Assembly (NCBI GenBank): GCA_016871015.1
Contig: VFZX01000019.1
Span: 1 to 43,684, forward strand
Length of the DNA: 43,684 nt
Reading direction: 5' to 3'
From: Acidobacteriota bacterium
GTDB taxonomy: Bacteria; Acidobacteriota; Terriglobia; Bryobacterales; Bryobacteraceae
Shown here: piece after piece, positions 1 to 43,684 of the stretch
Layout: each line of letters starts with the position of its first letter
Position numbering within the stretch: the stretch's first letter is position 1
Program-made: the position numbers and the translations under genes
The notes under the pieces: generated by a model
What the model saw: the letters and a program-made list of their open reading frames with translations, nothing else
Database searches by the model: none
What the model was told of the DNA's origin: nothing

Positions 1-91
1 CGCAATCACCCGCCTACGCAGGTCAATTCCTAAGGCCCTAGCCATTCTCAGTTGGCGGATTCGCGTGGAGCCTCTTTATTATACGTGAAAA

Positions 92-100
92 TGCTATAAG
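92..100 (+). promoter_or_regulatory. Possible extended -10 promoter element
   Basis: The sequence TGCTATAAG reads as a TGn extension followed by TATAAG, five of six matches to a sigma70 -10 box. It lies 15 bases before the small ORF at 116 and upstream of the tRNA. No convincing -35 box is seen at the usual distance. Apart from this, bases 1-115 show no gene I can support. Confidence 0.25.
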
Positions 101-115
101 GCGGAGCGCAAGCGG

Positions 116-265
116 ATGCAGGTAGTGAAGGCCGGAAAGCTGCCCCGGCGGATCGAGTACGTCCAGTGGGCGGCGCAGGTCGTCGCCGCGATGAGCGATC
201 CCCATCCGGTGCTGCTCGGGCGGTTCCGCGAGCTGGAGGCGGAGCTCCAGGGACTGTTAAAATAA
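116..265 (+). CDS. Possible small protein, 49 aa, unknown function
   Basis: An ATG-to-TAA reading frame of 49 codons. The in-frame stop just upstream (TGA at 86-88) leaves this ATG as the only sensible start, and a purine-rich stretch (GGCGGAG, 101-107) precedes it as a possible ribosome-binding site. The product is basic at the N-terminus (KAGKLPRR) and then mostly amphipathic helix, ending in a Leu/Glu-rich segment (FRELEAELQGLL) that could pair as a short coiled coil. No signal peptide or membrane segment is visible. The stop codon is only nine bases before the tRNA-Val gene, so the two may share a transcript from the candidate promoter at 92-100. I do not recognise the family. It may instead be a chance ORF, since GC-rich DNA often yields frames of this length. 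Confidence 0.4.
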   Translation: MQVVKAGKLPRRIEYVQWAAQVVAAMSDPHPVLLGRFRELEAELQGLLK

Positions 266-274
266 GGAGTCGAA

Positions 275-351
275 GGGCGCTTAGCTCAGCCGGTTAGAGC
301 GCGTGCCTTACAAGCACGAGGTCCACAGTTCGATCCTGTGAGCGCCCACCA
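275..351 (+). tRNA. tRNA-Val (anticodon UAC)
   Basis: A complete cloverleaf can be drawn. The acceptor stem GGGCGCT (275-281) pairs with AGCGCCC (341-347). The D arm contains AGCTCAG and GGTTAGAGC. The anticodon stem CGTGC/GCACG (302-306 with 314-318) closes the loop CTTACAA, whose centre TAC (309-311) reads valine GUA and, by wobble, other GUN codons. The T arm carries GTTCGATCC. The discriminator base is A (348) and the CCA end (349-351) is encoded in the DNA. The stop of the leftward gene that follows lies five bases beyond, so there is no room for a separate terminator between them. Confidence 0.96.
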
Positions 352-356
352 CTCCG

Positions 357-3080
357 CTACCGTTTCGCTCTCAGGAACGCAACCAGATCGGAAATCTGGT
401 CCTGATTGTAGGCGTCCAGCAGTCCCTCCGGCATCATCGATACGCCGGACTTGCGGCGCGCCTTCACATCCGCCACAGCCACCGCGAAGGGCTCCTCGAT
501 TTCAGCGGTCTTGATCCACACCTTGCCCGCGCTCTCACGGATGATCAGGCCGTTGTGTACTTCACCGTTCCTGGTCTCGAGGATCGTGCTCTCGTACTGG
601 TCCGAGACCGACTTCGAGGGCCACAGGATTGCTTCGAGCGTATCCCGGCGCGAGAACCGCGCTCCAACGGTGGACAGGTCCGGGCCGAAATCCTTGCCAA
701 CGCCCCCGAGCCGGTGGCAGCCCGCGCAGTCCTTCTCAAACAGCGTGCGCCCCTTTGCCGGCGAGGCTTTCAGAATCATGGGGTCGAAGAGCTGGTAGGC
801 GAGGATTTCCTCAGGCCGGACCGCGGCCACCGCGCGTTTGCCCTGGCGATCCGCGCGCGCCGAAGCCTGCTTGCGATACGGGGTGGCAACAGCGGGATCC
901 GCCACCTCCTCGAACATTAAGTCAATGTAGGCCGTGAACCACTGGCCTCCGCGCCATTGCGCCGCGCGCGGGAACCAGGCGAGAAACCGCGACTTTTCCT
1001 CCGGGCTCCATCCCTCACGGATCGCCCGCAGGCAATAGGCGTAGTGAATCTGAAGCTGCTGGTTGGAATCGCCCGGAGGCATCGCGTCGAGCAGCTTGCG
1101 GATCGACTCCGGCTGGCCGCAATAGGCGAGGACCCGCGCCAGCTCGCGGCTCAGGCTCTCGTCCGCGTGGGGAAACTGACCGGTCAGAATGTCGGAGAAC
1201 TGCTTGCGCAGCGTGGGACGCACGCCGGTCCGGGACGCCGCCGCAGCCACCTGAAACACGCGGAGAAACCGCACGCGGTCACGAACCGGCAAGTCAGCGC
1301 GGCGCAGCCAGGCGAGGAGTTGTTCGAATACCGGCTCCAGATTCTCATCGGAATCCGCTGTCCGGATCCAAGCAAGCAAACCCTCAGGCGCCGCTTCCGG
1401 ACTCTCCTCGCGGATCACGCGGTCCGTCCACGCGGCACGGGCAGTCCGTTCGAGCGCCAGCCGGCCCGCGTATCGCACGAACCGGTCCGGACTCTTGAGA
1501 AGAGCGTAGATGCTGTCGATTGGTGCGAACGGCTCTTCCTCCGCGGACAATCCCATCCGGACCACGGCCTCGGCAGCGCGGCGCTGCACCAGTGGATCCG
1601 GATCCTGGAGCGCCTCAGCGGCGATGGCTTTCGCCCGCGGGCTCCCGTGCAGTCCCACCACGTACACGGCGGCGGCACGCACGCGCGGATCCTTGTCCGC
1701 AGCCAATGGACGCAGCAGATTGGCGGTTGGCTTGGGTCCGAGCCTTTGCAGCAGCAACAGCGCCTGGATGCGGTCCATCGTATCGGCGGATGTGTCCCGG
1801 GCAAGCTGCTCCAGCTCGATCGCCCATTGTCCGAACATGGATTCCTTGGCTTGAAGCAGCGCGGCGTGGCCCCAGCTCGAGAGCGGCTGCGGCTGCCGGA
1901 CCACGGCCAGGATCCCCCGCGGCTCCTGATGACTGAAGAACCGCTGCCAGAAGGGCGGAGTGTAGCGGATCCGGTAGAGTCCGCCCTCTGTCTCGCGCCC
2001 GCCGGTGGAGAAGTAGACGAAGCCGTCCGGGCCCACTTCCAGATCCGTGACATTGAGGGGCTCGCCCTGAACGAACCCGTCAACGCGAGGTCCGGCAGAG
2101 TAGGTGGCTCCGTTGCGGGCAAGGCGCGAAACCAGAATCCGCCCGCGCGACCAGTCCGCTTCGAGCAGCGCGTCGCGGTAGCTCGCGGGATACACGTGGT
2201 GCTGGTAGAACTCCACTCCCACCGGTGATCCGCGTCCAACGTTGCGCATCGGCGGAAGAGAATCGATGAAGTAGGCAGGCCACTGCCCCGAGCCAGTGCG
2301 CCATCCGTAGTCGGCGCCCGGGACTCCATGCACGCTGCGGATCTCCCGGTACCAGGGCAGGTTGATGTCGCCCTCGGTGTCGCTGTCGAAGGTGAAGGCT
2401 TCGCCCTCCAGGTTGTAGGCGTGGTTGTAGGCGTTGCGCAGTCCGCCGAACAGGATGGTGAAGCGGCGCCGGTCCTCGTGGAAACGTGCCAGGACGCCGC
2501 CCGGCGCTGTGAGTCCGGTGGTGCTGCCGCGTCCGTCGAGGTAGGGATCGAGCAATTGCCCTTCGCTATAACCGCGGTACGGGGAAGTGGGATCAACGAG
2601 AGGCGCCGGGATCGCGGTGTTGTTGCCCAGGAGCACGGTGGGGAATCCGTCGGGGCCGCGGCGGATATCGTGCGGGCCATGCTCTCCCATGCGCCGCTCG
2701 AATCGTGCGAGCTGCTCGAATGCACCGTCCTCGTCGACTTTGTAGAGTCCGGGCTCGGAGTCCACGTTGTTGCCCACGGCGTACATCGTGCGTCCGTCGA
2801 ACCAGATCCCCTGAAGCGTCTTGACGTGGGTGGTCAACACCTGTTCGCGATCGTAGACGCCGTCACCGTTGCTGTCGATCAGCAGGACCGGATGCTTGTG
2901 CTCACGCGCGGCCACCGGACGGCCCTGGCTGTCGAAAGTGAACGCGACGATCGATCCGGAAAGCTCCGGCGCGAGCGCGGACTCCACCGTGAACCCGGGC
3001 GGAGCGCTGAAGCGTGACCCAGGCCGTGAGCCGCAGGCCGCGAAAAGGACTGCCGCCGCGCAGACGGTTCCGTGCCGCAT
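357..3080 (-). CDS. Lipoprotein: sugar-dehydrogenase-like propeller, HEAT-like repeats and PVC-type cytochrome c domain
   Basis: A 907-residue exported heme protein. The leader ends in LFAAC, a lipobox, so it is probably a lipoprotein. Residues about 25-380 resemble the beta-propeller of PQQ-type sugar dehydrogenases (membrane-bound dehydrogenase domain). Residues about 400-700 form helical HEAT-like repeats rich in Ala, Arg and Leu. The C-terminal 135 residues are a PVC-type heme domain: CAGCH at 785-789 binds heme covalently and SMMPEG near the end probably supplies the distal methionine. This architecture is typical of Planctomycetes, Verrucomicrobia and Solibacter and is usually assigned to oxidation of sugars or other alcohols at the cell surface; the substrate cannot be read from sequence. 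Its ATG lies one base after the stop of the amidohydrolase gene, so the two are probably co-transcribed. Confidence 0.88.
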   Translation of the reverse strand: MRHGTVCAAAVLFAACGSRPGSRFSAPPGFTVESALAPELSGSIVAFTFDSQGRPVAAREHKHPVLLIDSNGDGVYDREQVLTTHVKTLQGIWFDGRTMYAVGNNVDSEPGLYKVDEDGAFEQLARFERRMGEHGPHDIRRGPDGFPTVLLGNNTAIPAPLVDPTSPYRGYSEGQLLDPYLDGRGSTTGLTAPGGVLARFHEDRRRFTILFGGLRNAYNHAYNLEGEAFTFDSDTEGDINLPWYREIRSVHGVPGADYGWRTGSGQWPAYFIDSLPPMRNVGRGSPVGVEFYQHHVYPASYRDALLEADWSRGRILVSRLARNGATYSAGPRVDGFVQGEPLNVTDLEVGPDGFVYFSTGGRETEGGLYRIRYTPPFWQRFFSHQEPRGILAVVRQPQPLSSWGHAALLQAKESMFGQWAIELEQLARDTSADTMDRIQALLLLQRLGPKPTANLLRPLAADKDPRVRAAAVYVVGLHGSPRAKAIAAEALQDPDPLVQRRAAEAVVRMGLSAEEEPFAPIDSIYALLKSPDRFVRYAGRLALERTARAAWTDRVIREESPEAAPEGLLAWIRTADSDENLEPVFEQLLAWLRRADLPVRDRVRFLRVFQVAAAASRTGVRPTLRKQFSDILTGQFPHADESLSRELARVLAYCGQPESIRKLLDAMPPGDSNQQLQIHYAYCLRAIREGWSPEEKSRFLAWFPRAAQWRGGQWFTAYIDLMFEEVADPAVATPYRKQASARADRQGKRAVAAVRPEEILAYQLFDPMILKASPAKGRTLFEKDCAGCHRLGGVGKDFGPDLSTVGARFSRRDTLEAILWPSKSVSDQYESTILETRNGEVHNGLIIRESAGKVWIKTAEIEEPFAVAVADVKARRKSGVSMMPEGLLDAYNQDQISDLVAFLRAKR

Positions 3081-3081
3081 C

Positions 3082-3969
3082 TTAAGCCGGCAGCTTCATG
3101 ATCTTGCGCGCGTTGTCCTGGAAAATCTTGCGCTGGATATCCGGCGCGGCCAGCTTGCGGATGGTGGCGATCTGCTGCGAGCCGCTGCACTTCTCCGTCA
3201 TTCCGATCTTGTCGTTGCAGTCGGATCCGTAGATCAGCTTGTCCTGATGGCGGACGATAAATCCGCGCGCGTGATCCTCGTCGCGGCGCATTGCGTTGAG
3301 CCCGGACCCGGCGGACAGATCAGCGAACATGTTCGGATAGTCAGCGAGGAAGCGGTCCGTCCATCCGCCCAGATTCACTTTCCACCGTGGGTAGAGCACT
3401 TCCTGAATGTGGCCCCCGTCGATATTGGCCCAAAAAGTTTGCGCGTGGCCGATAAAGTTGACGGTTGGATACTTCTTGAGGACCTTCCAGAACTGGTCGT
3501 AGTTCACGTTGTAGCGCTCGTACTGGAAGTGAAGAAGGATCGGCACGCGGTAGTCGCGCGCGACCTCGCAGATCAAATCCATCGGTGACGAGCCTGACGC
3601 ATCAACGAAGAACTTCTGCTCGCCGATGCCGATCGCGCCCTGCTTCAAGTACCTCTCGAGCACTTCGCGCGCATTCGGCAGGTACGGCACTTCATTCGCG
3701 AAGTAGGAGTACTTTTCCGGGAACTGCTTCACGACATTCAAACACGAGTCGTTGCCGAACGCCTGAGCCTCGAGTCCATACATCCGCCCGGCGGGGAGCA
3801 GGACCGTATGGGCGATCCCCATCACGTCCTGATGATGGAGCATCTCGGCATCGGTGCGGAATGAGTAGTTCGTATGCTGATGGATATCGATGATCGGAAT
3901 CGGAGGCTGGGCGGGCGCCATGGCGGCCGCGGCCGTCCCGAGGAAGGCGCGGCGTGTGATGTCTCGCAT
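3082..3969 (-). CDS. Tat-exported amidohydrolase (amidohydrolase_2 / TIM-barrel metal-dependent hydrolase)
   Basis: A 295-residue protein. It begins with a Tat-like leader (RDITRRAFLG followed by an Ala-rich stretch) and then the metal-binding DIHQH at residues 28-32, whose two histidines start the barrel. Later metal or catalytic residues are visible in FIGHAQTFW and YGSDCND. The family (PF04909) hydrolyses or decarboxylates diverse small molecules; the substrate here is unknown. I start at the ATG at 3969 because it opens the Tat motif; an ATG at 3981 would add four residues. The open frame continues far upstream, but that part is antisense to the DUF3604 gene and is not coding. The gene is transcribed away from DUF3604 across a 15-base gap and is followed after one base by the heme lipoprotein. 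Confidence 0.85.
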   Translation of the reverse strand: MRDITRRAFLGTAAAAMAPAQPPIPIIDIHQHTNYSFRTDAEMLHHQDVMGIAHTVLLPAGRMYGLEAQAFGNDSCLNVVKQFPEKYSYFANEVPYLPNAREVLERYLKQGAIGIGEQKFFVDASGSSPMDLICEVARDYRVPILLHFQYERYNVNYDQFWKVLKKYPTVNFIGHAQTFWANIDGGHIQEVLYPRWKVNLGGWTDRFLADYPNMFADLSAGSGLNAMRRDEDHARGFIVRHQDKLIYGSDCNDKIGMTEKCSGSQQIATIRKLAAPDIQRKIFQDNARKIMKLPA

Positions 3970-3975
3970 AAGGGG
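3970..3975 (+). promoter_or_regulatory. Ribosome-binding site of the DUF3604 gene
   Basis: AAGGGG lies nine bases before the ATG at 3985 and decides that start over the next in-frame ATG at 3994 and over the longer upstream frame from 3874. A TACAAT hexamer (3981-3986) overlaps the start codon, which is too close to serve as a promoter for this gene. Confidence 0.5.
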
Positions 3976-3984
3976 CATCATACA

Positions 3985-6309
3985 ATGAACCCGATGCGAG
4001 TTCTTTCCTGCCTGCTCCTGACGTTGGCCGCCTGGAGCCAGACCGCGGCGCCGCGCTACCAGCCGGGAGCCTACTTTCCGCCCGGATTTCCGCTGCACGG
4101 CACGATCCGGCTGCTGTCGGCTCCGGTGGCCGAGATGGGACAACGGACACGGGTCCGCATCGAGTACACGATCGGAGATCTCGCGGTCGAGCCCGGCATG
4201 GAGATCGAGATCTGGAAGCACTTCACCAGCGACGCCGAGGAGGTGCAGGTAACGGATCCCAACGCTCCGGCTCACTTCTCGGCGCAGGTGATGGCCGCTG
4301 GGGTGAAGACGGCGCCGGTCAGCTACTCCAACTGGCTCCAGCGGAACTCCCCGGCGGTGTTTCCATACCGCAAGGCCGCTGGTCTTCGCGTGGACTCCGG
4401 ACGGCTCGCGGCGGGCGTCAAAGTTGTGTTCGACATCGGCGGAGCCCAGGGCGTCCGCATGCAGTACTACGAGGAGAACCTGTTCAATTTGCGCATCGCG
4501 ATTACGAAGAACGGCTTGCCCGTGGGCTACGCGGGAGATGCGATCCTGCGGATCACCGGAGGCCCGCTCGCCAAGCTTCGCGTTCAGGCGCCGTCGGTGG
4601 TCAAGCGTGGCGAGCCGTTTACCGTGGAAGCCGTCCCGATGGACGAATGGGTGTCGCTTGCAAAGAATCCCACGGGTCTGGACATCCGTATCGAGGCCCC
4701 GGGGCTCGAAGGCGGAACGTTTCGCTATGAGCCCGCGCTGCAGCATTACGTGGCGCGTGCTGTGAAGGCCTCGCAGGAAGGCGTGCTGCGGATCGAGGCC
4801 AGGACCGCGGATGGACGGTATCGCGGGACGAGCAATCCGGTGTGGGTGGAAGCGGATCCGCTGCGCCGCGCCTGGTACGGTGAGCTGCACCAGCACACCT
4901 ATCTCGCCGACGGACGTGGCGTTTTCGAGGAGCTTTACCAATACGGACGCCGCGTGGGCCTGCTCGACTTCGGATCCGTGACGCCGCACCACATGCCGCT
5001 GAGTGTCAGTGGTCCGCAGTTGCTGATGAAGCAGCAGTATCCGCGCGAGAATTGGCCGGAGCTCCAGCGGGTCACCAAGCTGTACAACGGCTGGGAAGGA
5101 TTCGTCTCGCTGCTGGGATACGAGTACAGCGTCGGTACCCAGGCGGGTGGCCACCACAACGTGTTCTACAACGCGGACCAGGCGCGCAGCGCGATGCAGT
5201 TGGATCCGGCGAATCCGATGGCGCCGATCGGGAAGATGCTCGAAACGGTGAAGCTGGCCAAGGTTCCGACGCTGGTGATTCCGCACATTGGCGGAGCGCC
5301 ACCGGACTGGTCGCACCCCACCGACCAGCGGATCGAACGGCTGTTCGAGATCGCTTCGGTGCACGGCGTTTTTGAAGAATCCTGGCAGAAGCACCTGGAG
5401 CAGGGGATCCGGCTCGGCGCGATCGCGGCGGGCGACACGCATACCACCTCCATGGGCATCGCCTATCCGGGTTTGATCTACGTGAACTCGAATGGGCTGG
5501 CCGGAGTCTGGTCATATGGGAAGAACCGGCGCGATATTTGGGATGGACTCTACGAGCGCCGGACCTTCGCGGCCACCGGGAATCAGCGGATGCTGATGAG
5601 CTTCTCGGTCAACGGCGAGCCGATGGGAGGCGAGATTCCCGGCGCGATGTTCCGCGACGCGCGTGTTGAAGCCAGGATCTCCGGCACGTCGCCCCTGGTG
5701 CGTGTGGAGCTGGTGAAGAACAACCGCGTGGTCCACTCGATTCATCCGGCGCGTGCAACGGCGGGATCGGTGGCGCGGATCGTATGGGGGGACAATCTCT
5801 ATCAGCGGCGGGCGGCGATCGGATTGCGGCAAGGCTCAATGCGCGCCACCCAGGGCCGGCTGCGGCTGCTGCGGACCGTGAACCTCGACCAGGGGTTCGA
5901 GATGGTTGAGGCGGCGGGTGGCGGCATCACGTGGCGGACGGCGGCAGTGTCTGGGGACCGGGACGGCGTTCTCGTCGACCTCTCAGAGGCGGCGGGAGAG
6001 ATCGAGTTCAAGCTCGACGACGCCGACACGATGGGCGTGATGGAGACGCGGATCCCGGTAGAGGCGCTGAAGCGCGATGGCGCGTTCGCGTGGTCGAAGC
6101 AGGGCAAGGCGGCGCACCCATACATGGCAAAAATGGGCGTCGCACCCCGGTTCTTCGTTGAGAGCGAAATGGTGGTGGACGCGGGTCCGATGGACACGGC
6201 GTTTTCGTATCAGCACCGGGAACCGTTGCGGTCCGGAGACTACTTCTACCTCCGCGTGGAACAGTTGGACACGAACAAGGCGTGGTCCAGCCCGGTGTGG
6301 ATCAACTAG
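3985..6309 (+). CDS. Secreted DUF3604 metalloprotein (PHP-like)
   Basis: A 774-residue protein with a Sec-type signal peptide (MRVLSCLLLTLAAWSQT). The N-terminal half, to about residue 290, looks like beta-sandwich material. From about 295 comes a DUF3604 domain: WYGELHQHT with histidines at 302 and 304, VTPHHMP, LLGYEYS, VIPHIGG and AGDTHT near 482-487 are metal-site signatures related to the PHP phosphoesterase superfamily. Family members are annotated only as probable metal-dependent hydrolases; no substrate is established. The gene is divergent from the amidohydrolase. Its last eight bases overlap the 3' end of the response-regulator gene on the other strand, a tail-to-tail arrangement with no obvious terminator. 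Confidence 0.83.
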   Translation: MNPMRVLSCLLLTLAAWSQTAAPRYQPGAYFPPGFPLHGTIRLLSAPVAEMGQRTRVRIEYTIGDLAVEPGMEIEIWKHFTSDAEEVQVTDPNAPAHFSAQVMAAGVKTAPVSYSNWLQRNSPAVFPYRKAAGLRVDSGRLAAGVKVVFDIGGAQGVRMQYYEENLFNLRIAITKNGLPVGYAGDAILRITGGPLAKLRVQAPSVVKRGEPFTVEAVPMDEWVSLAKNPTGLDIRIEAPGLEGGTFRYEPALQHYVARAVKASQEGVLRIEARTADGRYRGTSNPVWVEADPLRRAWYGELHQHTYLADGRGVFEELYQYGRRVGLLDFGSVTPHHMPLSVSGPQLLMKQQYPRENWPELQRVTKLYNGWEGFVSLLGYEYSVGTQAGGHHNVFYNADQARSAMQLDPANPMAPIGKMLETVKLAKVPTLVIPHIGGAPPDWSHPTDQRIERLFEIASVHGVFEESWQKHLEQGIRLGAIAAGDTHTTSMGIAYPGLIYVNSNGLAGVWSYGKNRRDIWDGLYERRTFAATGNQRMLMSFSVNGEPMGGEIPGAMFRDARVEARISGTSPLVRVELVKNNRVVHSIHPARATAGSVARIVWGDNLYQRRAAIGLRQGSMRATQGRLRLLRTVNLDQGFEMVEAAGGGITWRTAAVSGDRDGVLVDLSEAAGEIEFKLDDADTMGVMETRIPVEALKRDGAFAWSKQGKAAHPYMAKMGVAPRFFVESEMVVDAGPMDTAFSYQHREPLRSGDYFYLRVEQLDTNKAWSSPVWIN

Positions 6310-7003
6310 GGTTGGCCAGGAACTTGTAGCCGACCCCGCGCACGGTCAGCAGATGCCTGGGCTGCGCCGGCTCGTCCTCCACGTGCTTGCGCAGACGCGC
6401 GATGAAGTTGTCGATCGCGCGGGTGTCGGTGTCCTCGTGGACCTCCCAGACGTCGTCGAGGATCATCTTCCGTGAGATCACGGTCCCCTGCCGCTGGATC
6501 AGGTAGCGCAGAAGATTTGCCTCCATGAGCGTCAGCCGCAGGATCCGGCCGTTCGCGGTGATCTCCAGGTTGTCGTAGTCAAACCGCTTGTTCCCGAACT
6601 CGAAAACGCCCGCCTTGGAGACCGGCTGCTGCCAGGGTCCGCGGCGGAGCAGGCTGCGGACGCGGGCCAGCAGGATCGCCAGCACGAACGGCTTGGCGAG
6701 GTAGTCGTCCGCACCCGCCTCGAATCCCTGGAGCACGTCCTCGGGACGGCTGCGCGCGGTCAACATCAGGATCGGCTGGAACCAGTTGTTTTGGCGTAGT
6801 TGAGACGCTACCGCGAAGCCGTCGATGCCTGGCAGCATGACGTCGAGCACGAGCAGGTCGAACGGCGGGCTGGCGGCCTGAATCGCCTGGACGCCCGCTT
6901 CGCCGGTCTCCGCCACCTCCGCCTGGTGCCCCTCGAGCTCGAGATTGAACCGCACTCCTTCGGCGATGTGGGCTTCGTCCTCGATGATCAGGATCCGGCT
7001 CAT
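6302..7003 (-). CDS. OmpR/PhoB-family response regulator
   Basis: A 233-residue two-domain regulator. The receiver domain (1-120) has the acidic pocket E8/D9, phospho-acceptor D54 in LLVLDVMLPG, T82 and K104 in the conserved order. The C-terminal winged-helix domain (about 128-230) ends with the family signature around LLTVRGVGYKF. It should bind tandem direct repeats as a phosphorylated dimer, as OmpR/PhoB proteins do. Its ATG overlaps the kinase stop by four bases (ATGA), so the two are translationally coupled, and the pair follows a fatty-acid desaturase gene. The promoter of that desaturase contains two TTGCAAT half-sites with an 11-base period, a plausible target (inference). Confidence 0.95.
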   Translation of the reverse strand: MSRILIIEDEAHIAEGVRFNLELEGHQAEVAETGEAGVQAIQAASPPFDLLVLDVMLPGIDGFAVASQLRQNNWFQPILMLTARSRPEDVLQGFEAGADDYLAKPFVLAILLARVRSLLRRGPWQQPVSKAGVFEFGNKRFDYDNLEITANGRILRLTLMEANLLRYLIQRQGTVISRKMILDDVWEVHEDTDTRAIDNFIARLRKHVEDEPAQPRHLLTVRGVGYKFLANPS

Positions 7004-7908
7004 GACGCCTCCGGAGCGGCGGGGAGCTGCAGGGTGAACGTGCTGCCCTGCCCGTGTCCGCCGCTTTCGGCGAACACCCGGCCGCCGTGGCGTTTGGCTA
7101 CCGAGTTCACGATGTAAAGCCCCAGGCCCATTCCTTTCACGCGTCCGGCGACGGCCCCCGGGATCCGGTAGAAGCGGCGGAAGATGCGTCTGAGCTCGAC
7201 CGGCTCGATGCCGATACCGTGGTCGGCGACGCGGACCTGAAGTGTGCGATCCTCCCCGTGCACAAGCTCCACCAGGACATCCACAGTCCCGGCGGAGTAC
7301 TTCACCGCGTTGTCGACGAGATTGGTAATCGCGGTCCGCAATTCGTGAACATCGCCCATGACGATTGCGGATCCTTCAACTGCCTGCCGGTACTTCAGGC
7401 TTTCAGGAGAAAGGCGATGGCGGGTGCGTGCAAGGTCGAGACACTCGCGGACGGTTTCCGCCAGATCCACCGCTGAGCCACGGATCCGGCGGTTGGAGCT
7501 GCCGCTCTGCCCGGCGCGCAACACCTGGTCGATGGTGTGCAGCAGCCGGTCGCAGTCCTCGATCATCACCTGGCGGAATTCGCGCTGTCTGGATTCTTCG
7601 AGCTCCCGCGCCTGCATTGTCTCGAGGTAGAGGCGGATCGACGCCACGGGCGTCTTCAATTCGTGGGTCACGGCGTTGATGAACGCGTTGTGCTGTTCGT
7701 TGCGCCGGACTTCACGCACGAGGAAGATCGTGTTCAAGACGGCTCCGGTGATGATCAGGCCAAAGAACAGGACGCCGAGAATCAGCAGAAGTCCCGTGCG
7801 CCAATTGAGCAGAATCCAGCCGACATTGAGCGCGATCGCAGCCGCAACAACAACCGCACCGAGGGCGATGAACCACGCGCTCGATTTGGAGTGGCCGGAC
7901 CAGACCAT
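7000..7908 (-). CDS. Membrane histidine kinase without an external sensor domain
   Basis: A 302-residue kinase. Two hydrophobic helices at about residues 11-34 and 40-64 are joined by only about five residues (NWRTG), so there is essentially no periplasmic domain. The HisKA domain follows directly, with phosphorylated H82 in NAVTHELKTP; no HAMP, PAS or GAF domain is seen. The C-terminal ATPase has the N box (NLVDNAVKY), G1 (DHGIGI) and G2 (GMGLGLYIV). The design suggests sensing within the membrane or at its surface, like intramembrane-sensing kinases. The gene starts 31 bases after the desaturase stop and overlaps the regulator by four bases, pointing to a desaturase-kinase-regulator transcript. 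No clear ribosome-binding site precedes the ATG. Confidence 0.94.
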   Translation of the reverse strand: MVWSGHSKSSAWFIALGAVVVAAAIALNVGWILLNWRTGLLLILGVLFFGLIITGAVLNTIFLVREVRRNEQHNAFINAVTHELKTPVASIRLYLETMQARELEESRQREFRQVMIEDCDRLLHTIDQVLRAGQSGSSNRRIRGSAVDLAETVRECLDLARTRHRLSPESLKYRQAVEGSAIVMGDVHELRTAITNLVDNAVKYSAGTVDVLVELVHGEDRTLQVRVADHGIGIEPVELRRIFRRFYRIPGAVAGRVKGMGLGLYIVNSVAKRHGGRVFAESGGHGQGSTFTLQLPAAPEAS

Positions 7909-7939
7909 ACAACTAACAGTATGGCCCCAGGATCAGCCG

Positions 7940-8773
7940 CTATGCGGCGATGCTGTGGCGGTAGGGCTCGTCGGCCGATGCCACCTTGACCTTGCGTGCG
8001 ACGCCGAGCTTCTCAAGCAGCCAGATCTGGTAGAAGGTCAGATCCACTTCGTACCAGGCGAGCCCGTGGCGGGCCGACAGCGGATGCGCGTGATGGTTGT
8101 TGTGCCAGCCTTCGCCAAAGGTCAGCAGAGCGACCCACCAGTTGTTGCGGGACAGGTCGCGGGTCTGGAACCTCCGCGATCCCCACATGTGGGTTGCGGA
8201 GTTGACGAGCCAGGTGGAATGCTGGCCCACGGTCACACGGAAGCAGACTCCCCACAGGACGTACGGGAGCCCGCCGAACGCATAAAGCAGCACGCCGGAG
8301 ACCGCCAGCGGCACGTAGTGATACGTGTTCAGCCAGTGGTAGTAGCGGTGCTTGGCCAAATCGGGTACGTAGGGGGCGAACCGGCGGGTGTCGTTGTGGT
8401 CCGCGGTGCCAAGGATCATCCACCACAGGTGCGCCCACCAGGCTCCGTGCTTGGGGCTGTGCGGATCCCCTTCCTTATCCGAATTCTGGTGGTGGATCCG
8501 GTGGGTGCCTGCCCACGAAAGCGGACCTCCTTCGAGGGCCATCGACCCGCAGGTGGCGAGGAAGTATTCCAGCCCCCTCGGGACAATGTAGCCCCGATGC
8601 GTCAATAGCCTGTGGTATCCCATTCCGATACCCCAACTAATCGCCATCCAATAGATAATTCCCGCAGCCAGGATGGCTCCCCAATCGAAGTAAAAGAGGG
8701 CCGCCACCGCGCCGATGTGAAAGACGCTAAAGGCGATCGCCGTAGACCAGTTGATCTCAGTAGGCTTTGTCAA
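7940..8773 (-). CDS. Acyl-CoA/acyl-lipid delta-9-type fatty-acid desaturase
   Basis: A 277-residue integral-membrane di-iron desaturase that would place a double bond in a saturated acyl chain using oxygen and an electron donor. The three histidine boxes are intact: HRLLTH (54-59), HRIHH (91-95) and HNNHH (224-228). Hydrophobic segments lie before box 1 and between boxes 2 and 3, as usual. I start at TTG 8773 because a strong GGAGAG sits seven bases upstream; the open frame runs on to 9019 but that part crosses the promoter and carA. Length fits bacterial delta-9 desaturases. Downstream lie a histidine kinase and a response regulator on the same strand, and the promoter contains a regulator-like repeat, so membrane-state control is likely (inference). 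Confidence 0.93.
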   Translation of the reverse strand: MTKPTEINWSTAIAFSVFHIGAVAALFYFDWGAILAAGIIYWMAISWGIGMGYHRLLTHRGYIVPRGLEYFLATCGSMALEGGPLSWAGTHRIHHQNSDKEGDPHSPKHGAWWAHLWWMILGTADHNDTRRFAPYVPDLAKHRYYHWLNTYHYVPLAVSGVLLYAFGGLPYVLWGVCFRVTVGQHSTWLVNSATHMWGSRRFQTRDLSRNNWWVALLTFGEGWHNNHHAHPLSARHGLAWYEVDLTFYQIWLLEKLGVARKVKVASADEPYRHSIAA

Positions 8774-8780
8774 AGAAGAT

Positions 8781-8786
8781 CTCTCC
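8781..8786 (-). promoter_or_regulatory. Ribosome-binding site fixing the TTG start of the desaturase
   Basis: GGAGAG on the minus strand, seven bases before the TTG at 8773. No in-frame ATG or GTG gives a better fit, and family alignments would begin close to this point. Confidence 0.65.
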
Positions 8787-8807
8787 ACGTCAACCTTACC
8801 AGGGGAA

Positions 8808-8835
8808 ATTGTATGGAATTGCAATAGTTTTGCAA
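8808..8835 (-). promoter_or_regulatory. Candidate sigma70 promoter of the desaturase
   Basis: On the minus strand TTGCAA (8835-8830) and TACAAT (8813-8808) are separated by 16 bases, giving reasonable -35 and -10 boxes. Transcription would start near 8801, leaving a leader of about 28 bases that contains the GGAGAG site. The -35 box lies inside the repeated TTGCAAT element, so a regulator bound there would directly meet RNA polymerase. Confidence 0.5.
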
Positions 8836-8837
8836 TT
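8817..8837. repeat. 11-bp-phased direct repeat / inverted repeat in the desaturase promoter
   Basis: Two identical copies of TTGCAAT (8819-8825 and 8830-8836) are separated by AGTT, giving an 11-base period, one DNA turn. Because the half-site is nearly self-complementary, the same bases also form the inverted repeat AATTGCAA (8817-8824) with TTGCAATT (8830-8837). Seven-base half-sites with four-base A/T-rich spacers are the layout of PhoB-family boxes. The element sits just upstream of the desaturase -10 box and lies 76 bases before the carA start codon. Confidence 0.6.
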
Positions 8838-8898
8838 TCTGCCCGCTTGAACCGGACCGCCGGGGCGTGGTCCAATAGAAGGAACATTTCCCCCCGCC

Positions 8899-8904
8899 AA
8901 GGAG
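8899..8904 (+). promoter_or_regulatory. carA: Ribosome-binding site fixing the TTG start of carA
   Basis: AAGGAG lies eight bases before the TTG at 8913. The protein family starts within a few residues of this point ([11 protein letters not shown]), so the longer open frame from 8751 is not used. A weak promoter match (TTGAAC then TCCAAT, 18 bases apart) lies upstream, at about 8848-8877. Confidence 0.65.
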
Positions 8905-8912
8905 CAGTCAAT

Positions 8913-10051
8913 TTGCAGAAAGCCATCCTTGCCCTGGAGGACGGTACCGTCTTCGAGGGCCAGAGTTTTGGTGCGCCCGGAATTCGAAGTGGGGAGGTAG
9001 TGTTCAATACCTCCATCACCGGCTACCAGGAAATCTTCACGGATCCGTCGTACACGGGCCAGATCGTCGTCCTCACCAACCCTCAGATCGGCAACTACGG
9101 CGCCAATGATAGTGACAACGAGTCGCGCCAGCCGTTTATCGAGGGTCTTGTGGTTCGGGACTTCTCGTCGGCCGCGAGCAACTGGCGGTCGGAGGAGGAG
9201 GCTTCCCGCTTCCTTGGCGCCAAAGGGATCCCGATCGGCTCAGGGATGGATACGCGCCAGTTGGTGCGGCGACTGCGCGACCGCGGCGTGATGCGCGGAG
9301 TCCTGTCCGGCGCGGGCGGCGATCCGGCGGCACTCGTCGAGATGGCTCGCAACATCCCCTCAATGGCGGGCCTCGATCTTGCGACACGGGTGAGCACGGC
9401 GGACCGCTACGAATGGACCCAGGGCACCGGAAAGTGCTCCCCGTCCGACCTCGAACCACCCGCGGAACCCCAGCGGTTCCACGTGGTTGCCTTTGACTTC
9501 GGGATCAAGCACAACATCCTGCGGCGCCTGGTGCAAATCGGATCGCGGGTCACGGTGGTCCCGGCCGGGACGGTGGCGGAAGACGTTTTGGCTCTCGCAC
9601 CCGACGGGGTGTTTCTGTCCAACGGCCCCGGAGACCCGGAGCCGCTCCAATTCCAGGCGGCGCAGATCCAGAAGCTGATCGGCCGGGTGCCGCTGTTCGG
9701 AATCTGCCTCGGGCATCAGGTGCTCGGGTTGGCTTCTGGCGGAAAAACCTACAAGCTGAAGTTCGGCCACCGCGGAGCGAATCACCCGGTGCTCAACTAC
9801 CGTACCAACAAGGTCGAGATCACCTCCCAGAATCACGGGTTCGCCGTGGATCCCGATTCCCTTCCGGCGTCGGAGACCGAGCTGACCCACATCAACCTCA
9901 ACGACCAGACTCTCGAGGGCTTCCGCCACCGGAACAATCCGGTGTTCTGCGTCCAGTATCACCCGGAAGCCGCGCCGGGTCCCCACGACTCCCGGTACCT
10001 ATTCGACGACTTCGCCTCCCTGATGAGTGAGCATTCCAACAAGAAGAGCTG

Positions 10052-10052
<1 letters not shown>
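8913..10052 (+). CDS. carA: Carbamoyl-phosphate synthase small subunit (glutaminase)
   Basis: A 379-residue glutamine amidotransferase subunit that hydrolyses glutamine and channels ammonia to CarB for carbamoyl phosphate, the precursor of arginine and pyrimidines. The N-terminal CPSase small-chain domain has [11 protein letters not shown] and the later [13 protein letters not shown]. The class I glutamine amidotransferase domain shows FLSNGPGDP, the nucleophile C265 in GICLGHQ, and the catalytic His-Glu in QYHPEA. Length matches the family (E. coli 382). The TTG start is set by AAGGAG at 8899-8904. Its stop codon overlaps the carB ATG by one base (TGATG), the expected coupling of a 1:1 complex. 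The gene diverges from the desaturase across 139 bases. Confidence 0.97.
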
Positions 10053-13271
<3,219 letters not shown>

Positions 13272-13276
<5 letters not shown>

Positions 13277-13309
13277 TGCCGAGATAACTAAAAATAAATC
13301 TCGACTATC
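13272..13309 (+). terminator. Long hairpin over the carB stop codon (possible terminator or processing site)
   Basis: GATAGT (13272-13277) pairs with ACTATC (13304-13309), and CGAGAT (13280-13285) pairs with ATCTCG (13298-13303). The two blocks form a 12-base-pair stem with a two-base bulge (GC, 13278-13279) and a 12-base A-rich loop. The stem contains the carB TAG. No run of T follows, so it is not a classic intrinsic terminator. It could instead protect the 3' end of the mRNA, separate carAB from the next gene, or be a protein-binding inverted repeat for the downstream EAL gene. Confidence 0.45.
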
Positions 13310-13363
13310 GGTCTGAATTCCAGTACATTGGAACAGGCGTTCTGGAAAGGACACCGTGGAATT

Positions 13364-14596
13364 ATGGCCTGTGCTGGCAAAACCTTCGCAAGAATGGCCC
13401 CCATGCGTCCGTCCGCGCGACAAGCTGGTGTCCGCCGCGCGCTGCTGGCCATCAGCTTGGACCACCTGGAACCCGGTTTTCGGGACTCCGAAGGAAGACT
13501 GTTGAGTGCTGGCGTAGCCGCACTCCGCCGCAACCTCCGCTCCACCGACCATGCCGCGGGCTCGGAGGACGACCGGCTCGTGGTTTGCCTGGAGGACATA
13601 ACTTCGGCCGCCGCCGCCGCCCGGATCGCACAGCGGATCCTCCGGATCTTCAATCAGCCACTTGACATTGACGGCCAACAACACTTTGTCACCGCAAATG
13701 TCGGCATTGCAATGTACCCTACAGACGGTCTGTCTCAGGGGGAGCTGATCCGTCACGCCGGCCTCGCCTCGAGCCGCGCCAAGGCGGAAGGCCGGAGCGG
13801 ATACCGTTTCTTCGACCGCACCCGGGCGGACCAGGACGGCGGCGGGCCATGCCTCGAGCGCGCGATCCGGCGGGCAATGGCCAACCAGGAACTGGGAGTG
13901 GCGTTCCAACCGCTGATCGAAATCCGGTCCGGAACCGTAACCGGGGCCGAGGCGCTCCTGCGGTGGTGTGGAAATGGCACGGACCCCGCCATCAGCGAGT
14001 TGGTCGCGGTTGCGGAGGAGTCCGGGTTGATTCTTCCCATCGGACAGTGGGTGATCGGCAAGGCCGTCCATCAGTTGAGCCAGTGGACCGGGCAGGGCAG
14101 GGAGCTCCGGATGTCGGTGAACCTTTCGGCAGTTCAGATCCACCGGCAGGATGTCCTGGGTATCATTACGCAATCGCTCAAGACGCACAGCGTGCAGCCT
14201 GGCTCACTCAAGGCGGAAATCACCGAGAGCGTGTTGTTGGACCAGTCAGACCGGTTGCGGAATTCGTTGTGCGCGCTGCACGAGGCGGGAATCGGCCTGG
14301 TGCTCGACGACTTTGGAACCGGATATTCTTCACTCACCTACCTTCGCCAGTTTCCGATCGAGACCATCAAGGTCGACCGGTCATTCATAAACGGAGTCGG
14401 CAGCTGCTGGAACGACGAGGCGATCGTGAGCAGCGTGATCCGCATGGCGCACTCGCTCGGGCAGACTGTGGTGGCAGAGGGTGTTGAGACCCGGGAGCAG
14501 CTTGATTTCCTCCGGGACCAGGGCTGCGACTTCGCCCAGGGCTATTTTTTTTCCGGCGCCGTTCCGGCGGAGGAGTTCGGCCGCCTGCTGATGTAA
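13364..14596 (+). CDS. c-di-GMP phosphodiesterase: degenerate GGDEF domain plus EAL domain
   Basis: About 410 residues, cytosolic, with no membrane segment. Residues about 25-150 look like a GGDEF fold (VTANVGIAMYPTDG is recognisable), but the signature GGDEF is replaced by GSEDDR at residues 66-71, so it should not make c-di-GMP and may bind GTP or serve as a regulatory scaffold. The EAL domain (about 165-405) keeps the catalytic and metal residues in E196 (EALLRW), NLSAVQ, EITES, DDFGTG, KVDRSF, AEGVET and AQGYFFS. It is therefore predicted to hydrolyse c-di-GMP. The start is uncertain: ATG 13364 is chosen, but TTG 13328 or ATG 13394 are possible. It lies 87 bases after carB, behind the hairpin, and nine bases before the dioxygenase gene. 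Confidence 0.88.
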   Translation: MACAGKTFARMAPMRPSARQAGVRRALLAISLDHLEPGFRDSEGRLLSAGVAALRRNLRSTDHAAGSEDDRLVVCLEDITSAAAAARIAQRILRIFNQPLDIDGQQHFVTANVGIAMYPTDGLSQGELIRHAGLASSRAKAEGRSGYRFFDRTRADQDGGGPCLERAIRRAMANQELGVAFQPLIEIRSGTVTGAEALLRWCGNGTDPAISELVAVAEESGLILPIGQWVIGKAVHQLSQWTGQGRELRMSVNLSAVQIHRQDVLGIITQSLKTHSVQPGSLKAEITESVLLDQSDRLRNSLCALHEAGIGLVLDDFGTGYSSLTYLRQFPIETIKVDRSFINGVGSCWNDEAIVSSVIRMAHSLGQTVVAEGVETREQLDFLRDQGCDFAQGYFFSGAVPAEEFGRLLM

Positions 14597-14605
14597 CCGG
14601 GTACC

Positions 14606-15412
14606 ATGGTGTCCATGGCCCGTGTGACGAGCCGTAAGTTCATCATCGGAACCATGGGAGCGCTGGGCGCGGGAATTGCGTCGGCGTGGGCTGGCAGGCA
14701 GCCTCTGCTCCGGTGGGCGATGACGCGGAAAGCCCATCCCGATCTTCAATTGACGGCCGCTCCGGGCGACGGGCAGCAGCCCTGCGTTCTGACGTCCAGC
14801 CAGCCCGAAGGACCGTTCTACTTTCCTTCTCCCGAGCGCCGCAATATCGTCGAAGACCGCCCCGGTCTGCCATTCACGTTGCGGATCCAGGTGGTACGGG
14901 CGCGCGGCTGCTCGCCGCTGGAGGGCGCGGTGGTTGAGGTTTGGCATACTGACGCGGGAGGGGTCTACAGCGGCTATCCCGAGGAGATCGCCCATGACCT
15001 CTGGAAGAGCCTGGTCTTCGTTGGCCCCCGCGCCGTTCGGAAGGGCGGCGAATTCCACGTCGGCCCCGTGGAAAAGACCCGATTCTTGCGCGGCTTGCAG
15101 CGAACCGGCAGCGACGGCTGGGTCGAGTTCCGGACCATCTTTCCCGGCTGGTATGAGGGCCGGACTCCTCATATCCACTTCAAGGTGGCGGCCGGGCCCC
15201 ACGAGCAGTTAACGTCGCAGTTCTACTTTGAACAGGCCACTTGCGACCGGGTGTACACGACGGTGGCCCCGTACACTCAATACGGCCCGTGCCCGTACAC
15301 TACGGATACTGACACCGTCATCCAGAGCGCGGCGCATGGGCTCCTTTTGAAGCCATCCTGGTCCGGTGGATCCATGGAAGCAACCGCGAGAATCGGAATT
15401 CAGCAAGCCTAG
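14606..15412 (+). CDS. Exported intradiol ring-cleavage dioxygenase-like protein
   Basis: A 268-residue protein of the catechol/protocatechuate dioxygenase fold. The expected non-heme Fe(III) ligands are present: Y121 (VYSGY), Y183 (GWYEG), H189 and H191 (TPHIHF). The leader (SRKFIIG then GALGAGIASAWAG) resembles a Tat signal with RK in place of RR, so the protein probably acts outside the cytoplasm. Intradiol enzymes open catechol-type rings between the two hydroxyls; secreted versions are often found in soil bacteria, but the substrate here is unknown. ATG 14606 is used; ATG 14615 is equally close to the leader. It lies nine bases after the EAL gene and six before the U32 gene, suggesting a common transcript. 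Confidence 0.88.
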   Translation: MVSMARVTSRKFIIGTMGALGAGIASAWAGRQPLLRWAMTRKAHPDLQLTAAPGDGQQPCVLTSSQPEGPFYFPSPERRNIVEDRPGLPFTLRIQVVRARGCSPLEGAVVEVWHTDAGGVYSGYPEEIAHDLWKSLVFVGPRAVRKGGEFHVGPVEKTRFLRGLQRTGSDGWVEFRTIFPGWYEGRTPHIHFKVAAGPHEQLTSQFYFEQATCDRVYTTVAPYTQYGPCPYTTDTDTVIQSAAHGLLLKPSWSGGSMEATARIGIQQA

Positions 15413-15418
15413 CTCCGG

Positions 15419-17878
15419 ATGCCGCAATCCGCCAAACCCGAGATCATGAGTCCGGCCGGACATTGGCCGCAGCTCCAGGCGGCGATCGACGCCGGCGCCG
15501 ACGCCGTCTATTTCGGACTGAAACACTTCACCGCGCGCGCAAAGGTTGGATTCGAACCAGAAGAGCTTGCCGCGGTGATCCGCACGCTGCACCGGCGAGG
15601 GGTCAAGGGCTACGTGACGTTCAACACTCTGGTCTTCGACAGCGAAGTCCGCGAGGCGGCGCGGCTCATTACGCAAATTGCCGAATCCGGCGCGGATTCG
15701 ATCATCGTCCAGGACCTCGGCATCGCCCGCCTTGCCGCGCGCGCCGCACCGGGCCTCGCGCTCCACGGATCCACGCAGATGAGCATCACCAGCGCCGAGG
15801 GGATCGATCTGGCGCGCGAATCGGGCGTGACCCGCGTGGTGCTGGCGCGCGAGCTGTCGCTTGGCGATATCGGCAAGATCCGGAGCCAAACCACGTGCGA
15901 ACTCGAGATGTTCGTCCATGGCGCCCTCTGTGTTTCTTACTCCGGGCAGTGCTTCTCGTCGGAGGCCTGGGGTGGGCGCTCGGCCAATCGCGGACAGTGC
16001 GCCCAGGCCTGCCGCCTGCCGTACACGATGATCGTCGACGGGGCGCACCGCGAAATTGGCGCGGACGAGCGATATCTGCTGTCGCCCGGTGATCTCTACA
16101 CGCTGCGGCAGATCCCGGAGATCGTGGCACTCGGCGTGTCGGCGCTGAAGATCGAGGGCCGGTATAAGGACGCGGATTACGTCGCGCTCACGACGAACGC
16201 CTACCGGAAAGCAGTGGACCAAGCTGCCTCTGGCCTTCCGGTGAATATCACACCCGCCGGAGAACTCCGGCTGGAGCAAGTCTATTCGAGAGGACTGGGG
16301 CCGTACTTTGTCACCGGCACGGATCATCAGGCGGTGGTCCGCGGACGCGCTCCCCGCCACCGCGGAGTACTCATGGGCCGCGTCCGCCAGGCGGGACCGG
16401 ACTGGGTGCGGATCGAACATTCAGCCGCGCACGCGGTTTCGCCGCTGAAGCCGGGCGACGGCGTGGTGATCGACGCGGCGGACTGGCGGAGTCCGCAGGA
16501 GCCCGAGGAAGGTGGGCGGGTCTACGAGGTGGCGGGAGCGGAGCTTCGGTTCGCGCGCGGGAGCCTGAATCCGGCGCGGATCCGCCCGGGCGACCTGGTC
16601 TGGCGCACGGATGATCCGCAGCTTGCGAAAGATATCCGGGCGATTCCAGTGCGGACCCAGAAGGTCAACGTGGAGGTCGCGGCCGCCGAGGGCCGCGTGG
16701 TTGAAACCCGGTGGAGCCTGGCGGACCGGCCCAGCGTCGAGGTGGGTGTAGATGGAACGCTAGCCGCCGGGCCAGCGGGCAAACGGGTGTTGAGCGAGGA
16801 GATCATCCGCGCGCAACTTGGGCGGTTGGGCGGGACAGGGTACGAGCTCGCTGGGGTGGCGATGCGGGTGGACGGGGCGCCTTTTGTTCCAGTGTCGGAG
16901 TTGAACGCGATCCGCCGCCGGGCTGTTGAGCTGCTCGAAGCCAGGCAGACCGCGACTGGCCAGCGCGAAACCTTCGACGCCGAAGCGTGGATTGGCCAGG
17001 CGCCGGTTGAGAGCGCAGCGGCCGCTCCCGAACTCCACCTGTTGATCCGGTTTCCCGACCAGTTGGATGCTGCACTGGATACCCGGCCCGCGAGCATCAC
17101 GCTCGACTATCTGGATCTCTACGGACTGCGGCCCTCCGTCGAGCGGATCCGCGAGGCGGGCATCACTCCACGGGTGGCGAGCCCCCGGGTGCTGAAACCC
17201 GATGAAGAGCGCATCGTGCACTTCCTGCGGAAGCTCGGCTGCGAGGTGCTGGTGCGGTCCGGTGGACTGCTGCACAGCCTGCGGAACGGCGATTGTCCGC
17301 CCCTGACCGGCGATTTCAGCCTGAACACCGCGAACGCGCTCACCGCCCGCGCGTACCTGGACCTGGGCATCGCCCGGATCACCCCCACGCACGACTGCAA
17401 TGCGGCGCAGATCGCGGAGCTCGCACGTGCCACGGGCGCGGGACGGCTGGAGGTGATTGCCTACCAGCATCTGCCGGTGTTCCACACCGAGCATTGCGTC
17501 TTTTGCCGCTTCCTGTCGAAGGGCACGAGCTACAAGGATTGCGGCCATCCCTGCGAGAAGCACCGTGTCTCATTGCGCGATACCGGCGGCCGGGCGCATC
17601 CGGTGATGGCCGACGTCGGCTGCCGGAACACTGTGTTCGGCGCAGAAGCCCAGGAGGCGTCCGCGCACCTGGATCTCTGGGTGGCAGCCGGAATCCGCCA
17701 CTTCCGCCTGGAGTTCGTTCACGAGACGCCGGAACAGATCCGCGGAATCAGCAGCGCGTTCCAGGACCGGATCGAGGGGCGGATCCAATCAGGGGAGCTG
17801 GCCCGCCGGATCCGCGATCTTGCCCCGCAAGGCGTCACCGAAGGCAGCCTGTTTGTGCCCTTGCGGGTCCTTCAATAG
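15419..17878 (+). CDS. U32 peptidase-family protein with DUF3656, RlhA-like
   Basis: An 819-residue protein of the U32 family. The N-terminal TIM-barrel-like region has EIMSPAGHWPQLQAAIDAGADAVYFG and four cysteines at 171, 178, 194 and 198 (ALCVSYSGQC and GQCAQAC) that bind an iron-sulfur cluster in characterised relatives. The middle (about 350-500) is the DUF3656-like insert, and a second cysteine-bearing region near residues 700-730 (HCVFCRF, CGHPCEKH) is present. In E. coli the member RlhA hydroxylates a cytidine of 23S rRNA using prephenate, and other U32 proteins modify tRNA or ubiquinone. RNA hydroxylation is therefore more likely than proteolysis, although older annotations call it a collagenase-like peptidase. 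The next gene starts three bases later. Confidence 0.87.
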   Translation: MPQSAKPEIMSPAGHWPQLQAAIDAGADAVYFGLKHFTARAKVGFEPEELAAVIRTLHRRGVKGYVTFNTLVFDSEVREAARLITQIAESGADSIIVQDLGIARLAARAAPGLALHGSTQMSITSAEGIDLARESGVTRVVLARELSLGDIGKIRSQTTCELEMFVHGALCVSYSGQCFSSEAWGGRSANRGQCAQACRLPYTMIVDGAHREIGADERYLLSPGDLYTLRQIPEIVALGVSALKIEGRYKDADYVALTTNAYRKAVDQAASGLPVNITPAGELRLEQVYSRGLGPYFVTGTDHQAVVRGRAPRHRGVLMGRVRQAGPDWVRIEHSAAHAVSPLKPGDGVVIDAADWRSPQEPEEGGRVYEVAGAELRFARGSLNPARIRPGDLVWRTDDPQLAKDIRAIPVRTQKVNVEVAAAEGRVVETRWSLADRPSVEVGVDGTLAAGPAGKRVLSEEIIRAQLGRLGGTGYELAGVAMRVDGAPFVPVSELNAIRRRAVELLEARQTATGQRETFDAEAWIGQAPVESAAAAPELHLLIRFPDQLDAALDTRPASITLDYLDLYGLRPSVERIREAGITPRVASPRVLKPDEERIVHFLRKLGCEVLVRSGGLLHSLRNGDCPPLTGDFSLNTANALTARAYLDLGIARITPTHDCNAAQIAELARATGAGRLEVIAYQHLPVFHTEHCVFCRFLSKGTSYKDCGHPCEKHRVSLRDTGGRAHPVMADVGCRNTVFGAEAQEASAHLDLWVAAGIRHFRLEFVHETPEQIRGISSAFQDRIEGRIQSGELARRIRDLAPQGVTEGSLFVPLRVLQ

Positions 17879-17881
17879 CCG

Positions 17882-19726
17882 ATGCGGATTTGGCTGTTCC
17901 GCCTGGTCCTGGTGGCAATCCCGGTTGGGTTCTTCGCGCTGCTCGAAACCGCGCTGCGGCTCAGCGGCGCCGGGTTCGACCCGCGGTTCTTCGTTCCCGC
18001 CAACGGTGGATTGGTGACCAACGACCACTTCGGACGCCGCTTCTTTCCGCGCGCATTAGTCCGGACTCCACTCCCGCTCACCGTGGCTGTGCCGAAGCCC
18101 GCGGGACACTATCGAGTGATCCTGCTCGGCGAATCGGCGGCCATGGGATTTCCGGAGCCAGCGTACGGAGTGGGCCGGATGCTCGAAGTGCTTCTCGAGC
18201 GCCGGATGCGGGCTCAGCGCGTCGAGGTGATCAATGCGTCGATGACGGCGATCAACTCGCATGTGCTCGTTGAAATCGCGGCGGAGTGCGCGGGGCTCCA
18301 GCCGGATGCCTTCGTGGTGGTGATGGGGAACAACGAGGTGGTCGGACCGCGGGGTCCGGGCAGCGTGTTCGGCGGCCTGGCGTCCGCCGTGCGAACACTG
18401 CGAATCGGGCAGGTGATGGCCGACTTTGCCGCGGACCGGCCGCCTGCCACCGAGTGGCGCGGCATGGAGATGTTCACAGAGCATCAAGTGGCAGCGGCTG
18501 ATCCGCGGTTGGACTCTGTGTACGCGGGCTTCCGCGCCAACCTCGGGCGAATTGCCGCCACGGGCCGGTCCGTTGGCGCGAAAGTGGTGGTGTCCACGGT
18601 GCCGGTGAACCTGAAAGATCAGCCGCCCTTCGCGGGATCCGACGCTGAAGCCGGGTTCGCGTCGGGTGATTTTCGCCGGGCGCGCGATCTCGACCGGCTG
18701 CGGTTCCGGGCGGACTCACGGATCAACGCGGCAATCCGGGAAGTGGCCGGGGCGGAACTCGTGGATGCGGAGCAACAGTTCGGAACGCCGGGATTCGACT
18801 TGTTCTATGAACACGTCCACCTGCGTCCGGCGGGTAACCTGCGTCTGGCCCTGCTGCTCGCGGGCGCGCTAACGCCCGGTCCTGAGATGAGCCTCGACGA
18901 GATGAAGCAGATCCTCGCGATTACGCCTTGGGACGAGCATCAACTCGAAAGCCTGATGGCTGCGCTGCGGTCCCGTCCGCCGTTTCGGGGAGCGGTGATG
19001 CCACCGGGTCCGGCGCCCGATCCCGGGCCTTCGCGCGCGATCTATGAGGATGCGCTCAGCCGGCGTCCTCTCGATCAGGCGTTGCGGCTCCGTTATGCGG
19101 AGTTCCTGCGGGCCACGGGACGCTCTGCGGAAGCCGCGGCGATGCTTGAAGCGCTGTCGCGCGAGATTCCCGGCAAGAAGGCGATCCACGCGGCGTTGGG
19201 GTCGGCTTGGACGGGGGCGCGCGATACCGCCCGGGCGCAGATGGAATTTGACCGGGCACTGGCGCTTGATCCGCGGTTCGATCTCGCCTGGTATGGCAAG
19301 TCGCTCGCCTTCGCCGTGGCAGGCGCGCGGACCGATGCGCGCAGTGCGCTCGATCAGGCGCTACGGATCAACCCCGGATTTCCGGAAGCCCGCCACCGCC
19401 TGGGACTGCTGCTTGCTGAATCCGGCGAACTCGACCCGGCCATCAAGGAGTTCGAGGCCGCCCGCAGGTCCGACCCGCTGATGGCCGATGCGCACTACGA
19501 TCTTGGTGTGCTGTTGGCCAAGCAGGGCAAGTTCACTCAGGCTGTCGAGTGCTACCGGGCCGCGATCCGGATCCGGCCCACCGCCGCGGCCTACAACAAC
19601 CTGGGAATCGCGCTCGCCCGGAGCGGCAATCGCGCCGAAGCGGAGCAGGCTTTCCGGAAGGCGGTCGCGATCGACCCGGATCACGCCGCGTCGGACAATT
19701 TGAAAAGGCTCACCGGCCCACGGTGA
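17882..19726 (+). CDS. SGNH/GDSL-like esterase domain with C-terminal TPR repeats
   Basis: A 614-residue protein with an N-terminal membrane anchor (about residues 3-22). Residues about 78-335 look like an SGNH hydrolase: block I is LLGESAAMG with S85 as the candidate nucleophile, block III is MGNNE (148-152), and EHVHLRP near 310 fits the terminal His block. Residues about 390-614 form at least five TPR repeats with the usual spacing, for example DLAWYGKSLAFAVAG, HYDLGVLLAKQG and AYNNLGIALARSG. The protein may remove acyl groups from an envelope sugar or glycan and dock to partners through the TPRs (inference). It starts three bases after the U32 gene and overlaps the nucleoside hydrolase tail by 17 bases. 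Confidence 0.85.
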   Translation: MRIWLFRLVLVAIPVGFFALLETALRLSGAGFDPRFFVPANGGLVTNDHFGRRFFPRALVRTPLPLTVAVPKPAGHYRVILLGESAAMGFPEPAYGVGRMLEVLLERRMRAQRVEVINASMTAINSHVLVEIAAECAGLQPDAFVVVMGNNEVVGPRGPGSVFGGLASAVRTLRIGQVMADFAADRPPATEWRGMEMFTEHQVAAADPRLDSVYAGFRANLGRIAATGRSVGAKVVVSTVPVNLKDQPPFAGSDAEAGFASGDFRRARDLDRLRFRADSRINAAIREVAGAELVDAEQQFGTPGFDLFYEHVHLRPAGNLRLALLLAGALTPGPEMSLDEMKQILAITPWDEHQLESLMAALRSRPPFRGAVMPPGPAPDPGPSRAIYEDALSRRPLDQALRLRYAEFLRATGRSAEAAAMLEALSREIPGKKAIHAALGSAWTGARDTARAQMEFDRALALDPRFDLAWYGKSLAFAVAGARTDARSALDQALRINPGFPEARHRLGLLLAESGELDPAIKEFEAARRSDPLMADAHYDLGVLLAKQGKFTQAVECYRAAIRIRPTAAAYNNLGIALARSGNRAEAEQAFRKAVAIDPDHAASDNLKRLTGPR

Positions 19727-20621
19727 GCAAGCGCCGCAGCATCGCCCAAGCGCGTCCGGTGTCGGCGCCCAACACGACGTCGACCGGCGATTCGCCTGGC
19801 TTCACCGCGCCGTAGCGAGGCCCGAACTCCGTCTCGACATCGAGCTTGCGAGTCTCAATCCGCGTCGCGATGGACGGATCGATCACCAGGGCGGCGGCGA
19901 GCTCGTCCCACAGGAAGGTCCTGGCGTCTGGCTTGGTGAGGAATCCGGGATAGGTGTTGCCGAAACTCTCGCGATAGAGCCGCGTGACGGGCGTGTCCTC
20001 AGCGGCGATTTCGTCGAAGTGCCGCCGCGTTACCACCGCCTGATTGCAGACGTCGAGAGGCACGAGCAGCTTTTTCACCGGCGACCGGAACACGGCGCGG
20101 GCAGCTTCCGGATCGAACCAGAAGTTGAACTCGGCCGACTTGGTGACGTTGCCCGCGACATCCACCGCGCCGCCCATGATCACCAGCCTTTCGATCCGCT
20201 GCGCGAGCGCTGGGCGCATTTCGAGGATCCTCGCGATGTTGGTCAACGGACCAATAGCCAGCACCGTGGCCGGACGGCGTTCAAGCTCGTTCATCAGGAA
20301 ATCGCCCGCGGTTTCCCGCTGGCGCTCGGGCTCAGGCTCGGCAAAGGCGCCCGCGAATTCGAGCGGCCCCTGCTTCTTCGACATCTCCGGCGTGTGGACC
20401 AGGGGACGCTGCGCGCCAAGATGGACCAACGGCCACTTGCCCACCGCGGAGAACGTATCGCGGACATAGCGGAATCCATCCTGGGCCCACACGTTGCCCG
20501 ACACGATGGTGACTCCACGGACCGACACCTTTGCGGGACTGCGCAGGCACATCACGATGGCCACGGAATCGTCGCTGAACTTGCCGGGATCGGCGTCGAT
20601 CAACAGGCTGGCCGCGGCCAT
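19710..20621 (-). CDS. Inosine/uridine-preferring nucleoside hydrolase family protein
   Basis: A 303-residue protein that would cleave the N-glycosidic bond of a ribonucleoside to give ribose and a base. The family calcium-binding N-terminus is present as LLIDADPG, but four extra residues (KFSD) come before the acidic pair. Other conserved segments are VLAIGPLTNIA, VIMGGAVDVAGN and EFNFWFDPEAARAVF. ATG 20621 is chosen because the family starts just before this point, with AGGG upstream; a TTG at 20639 overlapping the previous stop (TTGA) is an alternative. The longer frame to 20840 is a shadow of the neighbouring gene. It follows a Gfo/Idh/MocA gene by 14 bases on the same strand, so they probably form a two-gene operon. 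Confidence 0.88.
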   Translation of the reverse strand: MAAASLLIDADPGKFSDDSVAIVMCLRSPAKVSVRGVTIVSGNVWAQDGFRYVRDTFSAVGKWPLVHLGAQRPLVHTPEMSKKQGPLEFAGAFAEPEPERQRETAGDFLMNELERRPATVLAIGPLTNIARILEMRPALAQRIERLVIMGGAVDVAGNVTKSAEFNFWFDPEAARAVFRSPVKKLLVPLDVCNQAVVTRRHFDEIAAEDTPVTRLYRESFGNTYPGFLTKPDARTFLWDELAAALVIDPSIATRIETRKLDVETEFGPRYGAVKPGESPVDVVLGADTGRAWAMLRRLLTVGR

Positions 20622-20635
20622 CGCGCCCTGCAGAA

Positions 20636-21703
20636 TCAAGAAATGTCCTGTGTGGCGCCGGATTCCGCCGCGCGGTAGGCGGCGAAAACCGCCTTGAGCG
20701 CGAGTACGCTGTCGTCCGTGGTAAGCGGCGGCGCGGCCCCGAGTGACGCGCGCACCACGTGTCCCACGAACGGCGTGTAGCCGCTGGGCTCCAGGGGTCC
20801 GGTGTAGCGCTGGATCTTCTTTTCGCTGTTCGTGTACCACTCGAGCGGATTGTCCGTGTGCTTCTGCACGCAGAGCCAGCCTTGCGAGCCCCAGATCTTG
20901 ATGAACGAGTGATAGCCGCGGTCGAGGAAGTAGGCCGAAGTAAGTGTGCCGTTGGTACCGTTGTCAAAGCGCATCGCGACCACGGCGGAATCTTCGATGT
21001 CGAGGGGCTGCCCGCCGACGTTTGACGTGAATCCCGCCACCTGGCGGATGCGCGATCCGGTGAGGTACATCGCGAGATCGATCCAATGGATGCCGAGCCA
21101 GATCAGGTGTCCGCCGCCGGCGCGAGCTTTCTTCGCGGTCCAGCTGTTGTGGTAACCCGGACGCCCGAGCCGTGTCTGGTCGGCAATGATGTGGAGCTCG
21201 CATCCGAAGATCTTGCCGATGGAGCCCGAGCGGACGATGCGGAGCGCCTCCTGAACTACGGGGTCCACGCGGTTGGCGAGCGCGAGCATCAAGTGGCGGT
21301 TGCGCTGCTTGGCTTTGGCGGCGAGCGGAGCGAAGTCGGAGAATCGCACGCAGGCGGGCTTTTCGGCCATCACATGGCAGTTGGCGTCGAGGGCGGCGTG
21401 GATGGCCGGGGGCGCGAGTCCGGCTTCCATGGTGATGAGCGCGAGCGGCGGCTTCTGGGCCGCGAACAGCGCAGCGGGGCTCTTGTATACGGAGGAGAGC
21501 TTGCCTCCGAGTCCTTTGCGGACTGCGGCCTCGGTGGCCGCGGTTGGATCGCAGAGGTAGACGTTTCCAACCTCGGGGGTCTTGGCGAGGCCATCAATGT
21601 AGCCGCTGAGGTGGGGGCCGTCAGCGTGGGTGATGAGAGCGACCTCGGCGTGCGGTCCGGCGGCGAGGGCGGGGAGTGCGGCGGCGAAAGTGCGGCGGGT
21701 CAT
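20636..21703 (-). CDS. Gfo/Idh/MocA-family oxidoreductase with a degenerate Rossmann motif
   Basis: A 355-residue protein. The leader MTRRTFAAALPALAAG is Tat-like but short. Where family members have GxGxxG, this one has ALITHADGPHLSGY, so nucleotide binding may be altered. The catalytic-lysine motif is kept (MAEKPACV), as is the active-site histidine region (GIHWIDLAMYL). The C-terminal half forms the usual mixed-sheet substrate domain. Such proteins oxidise or rearrange sugars and cyclitols with NAD(P); the specific substrate is unknown. The ATG at 21703 is favoured by the leader; the frame upstream to 21787 has no leader. The gene precedes a nucleoside hydrolase by 14 bases and is divergent from the dprA-like gene across 47 bases. 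Confidence 0.83.
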   Translation of the reverse strand: MTRRTFAAALPALAAGPHAEVALITHADGPHLSGYIDGLAKTPEVGNVYLCDPTAATEAAVRKGLGGKLSSVYKSPAALFAAQKPPLALITMEAGLAPPAIHAALDANCHVMAEKPACVRFSDFAPLAAKAKQRNRHLMLALANRVDPVVQEALRIVRSGSIGKIFGCELHIIADQTRLGRPGYHNSWTAKKARAGGGHLIWLGIHWIDLAMYLTGSRIRQVAGFTSNVGGQPLDIEDSAVVAMRFDNGTNGTLTSAYFLDRGYHSFIKIWGSQGWLCVQKHTDNPLEWYTNSEKKIQRYTGPLEPSGYTPFVGHVVRASLGAAPPLTTDDSVLALKAVFAAYRAAESGATQDIS

Positions 21704-21750
21704 ACGTTCAATATTACCTTGTCCGTTTGGATTTGCGACGCTGAAGAAGC

Positions 21751-22608
21751 ATGGGTCCGATATCAGTGTTGCGGGAGCTTGGCGCATATGAGGCGCTGTG
21801 GACCGGCCCGCGGACGAGCTTCCGGTCCCTCGCCGGCCAGCTCCGGCAAAAGCCCGGGGCCGTGTTTTCCGATTTCGTTCCCGAGGACGAGGCTCTCGGC
21901 CATGCCGCCGAAGCGCAGCGAATTCTGAGAGCGGCGGGGATCGAGAAGTTCGGAGTCTCTATCCACGGGATGCCGGACTACCCGGAGCGGCTGCGGAACG
22001 CTGAGCACCCGGTCGAGTTGATCTACTACCAGGGCGCGTGGGATCTGCTCGACTCGCCAGGCGTCGCCGTGATCGGAACAAGGGAGCCTTCGGAGGAGGG
22101 CGCGGCAAGGGCTCGCGAGCTGGCCAAACGGTTGGTGGAGGAAGGCTTCACGATCGTCTCGGGTCTTGCCAGGGGCATCGATACCGCCGCTCACGAATCA
22201 GCGATTCACTCCGGCGGCCGCACAATCGCTGTCCTCGGCACGCCGCTGAACCGGAGGTATCCGCCCGAAAACCACGCGCTTCAAGCGGAGATCGCGCGGG
22301 ACCACCTGGTCATCAGCCAGGTCCCCGTGGTCCGCTACCAGCGGGCCCGGAATGCGGCGGCCAACAGCTTCTTTTTCATCGAACGGAATATCACGATGGC
22401 TGCACTGACGCGGGCGACGGTGATTGTCGAAGCCGGGGAGAGGTCCGGCACGTTCGTGCAGGCGAGATCCGCGCTGAAGATGGGGCGGAAGGTGTTCGTA
22501 CTTGACTGCAACTTCGAGGATCCGGCGCTGAGATGGCCCGCGGCACTTGAAAAATCCGGCGCGGTCCGCCTTCGTGACTACGCGGACATCAAGCGCCGCC
22601 TGCGATAG
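21751..22608 (+). CDS. dprA: DprA/Smf-family DNA-processing protein, short variant
   Basis: A 285-residue protein with the DprA Rossmann-like core. IGTREPS, SGLARGIDTAAHESA, GGRTIAVLGTPLNRRYPPEN and RNITMAALTRATVIVEAGERSGT match the family order. Canonical DprA loads RecA on incoming single-stranded DNA during transformation. Here the C-terminal winged-helix domain is missing, and the region that usually reads VFA-PG with a Ser/Gly-rich loop reads VFVLDCNFEDPALRW. The protein therefore belongs to a divergent subgroup, and its role in transformation is uncertain. A GAAGAAG ribosome-binding site precedes the ATG. The TonB receptor gene starts 13 bases after its stop, though the two functions are not obviously linked. 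Confidence 0.8.
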   Translation: MGPISVLRELGAYEALWTGPRTSFRSLAGQLRQKPGAVFSDFVPEDEALGHAAEAQRILRAAGIEKFGVSIHGMPDYPERLRNAEHPVELIYYQGAWDLLDSPGVAVIGTREPSEEGAARARELAKRLVEEGFTIVSGLARGIDTAAHESAIHSGGRTIAVLGTPLNRRYPPENHALQAEIARDHLVISQVPVVRYQRARNAAANSFFFIERNITMAALTRATVIVEAGERSGTFVQARSALKMGRKVFVLDCNFEDPALRWPAALEKSGAVRLRDYADIKRRLR

Positions 22609-22621
22609 AATCGAATCCGGT

Positions 22622-25600
22622 ATGAAGTACGCATCTGCTCTCCTCATGTTTGCGGCCAACGTATGGAGCCAGAACATCACCGGCACGATCCTCGGTACCG
22701 TGCGCGACGGATCCGGAGCCGTGGTCTCAGGCGCATCCGCGACGGTAACGCACGTGGACACAAATCAGACGACCGCCACGGCAACGAACAACCTGGGCAA
22801 CTTCGAGGCTCCTTACCTCCGGCCTGGCACGTATCAGGTCAAGGTCTCGGCGGCCGGATTCAAGACCGTCGTTCGCGACAACGTTGTGCTCCAGGTCGAC
22901 AGCCGGTTGAGGCTCGACTTCGCCCTCGAGCTCGGCGACATCGCGACGACCATCGCGGTGACGGGCGAGGCTCCGCTGGTGGAATCAAGCACCGCCTCGC
23001 TGGGCCAGGTGGTCACCTCGCGCAGCATCGCCGAGCTGCCCATCCGGGGACGCAACGTGTTCGATCTGGTAGGACTCGCGCCCGGCGTCCAGGTGAACAA
23101 CCGCGCGATGGGCGACGTGGCGTCCACGGGGTCGAACGCGGCGCCGCTATTCGTCCTTTCAGACATTTCGATCAACGGCGGCCGGTTCCGCACGAACGAC
23201 TTCATGCTCGACGGCGTGTCGATCATGCTGCCCGAGAACAACAACTTCGCGCTGTCGCCGACGCCCGACGGGACGCAGGAGTTCAAGGTCCAGACCAACA
23301 ACTTCGGACCCGAGTTCGGACGCAGCGGCGGAGGCGTGATCAACGTGGTGACCAAGGGTGGATCGAACGCGTTCCACGGATCCGTGTCCGAGTTCTTCCG
23401 CAACGACCGGCTGCGCGCGAACAACTACTTCGCCAACGCGCGGCGGCAGGCGCGCGGCATCTTCCACTTCAATCTGTTCGGTGCGTCGGCGGGCGGACGC
23501 ATCGTGCGCGACAAGACGTTCTTCTTCGCCGAGTACCAGGGCCATCGCGAGGACACTTCATTCGGCGGACGCGCGGTGACGCTGCCAACCCTCGACCAGC
23601 GCCGCGGCGACTTTTCGAATCTGCGGGCGAATACCGGCGCCGCGATCACCATCTTCGACCCACGGTCCACGACGCCCGCCGCCGGCGGGACCTTTGTCCG
23701 TACGCCGTTCGCCGGGAACCGGATTCCCGCCGGGCAAATGGATCCGGCCGCGGTGCGGATGATGAGTTTTCTGCCCGCGCCCAACCGTGCGGGCGAGGGT
23801 CCGGGCCAGATCAACAATTACGCGTTCGCGCCGACCAACGCGACCGGCAGCGATCAGTGGTCCGTGCGGGTGGACCAGCGGTTCAGCGACAAGCACGGGC
23901 TGTTCGTGCGCGTGACACGCAACAGCGGGCTGAATACGAACACCGGCACCTACGGCACGATCGCCGACGACACCATGGGCGCCATCGAGAACCGCGTCTT
24001 GAACGGTGTGATCAACGGCACGTACACGCTCTCGGCGAACAAGATCCTCAGCTACCGCTATGGCGCGGCGCGGCGTTACGAGGGCCGCGTGCCGATCCAT
24101 CAAGGCAAGATCGACCTGCGCGAGCTTGGATTCCCAACCAACGTCGTGAACGCGTTTGATCCGAAGTTCGCGATGTTCCCGACGATCAACACAGGCAACT
24201 ACAACCAGTTCGGCCAGACTTCCGGGGATCCGATCCGGCGCGGCAACGACATCCACACCTGGGTCAGCGACAGCAGCATCATCACCGGACGGCACACCGC
24301 GAAGTTCGGCGGCGATGTGCGGCTGTACAACCAGACGCCGCTCCAGGGTTTCCCGGTCCAACACAGCTACAGCTTCGCGCGCAGCCAGACGCAGGGACCG
24401 AATCCGCTGACGCCGAGCCTGACCGCGGGCGACGGATTCGCTTCGTACCTGACCGGCTTCGGCACGGGCAGTATCCGCAACACTCCGGCGTTTGCGATCC
24501 GAAACTGGTACTGGGCGGTGTTCGTCAACGACGAGATCAAAATGGGCAAGCTAACGGTGAACGTAGGGCTGCGGTATGAGGTTGAAGAGCCGCGGACCGA
24601 GCGGTACAACCGTTTCGCGACATTCGATTTCGCGCGGCCGTTTCCGATCCGGATCGCCGAACTGCCGAACCTGGCAGGAGTCCTCACCCATCCGGGACAG
24701 GATGGGGAGCCGCGCGGAAACTTCGACGCGGCACGAAAGAATTTCGGTCCACGCATTGGACTCGCCTACCGGATGTCGAACCGCATGGTGCTCCGCGTGG
24801 GCTATGGGATCTTCTATGCGCCTCGCTGGGGTACGACGAGCGCGGGCGGATTCGGGGCGAGCGGCGAGGAGCAAACGACGCCATGGTTGTCGAGCCTCGA
24901 CGGCGTCACGCCCGTCAACTTCCTGTCGAATCCGTACCCGGACGGCGTGCTGCTGCCGTTCCGCAACCAGGCTGAGCGGTTGCAAGTGGGCCAGTCGATC
25001 TCGATGGTGGACCGCCGGAGTCTGACCAACACGTATACCCAGCAGTGGAACTTTGGAGTCCAGCGGGAGCTTCGGGGCGGCTTCGTGGTGGAGACGGCCT
25101 ACGCCGGGAACAAGGGCACGCGGCTGGGAGTGGGCAATGATCCGAACCAGATTGATCCGCAGTTCCAGGCGCTGGGTGCGGGGTTGAATCAGCAGGTGAC
25201 GAATCCGTTCTTCGGATTGGTTTCGGCGGGCGCGCTCTCCACACGGACAGTCGCGCGCAGCCAGTTGCTGCGCCCCTTTCCGCACTACGGCGGCATGATC
25301 TACAACAATCCCGCGCGCGCGCAGAACATGGGATCGTCGAGCTACCATTCGTTCCTGCTCCGGGCCGAGAAGCGGTTCACGCACGGAATCAACCTGACGG
25401 CCGCCTACACGAACAGCAAGTTGATCGATGACTCTTCAGGGCGGATTTTCGGCATCAACGGGAACCCACCGCCGGTGCAGAACAGCTACAACTTGCGCGC
25501 CGAGCGGTCCCTGTCGGAGGGCGACGTGTCGCAGCGCCTGGTGGTCAACCACACGGTGGACCTACCGTTCGCAAAGCGGAACCGGTTCATCGGAGGATGG

Positions 25601-26062
25601 TCGGTCAGCGGCACGGCGACACTCGCGCGGGGGTTCCCGTTGTGGCTCTCCTCCACCGGCAACAGCGGCGTATCGAGTTCGCGCTTGCGTCCCAACAGCA
25701 CAGGACAATCGGCGGAGCTCAAGGGCGATGTTCAGACCCGGCTGGGCCGTTACTTCGACATTTCGCAGTTCACGGTCCCGGCGCCGTTCTCGTTTGGCAA
25801 CGTGTCGCGGACGCTGCCCGAAGTGCGGCTGCCCGGGCTTCGCGCCTACGATGTCGCGCTCTCGAAGAGGTTCCTGGTGCGTGAGCCATTGTCACTGTTG
25901 TTCCGCGCGGAGACGTTCAACCTCACCAACACGCCCTACTTCAGCGGATCGAACACACCGGGCGGGAATCCGGGAACCAACCTCGGCGGCGCGGACTTCG
26001 GTGTGATCAACTTCGCGTCCGGTGAGCGGCAGGTCCAGTTCTCACTGAAGGTGATTTGGTAG
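22622..26062 (+). CDS. Oar-like TonB-dependent outer-membrane receptor with carboxypeptidase-regulatory-like domain
   Basis: A 1146-residue outer-membrane protein. A short signal peptide (KYASALLMFAANVWSQ) is followed by a carboxypeptidase-regulatory-like beta-sandwich (about 18-105: GTVRDGSGAVVSGASATV, FEAPYLRPGTYQVKVSAAGF). A plug domain covers about 110-230, with the characteristic ELPIRGRNVFDLVGLAPGV. The remainder is a beta-barrel ending in an aromatic residue (LKVIW). In Acidobacteria these Oar-type receptors are numerous and are thought to import oligosaccharides or other large substrates using TonB energy. No matching SusD gene is next to it, as is usual for this type. ATG 22622 gives the signal peptide at the right place. 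Confidence 0.95.
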   Translation: MKYASALLMFAANVWSQNITGTILGTVRDGSGAVVSGASATVTHVDTNQTTATATNNLGNFEAPYLRPGTYQVKVSAAGFKTVVRDNVVLQVDSRLRLDFALELGDIATTIAVTGEAPLVESSTASLGQVVTSRSIAELPIRGRNVFDLVGLAPGVQVNNRAMGDVASTGSNAAPLFVLSDISINGGRFRTNDFMLDGVSIMLPENNNFALSPTPDGTQEFKVQTNNFGPEFGRSGGGVINVVTKGGSNAFHGSVSEFFRNDRLRANNYFANARRQARGIFHFNLFGASAGGRIVRDKTFFFAEYQGHREDTSFGGRAVTLPTLDQRRGDFSNLRANTGAAITIFDPRSTTPAAGGTFVRTPFAGNRIPAGQMDPAAVRMMSFLPAPNRAGEGPGQINNYAFAPTNATGSDQWSVRVDQRFSDKHGLFVRVTRNSGLNTNTGTYGTIADDTMGAIENRVLNGVINGTYTLSANKILSYRYGAARRYEGRVPIHQGKIDLRELGFPTNVVNAFDPKFAMFPTINTGNYNQFGQTSGDPIRRGNDIHTWVSDSSIITGRHTAKFGGDVRLYNQTPLQGFPVQHSYSFARSQTQGPNPLTPSLTAGDGFASYLTGFGTGSIRNTPAFAIRNWYWAVFVNDEIKMGKLTVNVGLRYEVEEPRTERYNRFATFDFARPFPIRIAELPNLAGVLTHPGQDGEPRGNFDAARKNFGPRIGLAYRMSNRMVLRVGYGIFYAPRWGTTSAGGFGASGEEQTTPWLSSLDGVTPVNFLSNPYPDGVLLPFRNQAERLQVGQSISMVDRRSLTNTYTQQWNFGVQRELRGGFVVETAYAGNKGTRLGVGNDPNQIDPQFQALGAGLNQQVTNPFFGLVSAGALSTRTVARSQLLRPFPHYGGMIYNNPARAQNMGSSSYHSFLLRAEKRFTHGINLTAAYTNSKLIDDSSGRIFGINGNPPPVQNSYNLRAERSLSEGDVSQRLVVNHTVDLPFAKRNRFIGGWSVSGTATLARGFPLWLSSTGNSGVSSSRLRPNSTGQSAELKGDVQTRLGRYFDISQFTVPAPFSFGNVSRTLPEVRLPGLRAYDVALSKRFLVREPLSLLFRAETFNLTNTPYFSGSNTPGGNPGTNLGGADFGVINFASGERQVQFSLKVIW

Positions 26063-26073
26063 TCACCCCGGAA

Positions 26074-28014
26074 TTACCAATCCAGTTCCGCCCATTTCAT
26101 CGGACCTCCCTTGTGTGCCGGGAATCCGTATCCGTGGACGTAGATCACGTCGATGTCCGATGACCGCAACGCGATCCCCTCGTCCAGGATCCTGCGGCCC
26201 TCCTCCACCAGCGCATCCATGCACCGTCTGAGGATCTCCTCCCGCCCGATGAACCGCCGGTCGATCCCCGCCTCGCGCGCTACTGCCTGCACCAGCGTGT
26301 TGACCTCCGGATCCGGGATCCGGTTGCGCTCCTCGTCATAGCGGTACCACCCGGCGCGGGTCTTTTGGCCGAACCGTCCTGCTTCGCACAGCCGGTCCTC
26401 GATCAGCGGTTTTCGAACTCCCGGAGCCTCAAGATGCCGGTGCTGTTGCCGGATCCGCCATCCGACATCGAGCCCTGCCAGATCTCCCACCGTCAGCGGA
26501 CCCATCGCCATCCCGAAGTCCGTTAGTGCGCCGTCGACATCCTCGATCCGGGCGCCCTCCTCCACCAGGAACTGAGCTTCGCGCCGGTAGCAGTGGAACA
26601 TCCGGTTGCCGACGAATCCCTTGCAATTGCCGACCACGACGCCGATCTTGCCCAGCCGCTTGGCCAAGGCGAGCGAAGCCCCGATGACCGCCGGATCCGT
26701 TGCCGCGCCGCGCACGATCTCGATCAGCTTCATCACATGCGCGGGACTAAAGAAGTGATGCCCGATCACCCGCCCGGGACGCCCGGTGGCCGCGGCGATC
26801 GTATCGATGTTGAGGGACGACGTATTGGTGGCCAGGATCGCGTCCGCATTGGCAACAGCGTCGATCTCAGCGAAGATCCGGCGCTTCAGCTCCATGTCCT
26901 CGAACGCCGCTTCAATGATGATCCCGGCCCGCTCAAACCCGTTGTAGTCAAGTACAGGCTTGATCCGGGCCATGCGCTCGTCCGCCTGTGCCTGCTTCAT
27001 CCGGCCGCGCAACACCGATCCCTGGTAGTTCTTGTGGATCGCGTTCATCGCCTTGTCGGCCAACAGGAGCGACGTTTCCTTGAGCAGCACCTCGATCCCG
27101 GCGTTCGCGTAGGTCATCGCGATGCCTATACCCATGGTGCCGCCGCCGATCACCGCAGCCAGCTTGATGTCCGGCGCGGGCACCGCGGGAACACCCGGAA
27201 CCCTGGCCGCCTCGCGCTCACCGAGAAACACGTGGATCAGTGACTTCGATTCGTTCGAAAAGAGACATTCGCGGAACAGGCGCGCCTCTTCACGAAGTCC
27301 GTCCTCGAACGAGAGCTTTAGCGCACCTTCCACGGCCTGGATCGCACGCGGCGGCGCGGGCAGAGCGAGCGCCTTCCTCGACAGCCCCGGTGGAACGTAG
27401 GTGTCTTCGGAGATCGGCAAGTCCCGGGTCCGGCGCGGGCCAACCTTCGCCGCCATCGCGACAGCCGCATCTACCGGATCCTCGGCCACCTCATCCAAGA
27501 GCCCAATCGCCAGCGCTTCCGGACCCCTCACCGGCTCGCCGAATGTACACAATGCGGCCGCACGCGAGGATCCCGTCAACCGCGGCAGACGCTGGGTTGC
27601 GCCCGCACCGGGGATCAACCCAAGCTTCACTTCGGGCTGGCCGAGCAGCGCGTCCGGGGACGCAACGCGGTAGTGGCACGCGATCGCCACTTCGAGTCCG
27701 CCGCCCAGGGCCGCCCCGCGAATCGCCGCGATCAACGGCTTCGGGGAATCCTCGATGCGGTTCAGGATCGAGCCGAGGTCGACCACCGCTTCCGTCTCTC
27801 CGGAAGTAATCCGCACAAATTCGCGGATATCGTATCCCGCGATGAAGTTCCGGCCGGCGCCGGTGAGAACAATCGCGGCCACCTCACCGTCAGCGACGGC
27901 CTCGGCGACACGCGCTTCCAACTCACGCGCCAGTGCGGGTGTGATCGCGTTCACCGGCGGATTGTCGATGGTGAGCACGGCCACCGGGCCGCGCCGGGAG
28001 ACGGAAACAGGCAT
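26074..28014 (-). CDS. Bifunctional enoyl-CoA hydratase / 3-hydroxyacyl-CoA dehydrogenase
   Basis: A 646-residue fatty-acid beta-oxidation enzyme. The N-terminal crotonase domain (about 1-190) has the oxyanion and catalytic region GGGLEVAIACHYRVA with E108, and E128 in QPEVKLGLIPG, so the hydratase should be active. The dehydrogenase NAD domain starts near 287 (AAVIGGGTMGIGIAM) and has the catalytic histidine in GHHFFSPAHVMKLIE. Two C-terminal helical domains follow, with YGFPAHKGGPM near the end. At 646 residues it is shorter than E. coli FadB (729) and closer to peroxisomal-type multifunctional enzymes. No thiolase is adjacent. Its ATG overlaps the stop of the Gfo/Idh/MocA gene by one base (TAATG), so it is second in that operon. 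Confidence 0.95.
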   Translation of the reverse strand: MPVSVSRRGPVAVLTIDNPPVNAITPALARELEARVAEAVADGEVAAIVLTGAGRNFIAGYDIREFVRITSGETEAVVDLGSILNRIEDSPKPLIAAIRGAALGGGLEVAIACHYRVASPDALLGQPEVKLGLIPGAGATQRLPRLTGSSRAAALCTFGEPVRGPEALAIGLLDEVAEDPVDAAVAMAAKVGPRRTRDLPISEDTYVPPGLSRKALALPAPPRAIQAVEGALKLSFEDGLREEARLFRECLFSNESKSLIHVFLGEREAARVPGVPAVPAPDIKLAAVIGGGTMGIGIAMTYANAGIEVLLKETSLLLADKAMNAIHKNYQGSVLRGRMKQAQADERMARIKPVLDYNGFERAGIIIEAAFEDMELKRRIFAEIDAVANADAILATNTSSLNIDTIAAATGRPGRVIGHHFFSPAHVMKLIEIVRGAATDPAVIGASLALAKRLGKIGVVVGNCKGFVGNRMFHCYRREAQFLVEEGARIEDVDGALTDFGMAMGPLTVGDLAGLDVGWRIRQQHRHLEAPGVRKPLIEDRLCEAGRFGQKTRAGWYRYDEERNRIPDPEVNTLVQAVAREAGIDRRFIGREEILRRCMDALVEEGRRILDEGIALRSSDIDVIYVHGYGFPAHKGGPMKWAELDW

Positions 28015-29204
28015 TACAGCGGCAGGATCTCTTCCCGGTCCGGATCAAACCGGAGGCGCCGCTTCTGCAGGTACGCGATGTTGCCAAGATGCGAAGCCTG
28101 CGCCGAGCGGTGTCCGATCCAGACGTCGCCGTTGGGGAGCTTGCGGCTCCGGCAGCAATCCAGGAAGTTCTCAACGTGCTCGATGGTCTGATCCTTGGGT
28201 GACTTCACCACCACCGTGGGCTTGCTCGAGCTGTCCTTCGGATAGTATTCGAACTGCCCGCGCGTGATCCACAGCCGCCCCTCGGTGCCGCACATCTCGA
28301 CCGCCGCACCCTTGATCCCTGGCGCGAGCGTGGCTTCGAACGTGGCGGTCCACTCAGCGGGATATTCAAGTAGAACGTTGATCGTGTCCGGTGCGGTGCG
28401 CCCATCCTTGTAGTGATAGACGCCGCCCGAGGCGACCGCCGACACCGGATTGTCCTGGTCCATGAACATGTGGACCACGTCGATCCAGTGGGTGAACAGG
28501 TCCGTCACCTGGCCGCCGCCGAAATCGAGAAACGCACGGAAATTCCAGAATTGCTGCGGATCCCAATCGCGCCACTTCACCGGACCCAGAAACCGCGCCC
28601 AGTCGAGATTCGACGGACGCTGCGCGAGCTCGGCGGGCGCCTTCTGCAGGTGCGCGCCATTGCCATGCCACCAGGTACGCGCCATCGTAATCTTGCCGAG
28701 CTTCCCAGTTTTGATGTACTCGTGCTTGGCTTGCAGATAGATGGTTCCCGACCGCTGCTGCATGCCGACCTGGCAAATCCGTTCGTTGACGCGCGCCGCC
28801 TTGACGATCTTCGGTCCCTCTTCGATCGTTAGGGTGAGAGGCTTCTCGACGTACACGTCCTTACCCGCGTTCAGCGCGTCGATGGCCGTGCCGGAGTGCC
28901 AGTGATCAGGGGTCGCGATGAGCACGGCGTCGAGAGCCTTGGTCTCGAGCAGCTTGCGATGGTCGTTGAATCCTTTCGCCGATTGCGCCCGCTGCAGCGC
29001 CTGGTCGATCCGGTTCGCGTAGACGTCGCATACCGCCGTCACGTTGACCTGGTTGGTCTGCTGGAAAACGCCCATTACGTGTTTTCCACGGCCGCCGGCG
29101 CCGATGAGTCCAAGGTTGATCTTGTCGTTGGCGCCGAGCACCCGGGAATAGGAAGCGGCGCTCATGGACGCCGCGGTCAAGCGGACGAAATCTCTGCGGT
29201 GCAT
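28014..29204 (-). CDS. Tat-exported Gfo/Idh/MocA-family oxidoreductase
   Basis: A 396-residue protein with a Tat leader (HRRDFVRLTAASMSAAS) ahead of the Rossmann domain. The dinucleotide loop GLIGAGGRGKH is intact, and the catalytic segment is VEKPLTL. TDLFTHWIDVVHMFMDQ carries the active-site histidine. Family members act on sugars with NAD(P); exported ones carry their own tightly bound cofactor, as glucose-fructose oxidoreductase does. ATG 29204 is chosen for the leader. A perfect TATAAT lies 8-13 bases before it on the minus strand, so the mRNA may have almost no leader. It is coupled by one base to the beta-oxidation gene, a puzzling pairing. Confidence 0.9.
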   Translation of the reverse strand: MHRRDFVRLTAASMSAASYSRVLGANDKINLGLIGAGGRGKHVMGVFQQTNQVNVTAVCDVYANRIDQALQRAQSAKGFNDHRKLLETKALDAVLIATPDHWHSGTAIDALNAGKDVYVEKPLTLTIEEGPKIVKAARVNERICQVGMQQRSGTIYLQAKHEYIKTGKLGKITMARTWWHGNGAHLQKAPAELAQRPSNLDWARFLGPVKWRDWDPQQFWNFRAFLDFGGGQVTDLFTHWIDVVHMFMDQDNPVSAVASGGVYHYKDGRTAPDTINVLLEYPAEWTATFEATLAPGIKGAAVEMCGTEGRLWITRGQFEYYPKDSSSKPTVVVKSPKDQTIEHVENFLDCCRSRKLPNGDVWIGHRSAQASHLGNIAYLQKRRLRFDPDREEILPL

Positions 29205-29227
29205 TCCGATAATTATACTGGTTAGCG

Positions 29228-30439
29228 ATGCCCATCGATTTCGGACACCAGTTGATTGCCCGCTGGCTGGATCCCGATCCCGCGCACGCGGCCCTGTTAA
29301 AGCAGGCAGGAATTGAGGTGGTGCTGCTGGGTGCTCCGCATGCGGCGTTCGAGCGCGCAGTCGCGGATGCCGGATTCGCAACCAGCCCGGTGGAAAGCGC
29401 GGGAACAGTGGTGACCCGCGGACTCTGGCCCGGAATCCGCGACGCCGCACGCCAGCGCGGCGGAGGCGACGAGACCGCGTCGGCCAGCCGCGAGCCCTGG
29501 GTGGACGCCAACGGATACCTGGTGGCCGTCGAGCGTGCGCTCAATCCCGGCCGGACTCCGGTCCTCGGCTACCTGCCCGACGCCAAGGCTGGCGTTACCG
29601 CGCAACGCATGATTCCGTTTGAAACATTAGAGATCGCCCTTGTCGAGGCGCGGATGAACGGCGGAAATTTCCTGCTCGCCGTCGAACCGCGCTACCGGGC
29701 CGCGCTGCTGCGCAAGGACGCGCGCGCCTTGGCGGCCTGGGAGAGCCTCGGACGGATGTCGAAATGGCTGAGCGAACACGCGGCGCTGTTCGGGCGTCCC
29801 GCGAATCCGGTGATCACCGCACTCGTCGAGCCGGGACCTGCCACCTCTGAGCTTGCCAACCTGCTTTTCCGGCGCAACGGGAGTCCGCTCATCGCCGCCG
29901 CGGCGGATCCTCCCGCTCCGGGCCGCGCACAGTGCCTGGTCGCCAGCAGCCTGAAGTCTCTCACCCCGGACCAGAGGAAGCGGGTCTTCGCCCATGCCGA
30001 AGCTGGCGCCACAGTGGTCATCGATTCAGCTCCGGAACGGTGGAAGCTCGCCAGGCAGGAGCGCGATCGAGATTTTTACTCCGTGGGCAAGGGACACGTG
30101 CTCGCCTATCACAAGCGGATCGTGGATCCGAGTGAGTTCGCGCTCGACTGCATCGACGTCGTCTCGCATCGTCACCGCGCCGCGCGGCTGTGGAACGCCA
30201 ACTCCGTCATCGCGCTTTCGACCGAAGGAACGAAGCCTGGCGAACAGCTCCTGCTCCTGATCAACTACGGATCCGCCGTGAATGAGGAGGTGCAGGCGCG
30301 CGTCGCCGGACACTTCGGTTCCGCCGAGTTGATCGCGCCCGGCGCAGCGGCCCGTCCGCTGAAGACCGCGCGGCGTGGAACCACAACCGAAGTTTTCCTG
30401 CCCGCCCTGGGACGTTGCGCTGTGGTCCGGTTCGCCTGA
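29228..30439 (+). CDS. Unrecognised 403-aa protein, possibly glycoside-hydrolase-like
   Basis: I do not recognise this family with confidence. The protein has no signal peptide or membrane helix. The N-terminal half alternates hydrophobic strands and helices in a way that could be a barrel (VVLLGAPHAAFERAV, TPVLGYLPDAKAG, NFLLAVEPRYRAALL). The C-terminal 80 residues read as beta strands (EQLLLLINYGSAVNEEVQARV, TTTEVFLPALGRCAVVRF), like the sandwich domains that close some glycosidases. Function cannot be assigned from this. It begins 23 bases from the divergent Gfo/Idh/MocA gene and is followed after 17 bases by polyphosphate kinase. Confidence 0.75.
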   Translation: MPIDFGHQLIARWLDPDPAHAALLKQAGIEVVLLGAPHAAFERAVADAGFATSPVESAGTVVTRGLWPGIRDAARQRGGGDETASASREPWVDANGYLVAVERALNPGRTPVLGYLPDAKAGVTAQRMIPFETLEIALVEARMNGGNFLLAVEPRYRAALLRKDARALAAWESLGRMSKWLSEHAALFGRPANPVITALVEPGPATSELANLLFRRNGSPLIAAAADPPAPGRAQCLVASSLKSLTPDQRKRVFAHAEAGATVVIDSAPERWKLARQERDRDFYSVGKGHVLAYHKRIVDPSEFALDCIDVVSHRHRAARLWNANSVIALSTEGTKPGEQLLLLINYGSAVNEEVQARVAGHFGSAELIAPGAAARPLKTARRGTTTEVFLPALGRCAVVRFA

Positions 30440-30456
30440 TAAGCTGTTCTGTTCGG

Positions 30457-32550
30457 ATGGCGAAGCGTTCCCCCGGTGTAACCAAACCGCAACAAGTCCG
30501 CCTGGATGATCCAGCGCTCTACGTGAATCGCGAGCTGAGCTTGCTGAAGTTCCAACGGAGGGTGCTCGAGGAAGCCAACGATCCCACGCATCCGCTGCTG
30601 GAGCGCGTGAAATTCGTGTCGATCCTCGGATCCAACCTGGATGAATTCTTCATGGTGCGCGTCGCCGGAATCCAGAATCAGATCAACGCCGGAGTACAGG
30701 ACACGGGACCGGAGGGACTCACGCCGCCCGAGCGGCTGGAAGCGATCCGTGCCGAGTTCGTCGACATCCTGAACGCGGCCCACGCCTCCCGCAGCCGGCT
30801 GTTCGAAGAACTCTCCGCCCACGGCATCCACGTAGTCGAGTACGCGGATCTATCGCCGGAGCAGCGCCAGTTCGCCGACCAGTACTTCCTCGACACCATC
30901 TATCCGGTGCTCACACCGCTGGCGTTCGATCCCGGCCGCCCGTTCCCGCACATCTCGAATCTCAGCTTGAATCTGTCGGTGATGATCCGCGACCGCGAGG
31001 GAGAGGACCGCTTCGCCCGTGTCAAGGTGCCCGACACACTGCCCCAGTTGGTCCCGTTGCAGAAGGCCGCCAAGCATCCGCGCGAAGTCTCTTTCGTTTG
31101 GCTCGAGCAGGTGATTCAGGCAAATCTGTCCGCATTGTTCCCGGGGATGGAGATCGTGGAGTCGCATGCGTTTCACCTCACGCGCGACGCGGACACCGAG
31201 ATCCAGGAGATCGAGGCCGAGGACCTGCTCGAGTCCGTCGAGGAAGGCGTGCGGCTGCGCAGGTTCGGAGCGCCAGTGCGGCTGATGGTCCAGCCAGAGA
31301 TGCCGGACCACGTGCTGGATCTGCTCAAAACGAATCTGGAAGCGGACGATCAGGACGTGTTCCGCGTGCAGAGTCCGTTGGCGCTCAGCCGTCTGCGGCA
31401 CCTCTCCTCACTCGACCGCCCGGAGCTCAAGGATCCGCCCTTCGTCCCCATGCCGCATGAAGCGTTCGGCGGCGACGACGAGGAGATGTTCGCCGCGGTG
31501 CGCCGCCATGACATCCTGCTGCACCACCCATTCGACTCCTTTCAGCCCGTGGTGGACTTCCTTCGCGCTGCCGCGCGGGACCCGCACGTTCTCGCCATCA
31601 AGATGACTCTGTACCGCGTGGGATCAAAGTCGCCAGTGGTGGAAGCGCTGCTCGAAGCGATGCGGAATGGCAAGCAGGTCGCGGTACTCGTCGAGCTCAA
31701 GGCGCGCTTCGACGAAGAGTCCAACATTGAATGGGCGCGTGCGCTTGAAGCGGAAGGCGTTCATGTCGTGTATGGACTTGTGGGTCTCAAGATCCATGGC
31801 AAGGTGGCGCTCGTGGTGCGGCAGGAAGGCGACGTGATGCGGCGTTACGTGCACCTGTCCACCGGCAACTACAACGCGGTCACGGCGCACCTGTACACCG
31901 ATATGGGAATGTTCACGGCGGATCCCGACATCGGTGCTGATGCCTCGGACTTGTTCAACTACTTGACCGGATACTCCGCCAAATCCGACTACCGCAAGCT
32001 GCTTGTCGCGCCGATCAACCTGCGGTCACGTTTTGCGGCGCTGATCCATCGCGAAATCGCCCACGCCCGCGCGGGGCTCCCGGCACGGCTGATTTTCAAG
32101 ATGAACGCGCTGGTCGACGACGGCGTGATCCGCCTGCTCTACGAGGCGTCGCGTGCCGGGGTGAAGGTCGACCTGATCGCGCGTGGAATCTGTTGTCTGC
32201 GGCCTGGAATTCCTGGCGTGAGTGACAACATCACAGTCCGCAGCATCGTCGGCCGGTTCCTCGAGCACAGCCGGATCTTCTATTTCGCCAACGGCGGCAA
32301 GGACGAGATCTACCTCGGCTCAGCCGACCTCATGCAGCGCAACATCAACCGCCGCGTCGAGGTGCTCTTTCCGGTTCAGCGGCCCGCGCTGGTGAAAACG
32401 CTCCGCGACCGCGTGCTGGCGGCATACCTCAACGACAACGTGAAGGCGCGCCTGATGCAGCCCGGCGGAACCTACGTCCGCGCCGAACGCGGCAAGGCGC
32501 GCCCGGTGAACAGCCAGAATCTGCTGCTCGCGGCCCGATCCGGACGGTGA
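30457..32550 (+). CDS. ppk1: Polyphosphate kinase 1
   Basis: A 697-residue enzyme that polymerises the ATP gamma-phosphate into inorganic polyphosphate and can run in reverse. The N domain starts with YVNRELSLLKFQRRVLEEA and the head domain with ILGSNLDEFFMVRV, both highly conserved. The catalytic phospholipase-D-like half carries the autophosphorylated histidine at about 466 in YVHLSTGNYN, and RNINRRVEVLFPV near the C-terminus. Length is close to E. coli PPK1 (688). ATG 30457 is chosen because the upstream in-frame region has no family similarity. The stop codon overlaps the GTG of the glycosyltransferase gene by four bases (GTGA), so the two are translationally coupled. Confidence 0.97.
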   Translation: MAKRSPGVTKPQQVRLDDPALYVNRELSLLKFQRRVLEEANDPTHPLLERVKFVSILGSNLDEFFMVRVAGIQNQINAGVQDTGPEGLTPPERLEAIRAEFVDILNAAHASRSRLFEELSAHGIHVVEYADLSPEQRQFADQYFLDTIYPVLTPLAFDPGRPFPHISNLSLNLSVMIRDREGEDRFARVKVPDTLPQLVPLQKAAKHPREVSFVWLEQVIQANLSALFPGMEIVESHAFHLTRDADTEIQEIEAEDLLESVEEGVRLRRFGAPVRLMVQPEMPDHVLDLLKTNLEADDQDVFRVQSPLALSRLRHLSSLDRPELKDPPFVPMPHEAFGGDDEEMFAAVRRHDILLHHPFDSFQPVVDFLRAAARDPHVLAIKMTLYRVGSKSPVVEALLEAMRNGKQVAVLVELKARFDEESNIEWARALEAEGVHVVYGLVGLKIHGKVALVVRQEGDVMRRYVHLSTGNYNAVTAHLYTDMGMFTADPDIGADASDLFNYLTGYSAKSDYRKLLVAPINLRSRFAALIHREIAHARAGLPARLIFKMNALVDDGVIRLLYEASRAGVKVDLIARGICCLRPGIPGVSDNITVRSIVGRFLEHSRIFYFANGGKDEIYLGSADLMQRNINRRVEVLFPVQRPALVKTLRDRVLAAYLNDNVKARLMQPGGTYVRAERGKARPVNSQNLLLAARSGR

Positions 32551-33863
32551 AGCTCATCTACACCGCCGCCCATGGCGGGTTCGCCGGGCAGCCGATCCCG
32601 CTGGGCGGAGGCGCGGCGGTGTGCGACCAGCTTGTGGCAGAGTGGACCCGCACGCGGCCCTTCGACTTCGAGCTGCTCACTCCGTCAATTCTCGGCCGCC
32701 GCGCGCCCACCGCGCGCGACATTGTGCGATTCAACGAACGCGAGTACGCCCGCTTCTGTGTTGAATTCAGTGCGGCGGCCACACGCGAGATCCTGCGTCA
32801 TGATCCCGCGGACACCGTGGTCCTGAGCAACGATATCTCCGAGGGTCCGGACTTCGAGCGGCTGGCCGCCGCGGGCTTCGCGGTGTCGGTGATCTATCAC
32901 GTGGATGTCGCCGCCTACATCTCCGCGATCTATCTGCGGGACTGGATCGCGCCCGAAACGCTCGTCCGGTGGCACGCCAGGCTGCCGCGCTGGGCCTCGC
33001 CGCGGATCGTCCGGCTGATCTTTGAGAAGCAGCGGCAAACCGCGGTCCATGCGCGGAGGCTGATCGTGCCGTCGCCGGAGATGAAATGCGTACTGGGGCG
33101 CTGCTATGGTCGAGCAGCGGAGGCCAAGACCGAGGTGGTGCCGTGGGGAGTCACGCCCGTCGTTCCCGATCCTCAATCGGGCGCGGCTCTCCGCCGTGAA
33201 TTCGGTGTGCCGGATGACGCAGCCGTCCTCCTGACGCTCAGCCGGATCTCGCCGGAAAAGGGCCAGGACCTGCTGCTCGAAGCGCTCAAGGGCTGGCCCG
33301 GACCCACGCTGTGGCTGTTCATCTGCGGCGAACCCGCCTACATGCAGGGAGCACGGTTCGCGGCGAAGCTGGAACGCCTGGCGCGTCGGCTGGACAATGT
33401 GCGGGTCGCGTTCCCGGGATATGTCACCGGAGAACGGAAGCGGGCGTTCTTCTCGATGGCGGACATCTACGTGTTCCCGTCACGCCACGAGAGCTACGGA
33501 CTTACCCTGCTCGAGGCACTGTCCGCTGGCCTTCCGTGCATCTGCGCGGATCACCATGGTGCGCGCGCCGTGATGCGGCCCGGGTTCGGCGAGATGGTCC
33601 CGCCGGATCCGCAATCACTGCGCGGCGCGGTCGAACGGCTGGCCGGGGATTCGAGTCTCCGGACTCGCATGGGCAGCGCCGCACGCGCATGGGCGGTGAC
33701 GCAAAAGTTCAGCAGCGCCGCGGAGCGCCTCGCCGCGATGCTCACTGAGTCCGCAGGTACCGCGCCACGACCCCGGCGGGCAGTCCCCGCGCCAGACCCG
33801 GATCCACGCACAACGCCGTCGCCCACGCATCGGCCAGGATCCCGCGCGGAGCCTCCACGCTGA
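32547..33863 (+). CDS. GT4-family glycosyltransferase (GT-B fold)
   Basis: Up to 438 residues, starting at GTG 32547, which overlaps the ppk1 stop. The N-terminal acceptor domain has the glycine loop GGGAAVCDQLV. The C-terminal nucleotide-sugar domain begins near 225 (LLTLSRISPEKGQDLLLEAL) and has the donor-binding ESYGLTLLEALSAGLP, the EX7E motif of GT4 enzymes. It should transfer a sugar from a nucleotide donor, but the acceptor is unknown. Family similarity ends near residue 405. The last 30 or so residues are Pro/Arg-rich (PRPRRAVPAPDPDP) and overlap the apbE gene on the other strand by 122 bases; they look like read-through translation of apbE antisense. Confidence 0.88.
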   Translation: MKLIYTAAHGGFAGQPIPLGGGAAVCDQLVAEWTRTRPFDFELLTPSILGRRAPTARDIVRFNEREYARFCVEFSAAATREILRHDPADTVVLSNDISEGPDFERLAAAGFAVSVIYHVDVAAYISAIYLRDWIAPETLVRWHARLPRWASPRIVRLIFEKQRQTAVHARRLIVPSPEMKCVLGRCYGRAAEAKTEVVPWGVTPVVPDPQSGAALRREFGVPDDAAVLLTLSRISPEKGQDLLLEALKGWPGPTLWLFICGEPAYMQGARFAAKLERLARRLDNVRVAFPGYVTGERKRAFFSMADIYVFPSRHESYGLTLLEALSAGLPCICADHHGARAVMRPGFGEMVPPDPQSLRGAVERLAGDSSLRTRMGSAARAWAVTQKFSSAAERLAAMLTESAGTAPRPRRAVPAPDPDPRTTPSPTHRPGSRAEPPR

Positions 33864-34623
33864 CTAGCGCCCGGTTCGTCAGCCCCCGGCCTGTGCGTGG
33901 ATCAACGATGTGCGAATGGCGCCGGCCCTGCTGGTCCATGACGAACTGCTCGAGATCGCCTGAAGTCGACACCGCGCTGTTGGCCACCGTTACCGTGCCT
34001 TCCGGCAATCCGATCGTCCATCCCGCCCGGCCCGGAGGTGCGCCGCCCACAACGATGTCTCCTCCCGCCGCGGCCATCGCGGACGCGAACCCCTTCCCGC
34101 GCAGCACCGCCAGCATCTCATCCGCCGCGTAGCCTTTGGCGATCCCGCCAAAGTCGAGCTGCATTCCCCGCTTTCCAAGTGAAACCTCGCGCGCCGCCGG
34201 ATCCAACCGGATCCGCCGCCATCCCGTCAACCGGCGTGCCGCGCGGATCTCGCTCTCCTCGGGAATCCTCCCCCGCCACAGCCGCGCGGCCGGGGCAACC
34301 GTCACGTCGAACGCGCCACCGCTCGCCCGCGATACCGCGAGCGCCGTCTCCAGCACCCCGAACAGATCCTCACTCACCACGGCGCGGCCGGACCGGCACA
34401 GGCGGTTCAACTCGCTGTCCGGCTTGTAGTCCGACAGCCTGGCATCGATCTCCGCGGCCCGCGCGAACGCCGCCACGAACGCGTCTCGCGCCTCAGCCGG
34501 TCCGCTCGCGTAGACCACCAGGCGGAACAGCGTGCCCATGTGCGTCTCGGCGGCTTCGTACCGGTCGAGCGCCACCGCCTGCGCCGCCGCAACCAGCAGG
34601 ACGCAGCTACTCCTGCTCCACAC
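33742..34623 (-). CDS. apbE: ApbE-family FAD:protein FMN transferase
   Basis: A 293-residue exported flavin transferase. The leader is WSRSSCVLLVAAAQAVA. Conserved segments include the N-terminal THMGTLFRLVVY, LDFGGIAKGYAADEM, AAGGDIVVGG, NSAVSTSGDLEQF and HIVDPRTGRG. ApbE proteins split FAD and attach FMN to a Thr/Ser of partner proteins such as RnfG/NqrC or extracellular flavoproteins. No obvious FMN-binding partner is in this window. GTG 34623 is chosen because it opens the signal peptide and has GGA nearby; it overlaps the end of the cytochrome-SUMF1 gene by 17 bases. Its 3' end overlaps the glycosyltransferase tail, and the genuine C-terminal motif (ADAWATAL) lies in the overlap, so this gene is the real owner of that DNA. 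Confidence 0.92.
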   Translation of the reverse strand: MWSRSSCVLLVAAAQAVALDRYEAAETHMGTLFRLVVYASGPAEARDAFVAAFARAAEIDARLSDYKPDSELNRLCRSGRAVVSEDLFGVLETALAVSRASGGAFDVTVAPAARLWRGRIPEESEIRAARRLTGWRRIRLDPAAREVSLGKRGMQLDFGGIAKGYAADEMLAVLRGKGFASAMAAAGGDIVVGGAPPGRAGWTIGLPEGTVTVANSAVSTSGDLEQFVMDQQGRRHSHIVDPRTGRGLTNRALVSVEAPRGILADAWATALCVDPGLARGLPAGVVARYLRTQ

Positions 34624-35878
34624 CGTTGTTCCAGTAGGCGTGCATCGCCGCCGCGTCCGGAACCTTGAACGGGCGGACCAGCCGGAACCCCAGCCACTGC
34701 GCATCGGTGTGGTACCAGATGCTCTTGGGCAACTGCGGATCCTGCATCTTCCATGAGGCGTCCGATCCCACCCGCGCCCCGCACCGGCAACGGTCCGCCG
34801 TGTCGTTCCACGATCCTCCGCGCACTGCATGCGGATACGGAGCCGTGGCCCGCGCCCACGGCATCAACGGCGGGGACTTGGCGTAGAACGCCGGATCGTA
34901 GCCATCAAGCGTCCACTCCATCACGTTGCCATGCATGTCATGGAAGCCCCATGGATTCGGCCGCTTTTTCCCCACCTGTCCGTACTTGCCATTCGAATTT
35001 CCCTCGAACCAGGCGTAGTCACCGAGTTTTGAGGCATCCGCGCCGAACGAATACGGACCCGTGGTTCCGGCGCGGCACGCGTACTCCCATTCGGCTTCCG
35101 TCGGCAGCCGGTAGAAATGTCCAGTCCGGGAGCTGAGCCACTGGGCGTACTTGTTGGCCGCATGATGCGTCATGCTGATCGCCGGATATCCGTTGATGCC
35201 CATGCCAAAGCTCATTTCGACGTAGGGCCGGGTGGGGCGGCTGACGGCGTCGATCAACGGATCCGTCTGATTCTCCGCAAACATGAACAACCGGTACTCG
35301 TCCCACGTGACTTCGTATTTGCCCATCCAGAACGGCTCGACGCGAACCTTGTGGACAGGCGCCTCGTCCTTGCGGTGGCCCTCCTCGCTGTCCGGCGATC
35401 CCATCTCGAACCCGCCGCCGGGCACGGGCAGCATCTCGAAGGCGGCATCGGTACCGGGGATCGTCATCCGGTACGGCTTCGTCTCCGTTGCCGCGTTGGC
35501 GGCAATGCGCGCGTGGAGATCCCGCGTCAGCGTGCTGTCGTCCTTCCGCCGCGTGGACTTCGTCCGAAGCTCGACGCCCTCCGGCCACCGCGCGCCGTCC
35601 TGGATCCATGCCCGCAGCACCGCGATCTGATCCGGCTTGAGCTGCGGACCGCCGGGAGGCATCGCGCCCGTCTGATTCGGCGCCAGCAGCGCACGTCGCA
35701 GCAGCGGGCTGCGATCCGCGTCACCGGCAACCACTGACTTCGCGATGGCGCGCGCCGAGTCCACGCGAAGCCCGCCGTACGCCTTCTCCGGCCCATGGCA
35801 GGAAAGGCACGCCGACTCAAGGACCGGGCGGACCTGTGTCTGGAAGTCCACCGCGGCCAGGGCGAAGAGCAGGACCAC
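34607..35878 (-). CDS. Cytochrome c-type heme domain fused to SUMF1/FGE-like domain
   Basis: A 423-residue exported protein. GTG 35878 overlaps the previous stop by one base (TAGTG), and the leader is short (VLLFALAAVDF). Residues about 12-105 are a planctomycete-type cytochrome c domain with heme site CLSCH (23-27) and a later MPPGG methionine. Residues about 145-410 are an SUMF1 (formylglycine-generating-enzyme-like) domain: GGFEMGS, PFWMGKYEVTWDEY, RLPTEAEWEYACRAG, MHGNVMEWTLD and RGGSWND are all clear. Catalytic FGE has two cysteines five residues apart; here the region reads DRCRCGAR, so the first is out of register and FGE activity is doubtful. The combination suggests heme-dependent redox chemistry on a bound substrate. 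No sulfatase gene is nearby. Confidence 0.88.
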   Translation of the reverse strand: MVLLFALAAVDFQTQVRPVLESACLSCHGPEKAYGGLRVDSARAIAKSVVAGDADRSPLLRRALLAPNQTGAMPPGGPQLKPDQIAVLRAWIQDGARWPEGVELRTKSTRRKDDSTLTRDLHARIAANAATETKPYRMTIPGTDAAFEMLPVPGGGFEMGSPDSEEGHRKDEAPVHKVRVEPFWMGKYEVTWDEYRLFMFAENQTDPLIDAVSRPTRPYVEMSFGMGINGYPAISMTHHAANKYAQWLSSRTGHFYRLPTEAEWEYACRAGTTGPYSFGADASKLGDYAWFEGNSNGKYGQVGKKRPNPWGFHDMHGNVMEWTLDGYDPAFYAKSPPLMPWARATAPYPHAVRGGSWNDTADRCRCGARVGSDASWKMQDPQLPKSIWYHTDAQWLGFRLVRPFKVPDAAAMHAYWNNGVEQE

Positions 35879-37152
35879 TAGATGAACTTGGTCACGCCGG
35901 GCAGCGCCAGCGGCTCATGCACGAAGCTCCCAGTCCACTCGACGGGGTCGGGACCGAGCCTCTGCTGCGAGTTGAGAGCCTGTTCCCAGGTGATTTGCTG
36001 GCCCGTATAGGCCGCCATCCGGCCCATGATCGCGAGCATGGACGAAGTAGCCATCCACACGCCGTCGTTGAGCGGCCCGCCCTTGCGGATCGAAGCGAAA
36101 AGGGCATCGTGTTCGGCCTGGTACATATCGTACTTCTGGCCTTCGAATGCCCACTTGTTGTCGCCGGTGATCCGGGGGTTGGGTCCACGCCCGATGAGGC
36201 ACACTCCCTTGGTTCCCAGGATGTAGTCGGAGTTCTCATTGTGGCACCCGGCGATCTGGCGGCAGCCGAGGAACGCGCGGACTCCGTCCGGGTACAGGTA
36301 GTTGATCTGGAAATGATCGAAAATATTCCCGCCGTGGGCCGGGATCTGGCGTCCGCCAGTGGCGACGCAGCTCTCGGGCGGCGCATCGCCCATCGCCCAC
36401 CCGATCTTGTCCACCGAGTGGACCGCCTGTTCAACGAGTCCGTCGCCCGACAGCCATGTGAAGTTGTACCAATTGCGGATCTGCCATTCGACGTCGCTCA
36501 TGCCCTCGGGCCGTTCCGAGGCGGGCGGCATGGGCTTGACCGGGCTCGTGTAGTAGGTGGCATAGTAGGCGACCATGTTCCCGATTCCGCCGCCCCGCAC
36601 GCGCGACATCGTCTCCTTGATCTGGTTGGCATAACGCCAGCAGAATCCCGACACCAGCGATACCTTCTTTTCGCGCGCCAACTTCGCGGATTCGAGCACC
36701 GACCGGACGCCCGGCGCGTCCACCGCCACCGGCTTCTCGCAGAACACGTGCTTTCCGGCTTCGATCGCGGCCCGAAGGTGCAGCGGCCGGAATCCGGGCG
36801 GCGTTGCCAGCAGGACCACGTCGACTCCGGATTCGATGACTTTGCGGTAGGCGTCGAGTCCGAAGAACTTGCCGGAATCCTCGACCTTCACTTTCGGTCC
36901 CGCGGCCTTCTTCAGACGCTCGATCGAGTCATTGATCCGGTCGATGTCGATGTCGGCCATCGCGACCAGCTCGGAGTAGTCGTCGGCCTTGAGAGCCTGT
37001 GCGGCGGCGCCTGTTCCGCGGCCTCCGCAACCCACCAAGCCCACGCGAATTGGCTTCGAATCCGGCGCACCGCGGAGAATCGCTGGGACCGCAAGAGCCC
37101 CGCCCGCCAGAACGTCGCGGCGGGCGGCGAGGTTTTGCTTGGGAAGCGTCAC
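35878..37152 (-). CDS. Tat-exported Gfo/Idh/MocA-family oxidoreductase
   Basis: A 424-residue protein starting at GTG 37152, which overlaps the ligase stop by four bases (GTGA). The Tat-like leader is ARRDVLAGGALAVPAIL. The Rossmann loop GLVGCGGRGTGA is intact, the catalytic segment is CEKPVAVD, and VEQAVHSVDKIGWAMGD carries the active-site histidine. The substrate is unknown. Its stop overlaps the GTG of the cytochrome-SUMF1 gene by one base. The position, sandwiched between a CoA-ligase-like gene and a heme-SUMF1 gene, is unusual for this family, which commonly sits with sugar-catabolic genes. Confidence 0.91.
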   Translation of the reverse strand: MTLPKQNLAARRDVLAGGALAVPAILRGAPDSKPIRVGLVGCGGRGTGAAAQALKADDYSELVAMADIDIDRINDSIERLKKAAGPKVKVEDSGKFFGLDAYRKVIESGVDVVLLATPPGFRPLHLRAAIEAGKHVFCEKPVAVDAPGVRSVLESAKLAREKKVSLVSGFCWRYANQIKETMSRVRGGGIGNMVAYYATYYTSPVKPMPPASERPEGMSDVEWQIRNWYNFTWLSGDGLVEQAVHSVDKIGWAMGDAPPESCVATGGRQIPAHGGNIFDHFQINYLYPDGVRAFLGCRQIAGCHNENSDYILGTKGVCLIGRGPNPRITGDNKWAFEGQKYDMYQAEHDALFASIRKGGPLNDGVWMATSSMLAIMGRMAAYTGQQITWEQALNSQQRLGPDPVEWTGSFVHEPLALPGVTKFI

Positions 37153-38378
37153 GAAGCCATTTTATCAGCCCGGATCCAACGCTGCGCCTTCATTTCGAAC
37201 CTTGGGAGGGAGCGCGGCGGCACGGCACGCGTGTCGATCCGGAGGGCGAAAGCGTCGTACAGGGCACCCTGCACGGAGGCGGCCAACTCTACCTCACTCG
37301 TGCATCCGGGCGCCGGCTCGACCTCGACTTCGAGGGCGCACAGCGACTTCACCTCGCGAACGGTCACGCGGTATTCCGCAACCAGTCCCGTGGCGCGGAG
37401 AATGTTCTCAACGGCACTCGGATAAACGTTGACCCCGCGCACAATCACCATGTCGTCCGAGCGTCCGAGGATTCCACCGTCGAGCGCCAGATCGCTGGTC
37501 CCGCAGGCGCATCGTCCACTCCGGTGCCGGACGAGGTCGCGGGTCCGGTAGCGGAGGAGCGGCGATCCCACGCGTCCGAGCGGGGTCAACACGAGCTCGC
37601 CCAGGCCGCCTGGGGCCGTAGGCTGCAGCGTCACGGGGTCCACCACTTCGGCGAAATAGGAGCGCTCGATCACGTGCAGCACTCCGGGCTGTCTGGGACA
37701 CTCGTAGCTCACCGGCCCAACTTCCGTCATCCCATGGTGATCGAACACGCGCGCGCCGGGCCAGAGCTGCTCGATGTGACGCCGCGTGGCCGGGATCGCG
37801 CCGCCCGGTTCGCCCGCCACGATCAGCAGCCGGACCTTCGAGTCCTTGAAGCCGGCTGCTTCCTCGGCGAGGTGAATCGCGTACGTCGGCGTGCAGCACA
37901 GCACCGTGACCTGGTTGTCGAGCAGCATGTGCATCCGCGCTGAGCTTCGAAGGCCGCCTCCGGGGATGCAGAGGCAGCCCATCCGCGCCGCTGCTTCGAA
38001 CGCGGTCCAGAATCCCAGGAAGGGACCGAAGGAAAACGCGAACAGAATCCGGTCGGCCGGCCTCACTCCGGCCTTGTCGAACACGGTGTGCCAATTGCCG
38101 AGCATCCACTCCCAACTCTCCGGTGTGTCGAGCCACCGGAGCGGCTCGCCTGTTGTCCCGCTGGTTTGGCAGAAGCGATTGTAGCGGTCCAGCGGGTACG
38201 TGAGATTCGTGCCGTAGGGCGGATTCTGCTCCTGGTCGGCGATCAGCTCTTCTTTGGTTGTGAACGGGACGAGCCGTTGAAAGTCCTCGATGCTCCGGAT
38301 CGCCTGGGCGGCCTCTCCCAACCGGGCTGTCTGGAAACGGTTCGCGGGAACGATGGCCCGGATCAGCTCTAGCGGCAT
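37149..38378 (-). CDS. PaaK-like phenylacetate-CoA-ligase-family adenylate-forming enzyme
   Basis: A 409-residue cytosolic protein of the ANL superfamily, PaaK branch. The ATP-binding loop is TSGTTGEPL (72-80). Later motifs are HHGMTEVGPVSYEC, the RYRTRDLV segment, a Cys-rich RCACG and ILGRSDDMVIVRGVNVYPSAVE. The enzyme should activate a carboxylic acid as an acyl-adenylate and pass it to CoA or a carrier thiol. The N-terminus is about 25 residues shorter than in PaaK, so the substrate could differ. ATG 38378 overlaps the flavoprotein stop by ten bases. No acyl-carrier gene or thioesterase is next to it. Confidence 0.9.
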   Translation of the reverse strand: MPLELIRAIVPANRFQTARLGEAAQAIRSIEDFQRLVPFTTKEELIADQEQNPPYGTNLTYPLDRYNRFCQTSGTTGEPLRWLDTPESWEWMLGNWHTVFDKAGVRPADRILFAFSFGPFLGFWTAFEAAARMGCLCIPGGGLRSSARMHMLLDNQVTVLCCTPTYAIHLAEEAAGFKDSKVRLLIVAGEPGGAIPATRRHIEQLWPGARVFDHHGMTEVGPVSYECPRQPGVLHVIERSYFAEVVDPVTLQPTAPGGLGELVLTPLGRVGSPLLRYRTRDLVRHRSGRCACGTSDLALDGGILGRSDDMVIVRGVNVYPSAVENILRATGLVAEYRVTVREVKSLCALEVEVEPAPGCTSEVELAASVQGALYDAFALRIDTRAVPPRSLPRFEMKAQRWIRADKMAS

Positions 38379-39652
38379 TGCACCGGCTGCTCCCGGAAGA
38401 AGGGACGGCCGTGTGGCAGGGGCTCGGGAACTTTGGCGAACGTCTCCACCGCGCGGAACAACGGATCAAAATCGCGGAACAGATTGCCGATCAGGCACTC
38501 GTTCAGGTCGAACTTCATGTCCGGAAACGCGGTGAGAAACTCCCGGAAGTTGAACTGCTGGTCGTAGAAGGCATACACGAGCCGCCGCATGGCTTCGATC
38601 CCCTGGCGCATGCGGTCGCCGTAGGCTTCAAAACGCGCGGCGGATACGTCGCCGCCGGCAAGCGCCTCGTCCACGGCGTCGGCGGCCTCTTCGCCACTTC
38701 GCAGCGCCAGGAACACGCCCGAGGAAAACACCGGGTCGAGAAATGCGAACGCGTCTCCGATCAGAACCAGTCCGTCCGCCGCGCAGTGGCGGGACCGGTA
38801 GGAGAACTCGCCCGTCACCCGGTAGGGCGCACATACAGTTCCGGGCGCGACATGATCCGCCACCCAGGGATTGCTGTTCAGCTCGCGCTCGAAGATCGTT
38901 TCGAGATTGCGGGATTCGCGGTACAAGTAATCCTTCTCGGCCACGATGCCGACGCTGACCACGTCGTCCGGCAGCGGGATGTACCAGAACCATCCCTTCT
39001 CCGGAACGTAGGCGACCGTGGTGGCGCCCTCGTCCAGACCCGGATCCCGCTTGGCGCCGCGGTAGTAGGTCCAGATCGCGATCTTGTTCAGGTACGGATC
39101 GCGGACCTGCCACCCATGCCGTCCGATCGCGAATGAGTCACGGCCCGTGGCGTCGATCGTCACCGGCGCGCGGAACTCGACCGGTTCGCCGGACTTGGCC
39201 ACCGCCCGGATTCCCTGCACCGCGCCATTATTCCGGATCAGCTCACGCGCCGTGGTCTCCTCGTAGACCAAGGCTCCCTTTTCGCGCGCGTTGTCGAGCA
39301 GCAGTTGATCGAAATCGCTGCGCAGCACCTGCCACGTCTGCGCGGCGGGATGGTCGAAGTTCTGAAAGAAGTAGACCGGGACCGAAACCTTGCCTGAAGT
39401 GCTGACGAATTGCACGCTGTACTTCTTCGGGAACGCGGACGCCCGCAGCCGGTCGAGCACTCCGATCCGTTCCAGCGTGAAGTAGCAGTAGGGCAGGAGC
39501 GACTCGCCAACGTGGTAGCGCGGGAACTTCTCGCGTTCCAGAACGGCAACGCGGCGTCCCTTGGCGGCGAGAACGGCAGCCGCCGTCGCTCCGGCGGGTC
39601 CGCCCCCAGCGATGACCACGTCAAGCGGAGAGGATTGGGGGGAGCGGGCCAT
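38369..39652 (-). CDS. FAD-dependent oxidoreductase of the tryptophan-halogenase superfamily
   Basis: A 427-residue flavoprotein. The FAD loop is AGGGPAG (15-21), followed by EREKFPRYHVGESLLP, which resembles CmlS/PltA-type flavin-dependent halogenases. Lysines K76/K77 (FPKKYSVQFV) sit where halogenases keep the catalytic lysine (inferred by motif position). QVLRSDFDQLLLDNA and GWFWYIP (220-226) match WxWxIP, a halogenase-associated motif. GDAFAFLDPVFSSG (299 onward) is the second FAD motif. Some relatives are only monooxygenases or reductases, so halogenation is a hypothesis. The start overlaps the radical-SAM gene by 32 bases and lacks a clear ribosome-binding site, suggesting translational coupling. 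Confidence 0.87.
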   Translation of the reverse strand: MARSPQSSPLDVVIAGGGPAGATAAAVLAAKGRRVAVLEREKFPRYHVGESLLPYCYFTLERIGVLDRLRASAFPKKYSVQFVSTSGKVSVPVYFFQNFDHPAAQTWQVLRSDFDQLLLDNAREKGALVYEETTARELIRNNGAVQGIRAVAKSGEPVEFRAPVTIDATGRDSFAIGRHGWQVRDPYLNKIAIWTYYRGAKRDPGLDEGATTVAYVPEKGWFWYIPLPDDVVSVGIVAEKDYLYRESRNLETIFERELNSNPWVADHVAPGTVCAPYRVTGEFSYRSRHCAADGLVLIGDAFAFLDPVFSSGVFLALRSGEEAADAVDEALAGGDVSAARFEAYGDRMRQGIEAMRRLVYAFYDQQFNFREFLTAFPDMKFDLNECLIGNLFRDFDPLFRAVETFAKVPEPLPHGRPFFREQPVQCR

Positions 39653-40970
39653 TTTGAGGTTGGTGTTGCGGCAGGAAGAACTGGTGCAGGAGCTTGTCCA
39701 CCTGCATCAGACCAGCGCGCTGCAAGCGGATCCCTTCCGGATCGAGGACAGCCAGCCCCTGTTTTTCGAAGGTCCGCAGTGGCTCTTCGAACCGCCGGTG
39801 GATGTCCTGGCCAAACTTGTCTTCGAAGTATCGCCGCGAGACCCGGCCGAGCTTCATCTGCAGGATGAATTCCCGCAGGAACCGCTCGTCGGGCGTTGGT
39901 GCGATGGCGCGGTAGACCGGCAGCTCGCCACGGCTGGTTCGCGCACAGTAGGCGCCGAACTCATGTTCGTTCTGGTAGTTCACGCCTTGCACGTGGGAGA
40001 ACGAGGCGACGCCCAGGCCGATCATGTCTGCGCCGCGCCACAGCAGGTCGCGATAGAGGAACTTCGCTTTGGCGGGATCCTTGACGGCGGTGTAGGCGCT
40101 TCCGATCGTGTAGCCGGCCTTCTCGAACTCCTCGAACGCGTACTGCACCCAGCGGCGCTTCGTACCCCAGGTCGCCACGGGCGCCACGGACTGCCCGCTC
40201 GCCTTCATCTCTTTAAAGATCGTCGTGTTGAACGGGATCTCCATCTGGTAGATGGTGACGCTGTCCGGGTCGAGTTCGATGGTGCGCCGGACGCATTCCT
40301 TCCAGTTCTCCTCGGTCTCGCCCATCATCCCGGCGATCAGATCGATATTGATTTGCGGGAATCCAATGGACCGCGCGTAGTCGTAGGCGCGGCCGATTTC
40401 CTTGGACAGATGCGCCCGTCCGTTGGCTTTGAGGATCGCGTCGTCAAAGTTCTCGATTCCGAGGCTCAGGCGGGTGACGCCGAGGTCGCGGATCGCGCGG
40501 AGCTTCCCTTCGGTGAGCGTACCCGGTTCGCACTCGAACGCGATCTCTTTGGCAGCGTCCCATGGGATCGCCTGCTGCATCGCTTCAGCCAGCTTGCCGA
40601 GCTGTCGGGTGGAGATATAGGAAGGCGTCCCGCCGCCGAAGTAAATAAACCGGGGCTTCCTGCCACCGAGAACGGGCAGGCCGGCGTACAATCGGATCTC
40701 GGCGATCAGCGCGTCGAGGTAGGTGTCGACCTCGCTCGCGTTCTTATCGGTGTAGACCTTGAAGTAGCAAAAGTGGCATCGCTTGCGGCAGAACGGAATG
40801 TGGAGGTAGAAGCCGAGCGCCGTGTCCGCGGCGGGCGGCTGCGCCAGGACGTCGAGTGCGGTCTTTGCGCTGCCGGCGTTCCAAAACGAGTATGGGGGAT
40901 AGTTGGAGACGAAATAGCTTCCGCCAGTGGTTTGCTCGTCGGAACTGGCGTCAAAGGGAACGGTGGCCAC
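39621..40970 (-). CDS. HemN/HemW-like radical SAM protein
   Basis: A 449-residue enzyme. The radical SAM cluster motif is CRKRCHFCYF with cysteines 61, 65 and 68 (CxxxCxxC). FIYFGGGTPS is the glycine-rich SAM segment, and RLSLGIENFDDAIL plus the INIDLIAGMMGET stretch match the HemN family. The C-terminal part has the HemN-type helical domain (MKLGRVSRRYFEDKFG). True HemN makes protoporphyrinogen, but many relatives are HemW heme chaperones, methyltransferases or cyclopropane-forming enzymes. The motif CHFCYF differs from HemN (CYYC) and HemW (CPYCDF), so the function is open. It is the first gene of a six-gene operon and is divergent, with a 25-base gap, from the ThuA gene. Confidence 0.9.
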   Translation of the reverse strand: MATVPFDASSDEQTTGGSYFVSNYPPYSFWNAGSAKTALDVLAQPPAADTALGFYLHIPFCRKRCHFCYFKVYTDKNASEVDTYLDALIAEIRLYAGLPVLGGRKPRFIYFGGGTPSYISTRQLGKLAEAMQQAIPWDAAKEIAFECEPGTLTEGKLRAIRDLGVTRLSLGIENFDDAILKANGRAHLSKEIGRAYDYARSIGFPQINIDLIAGMMGETEENWKECVRRTIELDPDSVTIYQMEIPFNTTIFKEMKASGQSVAPVATWGTKRRWVQYAFEEFEKAGYTIGSAYTAVKDPAKAKFLYRDLLWRGADMIGLGVASFSHVQGVNYQNEHEFGAYCARTSRGELPVYRAIAPTPDERFLREFILQMKLGRVSRRYFEDKFGQDIHRRFEEPLRTFEKQGLAVLDPEGIRLQRAGLMQVDKLLHQFFLPQHQPQNGPLPPILSA

Positions 40971-40995
40971 CTAACGGGTAGCGTATCATGGGTAC

Positions 40996-42261
40996 GTGCC
41001 CGCATGGACCGCATTGCTGCTTGCCGGAGCCTTCTGCATGCAGGCGCAGGACAGCCGGATCCTGTTCGTTACCCACTCGGCGGGATTCCGGCACGGCAGC
41101 ATCGAAACCGCGCGGCGGGTGCTGGCCGGGATGCAGGGCCTCCAGGTTACGGCGACCGAGGACCTCTCCTTTATTCGCGCGCCACGGCTGGCCGGGTTCG
41201 ACGCGGTTTTCTTTTTCACTTCCGGAGAGCTGGCCCTCGACGCTGAACAAAAGCGGGACCTGATCGAATTCGTGCGGGCTGGCAAGGGATTCGGCGGGGT
41301 CCATAGCGCCACCGACACGTTGTACCTGTGGGAAGACTACGGCGAGCTGATTGGGGGCTACTTTGACGGCCATCCCTGGACCGAGCCGGTCACGGTCCGC
41401 GTCGACGCTCCGGCCCATGTCACCAACTTCCACTTGGCGGCGTCCAGCTTCCGGATCCTCGAGGAGATCTACCAGTTCCGGGCCTGGGACCGGTCGAAGG
41501 TCCGCGTGGTGCTGTCGCTTGATCCGGACTCGGTCGACCTGAGCCGGCCCGGTGTGAACCGGACGGATCGCGACTTCGCGCTTGCCTGGACCCGGCAGTT
41601 CGGCGCTGGCCGTGTCTACTACAACGCCCTCGGACATTTCGATGAGACGTGGCTCGATCCGCGGTTCCAGCGGATGATCCAGGGTGCGCTGGTGTGGCTC
41701 GCGCAGGGGAAGATCGCCGACATCCCGGTCCTCGCTCCCGGCGCCCTGATCGATATACCGGGATCGGGATTGGCGAACGCCCCCGCGGTCGAGCACGCTG
41801 CTCCCTGGCCCACGGAGTCCGGCGGGTCGCAAGTGACTGTCAATGGAGCCGCCGCGGCGATTTTCCGCGCGGCGCCGCAGCGTTTGACCGTCCAGATCCC
41901 GTACGGACTCCGCCTCACCGGACCCGCGAACCTGGCGATTCAATCGGCCGGGTCGACGCTGGTGTGGCCCGCGCCGGTGCAGGCGGCAGCTCCGGTGCTC
42001 GTGGGGAGGCAGGCGGCGGGCGATGTGCTGGTGCTCTACGCGACGGGTCTGGGCGAGGTGTCGCCACCGGTGGCGGCAGGCACTCCGGCGCCGGCTGAGC
42101 CGCTATCGCGCACGGTGTCGGCGCACCGGGTCACTGTGGGAGGCGTTTCGGCGGAGGTGCTGTTCTCGGGGCTCGTTCCCGGGATCCCGGCACTGTATCA
42201 GATTAATATCCGCCGGCCCGAAGGAACCGCGGCGGACGCCCCTGTCGAAATCGTACAATAG
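40996..42261 (+). CDS. ThuA-like domain fused to a Solibacter-type C-terminal domain
   Basis: A 421-residue exported protein starting at GTG 40996, with signal peptide PAWTALLLAGAFCMQAQ. Residues about 20-245 are a ThuA-like (glutamine-amidotransferase-fold) domain: ILFVTHSAGFRHGSIE, DAVFFFTSGEL, GKGFGGVHSATDT and GRVYYNALGHFDETW. ThuA acts in trehalose/sugar utilisation, and these relatives often sit with sugar-oxidising genes. The C-terminal 170 residues match what I recall of TIGR03437, a domain almost restricted to Solibacter-type Acidobacteria: VLVLYATGLGEVSPPV, VTVGGVSAEVLFSGLVPG and LYQINIRRPEG. The fusion suggests attachment or display on the cell surface (inference). The PfkB gene follows after six bases. 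Confidence 0.87.
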   Translation: MPAWTALLLAGAFCMQAQDSRILFVTHSAGFRHGSIETARRVLAGMQGLQVTATEDLSFIRAPRLAGFDAVFFFTSGELALDAEQKRDLIEFVRAGKGFGGVHSATDTLYLWEDYGELIGGYFDGHPWTEPVTVRVDAPAHVTNFHLAASSFRILEEIYQFRAWDRSKVRVVLSLDPDSVDLSRPGVNRTDRDFALAWTRQFGAGRVYYNALGHFDETWLDPRFQRMIQGALVWLAQGKIADIPVLAPGALIDIPGSGLANAPAVEHAAPWPTESGGSQVTVNGAAAAIFRAAPQRLTVQIPYGLRLTGPANLAIQSAGSTLVWPAPVQAAAPVLVGRQAAGDVLVLYATGLGEVSPPVAAGTPAPAEPLSRTVSAHRVTVGGVSAEVLFSGLVPGIPALYQINIRRPEGTAADAPVEIVQ

Positions 42262-42267
42262 CGTAGC

Positions 42268-43188
42268 TTGATTGTAACGGTCACCATCAATCCGGCGATC
42301 GACCGCACGGTCTCCGTCGACCGGCTGGCTTTCGAGGACCGGGGCTACATCCTCGACCATAGCGCCTCGGCGGGCGGCCGTGGCCTGCTCGCGTCCCTGG
42401 TGTTGCATTCCTGGGGAACGCCGACCATCGCGATTGTGCCGTCGGGCGGCGATTCAGGGCCGCGGTTCGAGGAGCTGATCGCGGGATTCGGCTTTCCCTG
42501 TGATGTGGTGCCGGTGAGCGCGAGTATCCGGACGAACTTGATCATCACCGATCAACAGGGGCTCACGGTCAAGTTGAACGAACGCGGTCCCGTGCTGGCA
42601 GGGGAAGAGCCCGCGAGGTTCGAGTCCGCTGTTCAGGGCCGCCTCTGGGGCGCCACCTGGCTCTTGTTGTGCGGCAGCCTGCCTCCCGGCGTTCCGCCGG
42701 ATTTCTACCGCCGGCTGATCCGCATGGCGCGCGAACAAGGCGTCAAGACCCTGCTCGATACCGACGGTGAGGCGTTAGAGCAAGGACTGCGGGAGCGGCC
42801 CACCGCGGTTACGCCCAACCTTCAGGAGACCTCGGCCCTGCTCAACAAAGCGCTCATTACGCGCCAACACTTGCGCGCGGCGGCGCAGCGTGTGTTGGCC
42901 ATGGGTGCTGAGTCGGTGGTGCTCTCGCTCGGGGCGCGCGGAGCGGTGGCGGCCCAAGGTGAGGCCGTGTTCGAGGTGACCGCGCCGCGGGTCCAGGCCG
43001 TGTGTCCAATCGGCGCCGGGGACGCGCTGAACGCCGCGCTCGCATGGTCGCTCAACCAGGGCCATGGCTTCGCCGAAGCTGTGCGCTGGGGTGTGGCGGC
43101 GGGGACGGCTTCTGCCAAGCTGCCGGGACTCCAGTTTGCGACGCTCGCCGAGGCGCGGGAAGTCTACGAGGCCGTTGAGGTGCGCTGA
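42268..43188 (+). CDS. PfkB-family sugar kinase (1-phosphofructokinase / tagatose-6-phosphate kinase type)
   Basis: A 306-residue kinase starting at TTG 42268, six bases after the ThuA-fusion stop. The N-terminus VTVTINPAIDRTVSVDRL is typical of FruK/LacC. LCGSLPPGVP and TPNLQETSALL are conserved segments. The catalytic aspartate is in GAGDALNAALAW, in place of the usual GAGDSF. The first family signature reads AGGRGLLASLVL rather than GGKGINVA, so the sugar-phosphate site may be changed. Fructose-1-phosphate or another hexose-phosphate is the likely substrate, but this is not certain. There is no clear ribosome-binding site, which suggests coupling to the upstream gene. The 3' end overlaps the next gene by 25 bases on the opposite strand. 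Confidence 0.87.
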   Translation: MIVTVTINPAIDRTVSVDRLAFEDRGYILDHSASAGGRGLLASLVLHSWGTPTIAIVPSGGDSGPRFEELIAGFGFPCDVVPVSASIRTNLIITDQQGLTVKLNERGPVLAGEEPARFESAVQGRLWGATWLLLCGSLPPGVPPDFYRRLIRMAREQGVKTLLDTDGEALEQGLRERPTAVTPNLQETSALLNKALITRQHLRAAAQRVLAMGAESVVLSLGARGAVAAQGEAVFEVTAPRVQAVCPIGAGDALNAALAWSLNQGHGFAEAVRWGVAAGTASAKLPGLQFATLAEAREVYEAVEVR

Positions 43189-43684
43189 GGGGGAGTGTCG
43201 GTGATCTCCTCGTTGACACGGTCCCAGTAGAGCCGCTTGCCCGATGACTCGGCCTGGGCCGCCATGATCACCGCGACCGAGTGGGAGTATCCGGACAGCA
43301 CATCGGCCCGCGGCTTCTGCCGGGTGCGCATGCATTCGAACCAGTTGCGCATGTGATCGGTTGGCTCCAGCGGCGCCAGGGTGAAGGGTTCCCTGATCCG
43401 CTGTGGCCTGCCCGCGGCGCCGGCTCCCGACACCACGTACCGCGACTTGACTTCTTCCACCGTTCCGTTCTGCGCGTAGTAGCGCACGACCTGGCCGGCG
43501 TCGTTGCCGAACATCATGGCATAGCTGACGAGGAATCCCTTCGGATAGGTGAGCAGGGTTTGGAAGGTGTCCGAGGTCTCGCGCCCATCCTTGTGCAGGA
43601 ACACCCCCCCTGAAGCCGTGACGCTTTCCGGGAACGGATCATCCATCACGTACGCCGCACCAGCGATGAAGTGGCTCATCCACT
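43164..43684 (-). CDS. Gfo/Idh/MocA-family oxidoreductase, C-terminal part (cut by window edge)
   Basis: Only the last 173 codons or so are in view; the frame runs off the right edge, so the N-terminal Rossmann domain is missing. Visible family features are the SASGGVFLHKDGRETSDTFQ-like stretch (VTASGGVFLHKDGR), QTLLTYPKGFLVSYAMMFG and the closing ADVLSGYSHSVAVIMAAQAE, where family members carry a conserved motif in the second half of the protein. The ATG inside the window (43679) is probably an internal methionine, because a family protein should have about 250 more residues before it. It converges on the PfkB gene with a 25-base overlap. Confidence 0.8.
   Translation of the reverse strand, partial: WMSHFIAGAAYVMDDPFPESVTASGGVFLHKDGRETSDTFQTLLTYPKGFLVSYAMMFGNDAGQVVRYYAQNGTVEEVKSRYVVSGAGAAGRPQRIREPFTLAPLEPTDHMRNWFECMRTRQKPRADVLSGYSHSVAVIMAAQAESSGKRLYWDRVNEEITDTPPQRTSTAS

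Follow-up and report, generated by a model that had tools for sequence, protein, structure and literature searches.

Introduction

DesK of the Des-DesK-DesR system belongs to the HisKA_3 family, and its partner DesR is a regulator of the NarL/LuxR type. Another two-component pair, CasK/R of Bacillus cereus, is reportedly necessary for optimal unsaturation in the cold. In E. coli, PhoB acts as a class II activator at a direct-repeat box, the pho box, that sits in the -35 place; kinase input and box sequence of this system are other than the acidobacterial ones described below. Synechocystis Hik33 is paired with Rre26, which is the same protein as RpaB, and it is not known to be part of a des operon. 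In Bacillus subtilis, the DesK-DesR pair acts on the desaturase promoter in a negative feedback loop, with sensing by transmembrane helices of which DesK has five (PMC11237406). For Hik33, a kinase with two helices, sensing of membrane rigidification has been proposed; it carries HAMP, leucine zipper, and PAS and has many cold-inducible targets (PMC3264485).

In this study, we analyzed a window of 43,684 nucleotides (the whole stretch of DNA under study, contig VFZX01000019.1) from a member of the Acidobacteriota. These organisms are among the commonest soil bacteria, and the top search results revealed nothing in the literature on the control of their membrane unsaturation and no description of an acidobacterial desaturase circuit. 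The locus analyzed here appears to match the cold-sensing DesKR system of Bacillus in function while having been built independently, and offers a concrete circuit in which sensor, regulator, box, and target are all defined. It would represent a second way in which a two-component system controls a desaturase, made of families other than those of DesKR, and it reveals recurring design parts: a helix-only sensor, a desaturase placed first in the row, and few targets. A two-helix sensor is also a simpler object than DesK with its five helices for studying how kinases read the bilayer and, if our interpretation is true, could rank among the smallest HisKA-class membrane-order sensors.

Results

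Organization and protein families of the locus

Three minus-strand genes in a row encode a desaturase (des), a HisKA kinase, and an OmpR/PhoB-type regulator, and this arrangement, already proposed in a first-pass annotation of the same DNA, was confirmed by gene calls and Pfam. The des gene (7940..8773, minus strand) encodes an SCD1/DesA-type, membrane-bound acyl desaturase with 277 aa counted from a TTG at 8773, which is the best start codon (with ATG at the same place in the same-genus locus L032) and is preceded by a probable Shine-Dalgarno sequence GGAGAG (8781..8786, minus strand). Its type is assigned from a Pfam FA_desaturase match (3.7e-19) together with the His boxes HRLLTH, HRIHH, and HNNHH in the translation; the closest solved structures are the acyl-CoA desaturases 4ymk (E 2.2e-27) and 4zyo (E 1.9e-26), and the NCBIfam DesA model scores 83.4 against a cut-off of 400. 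The gene of the kinase (7000..7908, minus strand) starts 31 nt from the des stop codon and overlaps the regulator gene (6302..7003, minus strand) by 4 nt.

The kinase matches HisKA (PF00512, 2.8e-13) and HATPase_c (7.2e-26), and HisKA_3 was not among the four Pfam matches. The regulator combines Response_reg (1.5e-24) with Trans_reg_C (PF00486, 1.7e-22), i.e., the domains of the OmpR/PhoB type, so that it is not of DesR's family; its nearest solved structure is RegX3 (2oqr). Despite the shared order of desaturase, kinase, and regulator on one strand, the circuit is therefore not DesKR by family (HisKA with Trans_reg_C and two helices instead of five). The first-pass annotation had drawn the contrasts of HisKA with HisKA_3 and of Trans_reg_C with NarL, rightly so for the window proteins as judged by Pfam, and this difference in protein families points to convergence with DesKR. 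The locus further resembles CasK/R as a two-component pair linked to unsaturation and PhoB in its regulator family as well as in a direct-repeat box replacing the -35 element. The window proteins stay below the cut-offs of models for described systems, with 174 bits of 296.2 for the regulator with the PhoB model TIGR02154, and far below them for RpaB (173.8 of 330) and NblS (106.6 of 1000).

Kinase anatomy

The window kinase has two transmembrane helices, and two hydrophobic peaks were found in all of the 72 orthologues examined, each of which has 75-89 residues N-terminal to the His box (HELKTP) and thus no space for a sensor domain. The two helices are shared with Hik33 of the Hik33-Rre26 (RpaB) system, but the Pfam search of the window kinase returned no further domain and specifically no HAMP or PAS match. 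In an AlphaFold model (mean pLDDT 74.7), helices span residues 6-34 and 36-100, and the second one continues unbroken into the phospho-accepting helix. The kinase belongs to the intramembrane-sensing type as defined in PMC10581149, and this assignment lends specificity to the idea, suggested by its anatomy, that it may sense membrane order or cold.

Co-occurrence and gene order in Acidobacteriota

Among 396 acidobacterial genomes, kinase and close desaturase occur together in 98, the kinase alone in 3, the desaturase alone in 15, and neither in 280 (Fisher 3e-72, kinship uncorrected) when desaturase matches are counted to a lower limit of about 234 bits. With all 181 desaturase genomes (E at most 1e-40), these numbers become 98, 3, 83, and 212, and for 61 nearer genomes they are 38, 1, 3, and 19, respectively. 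At the thresholds used there is one kinase match per genome, with only the five best candidates scored in the wider kinase scan; in the window's own genome, the kinase reached 655 bits vs. 113 for the next of 31 matches.

Conservation of the pair beside the desaturase in relatives, on which the first-pass annotation had made the link depend, was indeed found. The pair follows des in the window and in 14 of 46 close-desaturase loci of relatives (L032-L077), of which L047, L057, and L077 stop at or just past des so that the pair could not show there (L077, one of seven rows labelled as paralogue, is a cut close desaturase). Direct tandems are present in 62 of the 98 genomes with kinase and desaturase, spanning 35 genera and 11 families, in 27 more the genes share contig and strand and lie no more than 8 kb from each other, and in the remaining 9 they are apart. 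On the kinase tree, the linked or unlinked state switches around 12 times, at least 3 of which are forced by well-supported branches. Of 579 relatives, a scan kept the best 80, almost all of which carry an acidobacterial label; it comprised 60 linked loci as well as 15 without a desaturase in the stretch and 5 with a cut desaturase or promoter, and the latter two groups were left out of the promoter counts given below. When the genes of 80 loci were mapped crudely, the neighbor of the pair that recurred was the desaturase; at the level of crude ORF calling, no other gene recurs around it across genera except for c12 and c13, a two-gene cluster near L038, L149, and L151 that does not look transporter-like or peptide-resistance-like by eye, and clusters c14-c16 recur within one genus. 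This comparison shows that kinase and regulator form one conserved pair and that, in many acidobacterial lineages, it is accompanied by a close acyl desaturase.

A conserved box and promoter layout in front of des

Upstream of des lies a putative regulator box, TTGCA-N6-TTGCA with an 11-bp period (8820..8835, minus strand), within a repeat at 8817-8837 that the first-pass annotation had correctly described as 11-bp-phased; on the plus strand, TTGCAAT copies are found at 8819 and 8830, 11 bp apart. Since TTGCAAT is fairly common in the window (6 copies vs. a mean of 2.6 in shuffles, with 8 of 100 shuffles reaching 6), a single sequence could not establish the site, but the comparison of relatives did. 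With at most one mismatch, TTRCA-N6-TTRCA is present in 102 of 105 distinct linked promoters and, before removal of copies, in 111 of 114 (all but L154, L160, and L232) vs. 3.0 expected from dinucleotide shuffles. The earlier expectation of TTGCAAT repeats in the promoters of relatives thus held for the phased box yet not for the motif: the conserved core is TTACA-N6-TTACA, with ATTACA-NAAST-MTTACA as wider consensus, and TTGCAAT is a variant of the window's genus. Across 123 sites, TTGCA occupies both half-sites only in the window and the same-genus loci L032 and L033. A single half-site reads TTGCA in G374 as well. The 8817-8837 stretch likewise forms a perfect 8-5-8 inverted repeat, but this reading is not conserved among the relatives' sites; because TTACA is not self-complementary, only the direct repeat is. 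The period of 11 sets the acidobacterial box apart from HLR1 with its 10-nt period (8+2).

The box is followed by an extended -10, TGGTAAGGT (TGG-TAAGGT; 8793..8801, minus strand), a conserved promoter element whose hexamer begins 21 nt past the second half-site, and des transcription is predicted to start near 8786. Of the offsets tested, 8 to 29, only 21 and 22 yielded TG.TA...T, which is present there in 95 of the 123 sites, and no conserved -35 hexamer accompanies it. Box and extended -10 together form the layout of a PhoB-like class II activator. Comparison across promoters shows that one 11-bp direct-repeat box keeps a constant spacing to the extended -10 of the desaturase.

This layout largely stays with the desaturase also where the genes are separated, as 22 of 27 des promoters without an adjacent pair still carry the 11-bp-phased box, while none of 17 desaturase promoters from 14 kinase-less genomes has box plus -10. 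In four genomes of the near set (G005, G006, G016, and G022), the linked close desaturase has the box and the unlinked one lacks it at one mismatch, with a two-mismatch box at the unlinked copy of G016. Two divergent desaturases of 35 to 36% identity display box and -10 in the kinase-bearing genomes G278 and G057. Exceptions are G334 (kinase present, desaturase without box), G263 (exact box missing at its desaturase), and G023 (box present, kinase not found at a completeness of 87%). Among 67 regulator orthologues, the recognition-helix stretch is 92% conserved, the highest value of four regulator parts measured. Coevolution of this helix with the change from TTACA to TTGCA looked promising in the near set but did not hold in the wider one: L170, L174, and L183 share the V-to-A change although they have boxes of the TTACA type.

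Discussion

Proposed circuit and alternative explanations

The pair is well supported as a dedicated desaturase regulator, and we consider it likely that it forms a dedicated homeostatic loop controlling membrane unsaturation. Judged from the site and its position, the regulator very probably binds the box, whose two half-sites lie one helical turn apart like those of other OmpR/PhoB-type dimers, and should act as a class II activator from a box centered near -41.5 that replaces the -35 element. The kinase may read physical properties of the bilayer (thickness, order, or hydration) via its two helices, given that no other sensor part was found and that helix 2 runs unbroken into the phospho-accepting helix of the model. 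A membrane stiffened by cold would favor the kinase state in which the regulator is phosphorylated, des would be transcribed, and double bonds would be made until the fluidised membrane turns the kinase off; with des first in the row, putative co-transcription would raise kinase and regulator as well.

Seen in the window alone, the repeat could be a chance or promoter feature of a single genome (TTGCAA as -35 and TACAAT as -10), as a consensus scan does give TTGCAA/16/TACAAT and TTGCAAT is not rare there. However, this sigma-70-like arrangement is not the conserved promoter, with TACAAT unconserved and TGnTAnnnT conserved, and the phylogenetic footprint of the box far above shuffling expectation refutes a reading to which we give practically no credence. 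The box could alternatively belong to another transcription factor with kinase and regulator merely encoded near the desaturase, and the inverted repeat in the window would suit the TetR-type factors that use such sites. The conservation of the direct repeat alone, the layout that was not found without the kinase and is mostly kept where the pair is unlinked, and the recognition helix as most conserved of the four regulator parts measured all speak against this very improbable explanation. Given that the box covers the -35 position, a bound protein could also block the polymerase, and the regulator would then be a des repressor relieved by phosphorylation or dephosphorylation. We regard this as improbable: there is no conserved -35, and the spacing between box and extended -10 is fixed, both as expected for class II activators of the PhoB kind. 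Moreover, in G137 both des and an accD-like gene have their -10 elements at offset 32, around one turn further.

A different cue for the same circuit deserves more weight, though we still find it unlikely. The pair would control the desaturase via the box, but the kinase would sense another envelope cue (a peptide, acid pH, a solvent, or a membrane protein acting as partner), and desaturation would serve as one of the defences. Short-loop two-helix kinases of the intramembrane-sensing type answer to such cues, including peptides in the case of GraS (PMC10581149), and even DesK is reported to be pH-responsive (PMC7465017). On the other hand, the recurrent neighbor of the pair is the desaturase, while clusters c12-c16 are genus-bound or unlike transporters and peptide-resistance genes, and those boxes with -10 layout that were examined are almost all at desaturases.

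With the homeostatic loop as preferred reading, we lean toward a broader view in which it represents a membrane-order regulator that is widespread in Acidobacteriota, possibly ancestral, and nearly confined to a single target. Its minimal two-helix sensor of <90 residues, attached directly to the HisKA helix, would have an origin separate from DesK and Hik33, and its near-invariant class II box would stay with the desaturase when the genes are unlinked and also precede divergent desaturases (G278 and G057).

Possible further targets

In kinase-bearing genomes, 70 of 83 strict TTACA-TTACA boxes lie at most 450 nt upstream of a listed desaturase, and the 13 others leave a single target unproved. 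Nine of these were examined, i.e., all but those at G374:C18, G263:C11 (two), and G256:C22, and one (L272) proved to be at a divergent desaturase, where the layout is complete. A broad regulon was rejected: the other 8 have no -10 at offsets 20-23. Kinase-less genomes contain 8 strict boxes, and the 4 examined (L281-L284) are not at a desaturase. Possible extra targets are the accD-like gene of G137 and, in G286, a gene resembling acyl-CoA ligases.

The des locus and its conservation

On comparative evidence, the window encodes a two-component circuit dedicated to a desaturase. The close acyl desaturase gene des (7940-8773, minus strand; Pfam FA_desaturase) is followed on the same strand, after 31 nt, by a histidine kinase gene (7000-7908; HisKA and HATPase_c) and then, with a 4-nt overlap, by a response regulator gene (6302-7003; Response_reg and Trans_reg_C). 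The nearest solved relatives are two acyl-CoA desaturase sequences for des and RegX3, RpaA, and MtrA for the regulator. Among the best 25 NCBIfam models listed, none had its cut-off reached by any of the three proteins. The genes carA and carB (the latter identified by translation) run in the opposite direction to des from the intergenic stretch that they share with it. At its other end, the regulator gene shares 8 bp (6302-6309) with the terminal part of a convergently oriented gene that has a DUF3604 match (3874-6309).

We searched 61 genomes, the window's own and 60 relatives. A close desaturase (>250 bits) was found in 41 of them, 39 have a kinase orthologue at E at most 1e-60, and 38 have both. 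Kinase and regulator directly follow des on the same strand in 14 of 46 fetched close-desaturase loci (L032-L077), two of which are fragments and three of which (L047, L057, L077) stop at or just behind des; in L054, 781 nt separate des from the pair. Where the kinase lies away from des, the regulator is found behind it in 19 of the 20 loci fetched (of 24 such genomes), the sole exception being genome G057 (L137).

Among 396 acidobacterial genomes sampled across the phylum, 98 carry both kinase and desaturase, 3 the kinase only, 15 the desaturase only, and 280 neither when desaturase matches are taken down to about 234 bits (Fisher 3e-72, kinship ignored); counting all desaturase matches (181 genomes, E at most 1e-40) gives 98, 3, 83, and 212. 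The gene order seen in the first-pass annotation recurs in other Acidobacteriota: 62 of the 98 genomes show a direct tandem with no more than 300 nt between the genes, another 27 have them on one strand at a distance of up to 8 kb, and in 9 they stand apart. A tree built from 72 kinases has 12 switches between the states linked and unlinked to des, at least 3 of them on well-supported branches. Public records under the names Nevskia soli, Acidimicrobiia, and Bifidobacterium breve (L204, L218, L242) also contain the kinase and are probably mislabelled assemblies.

A conserved promoter layout

Promoters from the set of nearer genomes share a repeat that is likewise found in most of 40 distant loci. 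Of 136 distinct desaturase upstream stretches compared over all sets, 105 count as linked, with the pair on the same strand at a distance of up to 4 kb. TTRCA-N6-TTRCA occurs with at most one mismatch in 102 of these 105 (exactly in 78); with copies included, the box occurs in 111 of 114 linked promoters versus 3.0 expected from dinucleotide shuffles. Its consensus is ATTACA-N-AA-S-T-M-TTACA. The 11-bp phasing of the TTGCAAT repeat originally described is conserved at des. Among 123 sites, only those of the window, L032, and L033 read TTGCA at both half-sites.

In the window, the box, a putative regulator site, lies at 8820-8835 and is followed by an extended -10 element, TGGTAAGGT, at 8793-8801. 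Across promoters, TA...T follows the second half-site at offset 21 (94 cases) or 22 (17), with 8 cases at all other offsets from 8 to 29, and TG.TA...T is found at offsets 21 (82) and 22 (13) and at no other in that range. Counted arithmetically from a hexamer set at -12 to -7 by convention, the half-sites would occupy -49 to -45 and -38 to -34, centred on -41.5. Three loci (L166 in G276, L171 in G109, L187 in G256) have two boxes in tandem before des, with a spacing of 39 to 42 nt.

Probable association of the box with the kinase-regulator pair

The box pattern TTRCANAASTNTTRCA has 37 matches in the 61 nearer genomes versus 8 for a reversed control, and 22 of the 37 lie at desaturases by reading; the phylum sample holds 126 matches in 101 genomes. 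The 101 kinase-bearing genomes contain 83 strict TTACA-TTACA boxes. Of these, 70 precede a listed desaturase by no more than 450 nt, and 69 of the 101 genomes have an exact-pattern box in that position. In the 295 kinase-less genomes there are 8 boxes of the strict form, and no listed desaturase has one. Promoters of desaturase-only genomes (17, from 14 of the 15; G150 was left out as too near a contig end) never show the full box and -10 layout, and two have a half-site pair with one mismatch and neither the central AAST nor the -10. Three nearer genomes have a close des and no kinase; one carries a box (G023, 87% complete) and two do not.

Two divergent desaturases also speak for a link between box and pair: that of G278 (35% identity), a genome with no close desaturase in the phylum-sample search, and G057's second desaturase (36%) both carry box and -10, the latter alone among 13 paralogues with readable upstream DNA (L078-L086, L088-L091). 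Against it count G334, where the kinase is present and the desaturase has no box, the G263 desaturase (L291), which lacks an exact box, and the distant, unlinked G126 and G400, with degenerate boxes (one and two mismatches) and the -10 kept.

We further took 20 stretches: L285 and L291 surround desaturases, and the other 18 surround boxes that are not at a listed desaturase. Only one of the 18 has TG.TA...T at offset 20-23, namely L272 before the divergent G278 desaturase; L281, from a kinase-less genome, has TA...T at offset 22 without TG, and at L285, the locus of G374's close desaturase, TG.TA...T stands at offset 21. Exact boxes precede an accD-like gene (L277, G137:C206:33983) and an acyl-CoA ligase-like gene (L278, G286:C13:8078), both named from translation and possibly further lipid-metabolism targets. 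The former has TG.TA at offset 32, about one turn further, as does des of the same genome (L170). Exact TTACA-type boxes without the -10 layout also stand just 5' of tyrosine recombinase-like genes in three genomes (L284, L286, L288) and are probably unrelated.

Relation to known systems and the kinase as a putative membrane sensor

The circuit resembles DesKR in outline of working but falls outside it in the families of its kinase and regulator and in helix number; the first-pass annotation had rightly separated the two, as Pfam places the window's kinase with HisKA and HATPase_c and its regulator with Trans_reg_C. The TTACA core is also that of the HLR1 box of RpaB, a regulator of the same class; HLR1 has a period of 10 nt versus 11 here, and the window proteins did not reach the cut-offs of the RpaB and NblS models. 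No description of the cassette was found among the open-access literature matches listed.

Each of the 72 kinase orthologues examined shows two and only two hydrophobic peaks ahead of the His box, within an N-terminal part of 75-89 residues, and the window kinase has no Pfam match to HAMP or PAS. This anatomy agrees with the definition of intramembrane-sensing kinases in PMC10581149. An AlphaFold model of middling confidence (single chain, 21 sequences, mean pLDDT 74.7, block means 57 to 81 over residues 36-100) shows residues 36-100 as a single helix that continues from the second membrane helix past H82. Conserved residues are N28 (56 of 72), W31 (71), G45 (72), G55 (72), N59 (56), and T60 (72). 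In DesK, signalling depends on polar residues of the membrane helices (PMC8301901), so that N28 and N59 would by analogy be the first candidate signalling residues. The kinase may sense cold or membrane order.

Other desaturases

A NarL-type response regulator-like gene runs toward the second desaturase of G000 (L080, contig C6, minus strand, near locus positions 5048-5851; 627-1457 in L002; 41% identical) and overlaps its end; such a gene is not visible at the desaturase in the crude ORF map of L081, from the same genus. Several paralogues of 35-40% identity (L078, L083-L085, L088-L091) lie in another conserved gene row, formed by clusters c5, c6, c10, and c11.
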